The position numbers were made by a program, and so were the translations under genes. Shown piece by piece: positions 1-49,285 of a DNA stretch of 49,285 nucleotides (position 1 is the stretch's first letter; the number at the start of each line of letters is the position of its first letter). The notes under the pieces are model-generated. The model saw nothing but the letters and a program-made list of their open reading frames with translations. It did no database searches and had not been told where the DNA came from. The stretch comes from Verrucomicrobiota bacterium. Its GTDB lineage: Bacteria > Verrucomicrobiota > Kiritimatiellia > SS1-B-03-39 > UBA6053. The stretch lies in contig JAFIGD010000037.1 in assembly GCA_020831625.1 (NCBI GenBank), positions 1 through 49,285 of the forward strand, written 5' to 3'.

Positions 1-2
1 GA

Positions 3-215
3 GGGTTGGAGAAGGTCAGACAGGACTGGACTTGGATCTGCTTGGCGTACAACGTTCGCAAGCTGATGGGCTGGATGGAGGAAAATAAAATGGAAATGGC
101 TGAAAATGGCGTGGGTATTCGTGTTATAAGGTTGTTTTTGGCACTGAGAGGCCTCCTGGGCGCGCGGAGAAGCATATTTGCAACAACCAGCCGTCATCTC
201 GGTTTCGCCACGTGA
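3..215 (+). CDS. IS1182-like transposase, C-terminal fragment (cut by window edge)
   Basis: The reading frame is open from the left edge and ends at a TGA at 213-215. Its first residues, GLEKVRQDWTWICLAYNVRK, match the conserved C-terminal end of IS1182-type DDE transposases (a GLxKVRxEWxxxCxAxNxxKL pattern, recalled from the family). The roughly 45 residues after this motif are longer than usual and look like read-through into flanking DNA, so the 3' end may be degraded. The catalytic region would lie outside the window. No clear terminal inverted repeat is visible downstream. The family call rests on one short motif. Confidence 0.6.
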   Translation, partial: GLEKVRQDWTWICLAYNVRKLMGWMEENKMEMAENGVGIRVIRLFLALRGLLGARRSIFATTSRHLGFAT

Positions 216-440
216 TTTCTATTTTGGAATAATCGCGATAATCAGAGGTGTTTTTTGACACCAGTTGCGTCGAATAAATCGACACGCCCTTTACGCGGAA
301 GTCATCAAGCACCCTTCAGGGTGCGGTTGCGTCGGGGAAAGGTTGCGGAGGATCGGCGACGCAAAGCGTCCCTGGAGTGCGTGTAGCGAGAGCAACGAAG
401 CTACCGCCTTTTCGGCGGAGAGGCAGAGCAAGTCGTTAAA

Positions 441-470
441 CCACGGATGAACACGGATGAACACGGATAG
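441..470. repeat. Short-period ACGGAT repeat
   Basis: An (A)ACACGGATG-like unit of about 10 bp is repeated three times. Reverse-complement versions (ATCCGTGGT) occur at 652-694, and the same core (CCACGGAT) forms the tandem array at the right edge of the window. Confidence 0.75.
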
Positions 471-494
471 GGCTGTGGGGCAGAGGAAAATAAA

Positions 495-524
495 CCACTG
501 ATAACACTGATTTTCACTGATCTT
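495..524. repeat. Short-period CACTGAT repeat
   Basis: CACTGAT is repeated three times at roughly 10-bp spacing. A near-identical copy lies at 48760-48790, in the other repeat-rich intergenic region, and both copies are followed by a GATCTTTG(A/G)GGCAGGG-like stretch. Confidence 0.75.
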
Positions 525-651
525 TGAGGCAGGGAGCTTTGAGGCTGGGGGGAGTTTTGAGCAGAAGGGAGGGAAGGGAAGGAGGACGTTTTTAAATCGA
601 ACGTAATCGTTCGCGTATTCGGGATCGGGATTGATTAGGATTACGAACTGT

Positions 652-694
652 CATCCGTGGTCTGGCAAGGTGATCCGTGGTTTCCACGGTGTTC
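652..694. repeat. ATCCGTGGT repeats, inverse orientation of the ACGGAT family
   Basis: Two ATCCGTGGT units are followed by a CCACGGTGTTCA unit. Together with 441-470 they form opposed copies of the same family about 180 bp apart. Confidence 0.6.
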
Positions 695-711
695 ATTCGC
701 TCTCCGGCGGG

Positions 712-1182
712 TTAGAGGCCGGTGCGGAGCAGGGTGTAGACGGTCTCGGCATCGGAGGCGGCAAGGAGATGGCTTCGTCGGGTTTCATCTTTCACCAGCC
801 GACTGAGGGTGGCCAGAAGGCGGACGTAATTGGACTGTTGATCGGTGCGCCCCGCGACGAGGGCGACGATGCGGACCGGATGCCCGTCAATCGATTCGTA
901 GTCGTCGAGCGGGGTTTCATTGACCGCCACCGCCATGATCATCCGCCGAACGGAGGAGAGGCGGGCGTGGGGCACGCCGACACCCAGGCCGATGCCGGTG
1001 CTCATGAGAGATTCGCGCATGTATACCGCCGAACGGAACGCGTCGAGATCCTGCACCTCTCCGGACTGCCAAAGGGCGTCGATCAGAAAATTGAGCACCG
1101 CCTCTTTACTGTCGAGACGGGTCACAAACACCCGCTCCGGCGAGAGGGCGTCATCGAAGAGTTTTGCACCGGGGTCGCTCAT
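712..1182 (-). CDS. PTS fructose-type IIA domain protein (EIIA-like, regulatory)
   Basis: This 156-residue protein is a single PTS EIIA type-2 (fructose/mannitol/Ntr) domain, the fold that accepts phosphate from HPr or NPr on a histidine. The phospho-acceptor is His72 in the motif GVGVPHAR, preceded by the typical STGIGLGVG glycine-rich turn. The start was set at the ATG giving MSDPGAKLF, because the longer upstream frame is low-complexity and overlaps the neighbouring IIA gene. No permease domains (IIB/IIC) are nearby, so a regulatory role like PtsN is more likely than sugar uptake (inference). Its neighbour upstream is a second IIA protein with a DNA-binding head, and ptsP (GAF-enzyme I) lies at 13139-15406. 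Confidence 0.8.
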   Translation of the reverse strand: MSDPGAKLFDDALSPERVFVTRLDSKEAVLNFLIDALWQSGEVQDLDAFRSAVYMRESLMSTGIGLGVGVPHARLSSVRRMIMAVAVNETPLDDYESIDGHPVRIVALVAGRTDQQSNYVRLLATLSRLVKDETRRSHLLAASDAETVYTLLRTGL

Positions 1183-1225
1183 GATCACTACTTTCGCTCG
1201 GCGGGGTTGAGGTGGGGTTGGGAGG

Positions 1226-1939
1226 TCAGGCCTGGGTTTGCATGGCGATTTGCCATTCGGCTTCCGCGAGCAGGGCAATGACCTGTTCGCTGTTGGTACA
1301 GGTCATCAGTCGTTTTATCATGGCCTTCTGAGACAGCAGGCGGGAAATTTTGGCAAGCAGACGGAGATGCACGACCTCGTCTTCGGAACAGATAAGGATA
1401 AACACGTGGGTTTTGAGGGCGTCGCCCGCGCCGAAATCCACTCCGTCCGGTGAAATTCCGACCACCAGAGCGCTTTTTTTGAGGCTGGCATCCGCGGGAG
1501 TGCGCGCGTGGGGAATGGCCACATGCGGGGCGATGGCGGTGGAGTGCAGCTGCTCGCGCTGGATGAGAAGTTTCAAATACTGCTTGCGGTCATCGATCAG
1601 ACCGTTTTTCTCCAGCGGTTTGATCAGCTGCTCCAGGACCTTCTCCACCGGACCGGGTTTGATGTTGAACAGCATCAGGTCGGGAGAGACCAGCCGGGAA
1701 ACCGGGACCACCTCGGGCGCGTGCTTGATGAGTTCGAAAAGATTGGTGCGGGTGACGGGCTGCATGCGTTTTTCGAGCCACTCGTCCACCAGGCTGCGCA
1801 TAAAGCGCCACTGACTCGCCACTTTGGTGCCGGGGATTTTGCCTTCCCGGGCCATGCGGACCACGGTCTTCTCCGCGACTTTCAAATAATTGGCCAGTTC
1901 GGCCAGGGTCATAATTTCTTGTTGTTTTTGTGTGCTCAT
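1226..1939 (-). CDS. DNA-binding helix-turn-helix protein fused to a PTS IIA domain
   Basis: This 237-residue protein has two parts. Residues about 9-58 form an excisionase/MerR-type winged helix (MTLAELANYLKVAEKTVVRM, then GKIPGTKVASQWRF), which normally binds DNA. Residues about 85-230 are a PTS EIIA type-2 domain with the phospho-histidine motif HVAIPHAR. The pair suggests a transcription regulator whose activity follows the phosphorylation state of a PTS relay (inference from architecture). The start has a good upstream ribosome-binding site (GGAG about 8 nt before ATG). It precedes the single-domain IIA gene on the same strand with a 43-nt gap, so the two are probably co-transcribed. Confidence 0.82.
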   Translation of the reverse strand: MSTQKQQEIMTLAELANYLKVAEKTVVRMAREGKIPGTKVASQWRFMRSLVDEWLEKRMQPVTRTNLFELIKHAPEVVPVSRLVSPDLMLFNIKPGPVEKVLEQLIKPLEKNGLIDDRKQYLKLLIQREQLHSTAIAPHVAIPHARTPADASLKKSALVVGISPDGVDFGAGDALKTHVFILICSEDEVVHLRLLAKISRLLSQKAMIKRLMTCTNSEQVIALLAEAEWQIAMQTQA

Positions 1940-1975
1940 GAGGTCTCCAAAAGGGTTTGTGTCGAGGTTTTTTGT

Positions 1976-1995
1976 CCTCTATAGTCCTTTATAGG
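1976..1995 (-). promoter_or_regulatory. Direct repeat CCTYTATAGK x2 upstream of the HTH-IIA gene
   Basis: Two adjacent 10-bp copies (CCTCTATAGT, then CCTTTATAGG) lie about 40 bp upstream of the start at 1939. One helical turn of spacing is what tandem regulator half-sites show, and the copies also contain TATA cores that could act as a -10 element. This is a candidate operator or autoregulatory site, not a demonstrated one. Confidence 0.3.
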
Positions 1996-2049
1996 TATGG
2001 TCTGTCGATCTAAAAGTGCAAAAAAACATTAAATTCAAAGCGAAAGGGA

Positions 2050-2709
2050 TCAGTTGATGGACGCGTAGGCTTTTTTTGCCGGGATACTGACGAGTTTGCG
2101 CTCCGGAAGAATGAGGCAGGTGAGGCGTCCGCCGTAGACACAGCCGGTGTCGAGACCGATGATTCGGGGGCGGTCGAGTCCGCCCAGTGCCGCCCAGTGT
2201 CCGAAAACCACGAGGTCGTTGCCGGCGTAAAAATCGAACCAGGGCGGGTTGTCTGAATTTTTTAGATCCTCCCCCTGACCGTCCCAGGTGCGGATAGTGG
2301 TGAGAATCCAGGGGTCGGTCTGATCGGGATGCAGACCGGGCACCAGGCCGGCGTGGACCATCATGAGTTCGTGATCCTCATACCAAAGCGGCCATTGCGA
2401 AACATCCTGCACAAAATCGGTGAAGTAGCGGCCGAAATCCTTTTGAAGGATCTCGAAATACTTTCCGTGCTTGTGGAATTTTCCCTGCACCAGTTCCAGC
2501 AGACTGAGCTCATGATTGCCAATGATGGACTGGGCCTTCATTTCCCGGTACAGTTCCCAGACCGCGCGGGAGGAGGGCCCCTTGTTGATCAAGTCGCCGA
2601 TGAAGAGAATCCGGTCCTCTTCAGGATCGGCCTGCACTTCTTTGAGGAGACGGGACAGTTCTTTGTAACACCCGTGCACATCGCCAATAATGATGGTTCG
2701 CTTCGACAT
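2050..2709 (-). CDS. Calcineurin-type metallophosphoesterase (PrpE/ApaH-like)
   Basis: The protein has about 219 residues and begins MSKRTIIIGDVHGCYKEL. It shows the three metal motifs of the PPP/ApaH family: GDVHG near the N-terminus, GDLINKGP near residue 42, and GNHE near residue 66. A later HAG motif (MVHAGLVPG) and GHWA supply the remaining metal ligands. These enzymes hydrolyse phosphomonoesters, phosphoproteins or diadenosine tetraphosphate; which substrate applies cannot be read from the sequence. The ATG at 2709 was chosen over one three codons upstream because MSK followed directly by the first strand is typical. Confidence 0.85.
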   Translation of the reverse strand: MSKRTIIIGDVHGCYKELSRLLKEVQADPEEDRILFIGDLINKGPSSRAVWELYREMKAQSIIGNHELSLLELVQGKFHKHGKYFEILQKDFGRYFTDFVQDVSQWPLWYEDHELMMVHAGLVPGLHPDQTDPWILTTIRTWDGQGEDLKNSDNPPWFDFYAGNDLVVFGHWAALGGLDRPRIIGLDTGCVYGGRLTCLILPERKLVSIPAKKAYASIN

Positions 2710-2749
2710 GCCCCGCACCTAGCATCGACGGCGGGAGGGGGCAAGACAG

Positions 2750-2889
2750 GAATGACGAATGACGAGTGGAGAAGAGTGACGAATGACGAGTGGAGAAGAG
2801 TGACGAATGACGAGTGACGAATGACGAGTGACGAATGACGAGTGGAGAAGAGTGACGAATGACGAGTGACGAATAGTTGGAGTGACGAA
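2750..2889. repeat. Short tandem repeat, GAATGACGAGT-type
   Basis: The tract consists of GACGAATGACGAGTG units (period about 14) interspersed with a longer 24-bp form containing GGAGAAGA. It ends exactly at the stop codon of the PIN-PhoH gene. Reading through it gives TNDEWRR-type peptide repeats, but no gene start or context supports expression. Confidence 0.9.
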
Positions 2890-4224
2890 TTAAAGCAAAT
2901 CGCTGGCGAGTTCGGAGAGTTCGGAGCGCTCGCCGCGTTCGAGGGTGATGTGGGCGTAGAGTTTTTGACCGCGCATGCGTTCGATGAGGTAGGTGAGGCC
3001 GTTGGACTGGGTGTCGAGATAGGGATGGTCGATCTGGAAGATATCGCCGGTGAGCACGATTTTGGTGCCTTCTCCGGCGCGGGTGATGATGGTTTTCACT
3101 TCGTGCGGCGTGAGGTTCTGGGCCTCGTCGACGATGAAATATATTCGGTTCAGACTGCGGCCGCGGATGTAACTGAGCGCGGAAATCACCAGTTTCTCAT
3201 CCTCCAGCATCTTGCGTACCTGCTCGGACTGGGTGTTTTTGTCGGCGCCGCTTTGATTTTGAATCACCGAAAGATTGTCGTACATCGGCTGCATGTAGGG
3301 GTCGAGTTTGGCTTTGATCTCGCCGGGGAGATACCCGATGTCTTTGTTGCTTAGCGGCACAATGGGACGCGCGAGGTAGATTTGACGGTAGGCGCGGCGG
3401 TTTTCGAGGCTGGCCGCCAGCGCCAGCAGGGTTTTGCCGGTGCCGGCTTTTCCGGAAATACTGACCAGCGGAATGTCATCGTTGAGCAGGGCGGCCAGCG
3501 CGAAGGTCTGCTCGGCATTGCGGGGGGTGATCCCGAACACGGAGCGCTTGTCCACCCGTTTGAGGGTGTGGGTGAACGGATCGAAGGTGACCAGCGCACT
3601 TTTGCGGGCGTTCTTGAGGATGAGGTTCTCGTGGGGAATCAGCGGCGGATCAAAGGTCATTTCATCAGCGGGGAGTTCAAACGGCACCTGATACATCGCC
3701 TCGACAATCTCCTCGGGCACATCCTCGACAATCCGGCGGCCGGTGTAGAGGGTGGAGACATCCGCAACGTGGTCGGTTTTGTAATCCTGGGCGGTGAGTC
3801 CCACGGATTTGGCTTTCATGCGGAGGTTCACGTCTTTGCTGACCAGAACCAGGGTGCGTTTGGTGTCGGCCGACTGCAAATGCAGGGCGACGTTGAGGAT
3901 TTGGTGATCCGGTTTATTGGGGGAGAAGAGTCCCTGGAGTTTTTCGTGAATTTGGGCTTCAATGGCGATGCGGACGGTTCCCCGGCCCCCGCCGAGGCGG
4001 ATGCCTTCCGCAAACAGGGCGTCTCCGCTCATGCTGTCCAGACGGCGGACGAATTCGCGCGCGTGAAAATTGATGGATTCATTCCCCTTCTTAAAATTGT
4101 CGAGTTCCTCCAGCACGGTGATGGGCAGAGCCACGTCGTGCTCCTGGAAATGTTCCAGGCAGCTGCTGTCGTGGAGAATCACATTGGTGTCGAGAACGAA
4201 GAGTTTTTTTGATTTGGAGGCCAT
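2890..4224 (-). CDS. PIN domain-PhoH ATPase fusion (PhoH2/YlaK family)
   Basis: This is a 444-residue PhoH2-type protein. An N-terminal PIN ribonuclease domain (residues about 7-150, acidic start [11 protein letters not shown]) is joined to a C-terminal PhoH-type P-loop ATPase. The Walker A motif is [13 protein letters not shown] (residues about 258-270) and the Walker B region is [18 protein letters not shown]. Characterised PhoH2 proteins are RNA helicase/RNases. Length and domain order are those of a complete member. No antitoxin-like small gene precedes it. There is no obvious Shine-Dalgarno sequence upstream of the start. Confidence 0.93.
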
Positions 4225-4270
4225 GGGGAATAAAGGATGAATTGTTGAAGGATGCGGGTTAATTCAGGAC

Positions 4271-4299
4271 AAGAAAAAGGGCCGGATGAACCGGCCCTT
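4271..4299 (-). terminator. Intrinsic terminator of the glycine-zipper lipoprotein gene
   Basis: A perfect 9-bp stem (AAGGGCCGG / CCGGCCCTT, positions 4277-4285 and 4291-4299) with a 5-nt loop is followed on the minus strand by TTTTTCTT. It lies 3' of the gene ending at 4380 and before the PIN-PhoH start. Confidence 0.85.
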
Positions 4300-4314
4300 C
4301 AAGGGATTAAGGGG

Positions 4315-4361
4315 TTTCCGAGCATCGGAAAAGCCCGGCGGGCGTTTTCCGATGTTCGGAA
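4315..4361. repeat. Paired palindromic repeat (copy 1 of 3)
   Basis: Two palindromes, TTTCCGAGCATCGGAAAA (4315-4332) and TTTTCCGATGTTCGGAA (4345-4361), are separated by a 12-nt GC-rich spacer. Each can fold on itself, and they can pair with each other with one G-T mismatch. The same doublet recurs at 13082-13131 and 49076-49124. Confidence 0.88.
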
Positions 4362-4379
4362 GCGGATCGGAGGGGGCCG

Positions 4380-4649
4380 TTAACGACGGACTCCCTGCTG
4401 TTCCTGCTGACGGGCTTCGTCCTCGGAACTGCCCCAGGCGGCTCCGGCGGCGGTTCCGGCGGCGGCGCCGACGGCGGCGCCTTCAAGTCCGCGGCCGCTC
4501 TGGTGTCCGATAACACCGCCGAGCACGGCACCGCTCAGTCCGCCTTGAACGGCGCGCTGTTTGGTTTGCACGGAGGAATCGGGGGTGGCGCAACTTGAGC
4601 CAAGCGCGACAAACGCGGCGGCAAAGAGTGTGGTAATCAGTAACTTCAT
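4380..4649 (-). CDS. Glycine-zipper lipoprotein-like small protein
   Basis: The protein has 89 residues. The N-terminus (MKLLITTLFAAAFVALGSSC) is a signal peptide ending in a Cys, so a lipoprotein is likely although GSSC is not a perfect lipobox. After it comes a glycine-zipper stretch (GGLSGAVLGGVIGHQSG, then GAAVGAAAGTAAGAAWG) typical of OmpA-type/YMGG zipper domains that insert in or span membranes. The C-terminus is polar and Gln-rich. The start was chosen because a GAGAGG Shine-Dalgarno sits 7-8 nt upstream; the longer frame lacks a signal peptide. The gene stands alone, with its own terminator at 4271-4299. Confidence 0.8.
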   Translation of the reverse strand: MKLLITTLFAAAFVALGSSCATPDSSVQTKQRAVQGGLSGAVLGGVIGHQSGRGLEGAAVGAAAGTAAGAAWGSSEDEARQQEQQGVRR

Positions 4650-4732
4650 AATATGACCTCTCAGGTTATGGGTTCGTGGTGTTAGACGGTTATATCTTCC
4701 GTCGCGTTGAAAAGAAATCAAGAGAATTTTCG

Positions 4733-5320
4733 TTAGAGATCGCGTAAAAATTTCAGTGCCGCGTCTATTTTTTCGTGCAGACCGGTCTCGGAATCGCCGC
4801 TGAGGGCTTTCACCGCCCAGTGAAAGACGGGAATGCGGACGCGGCGGTTGAGGTCGAAGAGGCCGGATTCGAAGTAGGGGAGGTCTTCGATCCAGCGCAG
4901 GCCGGGGTGTTTCCGCTGCAGGAGCACTGCCAGGAGCGCTCCAAGTTCGCAGGTGAGCAGCAGATAGTTGTTTTGGGGGTTTTCGGGGTTGGAGCTTTGC
5001 AGCCAGGCCCGAAGTTGAGCGGGGGTGGCCTTGCGGGCGAGGGCGTCCAGCCAGGAAATGTCGGGTTCGCCTCCGACATCAAGCAGTGCGGGCAGATCGC
5101 TGAACGCGGCCCGGGTGATATTGGCAAGGAAGGTTTCGACCTGCCGGCGCTCTTCGGGGTTCAGTTCGCAGAGGGTGCGGGGGTGGGTCCCCGGGGGGAG
5201 CTCGATTTCCTCGATGTCGCTGCGGAGGCGCGGATCGCGCGGATCGGCGGGATCAAACCAGGGGGCGAAAAAGACGGCATACAGCGTTTCGGCGGAGGGG
5301 AGATCGGGTGTTGAGGTCAT
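4733..5320 (-). CDS. Conserved-looking hypothetical protein, no family recognised
   Basis: This 195-residue protein starts MTSTPDLPSAETLYAVFFAP. It is predicted soluble and acidic, with many tryptophans and leucines, and ends RIPVFHWAVKALSGDSETG then a helical tail. No catalytic motif, signal peptide or membrane segment is evident. It lies directly downstream of the tRNA-Arg terminator and upstream of the lipoprotein gene on the same strand. The ATG at 5320 was chosen because the upstream extension would run into the tRNA terminator. Coding potential is supported by a protein-like composition and the absence of a better frame. Confidence 0.65.
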   Translation of the reverse strand: MTSTPDLPSAETLYAVFFAPWFDPADPRDPRLRSDIEEIELPPGTHPRTLCELNPEERRQVETFLANITRAAFSDLPALLDVGGEPDISWLDALARKATPAQLRAWLQSSNPENPQNNYLLLTCELGALLAVLLQRKHPGLRWIEDLPYFESGLFDLNRRVRIPVFHWAVKALSGDSETGLHEKIDAALKFLRDL

Positions 5321-5387
5321 GATGGGTTCGTTTAACCCTTTTACCCGCTGATCGCAAACTCTCTTGTCCGGGATATTCTCCTTTTGA

Positions 5388-5428
5388 CAAAAGAAAACCC
5401 CCGCAAACAGTTGGTTTGCAGGGGGTTT
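5388..5428 (-). terminator. Intrinsic terminator downstream of tRNA-Arg
   Basis: On the minus strand, AAACCCCCTGCAAAC pairs with GTTTGCGGGGGTTT (one bulged T, 5-nt loop, 5395-5428), followed by TTTTCTTTTG. The stem-loop begins about 29 nt after the 3' end of the tRNA. Confidence 0.85.
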
Positions 5429-5456
5429 GGAGGAATGACATGAAAACAAATAATGG

Positions 5457-5530
5457 CGTACCAGGAAGGATTTGAACCCTCAACCTTCTGATCCGTAGTC
5501 AGATGCTCTATCCAATTGAGCTACTGGTAC
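5457..5530 (-). tRNA. tRNA-Arg (anticodon ACG)
   Basis: The acceptor stem is GTACCAG/CTGGTAC with discriminator G. The D-arm contains AGCTCAATTGGATAGAGC, the anticodon arm is TCTGA-CTACGGA-TCAGA, and the T-arm contains GGTTCAAATCC. The anticodon (5494-5496 on the plus strand, read ACG on the minus) decodes CGN, with A34 probably edited to inosine. No CCA tail is encoded. The length of 74 nt is normal. Confidence 0.97.
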
Positions 5531-5581
5531 ACGCGGACAGCCCTTATACACCGAAAGCGGCGTTGGGGGCAAGTGAAAATT

Positions 5582-6592
5582 TCAAGAAAGTTTGTCGAGC
5601 GCCCGTTCGACGCGCGCGAGGCGTTTGTCGAGGTCGGGGGAATCGCTCCGCGCAGTGAGAAGCCGGCGGATTTGCAGGCTGACGGCGGCGGCGGAGGTGA
5701 GGCCGAGCTGTTTGGCGATTTCGCCCTGTGTGCGCTCCCCGTGATTGTAGAGGAAGTAGGCGAGCGCGGGCCGTCCCAGATCGCCGCGGGGGCGTTCGTG
5801 CAGCTTTTTGGGGTCCAGATTGAATTCGGCGGCGACGGCGTCGATGATTTTTGCGAGGGCGATACCGCGTTTGGTTTTTCCGTGCAACCGGAGGGCTTTT
5901 CCGCCTTTGCCCTTGCGGACGCCCTCGTGCAGGGCGCGGGTGACGCTGAGAAAATCGGAAGCGCCGATGGCGATCGGGGAGGCTTTGAGCAGGTCGAGCG
6001 TTTGTGCGTCGGGTTCAACCGCGAGGGATTCGCAAAGGGATTGGAACCGTTCGGTACGGGTGTTGACGCGGCCGCCCAGGGCTTTGAGGACCGGTTTCGG
6101 GTCGAGGCAGGCGGGTGCGGCGGTTTCGTCGCCGAGCGTCGCCTGAAGACTGGTGTGCCCGGCCTTAAGCATGGCGTTTTTTCTGCGCTCGGTGCCGGAC
6201 AGGGAGGGGTCCTCCCGCACGGGCAGGGTGTGAATCCAGGCGGCGACGGTGGCGAGCGTGTCGCCGGGTTCGACAAGCTTGGATTTGTAGCGTCCTTTCA
6301 TGACCGGACCCTGATGCACGTAGTGGTGGTGCAGGTGCCGGGCGTATCCGGTTTGCAGGGCCTGAATGAAAGCGCTGGGATTGCCGCGCGGGGAATGGAA
6401 CATCAGTTCGGCGCGGTTTCCGGCGAGGGCGTACGCATACAGGGTGATATGGTGTTTGCGGGCGGTGATTTCGATCAGGTCCAGGAAATGGTCACTGTCG
6501 CTTTTTTCCACAAACAGTCCCATGCCTTCAGTTCCCTGAAGGCTGATGAAATAGATGCCGTCTTGAATTTGGAGCCGATGGGGTCTTGCCAT
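5582..6592 (-). CDS. REP-associated tyrosine transposase-like protein, catalytic residues lost; DnaA-type C-terminal HTH
   Basis: This 336-residue protein follows the Y1/REP-associated transposase (RAYT) scaffold from MARPHRLQIQDGIYFISLQG to about residue 135. Where active RAYTs have the NHxH (HUH) metal site, this one reads AGNRAELMF (Arg60, Glu62). Where they have the nucleophilic Tyr of RYxxLNPVRA, it reads AWIHTLPVRE (Trp119). GRYKSKLV at 100-107 matches the conserved GRYK segment, so the alignment register is clear. The C-terminal part (about 240-336) carries a DnaA-C/TrpR-like helix-turn-helix (RTQGEIAKQLGLTSAAAV). The frame is intact and there are no disrupting stops. A role as a DNA-binding protein rather than an active transposase is inferred. 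It lies immediately upstream of the tRNA on the same strand. Confidence 0.8.
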   Translation of the reverse strand: MARPHRLQIQDGIYFISLQGTEGMGLFVEKSDSDHFLDLIEITARKHHITLYAYALAGNRAELMFHSPRGNPSAFIQALQTGYARHLHHHYVHQGPVMKGRYKSKLVEPGDTLATVAAWIHTLPVREDPSLSGTERRKNAMLKAGHTSLQATLGDETAAPACLDPKPVLKALGGRVNTRTERFQSLCESLAVEPDAQTLDLLKASPIAIGASDFLSVTRALHEGVRKGKGGKALRLHGKTKRGIALAKIIDAVAAEFNLDPKKLHERPRGDLGRPALAYFLYNHGERTQGEIAKQLGLTSAAAVSLQIRRLLTARSDSPDLDKRLARVERALDKLS

Positions 6593-6950
6593 AAAAGAAA
6601 ACTAGCGTCTTTTCTGAAAAAGTCCAGCGACTAACCGCCAGGACTTTCCACATTTTTGACAGGATATCAGGATCAACGTGATCAACTCCTGTTCAATTCC
6701 TCCCTTTCCAATCCGCCGAGTTTTTTACAGAAGGAAAGGAAGGAAACGAAGGCTTGTATTCGCGTGCACCCCATCCGGGGGCGTAAGGACAAAAAATTGT
6801 GGATGGATCAGACAGGAAATCTTTGGGTCTTTCCGGCGGCGGAGCCGGCTTGTGCAAGATTGCACAGCGGCGGGGTTTCTTTTTCGTCTCCAAAACGGCA
6901 GGTGGGTTTCATTCAATGTCACACCCATTCTTTTGAGAAAGCGGAACGCT
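6593..6950. other. Intergenic stretch with dispersed repeats between divergent genes
   Basis: No gene is supported before the LacI-type start at 6951. Visible elements are a GACAGGATATCAGGATCAAC stretch ending in the palindrome GATCAACGTGATC (about 6659-6684), and an ACAGAAGGAAAGGAAGGAAA run (from 6725) that has a close relative at 48852-48882. Confidence 0.6.
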
Positions 6951-7550
6951 ATGAAAGCACACAGCCTCAAAACCATTGCGGATATCGCGGGGGTCACCCG
7001 AACGACGGTTTCGCTGTCGTTGCACAACAACCCCCGCATCTCTGAAAGCACCCGGAAGCGGATTCAGCGGATTGCCAGGGATTTGGGGTATCGCCCCAAC
7101 GCGGAGATTTCACGGGTTATGGGGGCGATCCGTAAAACTTCCGCTGTCCAGCAGGTCCTGGCGTGGGTTGTTGACGGGGAACCGGAGGAGGCGTGCCTGG
7201 GCGCGTTTCGCCAAACGGCGCAATCTCTCGGGTATCGGCTGGATGTTTTTCGAATCGATGCCCCGCCTCTGTCCGCTAAACGGATCGGGGAAATTCTTTT
7301 TGCCCGGAATATCCAGGGGGTGATTTTCACGACGCCGCACCATCCTGATTTTATGGATGGCGTGGACATCTCCTCATTCTGCGCCTGCGCCTTCGGCATG
7401 CGGTCGCACCGGGTGCACCGGGTTGACCGGGTGGAGAACGATATTGGCTGGTGCGCCCGGGAGACGGTCCGTTTGTTGGATCAAATGATTCGGTTTCATG
7501 AGATCGGTCATCCGCAAATCGCGAAACGGATTTCCCCCTGCGCGGCCTGA
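6951..7550 (+). CDS. LacI-family transcription regulator, shortened (probable internal deletion)
   Basis: The 199-residue product begins MKAHSLKTIADIAGVTRTTV, a canonical LacI/GalR helix-turn-helix, followed by a hinge-like segment (RDLGYRPNAEISRVM) and the first part of the effector-binding fold. Family members have about 330-350 residues. The C-terminal stretch VRLLDQMIRFHEIGHPQIAK resembles the last segment of full-length relatives (V-x-L-x-x-Q-x-x-R-x-E-x-G-x-P). This suggests that about 110-130 residues are missing in the middle; simple truncation is the alternative. The suspected joint (about 7400-7440) consists of short direct repeats of CACCGGGT(T)G. The stop is only 2 bp from the convergent stop of the epimerase-like gene, whose regulator it may once have been. 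Confidence 0.75.
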   Translation: MKAHSLKTIADIAGVTRTTVSLSLHNNPRISESTRKRIQRIARDLGYRPNAEISRVMGAIRKTSAVQQVLAWVVDGEPEEACLGAFRQTAQSLGYRLDVFRIDAPPLSAKRIGEILFARNIQGVIFTTPHHPDFMDGVDISSFCACAFGMRSHRVHRVDRVENDIGWCARETVRLLDQMIRFHEIGHPQIAKRISPCAA

Positions 7551-7552
7551 TT

Positions 7553-9403
7553 TTAAACCGCGATATCCGCGATCAGCGCGTCCAGGCTGTTGAGGGCGTC
7601 CAGGCGGGTTTTGGCGGCGGCGCAGGTTTCGGTCTCGGCGATGCCGGTGGTTTCGGCGAGAAAGAGGATGTACCGGGCGACGTTGCGGGCGTATAGGAAG
7701 CGCGCTTTGGGGGTGATGCTGTAGAAGCGTGCGCGCTGGCGGTAGCCGGCGGGGCTGTGGTCGCCGAGGGCGGCTTTCTCGGCTTTGCCGTCGGCTGCGA
7801 GCACACAGAGGAAGTTGTATTCGAACCAGAACATGTGTTCGGGGGAGGGGGTGAGCCCGTTGAGGGCGGCGAGGACGGTGTCTTTGCTTGCGAAAACATC
7901 GGTGGAACGGCCTTCGAGGTTGAGGGCGTCTTCGATGAAGGCGCGGGCCATTTTCTGTTCGGTTGGGTCGTCGCTGAAGGCGCCGAGGGCGGCGAGGTCG
8001 ACGGTGAAGGCGTACCAGTCTTTCCAGAGGGTCTGGTCGGCGGGATCGTCGGATTCGTGCAGGGCTTTGCCCATTTCGTAGGTGTAGCGTCCGCTGGTTT
8101 TGATTTCGAGGTTGCCGCCGGTGACCTCGCCCATGACGCGGTAGTTTTCGCCGGATTTTCCGGAGCCGGAGTGAAAGCCGATGGAGCAGCCGAAGGCTTT
8201 GCAGACGTCCCACTGTTTGGCGATGAGGTCGCGGAGGCCGCCGTTGTCGGGGTAGGGGATGTTTTTCTGGAAGCCGAAGGCGGGGGCGACGAAGTGGATG
8301 GTCATGCCGAGGGCTTCGCAGAGGGCGAGCATGACGGCGGTGGTGGCCTGGGTGGTGAGACCGGGGAGTTCGTCGATGGAGAGTTCGCGGAGGTAGTCGC
8401 GGCCGACATCGGTGGTGAAGGCGGCGGCGCGGGCGGCGGCGTATTTCTCGTCGCGGCGTTTCATTTTCTGCACGGCGGGCCAGACGGTGGCGAGGAGTTC
8501 AGCGAACTGGGTTTCGGTGATTTCGAAGCCGAGGGCGTTGACGCGCTCGCGGACGGCGGCGAGGAGATCAGCGGGAACGTGTTCGGCGATCCAGGCGGCG
8601 GGGTCGGCGGGCAGTTCGGTTTGCGCGAGTTCGGGGGAGAGGTCGAAGGTGATGTAGGAGGCGAGAAGGCAGCCGGTGACGAGGGCGTCCTCGCGGTCGT
8701 CGAATTTTCCGCCGATGGGCTGGTGGTCGGCGTTGAAGCTCCAGGGAATGCGGCGGGTGTGGAAGCCGGTTTTGAGTTTGGAGAGGACACAGCCGTGGGA
8801 CATGCCTTCGACGGACTGGCCCTGGTGGCCTTCGGGCACGTTGCAGCCGATGAAAGGGAAGGGGACGGTGTCGAGGCGGTCTTCGAGCATGGCGTTGACA
8901 TCGTAGACCAGTTCGCGGGGGATGGAGTTCTGGTTGGCGGTGAGGCCGAGGTTGAGGGCGGACATGGCCCATTCGACGGCGGGCCAGTGGTGGGTGGTGA
9001 AGCGGGCGCCGATGCCGAGGGTGCTTTTGCCGAGGGAGCCGCGGGCGACGGGAAAGAGGGTGTTTTCGGGGTCGTTGATTTGCACGAGGTTTTTGAGGTG
9101 AAGCAGATTGGCCCAGGTGGCGGGCCAGGCCCAGCGGCCGTCTTTGAGCTTCACGCCCTCTTCGAGCTGGGGAATGGTTTCAGGGGTTTCGGGGTCCAGC
9201 AGCCAGGCGCAGTCGCCGTTGGCGTGTTCGACCAGGGTCCAGGAGCCGTGGGCGGTTCCGAAGCGGCTTTTGGCGTGGTGGCGGACCTGATCGGGCAGGG
9301 CCATGCGGAGGCCGGGCCAGTCGAGGCAGAAATCGGGACTGATACAGGGGTTGGTGGCGATGAGGAGATTGTTTTCGCGGAGAAATTTGTTGATGGGGCT
9401 CAT
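7553..9403 (-). CDS. Probable tagaturonate/fructuronate epimerase (UxaE-like)
   Basis: This 616-residue cytoplasmic protein has the look of the UxaE family, TIM-barrel enzymes that interconvert D-tagaturonate and D-fructuronate in hexuronate (pectin) catabolism. Supporting segments are FNADHQPIGG (about 223-232) and GFHSGSGKS (409-417), followed by KTSGRYTYEMGKAL, which resemble family metal- and phosphate-site motifs from memory. It is longer than the roughly 480-500 residues I recall for thermophile members. A ribosome-binding site (AAGGAA) precedes the start. The adjacent damaged LacI-type regulator and the GH28-type gene at 17039 fit a pectin/uronate theme. The exact reaction is not certain. 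Confidence 0.6.
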   Translation of the reverse strand: MSPINKFLRENNLLIATNPCISPDFCLDWPGLRMALPDQVRHHAKSRFGTAHGSWTLVEHANGDCAWLLDPETPETIPQLEEGVKLKDGRWAWPATWANLLHLKNLVQINDPENTLFPVARGSLGKSTLGIGARFTTHHWPAVEWAMSALNLGLTANQNSIPRELVYDVNAMLEDRLDTVPFPFIGCNVPEGHQGQSVEGMSHGCVLSKLKTGFHTRRIPWSFNADHQPIGGKFDDREDALVTGCLLASYITFDLSPELAQTELPADPAAWIAEHVPADLLAAVRERVNALGFEITETQFAELLATVWPAVQKMKRRDEKYAAARAAAFTTDVGRDYLRELSIDELPGLTTQATTAVMLALCEALGMTIHFVAPAFGFQKNIPYPDNGGLRDLIAKQWDVCKAFGCSIGFHSGSGKSGENYRVMGEVTGGNLEIKTSGRYTYEMGKALHESDDPADQTLWKDWYAFTVDLAALGAFSDDPTEQKMARAFIEDALNLEGRSTDVFASKDTVLAALNGLTPSPEHMFWFEYNFLCVLAADGKAEKAALGDHSPAGYRQRARFYSITPKARFLYARNVARYILFLAETTGIAETETCAAAKTRLDALNSLDALIADIAV

Positions 9404-9430
9404 GATGCGGGTTCCTTGTTTTTTGTGAAT

Positions 9431-10336
9431 TTAAAGTGTGTTTTTTTGAATGGCGCGTGGTGTGCGGATGTGGTTCCAGGCGAGGGCGGCGCACATCAGG
9501 CCGCTGCCGAGGAGAAACCGGGGCCAGCTAGAAATGTGGTCCCACTGTCTGAAGAGCAGCAGAACCACAATCATGGCCAGCGGGATTTTAAGATTGTTGA
9601 AAATGGAGAGGGTCGCGGCGTTGGTGACAAGGGCTCCGTGATTGAACAGGAAGAAGGCGAGTCCGGAGGGCACGAGGCCCAGCCAGAGGAGGATGCCCCA
9701 GCCGGTGAGGCTCATTTCCCGCATGGCGGAGAGCGACTGCGCGGGCTCACCCCAGAGGAGGAAGGCCGCGCCGGTGAGCAGCACCCCGCCGAAGTACAGC
9801 CAGCCGAAAACAAACATGTCGCCGAACTTCCGGAGTTTGGGCAGGAGGTCGCGGTAGGCGACCTGGCCGAAGGCGAAGCAGAGGTTGGCGAGCTGCATGA
9901 TGCCGAAGCCGATCCAGAAGCCTTCGCTTTCGGGGGGGCGGGCGTATTGGATGATCATGGCGCCGCCCACGGCGAGGAGGACGCAGATCCAGGGCTGTAC
10001 GGAGGCGTGTTTTTTGCGGAAGAGTCCGTCGAGCAGGGTCACATAAATGGGGGTGAACACGGTGACCATGGCGACTTCGTATCCGCGCAGGTATCGGTAG
10101 GCCAGGTTGAGGAACACATACATGCCGCCGAACTGCACCGCACCGATGAGGATGAGAATGACCCGTTTTCGGCGTGGAATCTCATGGATGCGCAGCAGCG
10201 GCAGGAAGAGTATGAGCGCGTAGGTCATCCGGAAAAACGCCAGGGTGTAGGCGTTCATGCCCGGTTCGCGCATGAGAATGGGGATCAGTCCGAAGGAGGG
10301 GCCCCACAGGAGGGAGGCGATCAGCAGCCAGATCAT
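9431..10336 (-). CDS. EamA/DMT-family transporter
   Basis: This 301-residue protein has about ten hydrophobic helices arranged as two EamA repeats: the first from MIWLLIASLLWGPSFGLIP, the second from GFWIGFGIMQLANLCFAFGQ. The conserved proline/glycine positions of drug/metabolite exporters are present (LVPSGLAFFLFNHGAL in the second repeat). It sits in the inner membrane and its substrate is unknown. Its start overlaps the gpsA stop by 4 nt (ATGA), so it is translated in coupling with gpsA. Confidence 0.88.
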   Translation of the reverse strand: MIWLLIASLLWGPSFGLIPILMREPGMNAYTLAFFRMTYALILFLPLLRIHEIPRRKRVILILIGAVQFGGMYVFLNLAYRYLRGYEVAMVTVFTPIYVTLLDGLFRKKHASVQPWICVLLAVGGAMIIQYARPPESEGFWIGFGIMQLANLCFAFGQVAYRDLLPKLRKFGDMFVFGWLYFGGVLLTGAAFLLWGEPAQSLSAMREMSLTGWGILLWLGLVPSGLAFFLFNHGALVTNAATLSIFNNLKIPLAMIVVLLLFRQWDHISSWPRFLLGSGLMCAALAWNHIRTPRAIQKNTL

Positions 10337-11331
10337 AAGCCGTCGGTTTCAGGTTTGGGATCGCGGGAGAGAAGGTCCTCCATGGATTCGCGGGGGGATT
10401 TGCCTTCGTAGAGGATGGCGTACACTTCTTCGGTGATGGGGGCGCTCACGCCGAGGTGGCGGGCGAGCGCGCGGGCGGTGCGGGCGTTGAAAACGCCTTC
10501 GGCGATCATGCTCATGGAGGCTTCGATCTGCTCCATGGTTTCACCTTTGCCGATGCGTTCGCCGAATCCGCGGTTGCGGCTGAGCTTGCTGCCGCAGGTG
10601 ACGATGAGGTCGCCGACCCCGCTGAGACCGGCGAAGGTTTCCGGCTGTCCGCCGGCGGCGGTGCCGAGCCGCATGAGTTCGGCGAGGCCGCGGGTGATGA
10701 GGGCGGCTTTGGTGTTGTCGCCGAATCCGAGGCCGTCGCTGATGCCGGCGGCGATGGCGATGACGTTTTTGAGGGCTCCGCCGAGTTCAACCCCGACGAT
10801 GTCGGTGGAAGTGTAGACCCGGAAGTGCGGCTGGGCAAAGAGGCCCTGGAAATATTCGGCGAGGTCCGGGTGTTCGGAGGCGATGGTGACGGCGGTGGGC
10901 GCGGAGTGGGCGACTTCCTCGGCGTGGCTGGGGCCCGAGAGGGCGGCGACGTGATCGAGTTTCAGCAGCGTTTGGCACCAGGTGCTGAGCCGCTGATCCT
11001 CCAGCAGGCCTTTCGAGACGGTGATCACCGGGGCGCCGGAGGGGATGAGCCCGGCGAAGCGCTCCAGGGTGGAGCGGTAAAATTTGGAGGGCACGGCCAC
11101 GAGGAAGGCGTCGCGGTCCCTGACCGCCTCGTTAAGATCCGCGGTCCACTCGATGGATTCGGGAAGGGAGATCCCCGGCAGAAACCGGATGTTCTCCCGG
11201 GTTTCCCGCACGGAGGCGAGGTAATCGCCGTCAATCCCCCAGATGCGTACCGAATGACCGTTGCGGTGCAGCACGAGGCCGAGGGCGGTGCCCCAGCCTC
11301 CGTCTCCTATAATGGTAATGCGTTTGCTCAT
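10333..11331 (-). CDS. gpsA: Glycerol-3-phosphate dehydrogenase [NAD(P)+]
   Basis: GpsA reduces dihydroxyacetone phosphate to sn-glycerol 3-phosphate for phospholipid synthesis. The 332-residue protein begins MSKRITIIGDGGWGTALG with the Rossmann nucleotide motif. It has the family segments GPSHAEEV, the catalytic lysine region GGALKNVIAIAAG, and GLSGVGDLIVTC. The start at 11331 has AGGA about 4 nt upstream and places the Rossmann strand at residue 4; a start four codons earlier (11343) is possible. The plygsC-style acyltransferase partner is not in the window; gpsA is instead followed by the EamA transporter with an ATGA overlap. Confidence 0.95.
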   Translation of the reverse strand: MSKRITIIGDGGWGTALGLVLHRNGHSVRIWGIDGDYLASVRETRENIRFLPGISLPESIEWTADLNEAVRDRDAFLVAVPSKFYRSTLERFAGLIPSGAPVITVSKGLLEDQRLSTWCQTLLKLDHVAALSGPSHAEEVAHSAPTAVTIASEHPDLAEYFQGLFAQPHFRVYTSTDIVGVELGGALKNVIAIAAGISDGLGFGDNTKAALITRGLAELMRLGTAAGGQPETFAGLSGVGDLIVTCGSKLSRNRGFGERIGKGETMEQIEASMSMIAEGVFNARTARALARHLGVSAPITEEVYAILYEGKSPRESMEDLLSRDPKPETDGL

Positions 11332-11403
11332 ATCCTGATTCATTGTCAAAAATCCGGCGAAAGGCAACCTTGAAAGGACTTTACCATGGTTCAGCGAAAG
11401 AAC

Positions 11404-11432
11404 TTGACTTTTTAGGTTAAACCGATCATACA
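11404..11432 (+). promoter_or_regulatory. Candidate sigma-70 promoter for rpoZ
   Basis: TTGACT (11404-11409), a 17-bp spacer, and CATACA (11427-11432) give a good -35/-10 pair. The predicted transcription start is near 11440, about 40 nt before the rpoZ ATG. Confidence 0.5.
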
Positions 11433-11478
11433 ACGCGCCCTTTCATTTTTTGTGCGCACCTCTGGAGATTTTTTTCTA

Positions 11479-11730
11479 ATGAATTTTGAATATCTTGACG
11501 CGGCCCTGGCCCGAATTCCAAACAAACCCCTGTTGATCAATCTGATTTCACGCCGGGTGAAGCAGCTCAACATGGGGCAACGCCCGATGGTGAAACCGGA
11601 TCATCCTTTCCAGGAGAATCTGGACATTGCGCTGAAAGAAGTGAAAGAGGGGTTGCTGGACGCGGAAATTGTCGAGGATGAGCCCGAAGTGACCGCTGAG
11701 GAAGCGGCTGAAAAACTGCTTTCGCTCTAA
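11479..11730 (+). CDS. rpoZ: RNA polymerase omega subunit
   Basis: This 83-residue protein has the omega core: an N-terminal MNFEYLDAALARIPNKPLLI, the conserved RRVKQLNMGQRP segment that contacts beta', then an acidic tail (EVTAEEAAEKLLSL). Omega helps assemble RNA polymerase and, in many bacteria, forms part of a ppGpp site. The start was set at the ATG with GGAG about 11 nt upstream rather than the ATG nine codons earlier. The gene is monocistronic by its own promoter and terminator. Confidence 0.88.
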   Translation: MNFEYLDAALARIPNKPLLINLISRRVKQLNMGQRPMVKPDHPFQENLDIALKEVKEGLLDAEIVEDEPEVTAEEAAEKLLSL

Positions 11731-11753
11731 AGCGTCCGCCGGTTGCGGATTTC

Positions 11754-11788
11754 AACACCGGAATCCGCGGATTCCGGTGTTTTTTTTA
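11754..11788 (+). terminator. Intrinsic terminator of rpoZ
   Basis: A perfect 13-bp stem (AACACCGGAATCC / GGATTCCGGTGTT, 11754-11781) with a minimal GC turn is followed by a run of seven or eight T residues. Confidence 0.93.
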
Positions 11789-11816
11789 TTTTCGCAATCC
11801 ACTATTCAGGCTGATC

Positions 11817-12287
11817 ATGTCCAAACCCTCTGAAGATCCTGTGCTGGCGACAAACCGCAAAGCGCGTCATAATTACCATATTCTGGATACGGTTGAGGCG
11901 GGGATTGTGCTGGGCGGAACCGAGGTGAAGTCGATCCGCAACCGGGAGATGAGTCTGGAGGAGGCGTTTGCGGTGGAGCATAAAGGCGAGCTGTTTCTGC
12001 ACAATATGCACATCCGTGCGTACAGTCACGGCAACCGTTTCAATCACGAGGCGGTGCGGATCCGCAAGCTGCTGCTGCACAAACGGGAAATCCGCAAACT
12101 TTCGTCGCAGATTTCGAAGGACGGGCTGACGCTGGTGCCGCTGGATATTCATTTGCGCCGCGGGAAGATCAAAATTCAACTGGGACTGGCCAAAGGGAAG
12201 AACCAGGGGGACAAGCGCGACACCCTGAAAAAGCGGGAGGCGGACCGCGACCAGCGCCGGGCATTGTCGGAGGCGCAGCGGCGATAA
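11817..12287 (+). CDS. smpB: SsrA-binding protein SmpB
   Basis: SmpB binds tmRNA and delivers it to stalled ribosomes for trans-translation. The 156-residue protein has the beta-barrel signatures NRKARHNYHILDTVEAGIVL and GTEVKSIRNREMSLEEAFA, the HPH-like HNMHIRAY segment, and a basic C-terminal helix (KRDTLKKREADRDQRRAL) that occupies the decoding centre. The length is typical. The tmRNA gene is not visible nearby. An 8-bp inverted repeat (TGCGCAAG/CTTGCGCA, 12310-12341) follows the gene but lacks a T run. Confidence 0.96.
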   Translation: MSKPSEDPVLATNRKARHNYHILDTVEAGIVLGGTEVKSIRNREMSLEEAFAVEHKGELFLHNMHIRAYSHGNRFNHEAVRIRKLLLHKREIRKLSSQISKDGLTLVPLDIHLRRGKIKIQLGLAKGKNQGDKRDTLKKREADRDQRRALSEAQRR

Positions 12288-12410
12288 TGTCCGCCGGATT
12301 TCTCCCGGATGCGCAAGTCTCTTGGATTGAAAGCTTGCGCAGGGCCCGTTCTTTGGTTTAAAACACCGCACATTCTTTAACATCAACCCCCGAAAACCCC
12401 CGAAATCACA

Positions 12411-13058
12411 ATGGCAACACCTGAAAAAATTTCCTCCGCATCCTCCGCTGATCACGAAGAAGGGCTTGAAAAGCTCAAACAGTGGGGCCAGTGGGCGCTG
12501 ATGGGTATCGCGGTTGTGTTTCTGGGCATTTCGCTGTTTCAGTGGAACCGCAGCCGGGGAGAGGGGCTGAAACAGGAAATTTTTATGGCCTATTCGACCG
12601 CGTTCACGCCAGAAGCGCTGGCTCAGGTGGTGGAGGCGTATCCCGATGCGCCGGAGGCGGCGCTGGCCCGGATTCAGATGGGCGGGATGTATTTCCGGGA
12701 GGGGGAGTATGAAGAGGCCCTGGCGGTGTACGACGCGTTTTTGCAGGCGCACCCCCGGCATTTGCTGGCTTCGGAAGTCCGTTTTTCCCGGTGGATGACG
12801 CTGGAGGCCCTGGGGCGGTTGGACGAGGCGATGGAGGGATTCGCAAGCGTGTCCGAAGAAAATCTGATGTATCCCCAGGCGCTGTTTGGTCAGGCCCGGA
12901 TTCATGAAAAACAGGGGCGGGCCGATCTGGCACTGCCGCTGTACCGTCTGATCGAGGAAAGCTTCGAGGACAGTGCCTGGGCGTTTCAGGCGGAGATGTT
13001 CCGTCAAGTGGCGGAACTGGCGGCGCGGGATGTCCGCGTCCCGGAAGTCGACGAATAA
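12411..13058 (+). CDS. Membrane-anchored TPR protein (YfgM/SecYEG-ancillary-like)
   Basis: The protein has 215 residues. It has a short cytoplasmic N-terminus, one membrane helix at about 28-46 (ALMGIAVVFLGISLFQW), then tetratricopeptide-type helices to the end (repeating A-x-x-G-x-x-Y motifs such as MGGMYFREGEYEEALAVYDA). This architecture matches YfgM/TPR_21 proteins that associate with the Sec translocon and periplasmic chaperones; similarity beyond architecture cannot be judged here. It is convergent with ptsP, and a paired palindrome lies between the two stops. Confidence 0.75.
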   Translation: MATPEKISSASSADHEEGLEKLKQWGQWALMGIAVVFLGISLFQWNRSRGEGLKQEIFMAYSTAFTPEALAQVVEAYPDAPEAALARIQMGGMYFREGEYEEALAVYDAFLQAHPRHLLASEVRFSRWMTLEALGRLDEAMEGFASVSEENLMYPQALFGQARIHEKQGRADLALPLYRLIEESFEDSAWAFQAEMFRQVAELAARDVRVPEVDE

Positions 13059-13081
13059 GGTTTGCGCTCACCGAAAAGCTG

Positions 13082-13131
13082 TTTTCCGAGGATCGGAAGC
13101 GGCGGGGGCGGATTTTCCGAGCATCGGAAAA
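13082..13131. repeat. Paired palindromic repeat (copy 2 of 3)
   Basis: TTTTCCGAGGATCGGAA (13082-13098) and TTTTCCGAGCATCGGAAAA (13113-13131) are separated by a 14-nt G-rich spacer. The inverted symmetry extends outward (GCTG before, CAGC after), giving a larger imperfect hairpin. It lies between the convergent stops of the TPR gene and ptsP. Confidence 0.88.
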
Positions 13132-13138
13132 CAGCAGA

Positions 13139-15406
13139 TCAGGGCTTGGGTTCGGCGAGGAAGCGGTTGACCTCGCGGAGGGTGCCGAAGCGGAGGAGTT
13201 TGCGGGCGTGCTTGCGGGCCTCTTCGGTGTGCAGCCCGCGGATAAAGGTTTGGATGCGCGGGATGTGCTGGGGGTCGACGCTGATTTTCCGCAGGCCGAT
13301 GCCGATGAGGAATTTCAGCATTTCGGTGTTGAGGGCCATATCGCCGCAGACGGAGACGTCGACATCGTTGTTGATGGCGGAGTTAATGATGCGGTAGACG
13401 GCGCGGAGCACGGCGGGGTGATGGCAGACGTAGAGGCTGCTGACGGATTCGTTGGTGCGGTCGACGGCCAGAAGGTACTGGATGAGGTCGTTGGTGCCGA
13501 TGCAGAGGAAATCGGATTCCTGGGCGAGTTCGTCGATAATTTCCACGGCGGCGGGGAGTTCGATCATCGGGCCCATGGCCGGGGAGGGGTTGAAGGGCAC
13601 GCCCTCGTCGATCAGTTCCTGTTTGCAAAGTTCGAGAACGTCTTTGGCGGCGAGGAAGTCGTCAACGGAGGAGATGAAGGGAATCATGATCCGCAGGTTT
13701 TTCTCGTGGCCGGCGCGGAGCATGGCCCGGAGCTGCTGTTTGAAAATCGGAAGATTTTTCAGGGAAAAGCGGATGGCGCGGAGGCCGAGAAAGGGGTTGG
13801 CCTCTTCGAGGTGCTGGTGATAGGGGAGTTTTTTGTCGCCGCCGACATCGAGGGTGCGGAGGGTGATTTCCTTGCCGGGGAGGCCGGCGAAGATTTTTTC
13901 GTAAATGAGCCGCTGGGCCTCTTCGCTGGGGAATTCATCGCGGACGATGAAGGGGAATTCGCTGCGGTAGAGGCCCACGCCCTCGGCGAGGTTCTGGCGG
14001 GCGAATTCCATGTCGCTGAGCAGGTTGACGTTGCAGTGGATGGTGATTTTGGTGCCGTCGCGGGTGAAGGTTTCCGGAAAGACCTCGGGGGGGGCGTCCT
14101 CTTCTTTGTGGATGAGGGGCTCGTACTGCCGGAGGATTTTTTCGGAGGGGTCGAGGAAGACGGTGCCCTGGTTGGCGTCGATGAGGATCACGGTGCCCTC
14201 GTCGATTTCGAGCACCTCCGGTTTTTCGACAAACACCATGGGCACGCGGAGGGAGCGGGCGAGGATGCTGATGTGGGAGGTGACGCTTCCCTGAACGATG
14301 ATGAGGCCTTCGACGCTCTGGGCGGCGAATTTGAGGACATCGGAGGGGAGGAGTTCCCGGGCGATGATGATCTGACCCTGGTAGTCGCCGTGGTCCTCGC
14401 CGTGTTGCTGAAGATTGCGGAGGAGGCGGTGGCCGAGGTCTTTGACGTCGAGCACTTTTTCGCGCAGGCGGGGGTTGCTGCTTTTGGCGAAAAGGGTGAT
14501 GTAATCGTTGACGACGCTGCTGACGGCGCGGTCGGCGGGGGTGCCCTGCTGGATGAGTTTGCGCATGGCGCCGCTGAAGCCCATGTCTTTTAGAATGAGA
14601 AGGTGGGCGTTGAAAATGAGGGAGGCGACGTCGCCGAGGCGCTCCTCCATGTGGCGCTGCAGTTCGGTGAGCTGTTCCTCGGACTCCTGCAGGGCGGTGT
14701 TGAAGTCTTCGAGGGTGTAGGGCGAGGTTTCGTCGTCGGCGGCGACGGTGAGAACGTCGTAGCCGTGTCCGTCGAGAATGACGGCGGTTCCCTGGACCAC
14801 GCCGCTGGAGGCGGTGGTTCCTTTGAGGAAGGAGACCATGGCGGGGCTTCGGGCGGGCGCTTCGGCGGGGGTGGTCTGCTTGCGGGCCTCGTGCAGACTC
14901 ATGAGAAGTTTGGCGTTTTCGATGACGACGGCGAGCTGGGAGGCAATGGCGCGGAGAGCTTTGATGTCGTTGATGTGAAAATAGTCGGGCTGTGGATCCT
15001 GGGTGACGAGCACGCCGACGCGCATGACGCCGCGCAGGAGGATGGGGACCGCGAGGAAGGCTTCGTAGTTTTCTTCGAAAATGCCTTCAATGCGCTTGAA
15101 GTTGGGGTTGGCGGAGCCGTGGCCTTCGCAGATGGGCTGGAGGTCTTTCATGGCGGCACCGACGATGCCTTCGCCGAGCTTGAGCTTGACGTTGCCGACG
15201 GATTCGGGCTTGAGGCCCTGGGTCGCGGCCAGGGTCAGCTCCTCGCTCTGCTCATCATAGAGGTAAATACTGCACACGGCGGCGCGCATGTGATAGGCGA
15301 CAATGCTGACGGCGGACTGTAGGAAATCCGCCAGGCTGTGGCTCCGCTCGAAGAGTCCGGCAAGTTCGCTGATATCACAAATTAAATCGACATTGTCTTT
15401 GGCCAT
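13139..15406 (-). CDS. ptsP: GAF domain-PTS enzyme I fusion (PtsP)
   Basis: PtsP autophosphorylates with PEP and feeds the regulatory (nitrogen-type) PTS. The 755-residue protein has an N-terminal GAF sensor (about 15-165) and then a complete enzyme I: the phospho-histidine segment GSVTSHISILARSLRVPMVF, the PEP-utiliser barrel with DRTNESVSSLYV, and the active-site Cys in SVCGDMALNTE. The final LRKISVDPQHIPRI matches enzyme I C-termini. In Proteobacteria PtsP phosphorylates NPr, which passes phosphate to IIA-Ntr; here two IIA-like proteins lie at 712-1939 but no HPr/NPr gene is in the window. Upstream and downstream neighbours do not form an obvious operon. Confidence 0.92.
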   Translation of the reverse strand: MAKDNVDLICDISELAGLFERSHSLADFLQSAVSIVAYHMRAAVCSIYLYDEQSEELTLAATQGLKPESVGNVKLKLGEGIVGAAMKDLQPICEGHGSANPNFKRIEGIFEENYEAFLAVPILLRGVMRVGVLVTQDPQPDYFHINDIKALRAIASQLAVVIENAKLLMSLHEARKQTTPAEAPARSPAMVSFLKGTTASSGVVQGTAVILDGHGYDVLTVAADDETSPYTLEDFNTALQESEEQLTELQRHMEERLGDVASLIFNAHLLILKDMGFSGAMRKLIQQGTPADRAVSSVVNDYITLFAKSSNPRLREKVLDVKDLGHRLLRNLQQHGEDHGDYQGQIIIARELLPSDVLKFAAQSVEGLIIVQGSVTSHISILARSLRVPMVFVEKPEVLEIDEGTVILIDANQGTVFLDPSEKILRQYEPLIHKEEDAPPEVFPETFTRDGTKITIHCNVNLLSDMEFARQNLAEGVGLYRSEFPFIVRDEFPSEEAQRLIYEKIFAGLPGKEITLRTLDVGGDKKLPYHQHLEEANPFLGLRAIRFSLKNLPIFKQQLRAMLRAGHEKNLRIMIPFISSVDDFLAAKDVLELCKQELIDEGVPFNPSPAMGPMIELPAAVEIIDELAQESDFLCIGTNDLIQYLLAVDRTNESVSSLYVCHHPAVLRAVYRIINSAINNDVDVSVCGDMALNTEMLKFLIGIGLRKISVDPQHIPRIQTFIRGLHTEEARKHARKLLRFGTLREVNRFLAEPKP

Positions 15407-15468
15407 GCCGGGTTTGTAGCATGAAAAGCGCGCGTTGACCAGCCAGAAGGGCTTTGGAATACAGGATA

Positions 15469-15594
15469 TCAGGGCGAGAGGGTGTAGAGTTTCCAGGCGT
15501 AGAGGGCGGCGAGGGCGAGCAGGGCCAGCGCCATGAGGACGGCGAAGATGCGGATGCGGTGATGGAGAAGCACGGGGCGTTTTTTGGGGCTCAT
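15469..15594 (-). CDS. Small single-pass membrane protein (41 residues)
   Basis: This short frame encodes a basic N-terminus (MSPKKRPVLLHHRIRIF) followed by one membrane helix (VLMALALLALAALYAWKL) and ends TLSP. Its ATG overlaps the stop of the upstream flavoprotein gene as ATGA, the same coupling used throughout the window, and this is the main evidence that it is real. The topology is probably N-in. A role as an accessory or stabilising subunit of the ferric-reductase-like enzyme is inferred only from the overlap. Confidence 0.65.
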   Translation of the reverse strand: MSPKKRPVLLHHRIRIFAVLMALALLALAALYAWKLYTLSP

Positions 15595-16907
15595 ACGATG
15601 TTAAACCGTTCGGAGAGAATTCGGTGAATGGGGACGTTGTTGCGCAGGAGTTCGGCTTCGACCATGTTCATGACTTTGGTGGCCGCGCACATGAAAAAAT
15701 CGGTGTGTTTGCAGTCCGCCGGGATGACTTCGCGGACGAGTTCCTCGGTGATGTAGCCGGTGCGGCCCTCCCAGCCGGGCTCGGGGCGGCTGAGGATGTG
15801 AATCACTTCCAGATTCAGCGCCTTTTCCATTTCCTGAAGTTCGCTGAGAAACAGAATTTCTTTTTGGTTGGGATTGGCGTCGACGAGCACGCATTTGCGC
15901 ATGTCGTTGCGGTCCCGGAGGGTGCGGAGAATGCTCATGATCGGAGTGATGCCGGCGCCGGTGGCGAAAAAAACAGCGGGGGTTTTTGCGCTTTTGGACA
16001 GTTTAAAGGCTCCGTAGGGACCTTCGAGGTAGACGCGGGTGCCTTTTTCGACGCCGCGCCAGGAGGAGGTGAAGTCGCCGATGGGTTTGGCGGTGAAGCT
16101 GATGTGTCCGCATTTTTCGCCGGAGGAAAAGGAAAAGGGGTGTTGCTGGAGGCTGTACGGGGAGGGCCCGACGGTCATCCAGGCGTATTGGCCGGCGTCG
16201 AATTTGATGCCGTCATGCCCGACCGGATTGACTTTGATGGTGGTGCCGCTGCCGCGGTGGGCTTTGACATCGATCACTTCATAAGGGTGTTTTTTCATTT
16301 GCATGGGGCGCACCACGCGGACTTGAATCAGAGAGTACACGGTGATTCCGACAAAGGCGATGATGTAGGCTGTTTGCCACCATTGATAGGTGTGATGGGC
16401 GACCTGGAGGACATGAACGAGTCCGATGAGCACCACCAGCAGGGAAAGAACGCCGTGGCTGAGGCGCCACCACTCGTAGACGAGTTTGAAGCGTTTTCGC
16501 CACAGAGAGAGCACGACCACGAGGACGGTGCAAATGACGGCGAGGGTGAGGGCGGCGGCGCGGGGGAGGTTGACGGAGGGATCCAGGTAGGACAGAAATT
16601 TGCTGTCGGCGTAGAAGAGGATCAGCGGGTGGGCCAGGGTCAGGACCATGGCCCCAATGCCGGCGGCGTAGTGGAACTGGAGCAGGTGGTCGGCACCCAC
16701 CTGGGGGGCGATCTCCCGCCAGCGTCCGGTGATGGCGAACTGGAGGCACATCATGGTCAGACCGACAAAGCCCAGCGCGACCCCGAATTCGGTCCAGAAT
16801 CCGCGGGTGGATTTCATGGGGCCGGCGATCACAAGCAGGAGCGGAGACAGCGTGAGGATCACGTAGAGGACTGTCCATTTGAAAAGATGGGAGGGACTGG
16901 CTTTCAT
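15591..16907 (-). CDS. Ferric reductase-like transmembrane flavoprotein
   Basis: The protein has 438 residues. The N-terminal half has about six membrane helices with paired histidines suited to b-type haem (HLLQFHYAAGIGAMVLTLAH and RLSHGVLSLLVVLIGLVH). The C-terminal half is a ferredoxin-NADP reductase module: flavin segment QHPFSFSSG, nucleotide segment FFATGAGITPIMSILRTL, and the final MCAATKVMNMVEAELL. Such proteins move electrons from NAD(P)H across the membrane to ferric iron, oxygen or quinone-type acceptors; the acceptor here is unknown. The start has a purine-rich GAGAGAGAA upstream. The gene is divergent from the GH28-type gene. Confidence 0.88.
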   Translation of the reverse strand: MKASPSHLFKWTVLYVILTLSPLLLVIAGPMKSTRGFWTEFGVALGFVGLTMMCLQFAITGRWREIAPQVGADHLLQFHYAAGIGAMVLTLAHPLILFYADSKFLSYLDPSVNLPRAAALTLAVICTVLVVVLSLWRKRFKLVYEWWRLSHGVLSLLVVLIGLVHVLQVAHHTYQWWQTAYIIAFVGITVYSLIQVRVVRPMQMKKHPYEVIDVKAHRGSGTTIKVNPVGHDGIKFDAGQYAWMTVGPSPYSLQQHPFSFSSGEKCGHISFTAKPIGDFTSSWRGVEKGTRVYLEGPYGAFKLSKSAKTPAVFFATGAGITPIMSILRTLRDRNDMRKCVLVDANPNQKEILFLSELQEMEKALNLEVIHILSRPEPGWEGRTGYITEELVREVIPADCKHTDFFMCAATKVMNMVEAELLRNNVPIHRILSERFNIV

Positions 16908-17038
16908 GGTTCTCTCTCTTCGCGTGTGGTGAGGTGCAATGCAAATCCTTTTGGGCGGATTCTTCCCCGGATTGAGGTTGATCCCCGCGTCCGTTCCGAA
17001 TAGAGAGTTCTAAAGCTTCCTTTTTGATCATTTTAATT

Positions 17039-18493
17039 ATGAATATTCGTATTTTTTCAAAGCCCGATGCCACGGAGACTCTTTGTACCGCTGTGATTCA
17101 GCAGGCGATTGACCGGGTGTCGGCTGCGGGCGGCGGGCGGGTGACTGTGGAGGCCGGGGTGTATGGGACGGGCATGTTGCGGCTGAAAGACAATGTGGAC
17201 CTGCATTTGGAGCGGGGGGCGGTGCTGAAGGCTTCGGGCCGGGTGGAGGATCATTTGCCGCTGGTTGAATCGGCGGGGAGCGGGGATTACTGGCGGCAGG
17301 GGGGCGGTTCGTTTCATTTGCTGGTCGCGCAGGGCTGTCGGAATGTGGCGCTGACGGGGAGCGGGCGGCTGGACGGCAACGGAACGGCCTGGTACGATCC
17401 GGTGGATCCGGGCACGGACTGGCCGCGGCCGCGGGATGCGGATTGGCGGCGCATGGGGGCGCTGGTGTTGTTTACGGAATGCAGTGATGTGACGATTCAG
17501 GGCGTTCAGTTGGGCAATGTCTGCAACTGGACGCTGCATGTGCATGAATGTGATGACGTGCGGATCCGGGACATCCGGATCGTGAATCCGCCGCAGGCTC
17601 CGAATTCGGACGGAATTGATATCACCGGATGCCGGGATGTGACGGTGACGGGCGCGCACATTGACACCGGGGATGACGCGATTTGTTTGAAGACACTGCC
17701 GGGAGGCCGGTCCTGTGAGAATGTGGTGGTGAGCCAGTGTGTGCTGCGCACGCATTGCGTGGCGCTGAAGCTGGGGGCGACGGAGAGTTTTCAGGATATG
17801 CGCAATGTGGTGTTCAGCGACTGCGCGGTGTCGGGCAGTCACCGGGTGCTCGGCATTTACAGTCTGGAGGGCGCGGTGATTGAGCACGTGCTGTGCCGGA
17901 ACATCACCTTTGACACCCGCACGCCGCTGATGTTTCCGCGGCCGTTGCATGTGGATTTGCGGGGGCATCGGGAGGCATCGAAGGTCGGTGCAATCCGGAA
18001 TATTCAGATCTGCGGGTTTTCCGGGGAAAGCAACGGGCGGAGTCTGTTGACCGCGCAGCCGGGGACGATGCTGGAGGATCTTCTGATTTCGGACTTTTTT
18101 CTGCGGGTGCCGGCGTTTGATGATCCGGCCCGTCACGGGGCGGAATTCGGCGGCGCGCAGTTCTCCAACCGGTCGCCCCGGGCCCGCACGGAGCGGGCGG
18201 CGTTTGTGTTTGAGAACGCCCGGGGCGTGGACATGGAGCGGATTCGGGTCCGCTGGCCGGAGGACGGCGCGGAGATTCCGGAGGGGTGGCGGTTTGAGCG
18301 CAAGCTGGCGAACGGGACGCACCGGGTGTTTGTGCCGGAGGACTGGGCGCTGGATGCGGACACGCCGGTGCACGCGGTGTCGGCGCACAATGTGCATGGC
18401 GGTCATTTGGACACCACCGCGCTGCGGGGATGGCAGGGAGGCAGCGCGGCATTTTTAGAGGCTTCGGACTGGAATTTAACCACATATTACTAA
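17039..18493 (+). CDS. GH28-type right-handed beta-helix enzyme (polygalacturonase-like), no signal peptide
   Basis: This 484-residue protein has parallel beta-helix repeats and the GH28 signatures NSDGID (189-194) and GDD (211-213), where the catalytic aspartates lie. The position of the usual (G/S)HG motif reads THC (238-240), and no clear RIK motif is visible, so the substrate may not be homogalacturonan. There is no signal peptide (it begins MNIRIFSKPDATETL), so the enzyme appears cytoplasmic and may act on imported oligosaccharides. An upstream in-frame ATG (17024) is less likely. It leads an operon with a glycosyltransferase (13-nt gap). Confidence 0.78.
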   Translation: MNIRIFSKPDATETLCTAVIQQAIDRVSAAGGGRVTVEAGVYGTGMLRLKDNVDLHLERGAVLKASGRVEDHLPLVESAGSGDYWRQGGGSFHLLVAQGCRNVALTGSGRLDGNGTAWYDPVDPGTDWPRPRDADWRRMGALVLFTECSDVTIQGVQLGNVCNWTLHVHECDDVRIRDIRIVNPPQAPNSDGIDITGCRDVTVTGAHIDTGDDAICLKTLPGGRSCENVVVSQCVLRTHCVALKLGATESFQDMRNVVFSDCAVSGSHRVLGIYSLEGAVIEHVLCRNITFDTRTPLMFPRPLHVDLRGHREASKVGAIRNIQICGFSGESNGRSLLTAQPGTMLEDLLISDFFLRVPAFDDPARHGAEFGGAQFSNRSPRARTERAAFVFENARGVDMERIRVRWPEDGAEIPEGWRFERKLANGTHRVFVPEDWALDADTPVHAVSAHNVHGGHLDTTALRGWQGGSAAFLEASDWNLTTYY

Positions 18494-18506
18494 GGAGAAA
18501 CAGATT

Positions 18507-19886
18507 ATGGCAAATATCGGATTCATACAGCATCGGTTGGGACGTACAGACGGCGTATCGCTGGAGGTGGACAAGTTCCGCGCGATTTTGGAGCGGAACG
18601 GGCACACGGTTCATTATTTGGCGGGGAATGAGGATGTTCCGGGGGGGCAGTGTATTCCCGAGTTGTATCCTTTTCATCCGGTGACCCAGCGGATTCTGCA
18701 GAACGCGACCCGTGAGTTGAAAGATTACGCCAACGCCGGGGAGCTGCTGGCGGAAGTTCGGACCCATGCGGACCGGATCAAACCGGGGATGCTGCGGTTT
18801 ATTCGGGAGAATAAGCTGGATCTGATCTTTCCGAATAATCTGCAGTCCGTGGGGTACAATCTGCCGGGGATGCTGGCGCTGCACGAGGTGATCCGGGAGA
18901 CGGGCATCCGGACAGTGTGCCACAATCACGATTTCTGGTGGGAGGACAGCGGGGAGGTGTATCCGACGGGACCGGAGGTGGTGGCGTTTTATGAGGAGCA
19001 CGCGCCGCCTACGGATGCGAATGTGAGTCATTTGGTGATCAACCGCCTGGCGCAGGCCGAGTTGAAGGCACGGACGGGCGCGGAGGCGCGGGTGGTGCCG
19101 AACGTGTTTGATTTCACCCAGCCCTCCTGGGTGCCGGACGACGATAATGCCGATTTCCGCGCGTCGCTGGGACTGCGTCCGCACGATGTGTTTTTCCTGC
19201 AGGCGACCCGGATTCTGGACCGCAAGGGGGTGGAACTGGCGATTGATGTGCTGGCGGAACTGAACCGTCCGGAGAACCGGGCGGCGCTGATGGCGGGGGC
19301 GCTTTACAACGGTGAAACCTTCCGGGAGGACAGCCGCCTGGTGCTGGTGTGCGCGGGGTATGTGGAGGGAATCGGTCTGAGTGGTTCCTATGAACAGAAT
19401 CTGGTGGACAAGGCGAAAGAGCTTGGCGTGGAGGTGCTGTGGTGCGGGGACCGGGTGAAGCACAGCCGCGGCCGGGATGAGCACGGGAAAATCTATTCGC
19501 TGTGGGACGCGTATGTCGGAGCGGATTTTGTGACCTATCCGAGTTACTGGGAAGGGTGGGGGAACCAGTTGATCGAGGCGGTCTTCGCCAAACTGCCGGT
19601 GCTGTTGTTTGAGTATCCGGTGTATGTTTCGGATCTGCGCATGGCGGACTTTCAGGTGGTGTCGCTCGGGGAAACCCTGTCGGGGCGGGATGACCGCGGG
19701 CTGGTGACGGTGTCGCCGGTCGAGGTTGAGCGGGCGGCGGCGGGGGTGATCCGGTATTTGCGCGATCCCGACGCGAGGCGGGCGGCGGTTGAGCACAACT
19801 TCGCCTGCGCCAAGGCCTTGTATTCCTATGAGGCGCTGGAGGGAATTCTGGCGACGGTGCTGGAGGAGAACGGACTTCAATTATGA
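18507..19886 (+). CDS. GT4-like glycosyltransferase
   Basis: This 459-residue GT-B-fold protein begins MANIGFIQHRLGRTDGVSLE, with the glycine-containing loop typical of GT4 enzymes. The C-terminal Rossmann domain starts near RPHDVFFLQATRILDRKGVE and contains the E-x7-E motif EGWGNQLIEAV that binds the sugar nucleotide. A strong Shine-Dalgarno (AAGGAG) precedes the ATG. Donor and acceptor are unknown. Its position between a GH28-type enzyme and a cupin, all coupled, is unusual; a sugar phosphorylase or synthase-type role in saccharide turnover is possible but unproven. Confidence 0.82.
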   Translation: MANIGFIQHRLGRTDGVSLEVDKFRAILERNGHTVHYLAGNEDVPGGQCIPELYPFHPVTQRILQNATRELKDYANAGELLAEVRTHADRIKPGMLRFIRENKLDLIFPNNLQSVGYNLPGMLALHEVIRETGIRTVCHNHDFWWEDSGEVYPTGPEVVAFYEEHAPPTDANVSHLVINRLAQAELKARTGAEARVVPNVFDFTQPSWVPDDDNADFRASLGLRPHDVFFLQATRILDRKGVELAIDVLAELNRPENRAALMAGALYNGETFREDSRLVLVCAGYVEGIGLSGSYEQNLVDKAKELGVEVLWCGDRVKHSRGRDEHGKIYSLWDAYVGADFVTYPSYWEGWGNQLIEAVFAKLPVLLFEYPVYVSDLRMADFQVVSLGETLSGRDDRGLVTVSPVEVERAAAGVIRYLRDPDARRAAVEHNFACAKALYSYEALEGILATVLEENGLQL

Positions 19887-20314
19887 ATCCGCTAAAGCCG
19901 TCCTGTATTGAACTTTTGACGGATGAGGCGTTTGCGCCTTTCGGACAGGTGCTGCGCCGCGATCCCGGTGGCGAATTGTTTCAGCCGGTGTTCGCGGACA
20001 ACGCAGGCGCGGGCTGGCGGGTGGCGCTGCTGGAGGTGCCGCCCGGACCGCTGGGGCGCATCCACCATCATCCCGACAGCGAAGAGTGCTTCGCGCCGCT
20101 GTTCGGGAAGGCGTTCATCGTGGTGGCGGAGCCGGACCGCCCGGAGATTCTGCGCTGCTTCCGGCTGGATGAGCCGGTGTGTGTCCGCCGGAATGTCTGG
20201 CATGAAGTGATTTCGAGCGAACCCGCACGGATCTTTATTGCGGAAAACGCTCGCATCACCGGAGAACCTCTATATTTTGATCCGATGATCATCTTCGAAA
20301 GTGTCATTGAATGA
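19883..20314 (+). CDS. Ureidoglycolate lyase-fold cupin protein
   Basis: The protein has 143 residues. The opening IELLTDEAFAPFGQVLRRDP matches the AllA/ureidoglycolate lyase family start, and the cupin barrel carries HHHPDSEECFAPLFG and NVWHEVISS. AllA releases urea from ureidoglycolate, but no allantoin genes are nearby and many relatives have sugar-related roles. Both ends overlap neighbours by ATGA (glycosyltransferase upstream, corA downstream). Its function in this operon is unknown. Confidence 0.68.
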   Translation: MNPLKPSCIELLTDEAFAPFGQVLRRDPGGELFQPVFADNAGAGWRVALLEVPPGPLGRIHHHPDSEECFAPLFGKAFIVVAEPDRPEILRCFRLDEPVCVRRNVWHEVISSEPARIFIAENARITGEPLYFDPMIIFESVIE

Positions 20315-21414
20315 GTGCACCAACCTCCATTCCGGATGTGCCTGAAGAGGACATGCTGTCGGATCGTTTTCCGGGGTCGGCGCCCGGCATTCTGATTCCG
20401 CCCGAGGATTCACCTGAGCCGGTAATTGATGTGGTTATATCAGGCGACAACACCCGGACGGTTCACGGCGATGTGTCGGTTTCAGAAGTAAAGCGGCTCT
20501 ATGAAAGCCTGGAACCCTCACAATGGATTTGGGTGGATGTGAACGGCCTGGCGGATGTGAAGGTGATTAGCGGCCTGGGGGACGTGTTTGGATTTCACCG
20601 ACTCAGTCTGGAGGACGCTCTGCATCTGAGACAGCGCCCCAAGGTTGATCCTTACGACAGTTATCAGTATTTGGTGGTTCAGGTTCCGTATTTTCTTGAG
20701 GATACCCTTGATTTTGAGCAGGTTTCTCTCTTTGTGGGATCAAGTTTTCTGGTGACACTTCAGGCGTACCGGATCAACCAGCTACAGTCGCTCCATGAGA
20801 GAATCGGTCGAAAAGGTGGTCGGCTGGTGAGCAGCCAGACGGATTATCTGGCTTATGCGGCTCTGGATGTGTTGGTGGATCAGGTTTTTCCGGTCCTGGC
20901 GCGTGTGGACGAGAAAATGGACGCGTTGGAGGAGAACTTATTGACATCAAGCGGCAAAGAGGTGATTGCGGATATTCACGCGATGCGAAACGAAGTGACC
21001 GCATTGCGTCGAACGCTGTGGCATCAGGTCCTCCTGGTGCAACAGATTATGGGGCCTGTCGGTGAGTGGGTTCAGCGTGAGACCCGTCCTTACCTCCGGG
21101 ACGTGCTCGATCATGCGGAACGGGCGCTGGGATTGGCGGAGCAACAGCGGGAGACCTGTTCCGGATTCTTTGAACTTCATAACTCGGTGAACAGCGCTCA
21201 ATTGAATGAGATTATTAAAGTGCTGACCATTATTTCCACGGTGTTTATCCCGCTGACCTTTATTGCCGGCGTATACGGGATGAATTTTGAGAATATGCCG
21301 GAGTTGTATTGGCCCGGCGGATATCTCTTTGCCTGGGGCTTGATGTTTGCCTGTGCCGGGGGTATGGTCCTGATGTTCCGCCGCCGGGGATGGATTGGCG
21401 GCAAAAAGAAATAA
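20311..21414 (+). CDS. corA: CorA-type magnesium/cobalt channel
   Basis: This 367-residue protein has a long cytoplasmic N-terminal funnel with extended helices (VLVDQVFPVLARVDEKMDAL, then a coiled helix), followed by the pore helix and the selectivity motif YGMNFENMPE near the C-terminus. A second membrane helix (YLFAWGLMFACAGGMVLMF) and a basic tail follow. CorA pentamers carry Mg2+ (or Co2+/Ni2+) inward. The gene starts within the cupin stop (ATGA) and ends 6 nt before the DUF432-like gene. Confidence 0.93.
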   Translation: MSAPTSIPDVPEEDMLSDRFPGSAPGILIPPEDSPEPVIDVVISGDNTRTVHGDVSVSEVKRLYESLEPSQWIWVDVNGLADVKVISGLGDVFGFHRLSLEDALHLRQRPKVDPYDSYQYLVVQVPYFLEDTLDFEQVSLFVGSSFLVTLQAYRINQLQSLHERIGRKGGRLVSSQTDYLAYAALDVLVDQVFPVLARVDEKMDALEENLLTSSGKEVIADIHAMRNEVTALRRTLWHQVLLVQQIMGPVGEWVQRETRPYLRDVLDHAERALGLAEQQRETCSGFFELHNSVNSAQLNEIIKVLTIISTVFIPLTFIAGVYGMNFENMPELYWPGGYLFAWGLMFACAGGMVLMFRRRGWIGGKKK

Positions 21415-21420
21415 CGGTTT

Positions 21421-22221
21421 ATGAAACGCTCACACAACATTTCGAAAGAGTTTTGGAAGCCTTTCAAGGTGAAGGACCAGCAGGTTCGCGGGTTTAGCTT
21501 CGGTCCACTTCAGATTTGGTTGAAACGGGACGAGGACGACTGGCTGGTGATGGTGTGGCGGGCTGCGGACCTTACCCTGACCGATTGTGTGCTGGATGTG
21601 AAGGATGAGCCGCCGGAGTCGGGGACCTGGCGGCGGCTGGGTTCCGTCGCGGCTTCGCCCGAATTGCGGCTCGCGCCGATGATGCCGAACCGTCCGGTGG
21701 TGGTGCGGCCGGAAGTGGCCTACACGATTCTGCCCGGCGAAAAAGTCCAGTTTTATGTGGGCGTTCCGCTTTGGGTCGGGTTGTTCAGCGCGGGGAATGT
21801 GCTGCTGATCGAGGAGCCGGTGCTGGAGTTGTCGAACACCTGGTTCGGCACGCCGATGGAGGGCGAGCTGGCCTATGCGATGCGGACGCTGGCGAAACGG
21901 CAGGTGGAGGATCTTGACTTTCACCCCTGGCGGGCGGTGTGTCCGGTGCGGATTAAAAATCAGAGCAAAGAGAAACTTCAGTTCGAGCGGATTTGTCTGC
22001 GGGTGAGGTACCTCGACTTGTATCAGGATCCGGTTCACGGCCTTTGGGCGAATGACTCGGGGTTGACGGTGCGTGGGGACAGCAACTGGAGCCGCATCAC
22101 ATATGCGCGGGGGGCACCGTCGGAATTGAAAAAAGCCGAGCTGCTCGAAAAAGCGCGGGATGAGGTGCGGGGCGGATTTTCGTTGAAATCCCTGACCGGC
22201 GCGGGAGGGTTTTTCCAATGA
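21421..22221 (+). CDS. DUF432-like protein preceding mscS
   Basis: This 266-residue soluble protein is rich in beta-strand-like segments (FSFGPLQIWLKRDEDDWLVMV; PVRIKNQSKEKLQFERICLR). It resembles DUF432 proteins, which I recall as typically encoded beside mechanosensitive channels; the context here agrees, since mscS starts inside its stop codon (ATGA). There is no signal peptide or membrane helix. The conserved WFGTPMEGELAYAM segment is a good marker for searching. Molecular function is unknown; a channel-gating or accessory role is inference. Confidence 0.65.
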   Translation: MKRSHNISKEFWKPFKVKDQQVRGFSFGPLQIWLKRDEDDWLVMVWRAADLTLTDCVLDVKDEPPESGTWRRLGSVAASPELRLAPMMPNRPVVVRPEVAYTILPGEKVQFYVGVPLWVGLFSAGNVLLIEEPVLELSNTWFGTPMEGELAYAMRTLAKRQVEDLDFHPWRAVCPVRIKNQSKEKLQFERICLRVRYLDLYQDPVHGLWANDSGLTVRGDSNWSRITYARGAPSELKKAELLEKARDEVRGGFSLKSLTGAGGFFQ

Positions 22222-23099
22222 GCTGGTTTACCTGGGAACATGTAAAGGGCGTACTGGAATCCGCCTGGACTTCCGCTGCGCTGGTGATTTTGATCGGCTG
22301 GCCGGTCGTGCGGTTCTTCGCCGGTCAGGTGCGGAAAACATTAACGAAACGCTCCACGCCGCAGGCCAGCATGCTGGGATACCGCTTTGTACTGTATGGA
22401 GGGAGTGTGATCCTGGTGTTGACGGCCCTGGACCGGCTGGAGGTTCCCCTGTCCACGATCCTGGGTGCGGCGGGCATCGCCTCGGTGGCGATCGGTTTCG
22501 CGGCCCAGACCAGTCTGTCGAACTTGATCAGCGGCATTTTTTTGATTTGGGAAAAACCCTTTGGGGTGGAGGATGTGATTAAAAGCGGGGACACCACCGG
22601 TGTGGTGGTGGCGATTGATCTACTGTCCACGAAAATCAGAACGTTTGACAACATGCTGGTGCGGATTCCGAATGAGACGCTGATCAAAACGCAGACCACC
22701 AACATCACCCGGTTTCAGATCCGCCGGTTTGACATCAATTTGGGCGTGGCCTACAAGGAGGACATCGGCAAGGTGATTAAGATTTTGAAAGAGATCGCCG
22801 ACAAAAACCCCAACTGTCTGGATGAGCCGGAACCGCTGATTGTGTTTAAAGGGTTCGGCGACAGCGCCCTTGAGTTTTTGTTCGGGGTTTGGTTCGCCCG
22901 GGCGGATTTCCTGAAACTGCGCAATTCCATTCAGCGGGAGATCAAAGAGCGCTTTGACGCCGAAGGCATAGAGATTCCCTTCCCGCACCGGAGTTTGTAC
23001 GCGGGTGAGGCGAGCAAGCCGTTTCCGATCCGGCTGGTCCGGGATAAACCCGGACAAACGGGCCACAAGGAGGAGGCGGGGCCCGATTTTACAGACTAA
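22218..23099 (+). CDS. mscS: MscS-family small-conductance mechanosensitive channel
   Basis: The protein has 293 residues. Two or three N-terminal membrane helices end in the pore-lining TM3 (ILGAAGIASVAIGFAAQTSL), with the alanine/glycine packing pattern of MscS. The beta domain follows (FGVEDVIKSGDTTGVVVAID) with the family RTFDNMLVRIPNE segment, then a C-terminal alpha/beta cage. It releases osmolytes on hypo-osmotic shock. The gene is translationally coupled to the DUF432-like gene and ends convergently with a possible 56-residue gene. Confidence 0.93.
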   Translation: MSWFTWEHVKGVLESAWTSAALVILIGWPVVRFFAGQVRKTLTKRSTPQASMLGYRFVLYGGSVILVLTALDRLEVPLSTILGAAGIASVAIGFAAQTSLSNLISGIFLIWEKPFGVEDVIKSGDTTGVVVAIDLLSTKIRTFDNMLVRIPNETLIKTQTTNITRFQIRRFDINLGVAYKEDIGKVIKILKEIADKNPNCLDEPEPLIVFKGFGDSALEFLFGVWFARADFLKLRNSIQREIKERFDAEGIEIPFPHRSLYAGEASKPFPIRLVRDKPGQTGHKEEAGPDFTD

Positions 23100-23266
23100 C
23101 GGGTTCGGGTGTAGACGATCAATTTGATAAGTTTTTCGCCGGTGGGGTCGAACTGTGCGTCGATTTTCTCCTGTTGGGCACCGCGAATCAGCACAAAAAC
23201 CGAGGGCTGGGGCAACCGGATCTTTGGCGGGGTTTTGGGTTTGAAAAAATCTTTGAAGGCGATCAT
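23096..23266 (-). CDS. Possible small protein, 56 residues, function unknown
   Basis: The frame encodes MIAFKDFFKPKTPPKIRLPQ, then a protein-like stretch (SVFVLIRGAQQEKIDAQFD) and a basic end (YTRTR). It fills the otherwise empty gap between mscS and ftsH, overlaps the mscS stop by 4 nt in convergent orientation, and has balanced composition. Against it, there is no Shine-Dalgarno, and the frame continues far upstream as an antisense shadow of ftsH. Similarity to a conserved short family would settle it. Confidence 0.45.
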   Translation of the reverse strand: MIAFKDFFKPKTPPKIRLPQPSVFVLIRGAQQEKIDAQFDPTGEKLIKLIVYTRTR

Positions 23267-23353
23267 TAGGGAGTCTACCAGGTTGATTTTGCCCCATGAC
23301 CTGCTATGTTGCAAGCTCGTATCCGCATTCTCTATGAAACTATTGAAGACTTT

Positions 23354-25405
23354 ATGAATTCCGAAACCCCCAAAACCCCTCCCAATCCGCGCGATCCTGA
23401 TGGACCGCAACGCATGCCCACCCGCAATTTCGCCACGATCCTGGCGGTGTTGATTTTGACCTTTGTGCTGATGCAATTGGCGATGGGAAACCGCGCTCAG
23501 CCGGAGACCATCGCGTTTATTCCGGATTTCCAACGGATGGTGGAGGAGGGGCAGGTCACGCAGGTGAATGTGGTGCGCAACGGAATGGGCGGTCATCATT
23601 TGCTGGTGCAGTCCCGTTTGGCGGATCCGACCGGAAATCCGATGGAATACAAGGTCGAATGGGTGTTGACGGATTCGAATATGCTGTGGATTCAGGAGAA
23701 TGTGCCCAAAGTTCGCGTGACCCAGGCTAACACAATGCTGCGGGACGTGCTCTGGAGCATCGGCCCGTTTATGATTGTGATGATTCTGGTGTACTTCATC
23801 TTCATTCGCCAAATGCGCGCGGCCGGCAAGGGTGCGATGAGTTTCGGCAAGAGCCGGGCGAAAATGCTGACGCGTGACAAGAACAAGATCACGTTTAAAA
23901 ACGTGGCCGGGGTGGAGGAGGCCAAAGAGGAGGTCGTTGAAATTATTGAGTTTTTGAGTGATCCCAAGCGGTTTCAAAAGCTGGGCGGACGGATTCCGAA
24001 GGGGGTTTTGCTGTCCGGACCGCCCGGAACCGGGAAAACCCTGCTGGCCAAAGCAATCGCCGGCGAGGCGGATGTACCGTTTTTCAGCATCAGCGGCTCC
24101 GACTTTGTGGAAATGTTCGTCGGGGTGGGCGCGAGCCGTGTCCGCGACATGTTTGAACAGGGCAAACGCCATGCGCCCTGTATTATTTTCATTGATGAAA
24201 TCGATGCCGTGGGCCGCAGCCGTTTCAGCGGAATCGGCGGGGGGCACGACGAACGCGAGCAGACGCTGAACGCCCTGCTGGTGGAGATGGACGGCTTCGA
24301 TACCCAGGAGGGGGTCATCATTATCGCGGCCACGAACCGGCCGGATGTGCTGGACAACGCGCTGCTGCGTCCCGGCCGGTTTGACCGTCAAATCACGGTG
24401 GACCTGCCCACGCTCGAGGGCCGGGTGGAGATCATGCGGATTCACACGAAAAATATCCGGGTTTCGGCGGATGTCGATTTGTCGGTGGTGGCCCGGGGCA
24501 CACCGGGGTTCAGCGGCGCGGATTTGGCGAACCTGACCAATGAGGCAGCGCTTCAGGCGGCCCGTCGCAATGCGGAGTCGGTTGAACTCGAGGACTTTGA
24601 GGAGGCCCGGGACAAAGTGCGTTTCGGCCGTGAGCGCCGCGGCAAGATGATGGATGACAGCGAAAAGCTGGCCACGGCTTATCACGAGGCGGGTCATGCG
24701 ATTGTGCTGCATTTGCTGGATCACACCGAACCGGTGCATAAAGTGACGATTATTCCACGCGGCAGTTCGCTGGGGTCCACGATGCAGCTTCCGGAGCGGG
24801 ATCAATATCACACCGGCAAGAAAAAGCTGGAGGCGATGCTGGTCGGCTTTATGGGTGGCCGTGCGGCGGAGGAAATTGCGATGGACGATATCTGCACCGG
24901 CGCGGTCAGCGACATTGAGCGCTCCACGCAGATTGCGCGGGCGATGGTGTGCCGTTTCGGCATGAACGATGATCTCGGTCCGCAGGCCTTCGGCAGCAAC
25001 GATGAGACTATGTGGATGGGCCGGGAGGTGAGCCGCACCCAACACATCAGTGAGGAGACCGCGCGTAAGATTGACCAGGCGGTGACCACGCTGCTGAAGC
25101 ACAGCCATGAGGAGGCGGTGCGGATTCTGACGGAGAACCGCGAGGCGCTGGACACCATGGCCAAGCTGTTGGTGGAACGCGAGACAATCGACGGACGGGA
25201 TGTGGACGATATCGTCAAGCACAACCGGATCCGCACGCCGGAAGAGCGGGGCGATCCGCCACCGAAAGCGCCGCCTTCGGACGCGCTGGTTCCTTTGGAG
25301 GAGCAGGCGGACAAACTGGTGGAAGCCTCTGAGCCGGACACCAAAGTCTCCGCTTCAGCGGACGAGAAAGAATCCGGTCCCGAGCCCAGTCCGAATCCCG
25401 CCTGA
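23354..25405 (+). CDS. ftsH: ATP-dependent zinc metalloprotease FtsH
   Basis: FtsH is a membrane AAA+ protease that degrades damaged and regulatory membrane proteins. The sequence has an N-terminal membrane helix ([19 protein letters not shown]), a periplasmic domain, a second helix ([16 protein letters not shown]), Walker A GPPGTGKT, Walker [10 protein letters not shown], the second region of homology [17 protein letters not shown], and the zinc site HEAGH. The tail is acidic and proline-rich. The start [12 protein letters not shown] (23354) is preferred over the ATG at 23306, because the leader it removes has no family similarity and a GAAG lies upstream. Confidence 0.95.
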
Positions 25406-25418
25406 CGGAAAGGGACGG

Positions 25419-26300
25419 ATGGCGGCGGAGTCCCTTGCACCGAATCAGAGCGCGCCCTGGGCACTTCCCGGACGCGAGTTGATGCTTGGCGGCTGTCCGC
25501 GGGTGATGGGGATTGTGAATGTCACGCCGGATTCATTTTCCGACGGCGGAACGTTTCTGGCGGCGGATCACGCGGTGGCGCACGGCCTCCGGCTGTTGGA
25601 CGAGGGTGCGGACCTTCTGGATATCGGCGGCGAATCCACCCGTCCGGGAGCTGAACCGGTTTCCGCCGACGCGGAGTGTGAACGGGTGATGCCGGTGGTT
25701 AAAGGGATTTTGCGTGCGCGGCCGGACGCGGTGATTTCGGTGGACACCACCAAAGCCCGGGTGGCGGAAGCGGCCCTCGAAGCGGGGGCGCTGATTGTGA
25801 ACGATGTGAGCGGCGGGCGGTTTGATCCCGAAATGTTTCCTCTGGCGGCGCGGACCGGGGCGGGGCTGGTGATCATGCACATGCGGGGAACGCCCCGAAC
25901 CATGCAGGACCGGCCGGTGTATGATGATGTGGTGGCGGAGGTGGCCGCGTTTTTCCGGGAGCGGCTGACCGCGGCGGCCGCCGCCGGTGTCCGCAAAGAG
26001 GCGGTGGTGTTTGATCCGGGCATCGGCTTCGGGAAAACTCTGGAGCACAATCTGGATCTGATGGCGAATTTGCCCGCGCTGTCCGATGCCGCCGGGCGTC
26101 CATTGCTGCTGGGGGTCTCCCGAAAGCGGTGGGTCGGAGAGATCACCGGACGCGGGGTCGGAGACCGGCTTGCGGGCAGTCTGGGCGGTTTGGCCGCCTG
26201 TGTGGAGGGCGGCGCGAAAATTCTAAGGGTTCATGACGTATTGTCTTCTTGCGATGTGGTCCGGGTTCTGTATAGGATAAGGCAAAAACAACGACAATGA
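25419..26300 (+). CDS. folP: Dihydropteroate synthase
   Basis: FolP condenses p-aminobenzoate with hydroxymethyl-dihydropterin pyrophosphate in folate synthesis. The 293-residue TIM barrel shows GIVNVTPDSFSDGG, DIGGESTRPGAEPV, ISVDTTKARVA, NDVSGG, and the late GVSRKRWVGE motif. The start is the ATG after AAAGGGACGG; ftsH ends 13 nt upstream. Its stop overlaps the cdaA start (ATGA). The ftsH-folP-cdaA order resembles the ftsH/folP/(glmM) clusters seen in other bacteria. Confidence 0.95.
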   Translation: MAAESLAPNQSAPWALPGRELMLGGCPRVMGIVNVTPDSFSDGGTFLAADHAVAHGLRLLDEGADLLDIGGESTRPGAEPVSADAECERVMPVVKGILRARPDAVISVDTTKARVAEAALEAGALIVNDVSGGRFDPEMFPLAARTGAGLVIMHMRGTPRTMQDRPVYDDVVAEVAAFFRERLTAAAAAGVRKEAVVFDPGIGFGKTLEHNLDLMANLPALSDAAGRPLLLGVSRKRWVGEITGRGVGDRLAGSLGGLAACVEGGAKILRVHDVLSSCDVVRVLYRIRQKQRQ

Positions 26301-27172
26301 TTCAACTTCTCTCCTCTTTTTCGGCTTCAACCCGCATCCTGGCCATTCTGGGTGTGCCGAGGCTCATGGAAGTGATTGAGGTTTTTCTGCTGTGGATCAT
26401 TTTTTATCATTTGTTGAAATTGCTGCGCGGCACCCGGGGCGCGCAGGTGCTCAGCGGTCTGGCGGTGACGCTTCTGGGGATCTACGCGCTGACGACGTTT
26501 CTGGAGCTCCATAAACTGAATTGGATTTTCCGGACATTTTCGGTGAACCTGGTTTTGGCGCTGGTGATCATCTTTCAACCGGAAATCCGGAAGGCGCTGG
26601 CGGAACTGGGCCGTCCCGGGGTTCTGTCCGGCTCGGGCGGGCGTCAGAATCTTTCCAAAGATATTGTGGAGCCTCTGGTGCAGGCGGTGCGGGATTTGAG
26701 CCGGAAAAAAATCGGGGCTTTGATCGCGATTGAGCGCGAGATTGGGTTGCGGAGTGTGGAGGAGACCGGTGTGAGTCTGGACAGCCGGGTCACTCCGGAT
26801 CTGCTCACCAGTCTTTTCTTTCCGCGCAGTCCGCTGCATGACGGCGGGGTGGTGATCCGGAACGACCGGCTGATGGCAGCGGGCTGTGTGTTTCCGTTGA
26901 GCCAGAAAGAGGAGCTGCACCGGTCTCTGGGCACGCGTCACCGCGCGGCCATCGGCATCACCGAGGAGACTGATGCGATTGTGGTGGTGGTCTCGGAAGA
27001 GACGGGGACGATCTCTTTGGCGTACAAAGGACGGCTGAGCCGGGGACTGGACGAGGAGCGGTTAAAGCGTATGCTCAAATCAATGTTGTCGCGTCAGACA
27101 CAGCGGGCGGAGGACACCGGATGGTCCGAACTGACCGCGAACCCTCCTTCGGAGCACGGAGGCAGATCATGA
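26297..27172 (+). CDS. cdaA: Diadenylate cyclase CdaA (c-di-AMP synthase)
   Basis: CdaA (DacA/YbbP) makes cyclic di-AMP from two ATP. The 291-residue protein has N-terminal membrane helices (VFLLWIIFYHLLKLL; VLSGLAVTLLGIYAL; VNLVLALVIIF), then the DAC domain with IGALIAIERE, the substrate motif LHDGG (181-184) and GTRHRAAIGI (212-220). The usual third residue of DGA is Gly here, a conservative change. The gene is coupled by ATGA overlaps to folP and cdaR. Together with the neighbouring regulator-like gene it makes a standard cda operon. Confidence 0.93.
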   Translation: MIQLLSSFSASTRILAILGVPRLMEVIEVFLLWIIFYHLLKLLRGTRGAQVLSGLAVTLLGIYALTTFLELHKLNWIFRTFSVNLVLALVIIFQPEIRKALAELGRPGVLSGSGGRQNLSKDIVEPLVQAVRDLSRKKIGALIAIEREIGLRSVEETGVSLDSRVTPDLLTSLFFPRSPLHDGGVVIRNDRLMAAGCVFPLSQKEELHRSLGTRHRAAIGITEETDAIVVVVSEETGTISLAYKGRLSRGLDEERLKRMLKSMLSRQTQRAEDTGWSELTANPPSEHGGRS

Positions 27173-28170
27173 AACCGTTTTTGAAATCAAATGTGAAACT
27201 GAAAGGCGTCGCCCTGGTGCTGGCGCTGCTGTCCTGGACGATTGTTGACCTGTTGACGAATTATCCCAAGTCTTTGGTGACCCCGGAATTGCGGGTCCAG
27301 TTGCCGGAGGGCTGGGCGGTCATCGGCCGGGAACCGTCCGAATTTCAGATTCTGTTCCACGGAACGCGCGAGGATTTGAATTTTATCAATGAGAGCAGTC
27401 TCGAAATCATTGTGGATCTCAGCGCGGAAGATTTTGATCCATCTGTCGTGGACAATGTCCGCACGGTGAATTTGACGCCCCGGAACGTGATTCACAACAG
27501 CCGGGCGCGGGTGGCCTCGATCCAACCGTCATCGGTGCGGGTGCGGGTTGGCCTGGAAGGTCAGAAACAACTGCCGCTCCGGGTGAATCAGACCGGGGCG
27601 CTGATCACGGGGCTGCAAGTGGAGACGATCACGGTGGATCCGCCCCGGGTGACGCTTTACGGCGCGAGGGACCGGCTGGAATCGGTGACCGCGCTGCAGA
27701 CGTCGCCCTTGAATCTCACGGAAAAGGTGGGGAGTTTTGAGCAGCGGGTGGATGTGTTGCTGCCCAGTCCCGACTGGGTGGGACGGGTGGAGCCGGCCCG
27801 GGTTCAGGTCCGGGTCACGCTGGTGGGTCTCACGGAGGACCGTTTGTTCAGCGACATTCCGGTGCGGGTTTCATATGATCCGGCGCACCCGCAACGGGGG
27901 CTTCTGGTTCCGGATCCTCCTGTGGTCTCTGCATCGCTGAAAGGGGGGGCGGAACTGCTGGACCGAATGGAGCCCGACGATCTGCGGGCCTTTGTCGCGG
28001 CGGGTGCGGCATCGGAGGAGGTCCGCGTGTATTTGCACCATCCGCCCGGTTTGGAATTGCTGGATGTCCAGCCTCCGGTTGTTGTCCTGCGGTCCCGGGA
28101 GGATACAGACGAACCGGAATCCGATGAATCCTTGCGGGAGGAACCCGCATCCGGAGATCTGCCTGAATGA
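27169..28170 (+). CDS. cdaR: YbbR-domain protein (CdaR-like regulator of CdaA)
   Basis: The protein has 333 residues. It has a short cytoplasmic N-terminus, one membrane helix (KGVALVLALLSWTIVDLL), then extracytoplasmic YbbR repeats (e.g. VRVQLPEGW-like strands; PLRVNQTGALITGLQVETIT; VTLYGARDRLESVTALQT). The acidic tail (EDTDEPESDESLREE) is not usual. In Firmicutes CdaR binds CdaA through the membrane and modulates c-di-AMP synthesis. The start overlaps the cdaA stop (ATGA); an upstream in-frame ATG inside cdaA was rejected. Confidence 0.85.
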   Translation: MKPFLKSNVKLKGVALVLALLSWTIVDLLTNYPKSLVTPELRVQLPEGWAVIGREPSEFQILFHGTREDLNFINESSLEIIVDLSAEDFDPSVVDNVRTVNLTPRNVIHNSRARVASIQPSSVRVRVGLEGQKQLPLRVNQTGALITGLQVETITVDPPRVTLYGARDRLESVTALQTSPLNLTEKVGSFEQRVDVLLPSPDWVGRVEPARVQVRVTLVGLTEDRLFSDIPVRVSYDPAHPQRGLLVPDPPVVSASLKGGAELLDRMEPDDLRAFVAAGAASEEVRVYLHHPPGLELLDVQPPVVVLRSREDTDEPESDESLREEPASGDLPE

Positions 28171-28901
28171 AAATTTGTCTCACCTGTCTGTTCGTTTGTC
28201 TTTCGCTTTCCTCTGCCGTCCTCGCGCAGGATCAGGGGCCTCTGCTGGTCCGTTTTCCGTACCGGCCGGAAACCCGGGAGGAACCGGTGTTTAATTTGAG
28301 ACAGCTTTTGTCTGAAGTGCGCCCCACGGTGTTCAGTCCGCAAAACTACACTTTACCGGATCACATCCTTTTTTCTCCGGCTGAGCAGGTCTGGGTGGAT
28401 CAGTTGCGCGAGGGCTTCGATCTGGTGCAGGACGGGGATTTCCTCAGCGCCAAAGATATTTTCACCGCGTTTCTGGAGGAGTATCCCGAGCATGTTCCCT
28501 CGCGGATCGCGCTGGCGGATATTCTCTATTCGCTGGGGGATCTGCCCGCCGCAGAGGCTGCGTACCGGGCGCTGCTTTCGGAGTATCCGAACCACTTTCA
28601 GGCGCTCAATAATCTGGCCTGGATGTACAGCACCAGCACGGATGAGGCCTTCCGCCGGCCGGATGAAGCCCGGGAACTGGTGCGCCGCGCCATGGTCACT
28701 GCGCCGCAAAGTCATCATGTCTGGAGCACGCTGTCGCAGACGCTGTTTGCGCAGGGGCGTTTTGAAGAGGCGGCGCAGGCCGCGGCCACGGCGGTGAATC
28801 TGGCCCAGCGGGGCGGCGCCGCCACGGACGTACTGGTGAATTATCTTTTGCAGCTGGACCGCACCCGGGCGGCCATTCAGGCCACCGGTCTGATGAACTG
28901 A
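28167..28901 (+). CDS. Secreted TPR-repeat protein
   Basis: This 244-residue protein has a signal peptide (MKICLTCLFVCLSLSSAVLA, cleavage probably before QDQG). The mature part contains two to four tetratricopeptide-type helical hairpins (FTAFLEEYPEHVPSRIALAD; LGDLPAAEAAYRALLSEYP; LNNLAWMYSTS). TPRs bind proteins, and the location is periplasmic. It is coupled by ATGA to cdaR and by TGATG to the metallo-hydrolase gene, so it is an integral part of this operon. Confidence 0.8.
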   Translation: MKICLTCLFVCLSLSSAVLAQDQGPLLVRFPYRPETREEPVFNLRQLLSEVRPTVFSPQNYTLPDHILFSPAEQVWVDQLREGFDLVQDGDFLSAKDIFTAFLEEYPEHVPSRIALADILYSLGDLPAAEAAYRALLSEYPNHFQALNNLAWMYSTSTDEAFRRPDEARELVRRAMVTAPQSHHVWSTLSQTLFAQGRFEEAAQAAATAVNLAQRGGAATDVLVNYLLQLDRTRAAIQATGLMN

Positions 28902-29728
28902 TGCAGCCGTCCCCGCCGATGTTTGATCTGCGCTTCCTTGGCACGGGCTGGTCGCACGGGGTGCCGATGCTGGCCTGCGACTGTCCGGTGTGTCTGGGGA
29001 ATCATCCGCGAAACCGCCGCCGGCGGCCGAGCCTGCAGGTGCTGGCCGGGGGGATGACGGCGGTGATCGACACCGGTCCGGACTTTCGGGATCAGGCGCT
29101 GACCTTCGGGATCACCCGGCTGGACGCGGTGTTTATGACGCATGAACACGCGGATCATGTGATGGGGCTGGACGATGTGCGGCGGTTCACCTGGGCGCGG
29201 ACCGAGCCGTTGCCGATTTATGCGGATCCGGTGACGCTGGAGCGGCTGCGGATCGTGTATCCGTATGTGAGTGAAGTCCGGATTCCCGGGAAGGCGGTTC
29301 CGAAGATCCGGTTTGTCCCCTGGGAATCGCCGGTCGAGGTGGCGGGGGTGCGGTATTCGCGGCTGGATGTTCCTCATGCGGACAACCTGCCGTGTTGCGG
29401 GGTTTTGTTGGAGCGCGGGGAGGTCAGGGTGGCGTATATTCCCGACTGCAATGATCTGCCCGGACCGGTGAAAGACCGGATTCGGGATGCGGATGTTCTG
29501 ATTCTGAACGCGTTGCGGCACCGTCCCCATCCGGCACATCTCACGCTGGAGCGGAGTCTAGAACTTCTGAAAGAGTTAAACCCGCGGCGGGGGTACATCA
29601 CCCACATGGGGTGCGATTTTGATTATCCGGCGCTGAATCCGGGATTGCCTGAGGGGATTGAGATGGCTTATGACGGCTTGCGGATCGGAGTTTCAAGCAG
29701 TCTGCGCCACGCGGGCCAGCGGGTGTAG
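28901..29728 (+). CDS. PhnP-like metallo-beta-lactamase-fold hydrolase
   Basis: The protein has 275 residues. The N-terminal GTGWSHGVPMLACDCPVC has the zinc-binding cysteine cluster of PhnP-type phosphodiesterases. THEHADHVMGLDD supplies the HxHxDH metal ligands, and VPHADN, PDCNDL and THMGCDFDY complete the site. PhnP opens cyclic ribose phosphates; other relatives act on lipoate/octanoyl conjugates or RNA ends. The start overlaps the previous stop by one base (TGATG). The 3' end overlaps the convergent VanZ-like gene by 61 nt. Because it follows cdaA/cdaR, a nucleotide phosphodiester substrate is an attractive guess. Confidence 0.82.
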   Translation: MQPSPPMFDLRFLGTGWSHGVPMLACDCPVCLGNHPRNRRRRPSLQVLAGGMTAVIDTGPDFRDQALTFGITRLDAVFMTHEHADHVMGLDDVRRFTWARTEPLPIYADPVTLERLRIVYPYVSEVRIPGKAVPKIRFVPWESPVEVAGVRYSRLDVPHADNLPCCGVLLERGEVRVAYIPDCNDLPGPVKDRIRDADVLILNALRHRPHPAHLTLERSLELLKELNPRRGYITHMGCDFDYPALNPGLPEGIEMAYDGLRIGVSSSLRHAGQRV

Positions 29729-30051
29729 AGGGCCACGGCGGTGACCGCGCCGAGGGTGTCGGCGATCCAGTCGTCGAATTCCATGAAGCGTCCGGGGGTG
29801 AAGGACTGGCGCCATTCGTCCAGGGCACCGTAGACACTCACCAGCAGGACAGCGGCCCACGCGCCGCGCCAGCCGTGTTTTTGGAATTCCGGCAGGCGGA
29901 TGAGACTGGTCGCGAGTGCGCCGAAGACCGCGAAATGGGCCAGTTTGTCGATGCTGAACTCAAATCCGGGGGGCGTGGCGACTTCGGACTGACCGGACAC
30001 CACAAACACGGTCAGGACGATGAGGGCTGGCCAGAGGACGTCGCGTCTCAT
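29668..30051 (-). CDS. VanZ-like membrane protein
   Basis: This 127-residue protein has about four membrane helices and the VanZ-like markers DKLAHFAVFGALA and GALDEWRQSFTPGR, then DDWIADTLGAV. VanZ-type proteins are small membrane proteins of unclear biochemistry (one confers teicoplanin resistance in enterococci). The start at 30051 overlaps the methyltransferase stop (ATGA). The last 61 nt are antisense to the 3' end of the metallo-hydrolase gene. Confidence 0.8.
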   Translation of the reverse strand: MRRDVLWPALIVLTVFVVSGQSEVATPPGFEFSIDKLAHFAVFGALATSLIRLPEFQKHGWRGAWAAVLLVSVYGALDEWRQSFTPGRFMEFDDWIADTLGAVTAVALYTRWPAWRRLLETPIRKPS

Positions 30052-31199
30052 ACCGTTTTGGGCGCGGGCGGGAAAAGATCGAAGGCCAACAGGCGGCATT
30101 CGAGGGCTCCGTTATACAGGGTGTGTTTTCCGGAGAGTTTGAGGCCGAAGCGCTTGGAGAGCGGGATGTTTCCGGTAATGATCAGCCCTTTTCCGCCGGT
30201 GTTCAGTCCTTTGAACCAGCGTCCGATATCCTGATAATGCGCCTCGAGGTTTTCCTCCTCCCCCATGCGCACGCCGTATTCGGGATTAAGGACCACCCAG
30301 GCGGGACCTTCGGGCATGACGGTTTCCCGGTAATCGGCGGTTTCGAAGCGGATCAGGTCCGCCACCCCGGCGCGTTCGGCATTGGCCTGGGCCAGACGGA
30401 TGGTCTGGGGGTCGTGATCGGTGGCCAGAATCGGCGGTACTTCGGCGGCCGGGCGGACGGCGGTGCGGGCGGCGAAGATTTCTTTTTGCCAGGCGCGGGC
30501 ATCGGTTTCCAGGAGATGCAGAAAGCCGAAATTGTCCCGGAGGAGGCCGGGCGCCTGGCGGCGGGCGATGAGAGCGGCTTCGATGGCGAGGGTGCCACTG
30601 CCGCACATGGGATTGACGAGCGGGGTGTCGCCCTGATAGCCGCCGGCCAGCAGAATCGCGGCGGCCAGTGCCTCCTGCATGGGGGCGATGCCGCCCTGTT
30701 GACGGTATCCGCGGCGGGAGAGGGGCTGCCCGGCCAGATCGAAGTAGAGGTTGGCCTGGTCGTCGATCCAGTGCAGGTAGAGATTCGCGCCGCGGTCGTC
30801 GGGTCCGCTGTCGGGCCGGCGGCCGCAGCGGTCGCGCATGCGGTCCATGACCGCGTCTTTGACGGTCAGAAAGGCGAAGCGCTCATCCCGGATGGCCTCG
30901 GTGCGCACAAAGCCGTGAACCCGGAGGTATCCGCCGGGATCGAGGTGTTTCTCCCAGGGGAAACGGATGACCGCGCCGAACAGGCCGTTGGGGCCGGTGA
31001 CCCGCGCCCGGGTCAGTGGCCAGAGCACCCGGTGGGCGGTGCGCAAATGGAGGCAGAGGCGGGTGGCTTCGGCGTAGGTGGCCTCGACCTCCACGGCGGC
31101 GGTATCCTCCCGGAGGACGTTCAGTCCGAGGGCTTCAATTTCGCGGGCCAGAATCGGCGGGATGCCTTTGGCGCAGGTGATCAGGGCGGTTTGTTTCAT
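30048..31199 (-). CDS. THUMP-domain RNA methyltransferase (RlmL/YpsC-type)
   Basis: The protein has 383 residues. An N-terminal ferredoxin-like/THUMP region (about 1-165) is followed by a Rossmann methyltransferase with NPMCGSGTLAIEAALIA (SAM-binding motif preceded by the family NPMCGSGT) and the catalytic-type NPEYGVRMG (usual form NPPYGER). RlmL relatives methylate 23S rRNA guanine (m2G2445). The gene overlaps by ATGA the kinase upstream and VanZ downstream. The Pro-to-Glu change within NPPY is worth noting because that segment positions the target base. Confidence 0.85.
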   Translation of the reverse strand: MKQTALITCAKGIPPILAREIEALGLNVLREDTAAVEVEATYAEATRLCLHLRTAHRVLWPLTRARVTGPNGLFGAVIRFPWEKHLDPGGYLRVHGFVRTEAIRDERFAFLTVKDAVMDRMRDRCGRRPDSGPDDRGANLYLHWIDDQANLYFDLAGQPLSRRGYRQQGGIAPMQEALAAAILLAGGYQGDTPLVNPMCGSGTLAIEAALIARRQAPGLLRDNFGFLHLLETDARAWQKEIFAARTAVRPAAEVPPILATDHDPQTIRLAQANAERAGVADLIRFETADYRETVMPEGPAWVVLNPEYGVRMGEEENLEAHYQDIGRWFKGLNTGGKGLIITGNIPLSKRFGLKLSGKHTLYNGALECRLLAFDLFPPAPKTV

Positions 31200-32107
31200 G
31201 CGGGGGTCGGGGAAGGAATTCGAATTTCAATGCGGGTGCCGTTGTGTTCATCGGCGGGGGAGTCGATCCACATGCGGCCCTTGAATATTTTGGTGACATA
31301 GTAGGCTTTGGTGAGTCCGAAGCCGCCTCCGCAGGTGGGGCGGTCTTTGACATTGCTGGCACGGTAGCCGAAGCGTACGACCTGCTCGATCTCATCAGAT
31401 GGAATGCCGCAGCCGGTGTCGCTGACAACAAAACGAAGGCCGTTCTGATAGAGTGAGAGTCCGGCCGCGATGGTGCCGCCCGGGGCCGTGTATTTGCGCG
31501 CGTTGGCAATGAGGTCGCGCATAACATCCTGAAAAACGGGGGGCATTAAAATCTGTCCGGAATTGTTGCCATTAATGTCGAGGTGAATCAGGTAGTTGCC
31601 ATCTTCGTGCTGGGCGAGATTGTGAACGATGCGGTAGGCGCCATGGCTGTTGCGTTCGATGGCCTGAAAGAGGGTGGAAAAATTATCCTTGAGTTCTTTG
31701 ACGGGATGGGGGACCCAGGCTTCGGGATTTTCCTGCCGCTCGCGCAGTTCGCGGGCGCGGACCTGGAGGATAAGAAAAATTCCTTCAAGATTGGCGCGGA
31801 CGGATGCAAGGGTTCCGTCTGTATGCAGCCGCGGATATTTTTCGTTTAGATCGCGCAGATGTTGATTGCAGTCGAGAATAAAGGTTTCGATGTTGGAGAT
31901 AAGATGCGAGGCGGCCTGGGAATTGCCCAGGTGTTGTCCGGCGTTGGCAATGAAATCGAGGAGGGTGTCCAGATCATCCGCATCCCCGATTTGTTCATCC
32001 AGACGCAGAAATTCGTGCTGAATGACGGTGAGCACATTGAGGACGCTGTGCATATCGAGGAGTGAGACCTCGTCCGGGGTGAAAGGGGTGTCGAGTGCAA
32101 TTTCCAT
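31196..32107 (-). CDS. Sensor histidine kinase without membrane helices
   Basis: This 303-residue soluble protein has an N-terminal helical region containing a candidate phospho-acceptor (LLDMHSVLNVLTVIQHEF). After a helical linker comes a HATPase domain with the N box (RDLIANARKYTA), G1 (SDTGCGIPSDE) and G2 (GGGFGLTKAYYV). It lacks a receiver domain and any clear input domain. It lies 27 nt downstream of the hybrid kinase gene and overlaps the methyltransferase gene, so it is co-transcribed with both. It may feed or tune the same phosphorelay (inference). Confidence 0.85.
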   Translation of the reverse strand: MEIALDTPFTPDEVSLLDMHSVLNVLTVIQHEFLRLDEQIGDADDLDTLLDFIANAGQHLGNSQAASHLISNIETFILDCNQHLRDLNEKYPRLHTDGTLASVRANLEGIFLILQVRARELRERQENPEAWVPHPVKELKDNFSTLFQAIERNSHGAYRIVHNLAQHEDGNYLIHLDINGNNSGQILMPPVFQDVMRDLIANARKYTAPGGTIAAGLSLYQNGLRFVVSDTGCGIPSDEIEQVVRFGYRASNVKDRPTCGGGFGLTKAYYVTKIFKGRMWIDSPADEHNGTRIEIRIPSPTPA

Positions 32108-32134
32108 GGAAAGGAGCCTGAGTGGAGTGTTCGG

Positions 32135-35100
32135 TCAAGCATCGGGCTTGAGGTGATTCATCAACATGGCTTTTAAATCTGCAAGCTTCAAGGGTTTACT
32201 CAGATAATCGTCCATTCCGGCCTGGATACATTTTTCACGGTCCCCTTTGATGGCATCTGCGGTGAGGGCGATGATTTTGAGGCGGGTACCGGCAGGCGGG
32301 CCGACCTCGTGTTCGCGATAGGCCCGGGTGGCTTCGAGGCCGTCCATTTCGGGCATGTGGAGATCCATGAGCACGGCGTCGAAGGGCTTGGCGATCATTT
32401 TCTCCAAGGCTTCCTTGCCGTTGTTGGCCAACTCGTGGGTGAGCCCGAGGCGGGTCAGGTATTGAGACGCGACCTTTTGGTTGACGAGGTTGTCTTCGAC
32501 AATGAGGAGGTGTGCTTTCGGTAAAGCGGTTTCGTCTGTGTTTTGGGGGGAAGGTGTTTGCGGGGAAGGGGCGGGGAGGCTCCCTTTTGGAGAGGGAGGG
32601 GGGCAGGTGCCCATTTTGGGGAGCAGTTGAATGAGGAGGTCGTGAAGTTGGGATTCGCGCAAAGGTTTTTCCAGGACGGCGTCGTATCCGGCTTTGCGGA
32701 AGAGTTCATCGCGCTCGCGGACATTGATGGAGGAGAGCATGATGAGTTTGAGGCCACAGTCTTTCGGGAGTTGAGCCCGGATATTTTCGGCCAGTTCGAT
32801 GCCGTCCATTTCCGGCATCATCATGTCGATGACCGCGCATTCATAGGGGTCTGCGGCTTTGATGGCTTTGTTGAGCAGGGAAACGACCTTGAGGGGATTC
32901 TCTTCGCCGTCAGACCGGCACTCCCACCGCGCGAAAATGCGGGCCATGAGGCGGAGGTTGGTGGGGTTGTCGTCGACCACCAGAATCCGGCGGCCCTGAA
33001 GAATGGTTTCGGGGGTGTCGGTGCCGGTTTGATGATGGCCATACTGTTTTGGGAGGGGGAGGGTGACGATGAAGCGGCTTCCCCGGCCCGGAGTGCTTTC
33101 GACATCGATTTTACCTTTCATGAGGTCGGCGAGCCGCTTGACGATGGCGAGGCCGAGGCCGGAGCCCTCATGGCGGCGGACAAAGGAGCCGTCGAGCTGA
33201 GTGAATTCCTCAAAGAGGCTTTGAATGCGGTCGTTGGGGATCCCGGGGCCGGTGTCGGATACGATGAAACGGATTATCGCGGAGTTCTCATCCTCTCCTT
33301 CGCATTCCACGCGGGTGGAAACGTGACCGTTGTCGGTGAATTTGATGGCGTTTCCGATAAGGTTGATGAGAATCTGGCGGATGCGGAGTGAATCACCTTT
33401 CACTTGCAGGGGGACCTCGGGAAGAATTTCAGCCCGGTAGTCGATGCCTTTCTCACGGGCTTTGACGGACAGAAGTTTATGAATGCTTTCGAGCAGCAGA
33501 CGAAGATCGAGATGCTCCCGGGTTATGACGATTTGCCCGGCTTCTATTTTTGAGAAATCGAGGATGTCGTTGATGATGTGCAGTAGCAGGTCGCCGCTTT
33601 CGACAATGATATCGATTTTTTCTTTTTGATCCGGGGGAAGAGGGTCATCCTGGAGGAGGCGGGCCATGCCGAGAATGCCGTTCATGGGGGTCCGGATTTC
33701 ATGACTCATGCGGGCGAGAAATTCGCTTTTGGCTATATTGGCTTTTTCGGAGTCGATGGCCAGACTGCGGGCGCGGTCGAGGGCCTTGTTGAGTTCCGCG
33801 TTGGTGTGCGTTAATTGAGTTTCGGCCTCACTGCGGAGGATGGCGGCCCCGATAGACGAGGCGATGGAAAGGAGAACGGCCCGTTCACTGGGTGACCAGA
33901 CGAAATCATGGCGGCAGTTGTCGAACCCGATAAAGCCCCAAAAGTCCGCCCCCTTAAAGATCGGGACCACAAGCAGGGAAATTATATCCTGGGGGTCCAA
34001 AACTTCCCGTTCGACTTCGGGGAAGGTGCTGACCGGACCCTCAATGTGTTGTCCGGCCATGAGGAGTTGACTCCATCGGGGCAAACTTTTGAAGAAAGGG
34101 GTGTTTTGAAGATCCGGATTTTCGATCTGGGGCGCGATTCCCGGCGCGACCCATTCGTGGGTTTGGGAGATCACACTGGTTTCGAGCGGTTCCCTTGCAT
34201 GAAATTCGAACACATAAAGCCGGTCCTGGTCGCAGGCGGGGCCGAGAATAAGAAGGGCCTGGTTTATGGCCTGTCGGGTGTCCGGGGTTTTGACCAGTTG
34301 TTCATTGGCGGCGGCGGCGGCTTCGAGGAGGCGGTCACGGCGTTTCAGGGAAAATTCGGCCAGGCTGCGCTCCTCTTCGACGCGAATGGCGGATGCCACG
34401 GCTGAGATGAATTCAAGATCATCCTCCGAGGGACTGATGTGCTTGCGGTAAAGGAGCGCGAGTGAGCCGAGGTCCTGTTGGTTAAGGGGCACGGATTTTC
34501 CGATACAGGTGACGAGACCGAACTGTCTCACGTTGGGGTCGGTCTCGGCAAACATGGTGTTTTGCAGGTCGCAGACAACCAGCGGGGTGTCCGCATGGGC
34601 CTCAATACCCTGAGTGCAAATACGGCCACGGGCTGCATCGACAGCGTTAAAGGCTTCAGGGACATTCCATAGAGCTTTGGCGGTGACCTGGTTGCCGGTT
34701 AAACGGTGGTAAAGTGCGTAATCGGCTTTTAAAATATCACCGGCCAGGGCGGTGAGGCGCTGGATGTTTTCAAGCGGGTCCGCGCCGAAACTTAGAAAAC
34801 AGGCGTTAATGCGGTTCAGTCGCTCTTGACTGATTTTAAGAGTCTGTGAGCTGGATTCCACCTGCAGATGCAGGGTGTCGTGTCTGTCGAGCACCAAACT
34901 GATCAGCAGGGCGAGACAGATTGTGATGAAAGATCCCGTCAAGAGCGAAAACCCTTGAAGGGGCGCCGCAAACGATAAACCCGTTGAGGGGGGGAGAAGG
35001 GGGACGACCTCAACCGTGAAAGCCGAGCCGAAGCCCAGCCAGGGGACATGAAGAATGGGTTCGCCCCTGATTCCGTTACCGGTATACACTGTGCCCAGCG

Positions 35101-36325
35101 TTTCCACCGATCCCCAGTTATCCAGTTTGTTCAGGACCAGAGCAAAGGGACTGGAGAGCTCATCGTGAAACATATCGTCCAGTGCGCGGCTGAAGAACGG
35201 TTCCAAATTAACACGGATTTCAAGGATGCGGCCAGGCGCGGAAGACAAATCAAATCTTGAATAAAACGAAAGGAAGTTCGAATCCCGAAGGCCGCTGGCG
35301 GGTTTGGCGCCGGTCCGGGTGAGCAGCGCGTTTGAAATTTCCGGGGGAACCCCGCTGTTTGGTGATGAAGGGTCGGCCGGAACCTCATGCAAATGGAGGG
35401 TCGCCGCGCCATGATATTTTTTCAAAAAGGGGGCCGCCACGGTGTTTGCCTCTGAAAGGAACTCAGGGGAGGTGTTTGCAAGAACGGTCGTCAGAGCGGG
35501 TAAATCGTGTTCCGCAATTTCGTTGAAGAGATCAATGATCCGCATGCTTTTCAGGAGACCGGATTCACGTTGATGTTGTCTTTGCGCCTTTTGATCATGT
35601 TCATAAAGGGTATGGCTGACGACGATGGAGAGCAGGGCTCCGAAGAGTATCGTGAAAACAGCCTCGAAGCGGATGCGGGGGGGGGCGGAACGGTTGGTTT
35701 TTTTGTGCAGAATCCGCATATGACCCAGAGCGGCGATGGCCAGGAAAAACGCAGTGAGGGCCAGAGGTTTCCAGGAGGTTCGCATGAGATGCCGGTTCCA
35801 AGTGGATGCGTCGATATCGATTCCGAACAGGGCGATCGATTCGTCCCGGTATGGATGGCGGACCGGAGCAAGCCCACTGATCCAAACGCCCCATTCATCT
35901 TCAATGGGCCCCTCCACCAATGCCTGACCGCTGCTGAAACTTTTGATGAGTTCCGGACTGGCGTCATCATAGAGTTGCCCCGGTATCGCGGGCTCGATCG
36001 GGAACTCCTCTTTTTCGACATCCATGAGGAAAACGATCTTCCCTTCGGTTGTCTTGCGCATAAGGTACATGAACTCCAGGTCCTCCGCGTTGCGAAGGAG
36101 GCTTCCCATCTGTTGTTTTAACCGCCGGAAGTCCGCCCGATCCAGATCTTCGGGGGATGCGGTCCACTCAAGAATCGACCGGGCGGGGATCGACTGGGCA
36201 ATTATGACTGTCCTTTCAAGCAGATCTCTTCGACGGGCCCGGTCTTCTGTTTGCACCGTCCATACGGTGTAAAACAGGCCGAGGATCAAAAGTATCCCGT
36301 AGGGAATCGCGCATTTTGATTTCAT
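32135..36325 (-). CDS. Hybrid sensor histidine kinase with two receivers and two GAF domains
   Basis: The protein has 1396 residues. Membrane helices lie near 6-24, 187-205, 222-240 and 460-480, enclosing two extracytoplasmic sensor regions. Two GAF-type domains follow (about 520-650 and 680-830). The HisKA motif is [20 protein letters not shown], and the HATPase domain has [22 protein letters not shown] and [12 protein letters not shown]. Receiver 1 starts [14 protein letters not shown] (acceptor in [11 protein letters not shown]) and receiver 2 starts [13 protein letters not shown] (acceptor in [12 protein letters not shown]). There is no HPt domain; one is present in the divergent gene at 38030, which would complete a four-step relay. 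The start overlaps the glycosyltransferase-STAS stop (ATGA). Confidence 0.93.
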
Positions 36326-37800
36326 ATTTTTTTCGGCAAGGTCCCAGTTTGGGGAAGGAGCAGTTTGTCGACACGGGCGAGTTTGACGGTGGTAAGCGGA
36401 GCGCCTTGAAGATTCAGGATTTCAAAACGCTGGTTTTTCTCTTTGGCCCGTTTCTTGAGGAGCATGAAAAATCCCAGTCCGGCAGAGTCGAGAAAGCGCA
36501 GGTCCCCGGCTTCGACGAAAATACTTTTTGTCTCGGAGGGCAAATCCTCAATCACGGGCAGAATCGCCTGCCGCCATTCGTCCAATGTTAAGGCGCTGAG
36601 TTCTTCGGGGGGGAAAAGGGTGCAGGATTTTTTTTCGTTATCCTGCAGTATTTTTTTGCGGACTTTCGGAGACCCGAAGGTGGCGGGCACGGCTTTGGGT
36701 TGGTTGCCGCTGCCAACGGTCACTTGCGAGACGGGGCGTTCCGAAAGGCGGGTGTTCCAGTCGGTGGCGGGGTCAACCGGTTCGATCAACGGGTCCATTA
36801 GATTGATGCGAAGCCAGGTGTCGAGGCGGTCGCAGGTTCCGGTGCGGAGGAGAAACACGCGTCGAAATTTCGCGTTTCGTCCCAGAATCAGGAGCGTTCC
36901 CAGCTCAAGCGACGTAAGCCAGGTTGTGCCGGTGAAGTCGAGTACGGCATGTTGATGTTGAATGGCTTTTTCAGTATCGCATATGTAGTCCTGAGCCGCT
37001 TCAGGTGTTTGAAGGGGAATCCAGGGGATACGGACAAACCGTGCGTCTGGATTGCCTTCGGCATCCGAGGGGAGTTCCGCGGGGCGCGGGGTGCATTCAA
37101 GGCGCCTGACGGCTTTGATTTTTTTCAGGGCATCGAGAATGAATCTGAAACTTTCGGCGCAGCGCTTTCGTTTGGGCACGCGTTTTCGGATTCCTGCAAG
37201 GACCTCGAAGCTGTCGCCGAGTCCGACCGCAAGCGGTATCTCCCATTCGCGAAAGTGAAGGTTAATCCATTTTTCCTGTTTGGGAGAGCCGAGGGCCACG
37301 TATAGAATATCGGGTTTGCTTTGCTCCAATTGGTGCAGGATTGGAATGTGATCCATCTCCAGGAGGTCGGTTTCGGGCGGTGAACAGCATCCTGCGAGGA
37401 TGTAGCCGGGAAATTTTTGCTTCAGGACTTCTCCGGCTTTTTCGGATATCCCGGGGGGAACTCCGAGATGAAAGACGCTGAAGCCTTCTTGGGCCGCGGC
37501 TTCGGAAAGGGACAGGATAAGATCGCTGCCGGTAACGGGGGCGGGGAGTTTGGGCCCCAGGCGTCCGGACAGCCAGATGATGGGCCAGCCGTCAGGGATC
37601 AAGAGGGCGGCCTGGGCGAGAATGCGGCTGAGTTCGGGGTCTTGACCGGCCCGCATGACGAAGTCGAGGTCGGGCGTGGCCATGTACCCGGATGTGCGTT
37701 TTTTGACATGCTCCACACACCGGTCGATTGTTTGCTGACGGGTATAGGGATGAAAGGGAACTCCGAGAATGACGAGGGGGATTGGTGTGTCTGTGTCCAT
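36322..37800 (-). CDS. WecB/TagA/CpsF glycosyltransferase fused to two STAS-type domains
   Basis: The protein has 492 residues. Residues about 6-225 are a complete GT26 domain: [30 protein letters not shown] (Asp70-Gly71), VTGSDLI and GSPKQEKWI (171-179). GT26 enzymes add N-acetyl-mannosamine(-uronate) or glucose to lipid-linked intermediates of surface polymers. Residues about 255-345 look like a STAS fold ([20 protein letters not shown], Ser297). Residues about 385-490 are a clearer STAS domain ([19 protein letters not shown], Ser439 in the DSAGLG motif phosphorylated in SpoIIAA/RsbV). The start at 37800 has AAGGAG 9-10 nt upstream. The gene leads the operon with the hybrid kinase. I know of no described protein with this domain combination. 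Confidence 0.85.
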
Positions 37801-37990
37801 GATGCTTGTCTCCTTTAAGCGGCAAACCGTTCGTACCGAAGGGCGGGTTTCAGGTCGGCCTTTGTGAAAAATCACGCTTATGAAATTGAACTCCTCATTC
37901 ACCCGGATGTCGAGAGCAATTGGCTGAAATGAAGGGGTTTTTGAGGTCTTGTCCTGTTTCCGCGGGTTTCCAATTCTTCAGCGATTCATA

Positions 37991-38020
37991 TTGTATTTGT
38001 CCCCACGCTGTCATTATACT
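37991..38020 (+). promoter_or_regulatory. Candidate promoter giving a near-leaderless transcript
   Basis: TTGTAT (37991-37996), an 18-bp spacer and TATACT (38015-38020) lie so that transcription would start within a few bases of the ATG at 38030. No Shine-Dalgarno is present upstream of that ATG, which agrees with leaderless translation. Confidence 0.4.
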
Positions 38021-38029
38021 GAATCTATA

Positions 38030-40087
38030 ATGAGTTTTGACCTGAACGAAAAGAGTTCTGATCCGCCGCGCTTTCCGTCCCGCGATCTGGCGCGCAAGTG
38101 GTTCGGGGGGCAAATCCCCGATCTGGACATGAGGGCGGAGGGGTTCATTACCGACCTGAATGTGGTGGATGATGAGTTGTTGGCTCTGTTTGTTGAAGAG
38201 ATTAACCGGGCGGTTCAGGGGCTCATTCAGGCGGTTTCGGATGAAAATGAAACGGGGATCCGGGAGCAGGCGCATACGCTGCAGGGTATGGGGGGAACGG
38301 TCGGCGCACCTGAAATTTCGGTGCTGGGGGAAGAGCTGAGCCTCAGGGCTCAAAAAGGCGATTATTCCGGGTGTCGGCATCTGGTGGCCTCTTTTCAAGG
38401 CTGGCAGGCTGAATGGACCTCCCCGGAAACGGGACAAGAGGGGGTCATTGAAAGCATGCCGAAACTGTCGGGGCTGATTCTGGTGGTGGATGACGAGCGG
38501 GCAAACCGCCGATTCCTCGAAAAACTGCTCCGGGACTGCGGGGGGGAGGTCTATTTGGCCGAGAATGGCGAAGAGGCGCTTGAGATGATTCGACGGTATC
38601 GGCCGGATGTGGCCCTGGTCGATGTGATGATGAACGGAATTGACGGGTATGAAGTTTGTGAGCGGGTCAGCCAGAATCCTGAACTGAATCAAACGTTGGT
38701 GATTATGGTCACGGCCAAATCAACGGTGAAGGACATCGAGCATGCGTTCCTGAAGGGGGCGTTTGACTATATCCGCAAGCCGTTTCACAGCCGGGAATTG
38801 GTGGCGCGGGTCCGGAATGCGCTGATGCTGAAGCGGAACACCGACGCGCTGGAGTCGTGGAAAGCCCGCATGTCCCGAGAAATGGAGATGGCGGGGGCGG
38901 TGCAATCCAAGTTGTTTAATGCGCAGCCGTTCATCGGGAAACGGTTTGATGTGTTTATGTCCTATCGGCCGAGTCAGCATGTGGGGGGAGACATGTTTGA
39001 TTTGCATGCCCTGCCGGACGGGCGTTTGCTGGGGTATGTTGCGGATGTGGCCGGGCACGGGGTGGCATCCTCGCTGATCTCCACCCTGATCAAGGGGCTG
39101 ATCACTGAAATTATTTTCGCGCTGCATGAACCCTCTTTGTTTGAAATTGGAAACGAACTGCACCGGCGTTTCCGGAACTGTGTTTTTGAGCCGGAGATTT
39201 ATGCGACCATGCTGTTGTTCAGAGCCAACCCCGATTCCAGGCGCATTGAGACCCTCTCCTGCGGTCATCCAGCCCCGTTGATTGTGCGCACTTCCGGGGA
39301 GGAGGTTCCGGCGTTGATTTCAGAACACGGCGGCATGCCGATCGGGATGATGCCGGAGGAAATGGGGACACCTTACAGCGCGGAGGACGAACTGGGTTTC
39401 ACGCTGCCGAATGACGCCTGTGTGTATGTGTTTACAGACGGTTTGGTCGAAGCGCGGAATTCTCGGCGGGAGGAATGCGGCGTGGAGGGGCTGCGGTCGG
39501 CGTTGAAACAGGTTCTCGAACGAGACCCGGTGTTTCCGGATACCGGCGCGGTCATTGAGGCGCTGGAGAACGCGGGATTCGATACACAGAAGGATGACTG
39601 CACCTTGATGTGTCTTTCTCTGCCGCCCGCTTCTGATCTTTATGCAGGCGGAGTGATCGGGGGCAGCCTGGCGGACGTCAATCAGCTTTCCCGCGAACTG
39701 GCGGCCTGTCTTGAAGAGCACGGATGGGACAGTGACACGACGCAATTGATCCGTCTATTGGTGATGGAGCACGGCACCAATGTGATCAAGCACGGTTCTA
39801 TGCGGGAGGGCGAAACAATTTTCTATCGGTTAACCCGTCATTCCCAGGGGGCGGTTTTAGCGTTTTCGGACGGAGGGTGCGCCTGGGCGGGACCTGATCA
39901 GAGACGGCGTTCCGACTCCGGAGAGGAGGGGGATGTCGAGGCGACCCTTTATGCGGAGAACGGCCGGGGGCTTGAGCTGCTTCGGCAACTGAGCCGGGAG
40001 TCGTTATCCTTCCGTCGGGACAACCGGAACCATGCCCTCTACCTTTTAGAGAGGAATTTAAGCCGACGGTTAAATCAAATCACGTGA
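38030..40087 (+). CDS. HPt-receiver-PP2C phosphatase-HATPase regulator (RsbU/RsbW-like fusion)
   Basis: The protein has 685 residues. An HPt-type helix bundle (about 45-125) carries His82 in AHTLQGMGGTVGA. The receiver (about 148-265) has Asp154/155 and acceptor Asp198. A coiled linker follows, then a SpoIIE/RsbU PP2C phosphatase (about 305-540; SQHVGGDMFDL, VADVAGHGVASSL, VFTDGLVEARN). The end (about 560-680) is an HATPase of the RsbW/SpoIIAB anti-sigma type (VMEHGTNVIKHGS, then FSDGGCAWAG and NGRGLELLRQL). PP2C domains dephosphorylate STAS proteins and RsbW-type domains phosphorylate or sequester them. The gene is divergent from the glycosyltransferase-STAS gene and overlaps the next gene's 3' end by 8 nt. 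Confidence 0.9.
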   Translation: MSFDLNEKSSDPPRFPSRDLARKWFGGQIPDLDMRAEGFITDLNVVDDELLALFVEEINRAVQGLIQAVSDENETGIREQAHTLQGMGGTVGAPEISVLGEELSLRAQKGDYSGCRHLVASFQGWQAEWTSPETGQEGVIESMPKLSGLILVVDDERANRRFLEKLLRDCGGEVYLAENGEEALEMIRRYRPDVALVDVMMNGIDGYEVCERVSQNPELNQTLVIMVTAKSTVKDIEHAFLKGAFDYIRKPFHSRELVARVRNALMLKRNTDALESWKARMSREMEMAGAVQSKLFNAQPFIGKRFDVFMSYRPSQHVGGDMFDLHALPDGRLLGYVADVAGHGVASSLISTLIKGLITEIIFALHEPSLFEIGNELHRRFRNCVFEPEIYATMLLFRANPDSRRIETLSCGHPAPLIVRTSGEEVPALISEHGGMPIGMMPEEMGTPYSAEDELGFTLPNDACVYVFTDGLVEARNSRREECGVEGLRSALKQVLERDPVFPDTGAVIEALENAGFDTQKDDCTLMCLSLPPASDLYAGGVIGGSLADVNQLSRELAACLEEHGWDSDTTQLIRLLVMEHGTNVIKHGSMREGETIFYRLTRHSQGAVLAFSDGGCAWAGPDQRRRSDSGEEGDVEATLYAENGRGLELLRQLSRESLSFRRDNRNHALYLLERNLSRRLNQIT

Positions 40088-40961
40088 CCGGGAACTCCGG
40101 AATCCAGCGGTCAAGGGCATCCCGGATCGCATCGACAACCGGGGTCAGATGAATGCCGGCATTCCTGAGTTTGCTGCTGTCGAGAACGCAGTTGGACCGC
40201 GGGGTGACCGCGGCTTTTTGCATGAATTCGGCTTCGTCCGTGAAAAAAGAGAAGGGATGGGGCGCGAGACCGGCGGCCTCGATCATGCCGGCCACCTGAC
40301 GGGTGGTGATGTGCCCGGGATTGGTGAAATTGTAGAGGCCGTAAGGCACTTGTTTCTCGAAGCAGGCGAGGGTTCCGGTGACGAACTCATCGAGTTGCGT
40401 GATGGAGTTTTCCGCCTCCAGCAGGCGCGCGTAGCGCATGAGCTTGCTGAGATAGTTCCGGGGTCCGTCTTCATGGTTGAAGGGGATGCGCATCCGCCAT
40501 TGATAGAGGCCTGGCGCGTCTTTTAACACTTCCTCGCCGAGTGCTTTGGTTCCGGAATAGAAGGAGCAGTTGTTGGTGCGGAAGCTGAAGTTGGGCGGGT
40601 CCTCCTCGGTAAAACCCGATCCGTCGGGTTTGCAGCCGGTGTAAATGCAGCCGGAAGAGACGTGGCCCCAGGGAAGGTCCGCCGACGCGCAGGCCTCGGC
40701 GATGATGCCCGGAAGAACCGCGTTTCCGAAAAGGCAGTTCGCTTTATCGGCTTCACAGGCGTCCACGTTCGGTTTGCCGGTGTAGCCGGCGCAGTTGATC
40801 AGAAAATCCGGGCGGGAGGTTTTCAGATGCTTTTCAAGAACCCCGGGTTGCGTGTAGGGGAGTTCGGCCCGGCTGAAGGACTGATAGGCAATGCGGTTCG
40901 CGTCGAAATATTTGCGGTATGCGGAACCGACATAGCCGTTTCCTCCCAATAAAAGTATCAT
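40080..40961 (-). CDS. RmlD-like NAD(P)-dependent sugar reductase/epimerase
   Basis: This 293-residue extended-SDR protein has the Rossmann motif GGNGYVGSAYRKYF, NCAGYTGKPNVDACE, and a YxxxK-type catalytic pair in FYSGTKALGEEVL, preceded by the Ser/Thr region VSSGCIYTG. These fit dTDP-4-dehydrorhamnose reductase or the NDP-rhamnose epimerase/reductase family, which finish deoxysugar nucleotides for surface polysaccharides. It lies next to the glycosyltransferase-STAS locus but in a separate transcription unit, and there are no other rhamnose genes nearby. Confidence 0.78.
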   Translation of the reverse strand: MILLLGGNGYVGSAYRKYFDANRIAYQSFSRAELPYTQPGVLEKHLKTSRPDFLINCAGYTGKPNVDACEADKANCLFGNAVLPGIIAEACASADLPWGHVSSGCIYTGCKPDGSGFTEEDPPNFSFRTNNCSFYSGTKALGEEVLKDAPGLYQWRMRIPFNHEDGPRNYLSKLMRYARLLEAENSITQLDEFVTGTLACFEKQVPYGLYNFTNPGHITTRQVAGMIEAAGLAPHPFSFFTDEAEFMQKAAVTPRSNCVLDSSKLRNAGIHLTPVVDAIRDALDRWIPEFPVT

Positions 40962-41054
40962 GAAATTCTCCCGGCCCGGTGGTTCAGGCCTGATGGATGG
41001 ACTGTCGTCCGGCGGCGGGGGCCGCCGAACGCATTTTGCGTTGAGGGTTGATGC

Positions 41055-42326
41055 TTACCCCAGCGCCTGTTCGAGGTCGGCGATGAGGTCTCCCGCGGTT
41101 TCGATGCCGACGGACAGGCGGACCATTTCCGGAGGAATGCCGGCGGCGGCCTGTTGTTCGGCGGTGAGCTGCGAGTGGGTGGTGCTCGCCGGGTGGATGG
41201 CCAGACTCTTGGCGTCACCGACATTGGCGAGATGCGAGAAGAGCTTGAGGCTCTCGATGAAGTTCTTGCCGGCTTCGGCACCGCCCTTGATGCCGAACAC
41301 GGCCATGGCTCCGCCTTTTCCGCCGAGGTATTTGTCGGCCATGGCTTTGGCGGGATCGCCCGGCAGCGCGGGGTGGCGGACCCATTCGACCTTGGGATGG
41401 TCCTGGAGGAATTTCGAGAGGGTCAGCGCGTTTTCGCAGTGACGGTCCATGCGCAGGGGCAGGGTTTCGATGCCCTGGAGGAACTGCCAGGCGTTGTCCG
41501 GCGAGATGCAGGCACCGAGATTCCGCAGGGGAATCACGCGCATGCGGATGGCGTACGCGACCGGCGCGAGGAAGTCGGGGAGGTCATGGGCCCAGCGGAC
41601 CCCGTGATAACTCGCTTCGGGTTCGGTCATGAGGGGGAACTTGTCGCTTTTCCAGTCGAACTTGCCGGAGTCAATGACGATGCCGCCGATGCCCGTGTTG
41701 TGACCGCCCAGCCATTTGGTGAGGGAGTGGATCACGATATCTGCGCCGTGTTCGATGGGGCGCTGGAGGTAGGGAGTGGTGAAGGTGCTGTCCACCATGA
41801 GGGGCAGCCCGTGACTGTGGGCGATGTCGGCGAGGGCCTGAATATCGGTGACTTCGAGGCCGGGGTTGGTGACGGTTTCGCAGAAAAGCGCCTTGGTTTT
41901 GGGGGTGATCGCGGCCGCGAAGGCGTCGGGGTTGGTGCCGTCGACAAGATGGACCTTGATACCGAACTGGGGCAGGATGTCGTTGAACATCGTGTAGGTG
42001 CCGCCGTAGAGGTTTTTGGCGGAGACGATTTCATCGCCGGCCTGGCAGATGTTGATGACGGCGTAGAAAATGGCGCTGGTGCCGGAGGCGAGGGCGAGGC
42101 CGGCCGCGCCGCCGTCGAGGGCGGCGACGCGCTGTTCGAGCACGTCGGTGGTGGGGTTCATGAGCCGGGTGTAGATGTTGCCCAGTTCTTTGAGCGCGAA
42201 AAGATTGGCCGCGTGCTCGGTGCTTTTGAAAACGTAGGAGGCGGTGCGGTAGAGGGGAACGCCCCGGGAAAGCGTGGTGGGGTCGGGCTGAGTACCGCCG
42301 TGCAGACAGAGGGTATCAAAGTTCAT
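41055..42326 (-). CDS. metY: O-acetylhomoserine sulfhydrylase (MetY)
   Basis: MetY uses O-acetylhomoserine and sulfide to make homocysteine, with PLP. The 423-residue protein starts MNFDTLCLHGGTQPDPTT and has YTRLMNPTTDVLEQR, ASGTSAIFYAV, ETVTNPGLEVTDI, and the PLP lysine in SLTKWLGGH. The end (SVGIETAGDLIADLEQAL) is typical. A strong Shine-Dalgarno (AGGAGA) precedes the ATG. The leader to the divergent lepA is only about 140 bp and no SAM-responsive leader is recognised in it. Confidence 0.95.
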   Translation of the reverse strand: MNFDTLCLHGGTQPDPTTLSRGVPLYRTASYVFKSTEHAANLFALKELGNIYTRLMNPTTDVLEQRVAALDGGAAGLALASGTSAIFYAVINICQAGDEIVSAKNLYGGTYTMFNDILPQFGIKVHLVDGTNPDAFAAAITPKTKALFCETVTNPGLEVTDIQALADIAHSHGLPLMVDSTFTTPYLQRPIEHGADIVIHSLTKWLGGHNTGIGGIVIDSGKFDWKSDKFPLMTEPEASYHGVRWAHDLPDFLAPVAYAIRMRVIPLRNLGACISPDNAWQFLQGIETLPLRMDRHCENALTLSKFLQDHPKVEWVRHPALPGDPAKAMADKYLGGKGGAMAVFGIKGGAEAGKNFIESLKLFSHLANVGDAKSLAIHPASTTHSQLTAEQQAAAGIPPEMVRLSVGIETAGDLIADLEQALG

Positions 42327-42469
42327 GGGGAATCTCCTGTGTTGTAAGGTTTAAACGACTTGTCTTATAGACGGTTCACCCGCCGACTGGCAATGAAAAA
42401 GGACAGGGAAGCGGGGGTGTTTCTGTTTTTCCTTTCCTTTCCGGCATTTCGTGGTATCGACACCGCCCC

Positions 42470-44272
42470 ATGCCTGATCTGTCCCGTATCCGCAATTTTT
42501 CCATCATCGCCCACATTGACCATGGGAAGTCGACGCTTGCCGACCGCATCCTGGAGATGACGCATGCCATCGACAAGCGCAATCTTCAGGAACAGATGCT
42601 TGATGACATGGATCTGGAGCGGGAGCGCGGTATCACCATCAAGGCCCATCCGGTGTCGATGCTGTACAAGGCGGACGACGGGGAGACTTACCAGTTCAAT
42701 CTCATTGACACGCCGGGCCATGTGGATTTTGCGTATGAGGTGACCCGGAGTCTGGCGAGCTGCGAGGGGGCGATTCTGGTGGTGGACGCGGCCCAGGGGG
42801 TTGAGGCCCAGACGGTCGCGAACGTGATGCTGGCCATGGAGCAGGAACTGGCGATTATCCCGGTGCTCAATAAAATCGATTTGCCGAACGCGAATGTGCC
42901 GGCGATCTGCAAACAGGTGGAGGATCTGCTGGCGATTCCCATGGAGGACGCGCTGCTGGTCAGCGCTAAAACCGGTCAGGGGATCGAGGCGGTGCTGGAG
43001 GCGATTGTGAAGCGGGTGCCGCCGCCGACCACCGACACATCGAAGGGCACGCGCGCGCTGGTGTTCGACTCCTATTACGACGCCTACCGCGGGGTGGTTT
43101 CCTATGTGCGGGTGTTTGACGGGGAACTCTCGGCGCAATCGAAGATCCGGCTGATGTCGACCGGGAAGGATTTCGAGGTGAAGGAAGTCGGTGTATTCAC
43201 ACCGGATATGAAGAAGATGCCGACGCTCCGGGCCGGCGAGACCGGGTACATCATTGCCAACATTAAAGAATCCTCCGACATGAAAATCGGGGACACCGTG
43301 ACCCGGAAAGACGATTTGGCCACGGAAATGCTTCCCGGATTCAAGGAAGTGCATCCGATGGTGTTCAGCGGACTGTATCCGGTGGACGGATCGGATTACG
43401 AAAAACTCAAGCACAGCCTGGAGAAACTTTCGCTCAATGACGCCGCGTTCACGTTTCAGGCGGAATCCTCGGTGGCCCTGGGCTTCGGTTTTCGCTGCGG
43501 ATTTTTGGGGCTGCTGCATATGGAGATCATCCAGGAGCGGCTGCGGCGCGAATATGAGCTGGACATCATCTCAACCTATCCGGGGGTGGTGTATGAGGTG
43601 TTTTTGACCAACGGGGATAAAAAGGTCATCGACAACCCCATTAATCTGCCGGACCCCACCACGATTGACCGGATTGAAGAACCCTTTTTGCGGGCGACGA
43701 TTCTGTGTCCGAATGATGACATCGGGGAGATGATGAATCTGATCCGGGACCGCCGCGGGGAAATTTCCCATACGGACACGGTGGACGGCAATCGGCTGAT
43801 GCTGACCTGTCATTTGCCGCTCAATGAGATTGTGGTGGATTTTTACGACAAGCTTAAGAGCATCAGTCACGGCTACGCGAGCATGGATTATGAGTACGAG
43901 GGGTACCGGGAAAATGATTTGGTGAAGATGGATATTCTCGTGCACGGCGAGCCGGTGGACGCGTTCGCGTGCATTGTGCACCGCGAGAAAGCGGTGGGGA
44001 TCGGGCGCAACATCTGCAAAAAGCTGGTGGATGAGATTCCGCGGATGCAGTTCGCCATCGCGGTGCAGGCGGCCCTGGGACGCAACATTATCGCCCGCGA
44101 AACCGTGCCGGCCTTCCGCAAAGATGTGACCTCCCGCTGTTACGGCGGCGATATCTCCCGGAAACGCAAACTGCTGGAAAATCAGAAGGCCGGAAAAAAG
44201 AAGATGAAAATGGTGGGCAAGGTGAATATTCCCCAGGAAGCGTTTATGAAAATTCTGAAATCGTCGGACTGA
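42470..44272 (+). CDS. lepA: Elongation factor 4 (LepA)
   Basis: LepA is a ribosome-associated GTPase of the EF-G family. The 600-residue protein has the complete order: P-loop AHIDHGKSTL, RERGITIKA, DTPGHVDF, NKIDLPNA, and the LepA-specific C-terminal domain with RETVPAFRKDVTSRCYGGD followed by the PQEAFM end. The length is standard. Just after the stop, 13 nt of the gene end (CGGACTGATCCTT) are duplicated at 15-bp spacing (44265-44292). lepB follows 51 nt downstream, an arrangement common in bacteria. Confidence 0.97.
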   Translation: MPDLSRIRNFSIIAHIDHGKSTLADRILEMTHAIDKRNLQEQMLDDMDLERERGITIKAHPVSMLYKADDGETYQFNLIDTPGHVDFAYEVTRSLASCEGAILVVDAAQGVEAQTVANVMLAMEQELAIIPVLNKIDLPNANVPAICKQVEDLLAIPMEDALLVSAKTGQGIEAVLEAIVKRVPPPTTDTSKGTRALVFDSYYDAYRGVVSYVRVFDGELSAQSKIRLMSTGKDFEVKEVGVFTPDMKKMPTLRAGETGYIIANIKESSDMKIGDTVTRKDDLATEMLPGFKEVHPMVFSGLYPVDGSDYEKLKHSLEKLSLNDAAFTFQAESSVALGFGFRCGFLGLLHMEIIQERLRREYELDIISTYPGVVYEVFLTNGDKKVIDNPINLPDPTTIDRIEEPFLRATILCPNDDIGEMMNLIRDRRGEISHTDTVDGNRLMLTCHLPLNEIVVDFYDKLKSISHGYASMDYEYEGYRENDLVKMDILVHGEPVDAFACIVHREKAVGIGRNICKKLVDEIPRMQFAIAVQAALGRNIIARETVPAFRKDVTSRCYGGDISRKRKLLENQKAGKKKMKMVGKVNIPQEAFMKILKSSD

Positions 44273-44323
44273 TCCTTTCCGGACTGATCCTTCGGCACCG
44301 TCACCCCGAGCAAAGAGCCTGAA

Positions 44324-45454
44324 ATGATACCCTTTTATCACCGCGAACAAAAAGAAAAGCGCAAGCAGATTGAGCACGCGATGTTTTGCGTGAAGTACGC
44401 GCGCCGGATGAAAGAGGATGAGCTGCCGCCGGAGGGGGTGGGGGAGCTGCACACGCTTTTCGGCGAGTTGAAGCGGCTGCTCAGGGAGAAGCGGCTCGAT
44501 CAGGGCGCGGCGCTCGCGGAAACCGCACTTGAGCAGGTGCGGAAGATTCATCCCGCGCCCAAAGGCGCGTTCGGTTTGCGGGAAAATGTGGAGGTGTTTG
44601 TGGTGGTGCTGGCGGTGGCTCTGGGCATCCGCACTTACTTCCTGCAGCCGTATCAGATTCCCACCGGCTCCATGCAGCCCACGCTGTTTGGCATCACTGC
44701 GGACGCGGAATATGAGCCCGACTGGACCGACCGCTTTCCGGTGAAATGGGTGAAATTTTTGCTGACCGGGGCAAGGTATGTGGAGGTGACGGCGCGGTCG
44801 AACGGCATTGTCGGCCCGGGGAACACCTGGCGGGAACAGGACAGTTTCGCGCTGATTCCGGTAGGGGGAAGGACGTACCGGGTGCATCAGGAATTCGCGC
44901 TGATGGTGCAGCCGGGTCAGGCGGTGCGATCCGGGGATATGATCGCCCGGGGGCTCCGGCGGCAGGGGGATTCGATTGTGGTGAACCGGTTGACGAGCAA
45001 TTTTATCCGCCCCCGGCGCGGGGACATTGTCGTGTTCAGCACCCGGAATGTGCCGGGAATCCGGCCCAACAGCGCGTATATCAAGCGGCTGGTGGCACTG
45101 GAGGGCGAGGCGGTGTCGATTTGTGACGGGGAACTGGTTGTGAACGGCGAAATCATTCGGGAGCCGGACGTGTTTGTGCGTCAGCAGGAGGGGCGGGGAT
45201 ATCATGGGTATGCGAACCCGGAATTGGAGCTTTATGTGCGCAACAGATTTGAACCGATTATGGCGCGATGCGATGATGTCTACACGGTGTCGGCGGGCGA
45301 GATGATGTTTTTCGGAGACAATACGCGGCGCAGTCTGGACGGCCGCTTCTTTGGCGGGGTGGATTCGCGCAACGTGATCGGAACCGCCTTTTTTGTCCCC
45401 TGGCCGTTTTTTGACCGGGGTTTTTTTTCCGAAACCGCAGGACGGGTGAAATAA
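44324..45454 (+). CDS. lepB: Signal peptidase I, with long N-terminal extension
   Basis: LepB cleaves signal peptides of secreted proteins. The 376-residue protein has a cytoplasmic helical extension of about 85 residues, one membrane helix (VEVFVVVLAVALGIRTYFL), then the serine protease with Ser116 in PTGSMQPTL and the general-base Lys254 in YIKRLVALEGE. The late FFGDNTRRSLDGRFFG is the conserved box E. The extension and a large insertion between the Ser and Lys boxes make it longer than the E. coli enzyme. It is part of a secretion-oriented cluster with lepA and lspA. Confidence 0.93.
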   Translation: MIPFYHREQKEKRKQIEHAMFCVKYARRMKEDELPPEGVGELHTLFGELKRLLREKRLDQGAALAETALEQVRKIHPAPKGAFGLRENVEVFVVVLAVALGIRTYFLQPYQIPTGSMQPTLFGITADAEYEPDWTDRFPVKWVKFLLTGARYVEVTARSNGIVGPGNTWREQDSFALIPVGGRTYRVHQEFALMVQPGQAVRSGDMIARGLRRQGDSIVVNRLTSNFIRPRRGDIVVFSTRNVPGIRPNSAYIKRLVALEGEAVSICDGELVVNGEIIREPDVFVRQQEGRGYHGYANPELELYVRNRFEPIMARCDDVYTVSAGEMMFFGDNTRRSLDGRFFGGVDSRNVIGTAFFVPWPFFDRGFFSETAGRVK

Positions 45455-45456
45455 CC

Positions 45457-45484
45457 TTGACTTCATTGAGTCAATCAATAATAG
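45457..45484 (+). promoter_or_regulatory. Candidate promoter with overlapping palindrome
   Basis: TTGACT (45457-45462), a 16-bp spacer and TAATAG (45479-45484) precede the DksA-like gene. The -35 element is one arm of the palindrome TTGACT-N6-AGTCAA (45457-45474), so a regulator binding it would block the promoter. Confidence 0.4.
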
Positions 45485-45532
45485 TTCCAAACTTTCCATT
45501 TTCACTCCAACGTTTGTCTGAGATCTAACATC

Positions 45533-46534
45533 ATGGCGGCGAAGACGACTAAACCCTCCCCCTCCTCATCCTCCGCAAAACCCCCTTCCCGGACCGCCGT
45601 CAAAAAGGCGCCATCGAAAGGGGACGCACAAAAAGCCGCCGCTGAAAAGCGGGGGACAGGCGTGTCTAAAAAGGTCAGCGCCGCCTCGAAGCGTTCGAAA
45701 GCGAAGGTCGCGCCCGCCAAAGCCCCTTCCGGCAAGACCGCTTCCTCCAAAACCGCGCCCTCCAAAACCGCGTCTTCCAAAACCGCTTCCTTCAAGACTG
45801 CGTCCGTGAAAACGCCGGCAAAGAAAGCCGGGCCGAAGAAGACAGCGGTTTCGGGCAAATCCGCGACAAAGCGGAGTGTGAGCGCCGCTCCCCGGAAAAA
45901 GGTGTCCTCCAGCGCGAAAAAAGCGTCGAACTCGTCCGCCTCTGAAAGCGTCACCACCGCGGCCACCAGTCTTTCGGCCGCCGCGAAGCGGATTCAGGAG
46001 CGGGAGCGTCTTCGCAAAAAAAGATTGTCGGACCGTATTTCCGAACGGGTGGCCGCCCGGGCCGCCGCCAATGGCAACGGACACCGTCCGGCATTGACGG
46101 CCGCCAAAAAAGGCAAGCCGCTGACTGCCAGGGATCTGACGAAGTTCCGCAATCTTCTGCTGGAATTCCGCGACCGTATTGTCGGCGACATTTCGTTTTT
46201 GACCGATGACAGCCTGCATCGGCCCGGTCGCGACACCGGTGCGGATTTGTCCGGGGCCAGTCAGCACAGCGCCGACCACGGCACCGACAATTTTGACCGT
46301 GAGTTCGCGCTCAGTCTCGCCTCCACCGAGCAGGATGTGCTTTATGAAGTGGACGAGGCGCTTCAGCGGATTGAAGAGGGCACCTACGGGGTTTGTGAGA
46401 TGACCGGGGTTTATATCGAGAAAGCCCGCCTGGAGGTCATTCCCTACACCCGCTACAGTGTGCAGGCCCAGGCTAAAATGGAACAGGGACGCGCCCGCTA
46501 TCGTCCCTTTGCCCAGACCTTCCGGGGCTGGTAA
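45533..46534 (+). CDS. DksA/TraR-like protein with histone-H1-like N-terminal tail
   Basis: The protein has 333 residues. Residues 1 to about 165 are almost entirely Lys, Ala, Ser, Thr and Pro, with repeating SSKTA/PSKTA units (about 64-90), like a histone-H1 tail. The C-terminal 130 residues resemble DksA/TraR: coiled helices ending EVDEALQRIEEGTYGVCEMTG. The zinc-finger cysteines are mostly gone: only Cys288 remains, and the CxxC partner region reads YTRYSVQAQ. Relatives that bind RNA polymerase through the coiled-coil need not bind zinc. A combined role in nucleoid binding and transcription control is inference. Confidence 0.82.
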   Translation: MAAKTTKPSPSSSSAKPPSRTAVKKAPSKGDAQKAAAEKRGTGVSKKVSAASKRSKAKVAPAKAPSGKTASSKTAPSKTASSKTASFKTASVKTPAKKAGPKKTAVSGKSATKRSVSAAPRKKVSSSAKKASNSSASESVTTAATSLSAAAKRIQERERLRKKRLSDRISERVAARAAANGNGHRPALTAAKKGKPLTARDLTKFRNLLLEFRDRIVGDISFLTDDSLHRPGRDTGADLSGASQHSADHGTDNFDREFALSLASTEQDVLYEVDEALQRIEEGTYGVCEMTGVYIEKARLEVIPYTRYSVQAQAKMEQGRARYRPFAQTFRGW

Positions 46535-46544
46535 GCGCATCGAC

Positions 46545-47057
46545 GTGTCCGCTCCGGCCTCCACTCCGCCCTCCACTCCGCCCACGCCCCGCTGGCCCTA
46601 CCTTGTGGCCGCGGCCGGGCTGATTCTGGATCAAATCACCAAACGCTGGTTTGTGGAGAATTACGCCCTGCACGAGAGCCGCGAGGTGATTCCGGGATTC
46701 TTTAATTTCACCCTGGCCCGCAACACCGGCGCGGCGTTCAGTCTGTTCGATCAGCATCCGGTGCCGCTGCTGGTGGTGTCGATGCTGATTTTCGGGCTGA
46801 TGGTGGTGTTCCGGGATAAACTGTTCTCGCGGCATCCGCTGGAGCAGTGGGGCTACGGACTGATTGTCGGCGGGGTGCTCGGCAATCTGATCGACCGCAC
46901 CAAGGACGGCTATGTGGTCGATTTTATCGACTGGCACATCGGGGAGTATCACTGGCCGATTTTCAATCTGGCCGACACCTGGATCTGCACCGGGGTGGGG
47001 CTGTATCTGTTGTCGCAGTACATGGAACACCGCCGCGCGAAACGCGCCGGAGGCTGA
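46545..47057 (+). CDS. lspA: Lipoprotein signal peptidase (GTG start)
   Basis: LspA cleaves the signal peptides of prolipoproteins. The 170-residue, four-helix protein has LDQITKRW, NTGAAFSLF, GGVLGNLIDR (catalytic Asp) and FNLADTW (second catalytic Asp). The GTG at 46545 is preferred: the in-frame ATG at 46458 would overlap the upstream gene by 77 nt and add an unlikely leader. It is followed after 3 nt by miaA. Confidence 0.93.
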   Translation: MSAPASTPPSTPPTPRWPYLVAAAGLILDQITKRWFVENYALHESREVIPGFFNFTLARNTGAAFSLFDQHPVPLLVVSMLIFGLMVVFRDKLFSRHPLEQWGYGLIVGGVLGNLIDRTKDGYVVDFIDWHIGEYHWPIFNLADTWICTGVGLYLLSQYMEHRRAKRAGG

Positions 47058-47060
47058 GTC

Positions 47061-48014
47061 ATGCGCCCGCCGGAGATCCGTCCGGGGTGGACGCCCCTGT
47101 ATTGCCTGAGTGGTCCGACCGCTTCGGGGAAATCCGATCTGGCGCACCGCGCGGCGGAGCGGCTGGGCGGTCGGCTGGGCGGTCGGCTGCTTTCCGCTGA
47201 TTCGATGATGGTGTACCGGGGCATGGACGTCGGCACCGCCAAACCGAGCCCTGAAGAACGGGCGCGGTTTGATTATGCGGGGCTGGATTTGGTGAATCCG
47301 GAGGACGCGTTTTCCACCGGGGCCTGGCTGCGGGCGGTGCGGGATCAGTTGGATGACCGCCCGACCTTTGTCGCGGGCGGAACCGGGTTGTATTTCCGGG
47401 CCCTGCTGGAGGGGTTGATGCCGGAGGCGGATCTGCCGGAAGTATCGGATGACGTGCCGGCGGAGGTGTTGCGGGCCGAAATTCAGGCGCTGGATCCGGC
47501 GGCGCTGGCGCAACTGGCCGATCCGGAGAATCCCCGGCGGCTGGCGCGGGCCCTGCAGTGGCTGCGGGCGGGCAAGCCGCTGCCGGCTCATTGGAAACCG
47601 GTCGACCAGCGGGTTCAAATTCCGGTCCTGCAGTGGCCGGTTGAGGTGTTGAACGCGCGGATCCGGGTTCGGGCGGAGGCGATGTTTTCCCAAGGATTGC
47701 TGGAGGAGGCGCGCGGTTTAAAAGAACGGTATGCGGTGCTTCCGGGCACGGCGGCGCAGGCGATTGGATACCGGGAGGCGTTCGCGGTGTTGGACGGGGC
47801 CTGTTCGGTTGAGGAGGCGGTGGAGGCGGTGACGGTACGGACACGCCGTTATGCGAAGCGGCAGCGGACCTGGTTTCGGAATCAAATGCGGTCGGTCCTG
47901 GTGAACGGCGACCGGAAAGATGTGCTGGACGAAACCCTGCGGGTGTGGCAGGACTTGGGGCCTTTCTGGCTGAACCGTAAAACGATGTTGGGAGAATCCG
48001 GCGATGTCCGATGA
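47061..48014 (+). CDS. miaA: tRNA dimethylallyltransferase
   Basis: MiaA adds a dimethylallyl group to A37 of tRNAs reading UNN codons. The 317-residue protein has the P-loop GPTASGKSDLA, the conserved SADSMMVYRGMDVGTAKP, AGGTGLYFRALL, and the C-terminal tRNA-binding RYAKRQRTWFRNQ. Just after the P-loop, a 12-bp tandem duplication yields RLGGRLGGRL. The gene overlaps radC by 11 nt. Confidence 0.96.
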   Translation: MRPPEIRPGWTPLYCLSGPTASGKSDLAHRAAERLGGRLGGRLLSADSMMVYRGMDVGTAKPSPEERARFDYAGLDLVNPEDAFSTGAWLRAVRDQLDDRPTFVAGGTGLYFRALLEGLMPEADLPEVSDDVPAEVLRAEIQALDPAALAQLADPENPRRLARALQWLRAGKPLPAHWKPVDQRVQIPVLQWPVEVLNARIRVRAEAMFSQGLLEEARGLKERYAVLPGTAAQAIGYREAFAVLDGACSVEEAVEAVTVRTRRYAKRQRTWFRNQMRSVLVNGDRKDVLDETLRVWQDLGPFWLNRKTMLGESGDVR

Positions 48015-48738
48015 ATCTGTGAAAGCCTATACGACCGCAAAGGAGCTGCCGAAACGGCTGCAGCCCCGGGAGATGTTCGACCGGATCGGGGCGGAGCATG
48101 TGCCGGATGAGGTGTTGCTGGCGATTTTGCTCCGCTTCGGAACCGAGGGGTTTAATGTGGTGGATTTGGCGCGGGAACTGTTGCGGGAGTTCGGGTCGTT
48201 GACGGCGCTGGTGCGGGCGGAGCCGGGGCAGTTGCGGAAGCTCAAAGGCATTGGCCCGACCAAGGCCCGGGAGCTGAAGACGGCGCTGGAGCTGGCGCGG
48301 CGGCTGAGCCAGGAGCAGGTGGAGGACAAGGCGTCGGTTCACAGCCCCGAGGATGTGGCGCGCTTGCTGCGGGAGCCGGCGCGGGAACTGGACCATGAGC
48401 GGTTCTGGGTGGTGCTGCTGGACACGCGGAACCGGATGAAGCAGGCTCCGGTGATGGTGAGTCAGGGCGTGCTCAACGCCAGTCTGGTTCATGCGAGGGA
48501 GGTGTTCCGTCCGGCGATTCTGCACACGGCGGCGGCGGTGATTCTGGCGCACAATCATCCTTCGGGCGATCCGCAGCCTTCGCCGGAGGATTTGAAAATC
48601 ACCCGGGAACTGATTCAGTCCGGCAAGGTGCTGGGAATCAAAGTGCTGGATCACGTCATCATTGGTCAGTCCCGTCCGGGTTCCACCTCCTATTTCCACA
48701 GCCTGCGGGAAAGCGGGCTGGTGAATTTTCAGGCGTAA
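48004..48738 (+). CDS. radC: RadC/JAB-domain protein
   Basis: The protein has 244 residues. An N-terminal helix-hairpin-helix region (LRKLKGIGPTKARELKTALE) precedes a JAMM/MPN domain with the metal motif AHNHPSGDPQPSPED. RadC proteins were long called DNA repair proteins, but their reaction is not established. Length and motifs are those of a complete member. The start lies inside miaA. Confidence 0.94.
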   Translation: MSDESVKAYTTAKELPKRLQPREMFDRIGAEHVPDEVLLAILLRFGTEGFNVVDLARELLREFGSLTALVRAEPGQLRKLKGIGPTKARELKTALELARRLSQEQVEDKASVHSPEDVARLLREPARELDHERFWVVLLDTRNRMKQAPVMVSQGVLNASLVHAREVFRPAILHTAAAVILAHNHPSGDPQPSPEDLKITRELIQSGKVLGIKVLDHVIIGQSRPGSTSYFHSLRESGLVNFQA

Positions 48739-48759
48739 TCGGCGGGAGAAAGAGATAAA

Positions 48760-48790
48760 CCACTGATGAACACTGATTGACACTGATCTT
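48760..48790. repeat. Short-period CACTGAT repeat (second copy)
   Basis: Three CACTGAT units at about 10-bp spacing, followed by GATCTTTGGGGCAGGG, closely match the copy at 495-524. Confidence 0.8.
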
Positions 48791-48843
48791 TGGGGCAGGG
48801 AATTGTTGGGGTGGGGTGGTATTCCTGCCGCACACCATGGTGA

Positions 48844-48882
48844 TTTTTTTTACAGAAGGGAACGAAGGGAACAAAGGGAACG
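48844..48882. repeat. ACAGAAGG / AACGAAGGG short-period repeat
   Basis: A T-run is followed by ACAGAAGGGAACGAAGGGAA and one more unit (period about 9). A related tract starts at 6725. Confidence 0.7.
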
Positions 48883-48896
48883 CAGCCGGTCCGTTG

Positions 48897-48936
48897 TTTT
48901 TTTTTGACAGGATCGACTGGATTGACGGGATGGATG
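48897..48936. repeat. GACAGGAT / GACTGGAT short-period repeat
   Basis: A T-run leads into GACAGGATCGACTGGATTGA and then CGGGATGGATGG, a period of about 10. A partial relative occurs at 6658-6677. Confidence 0.6.
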
Positions 48937-49075
48937 GGGGGCGGCGGAAATGCGCGCGAAGCGCTTTGGAGTGCTTTAGCGAATTTTATGAGCTACAGCT
49001 TTTGTGCCGGGGGTTGTTGAGTAACGCCGGACGTTGAAAGCGGGCCTGAGGCGCTTCTGCGGTTTCTTCTGGCCG

Positions 49076-49124
49076 TTTCCGATTATCGGAAAAACAGCTC
49101 CTCTTTTTTCCGAGCATCGGAAAA
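49076..49124. repeat. Paired palindromic repeat (copy 3 of 3)
   Basis: TTTCCGATTATCGGAAAAA (from 49076) and TTTTTTCCGAGCATCGGAAA (from 49104) are separated by about 10 nt. This is the same doublet design as at 4315 and 13082. Confidence 0.88.
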
Positions 49125-49161
49125 CGCCCGACAACCGACATTTCCCGCAAGACCCGCTGGA

Positions 49162-49285
49162 AAAAGACCACGGATGCTTTGAGGCAGGGTGGGAAAAGAC
49201 CACGGATAAAAGACCACGGATGCTTTGAGGCAGGGTGGGAAAAGACCACGGATAAAAGACCACGGATGCTTTGAGGCAGGGTGGG
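49162..49285. repeat. 46-bp tandem repeat array running off the window
   Basis: A 32-bp unit (AAAAGACCACGGATGCTTTG, then AGGCAGGGTGGG) alternates with a 14-bp short form of its own start (AAAAGACCACGGAT). Units start at 49162, 49208 and 49254 with no mismatches, and the array may continue beyond 49285. Confidence 0.95.

Follow-up and report, generated by a model that had tools for sequence, protein, structure and literature searches.

Can a surface-polymer glycosyltransferase be wired directly into a partner switch, and does it have to remain an enzyme to stay in the circuit? The question is raised by one gene in the window, by which we mean the whole stretch of 49,285 nucleotides that was analyzed (contig JAFIGD010000037.1 of a Verrucomicrobiota bacterium). 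The initial annotation had described its product as a full GT26 (WecB/TagA/CpsF) domain followed by two STAS domains, an unrecognized combination in which the enzyme itself might be switched by phosphorylation.

A GT26 domain fused to two STAS domains

The fusion of a GT26 domain to two STAS domains is real. The gene is a single intact open reading frame on the minus strand (36322 to 37800, with the ATG at 37800 and the stop at 36322) that has no frameshift, starts at an ATG aligning with the start codons of its relatives, and encodes a protein of 492 amino acids (P0001), all of whose features given below lie on that strand. Residues 8 to 205 (37186 to 37779) have a TagA-like GT26 fold, matching the TagA structures 5wfg and 7mpk with a Z score of 28 at 32% identity, and Pfam places Glyco_tran_WecG at residues 64 to 210 (E value, 7e-35); NCBIfam agreed with Pfam, with only the WecB/TagA/CpsF superfamily above the cutoffs. 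The C-terminal STAS domain (residues 390 to 486; 36343 to 36633) is likewise identified by both profile and fold, with STAS_2 at residues 399 to 478 (E value, 2e-10) and superpositions on TM1081 (Z, 13.4), TM1442 (13.3), SpoIIAA (13.0), and RsbV (12.8), and it carries a DSxG motif in the form DSAGLG.

The middle STAS domain (residues 253 to 350; 36751 to 37044) has no Pfam match in the window copy, and its identification comes from orthologues and structure. The aligned domain of the orthologues L022 and L060 matches PF01740 at 6e-15. An AlphaFold model of the whole protein, built on a 36-sequence alignment, had a pLDDT of 87.1 and a pTM of 0.86 with a sole low-confidence linker at residues 356 to 381; the fold search with the whole model could not probe the middle domain, and residues 243 to 358 were folded alone (pLDDT, 92.8). 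The best structure matches of this piece are all STAS domains, namely, those of SLC26A11 (Z, 11.1), TM1081 (10.8), the stressosome protein 2vy9 (10.5), TM1442 (10.5), and RsbV (10.1); Foldseek gave weaker matches, the best with an E value of 2e-3. Structure prediction thus bears out the STAS folds that had been proposed at residues 255 to 345 and 385 to 490, and the two motifs noted there are also present, TSLELG with Ser297 (36910 to 36912) and DSAGLG with Ser439 (36484 to 36486). In the models, Ser297 caps the second helix of the middle domain and Ser439 caps a helix of the C-terminal domain; the phosphoserine of SpoIIAA and RsbV is a helix cap as well. Ser439 is found in 38 of 39 sequences of the first alignment. 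The first motif, TSLELG, had been called degenerate, yet Ser297 itself is retained in 62 of 63 family members. Separate genes merged by a frameshift, the artifact that had been raised as a possibility, are ruled out by the same architecture in 63 distinct sequences from dozens of independent genomes.

Distribution of the family and its gene neighborhoods

These 63 distinct proteins, in which GT26 is followed by one or two STAS domains, came from scans of genome collections, and the combination is therefore not unique; it is still the case that we found no description of a GT26-STAS fusion in the open-access literature, which does not prove that there is none. Verrucomicrobiota and Kiritimatiellota supply most members, and Fibrobacterota (L020), Desulfonatronospira (L019), and Chloroflexota (L080) supply a few. 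In the tree, the GT26 domains of the fusions group as a single clade, separate from the sampled stand-alone GT26 enzymes, with support of 94/80 that narrowly misses the starred level; this is consistent with a single fusion event, and the family probably has a single origin.

Many members are encoded in Wzx/Wzy exopolysaccharide clusters, several together with a hybrid histidine kinase, a free STAS protein, and an SypE/HsbR-like protein that combines receiver, PP2C, and switch-kinase domains. At 71% identity, L016 (also L142) is the closest relative of the window protein, and its cluster has the order sugar-phosphate transferase, Hpt-REC-PP2C-HATPase protein, GT2, Wzy, Wzx, a 258-amino-acid protein, the fusion, and a hybrid histidine kinase. 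The Wzy-Wzx part is retained at L017, L019, L020, L118, and L121, the verrucomicrobial members adjoin genes for Wzy, GT4, an XrtA-type ATPase, and export proteins, and loci of this type repeatedly include free STAS proteins and PP2C/switch-kinase proteins (L017, L080, L129, L130, and L139). Most relatives look like working, switch-controlled enzymes.

Loss of GT26 residues and of the appendage in the window copy

The conserved pocket of TagA consists of Thr37, Asn39, Asp65, Arg83, Gln167, and Glu168; Asp65 is the catalytic base, Asp191 contacts the ribose of UDP, and in a docking model, Arg83 and Asn39 lie next to the lipid acceptor, with Arg83 near the lipid diphosphate (PMC6493773). A C-terminal appendage is required for activity and membrane binding, and TagA truncated without it is inactive, while an Arg221Glu substitution greatly reduces activity (PMC6493773). 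The window copy retains the equivalents of Thr37, Asp65, Gln167, and Glu168, among them Thr42, Gln175, and the catalytic base Asp70 (37591 to 37593), and has lost those of Asn39 and Arg83. Residue 44 (37669 to 37671), on the lipid-acceptor side at the position of Asn39, is Asp, against Asn in the sister and almost all relatives; residue 88 (37537 to 37539), at the position of Arg83, is Pro instead of the Arg of relatives; and residue 199 (37204 to 37206), at the position of Asp191, is Glu instead of their Asp. The stretch that aligns with residues 197 to 225 is 49 amino acids long in 55 of 63 members, 29 in the window, and 26 to 27 in the seven members of a second clade described below, so that it is shortened in exactly the eight members with dismantled sites. 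By this comparison of segment lengths, 20 residues of the sister protein are absent from the window copy at the junction at 37160 to 37180, the appendage part that in TagA comprises H10-H11 with Arg214, Arg221, and Arg224. The domain is thus not the full WecB/TagA/CpsF domain that had been reported. Sequencing error is an unlikely source of the changed residues, which amount to 26 scattered substitutions and an in-frame deletion in a frame that stays open.

We infer from these losses that the GT26 domain of the window copy is inactive. It is very improbable that this copy is a working GT26 enzyme switched by STAS phosphorylation: Asp70, Thr42, and Gln175 are kept, and most relatives look intact and many sit in polysaccharide clusters, but the appendage whose removal inactivates TagA is missing, the Asn39 and Arg83 equivalents are lost, and Wzx and Wzy are gone. 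Residual or altered activity is possible given the three retained residues. The proposal of an enzyme switched by phosphorylation accordingly fits the family, as a hypothesis, but does not fit the window copy, which lacks parts that a GT26 enzyme needs.

A second clade of dismantled copies

The same losses were made independently in another lineage. In the GT26 tree, L032, L034, L037, L043, L044, L045, and L063 form a verrucomicrobial clade (100/100) nested among intact members; in these proteins, Asn44 is replaced by Gly and the base Asp70 by Glu, with the stretch around the base deleted in L045, and Arg88 is absent. Five of the seven have signaling genes as neighbors (HATPase-PP2C and receiver genes at L032 and L063, a hybrid kinase and a receiver at L034, a hybrid kinase at L037, and a receiver at L045).

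The initial annotation had offered a second option, that the glycosyltransferase senses state for a partner switch, and the GT domain may serve the switch. A further proposal is that the GT26 domain now only binds a nucleotide sugar and, as a sensor, determines the state of the two STAS domains. Such a role would fit the pattern of losses, which affect chiefly the lipid-acceptor side and the membrane appendage and spare the donor-side Thr42 and Gln175, with Asp199 replaced conservatively by Glu. The exchange of the base and of Asn44 in the second clade counts against it, and we consider a sensor of this kind unlikely.

A rule that dismantled copies lack and intact copies have polysaccharide neighbors proved only half true. 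Intact members without recognized polysaccharide neighbors exist in several groups (e.g., L117, L119, L120, L123, L131 to L138, and L140), and the contexts of L043 and L044 were uninformative; neighbor labels here come from seed proteins and selected Pfam scans, with one assembly per species. L098, which has Arg88 changed to Pro, was considered as a third loss and ruled out, as its appendage and other residues are kept, and L098/L128, with this single change, is perhaps an early stage of enzyme loss. The L098/L128 member (L128, 8717 to 13127) adjoins a free STAS gene, a HATPase-GAF-PP2C gene, and a receiver.

The STAS halves of the second clade do not form a clade (AU test, P = 3e-5, for a group named from the GT26 tree and with the STAS tree already seen), while the GT26 halves do, and in the STAS tree, the dismantled L037 pairs with the intact L029 from the same assembly. 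Recombination between STAS halves is the likely cause of this conflict between trees, and if the halves do recombine, intact and dismantled copies would answer to similar partners.

Evolutionary rates of the GT26 and STAS domains

Counted at GT26 positions where L017 and L018 agree, the window line has 26 changes versus 3 in L016 (binomial P = 1.5e-5), and in the GT26 tree, its branch measures 0.65 versus 0.033 for the sister. Between these two proteins, identity is higher in the STAS part (0.785, with both domains at 78 to 79%) than in GT26 (0.73); intact pairs with comparable STAS identity show the opposite, GT26 exceeding STAS by 0.05 to 0.19. The window branch is also longer than that of the sister in the STAS trees (0.27 versus 0.064 and 0.23 versus 0.046), per-domain trees with long branches and distant outgroups in which the rate split between window and sister is unreliable, and a general acceleration of the window lineage may contribute to the GT26 change. 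Between window and sister, dN/dS is about 0.09 and 0.08 for the STAS domains; the pairwise GT26 value, 0.156/0.89 or about 0.18, implies that this domain is not evolving freely in the window copy.

These values speak to the possibility that the gene is on its way out after loss of its cluster and that the STAS part merely lags behind. The GT26 domain is indeed accelerated and partly deleted, and the cluster genes are gone, but the frame is intact over 492 codons, dN/dS is about 0.08 to 0.09 in the STAS domains and about 0.18 in GT26, the neighboring switch protein is conserved, and the same state is found across the whole second clade. We therefore regard ongoing decay as rather unlikely.

Neighboring genes and the missing polysaccharide block

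A hybrid histidine kinase (Pfam GAF, HisKA, HATPase, and two receivers; 32135 to 36325, minus strand) overlaps the stop of the fusion gene by 4 bp with its start, in the same gene order as in the sister L016, and a HATPase_c protein is encoded next on that strand (31196 to 32107). Divergent from the fusion gene is a gene for an Hpt-REC-PP2C-HATPase_c_2 protein (38021 to 40087, plus strand), recognized by Pfam and alignment as an HsbR/SypE-like switch kinase/phosphatase. Its Hpt His, receiver Asp, PP2C Asp, and ATP-binding motifs are readable in the alignment, so that a switch kinase and a PP2C phosphatase of the SypE/HsbR type are present at the encoded level. It is 74% identical to the protein of the sister, and each of the four genomes searched has a full-length homologue. 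The link to a partner switch that had been drawn through this neighbor is strengthened by the recurrence of such genes beside other members. The ATP-binding glycine motifs are cleaner in the window (DGG and GRGL; 37949 to 40087) than in L016 (DPG and GRRL; 899 to 2974).

In the window, the switch gene directly faces the fusion gene, and the GT2-Wzy-Wzx-258-amino-acid block is absent, while a Wzx/Wzy cluster is present at L016/L142 and many relatives. The block has the same gene order at L017 and L020, so that its disappearance from the lineage of the window is the more parsimonious history. Queries for Wzx and Wzy of the sister's kind matched three fusion-holding relatives and had no match in the genome of the window, a 111-contig assembly that is 96% complete; the 258-amino-acid cluster gene was not found in that genome either, in a search lacking a positive control.

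Discussion

We think it probable that the family began as a switch-controlled polysaccharide glycosyltransferase and that the window copy is a pseudo-glycosyltransferase in which the two STAS domains still serve as a signaling target. Its members would be exopolysaccharide glycosyltransferases carrying their own partner-switch input, with the GT26 catalytic appendage running directly into a STAS pair that is often served by an SypE/HsbR-like kinase/phosphatase, and in intact members, the state of the STAS pair could gate the docking of the appendage on the membrane and the active site. The window lineage would have lost its polysaccharide genes and had its GT26 site and appendage dismantled, while the pseudo-glycosyltransferase persisted, its STAS pair a substrate for both the kinase and the phosphatase activity of the divergent Hpt-REC-PP2C-switch-kinase protein, which in turn would be fed by the hybrid kinase encoded next door. 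The phosphorylation of the STAS pair and its pairing with this kinase are inferences, the latter not proved by gene neighborhood, and the output is probably the binding or release of another protein. More tentatively, the STAS pair may gate the enzyme through its membrane appendage in a family that shed enzyme and appendage together at least twice, each time leaving a soluble signaling pseudoenzyme, possibly a nucleotide-sugar sensor.

The individual parts have known counterparts. TagA/TarA (WecB/TagA/CpsF, CAZy GT26; PDB 5wb4, 5wfg, 7mpk, and 7n41) share the fold and the position of the catalytic base but have no STAS pair, and they possess the pocket residues and the catalytic and membrane appendage that the window copy lacks. 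The anti-anti-sigma factors SpoIIAA and RsbV share the STAS fold and the phosphoserine position but are single-domain proteins that target sigma-factor regulators, and HsbA is, unlike the window protein, a free protein not fused to an enzyme. The domain order of HsbR is REC-PP2C-kinase, and the partners of HsbA are FlgM and HsbD. This Pseudomonas aeruginosa pair resembles the present arrangement in that a PP2C/switch-kinase response regulator acts on a STAS protein governing biofilm formation (PMC6482189 and PMC5085249). In the syp system of Vibrio fischeri, SypE controls SypA, a free STAS protein whose downstream target has yet to be identified (PMC10120452); there, too, a STAS protein and a receiver/PP2C/serine-kinase protein are tied to a polysaccharide locus (PMC10120452 and PMC4517449), but SypA is a free 105-amino-acid protein rather than a STAS pair fused to a glycosyltransferase, and SypE has the order kinase-REC-PP2C instead of Hpt-REC-PP2C-kinase. 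Anabaena all4160 is also a glycosyltransferase-STAS fusion in one protein, but with the STAS domain at the N terminus (cited in PMC8256260).

SypA controls the biofilm polysaccharide of Vibrio below the level of transcription (PMC10120452), and a GT26-STAS family that is often encoded beside SypE/HsbR-like regulators makes the glycosyltransferase itself a direct candidate target for SypA. On the more tentative reading above, the fusion would also point to direct action of free SypA-type STAS proteins on a glycosyltransferase. The appendage, lost twice in parallel, marks a part of the enzyme that is dispensable for the switch, and paired intact and dismantled members could serve as natural controls for separating enzyme from switch. 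Two such pairs of paralogues, L029 (7932 to 9413) with L037 (7980 to 9356) and L043 with L060, are closer in STAS (identities of 0.79 and 0.835) than in GT26 (0.645 and 0.576).

The architecture of the family also varies in size. L010, L012, L103, L109, and L115 constitute one family with GT26 and a single STAS domain, mostly of 354 to 388 amino acids, with intact GT26 residues and no recognized polysaccharide neighbors. The conserved 258-amino-acid protein encoded just before the fusion gene (L016, 6945 to 7721, and equivalents) belongs to no Pfam family and has a weak WaaP/Kdo kinase hint (E value, 0.22). At L121 (8697 to 11294), an N-terminal part resembling this protein is followed by GT26-STAS-STAS in a protein of 866 amino acids, and L122 (2521 to 5121) encodes a larger GT2-GT26-STAS-STAS fusion of 867 amino acids.
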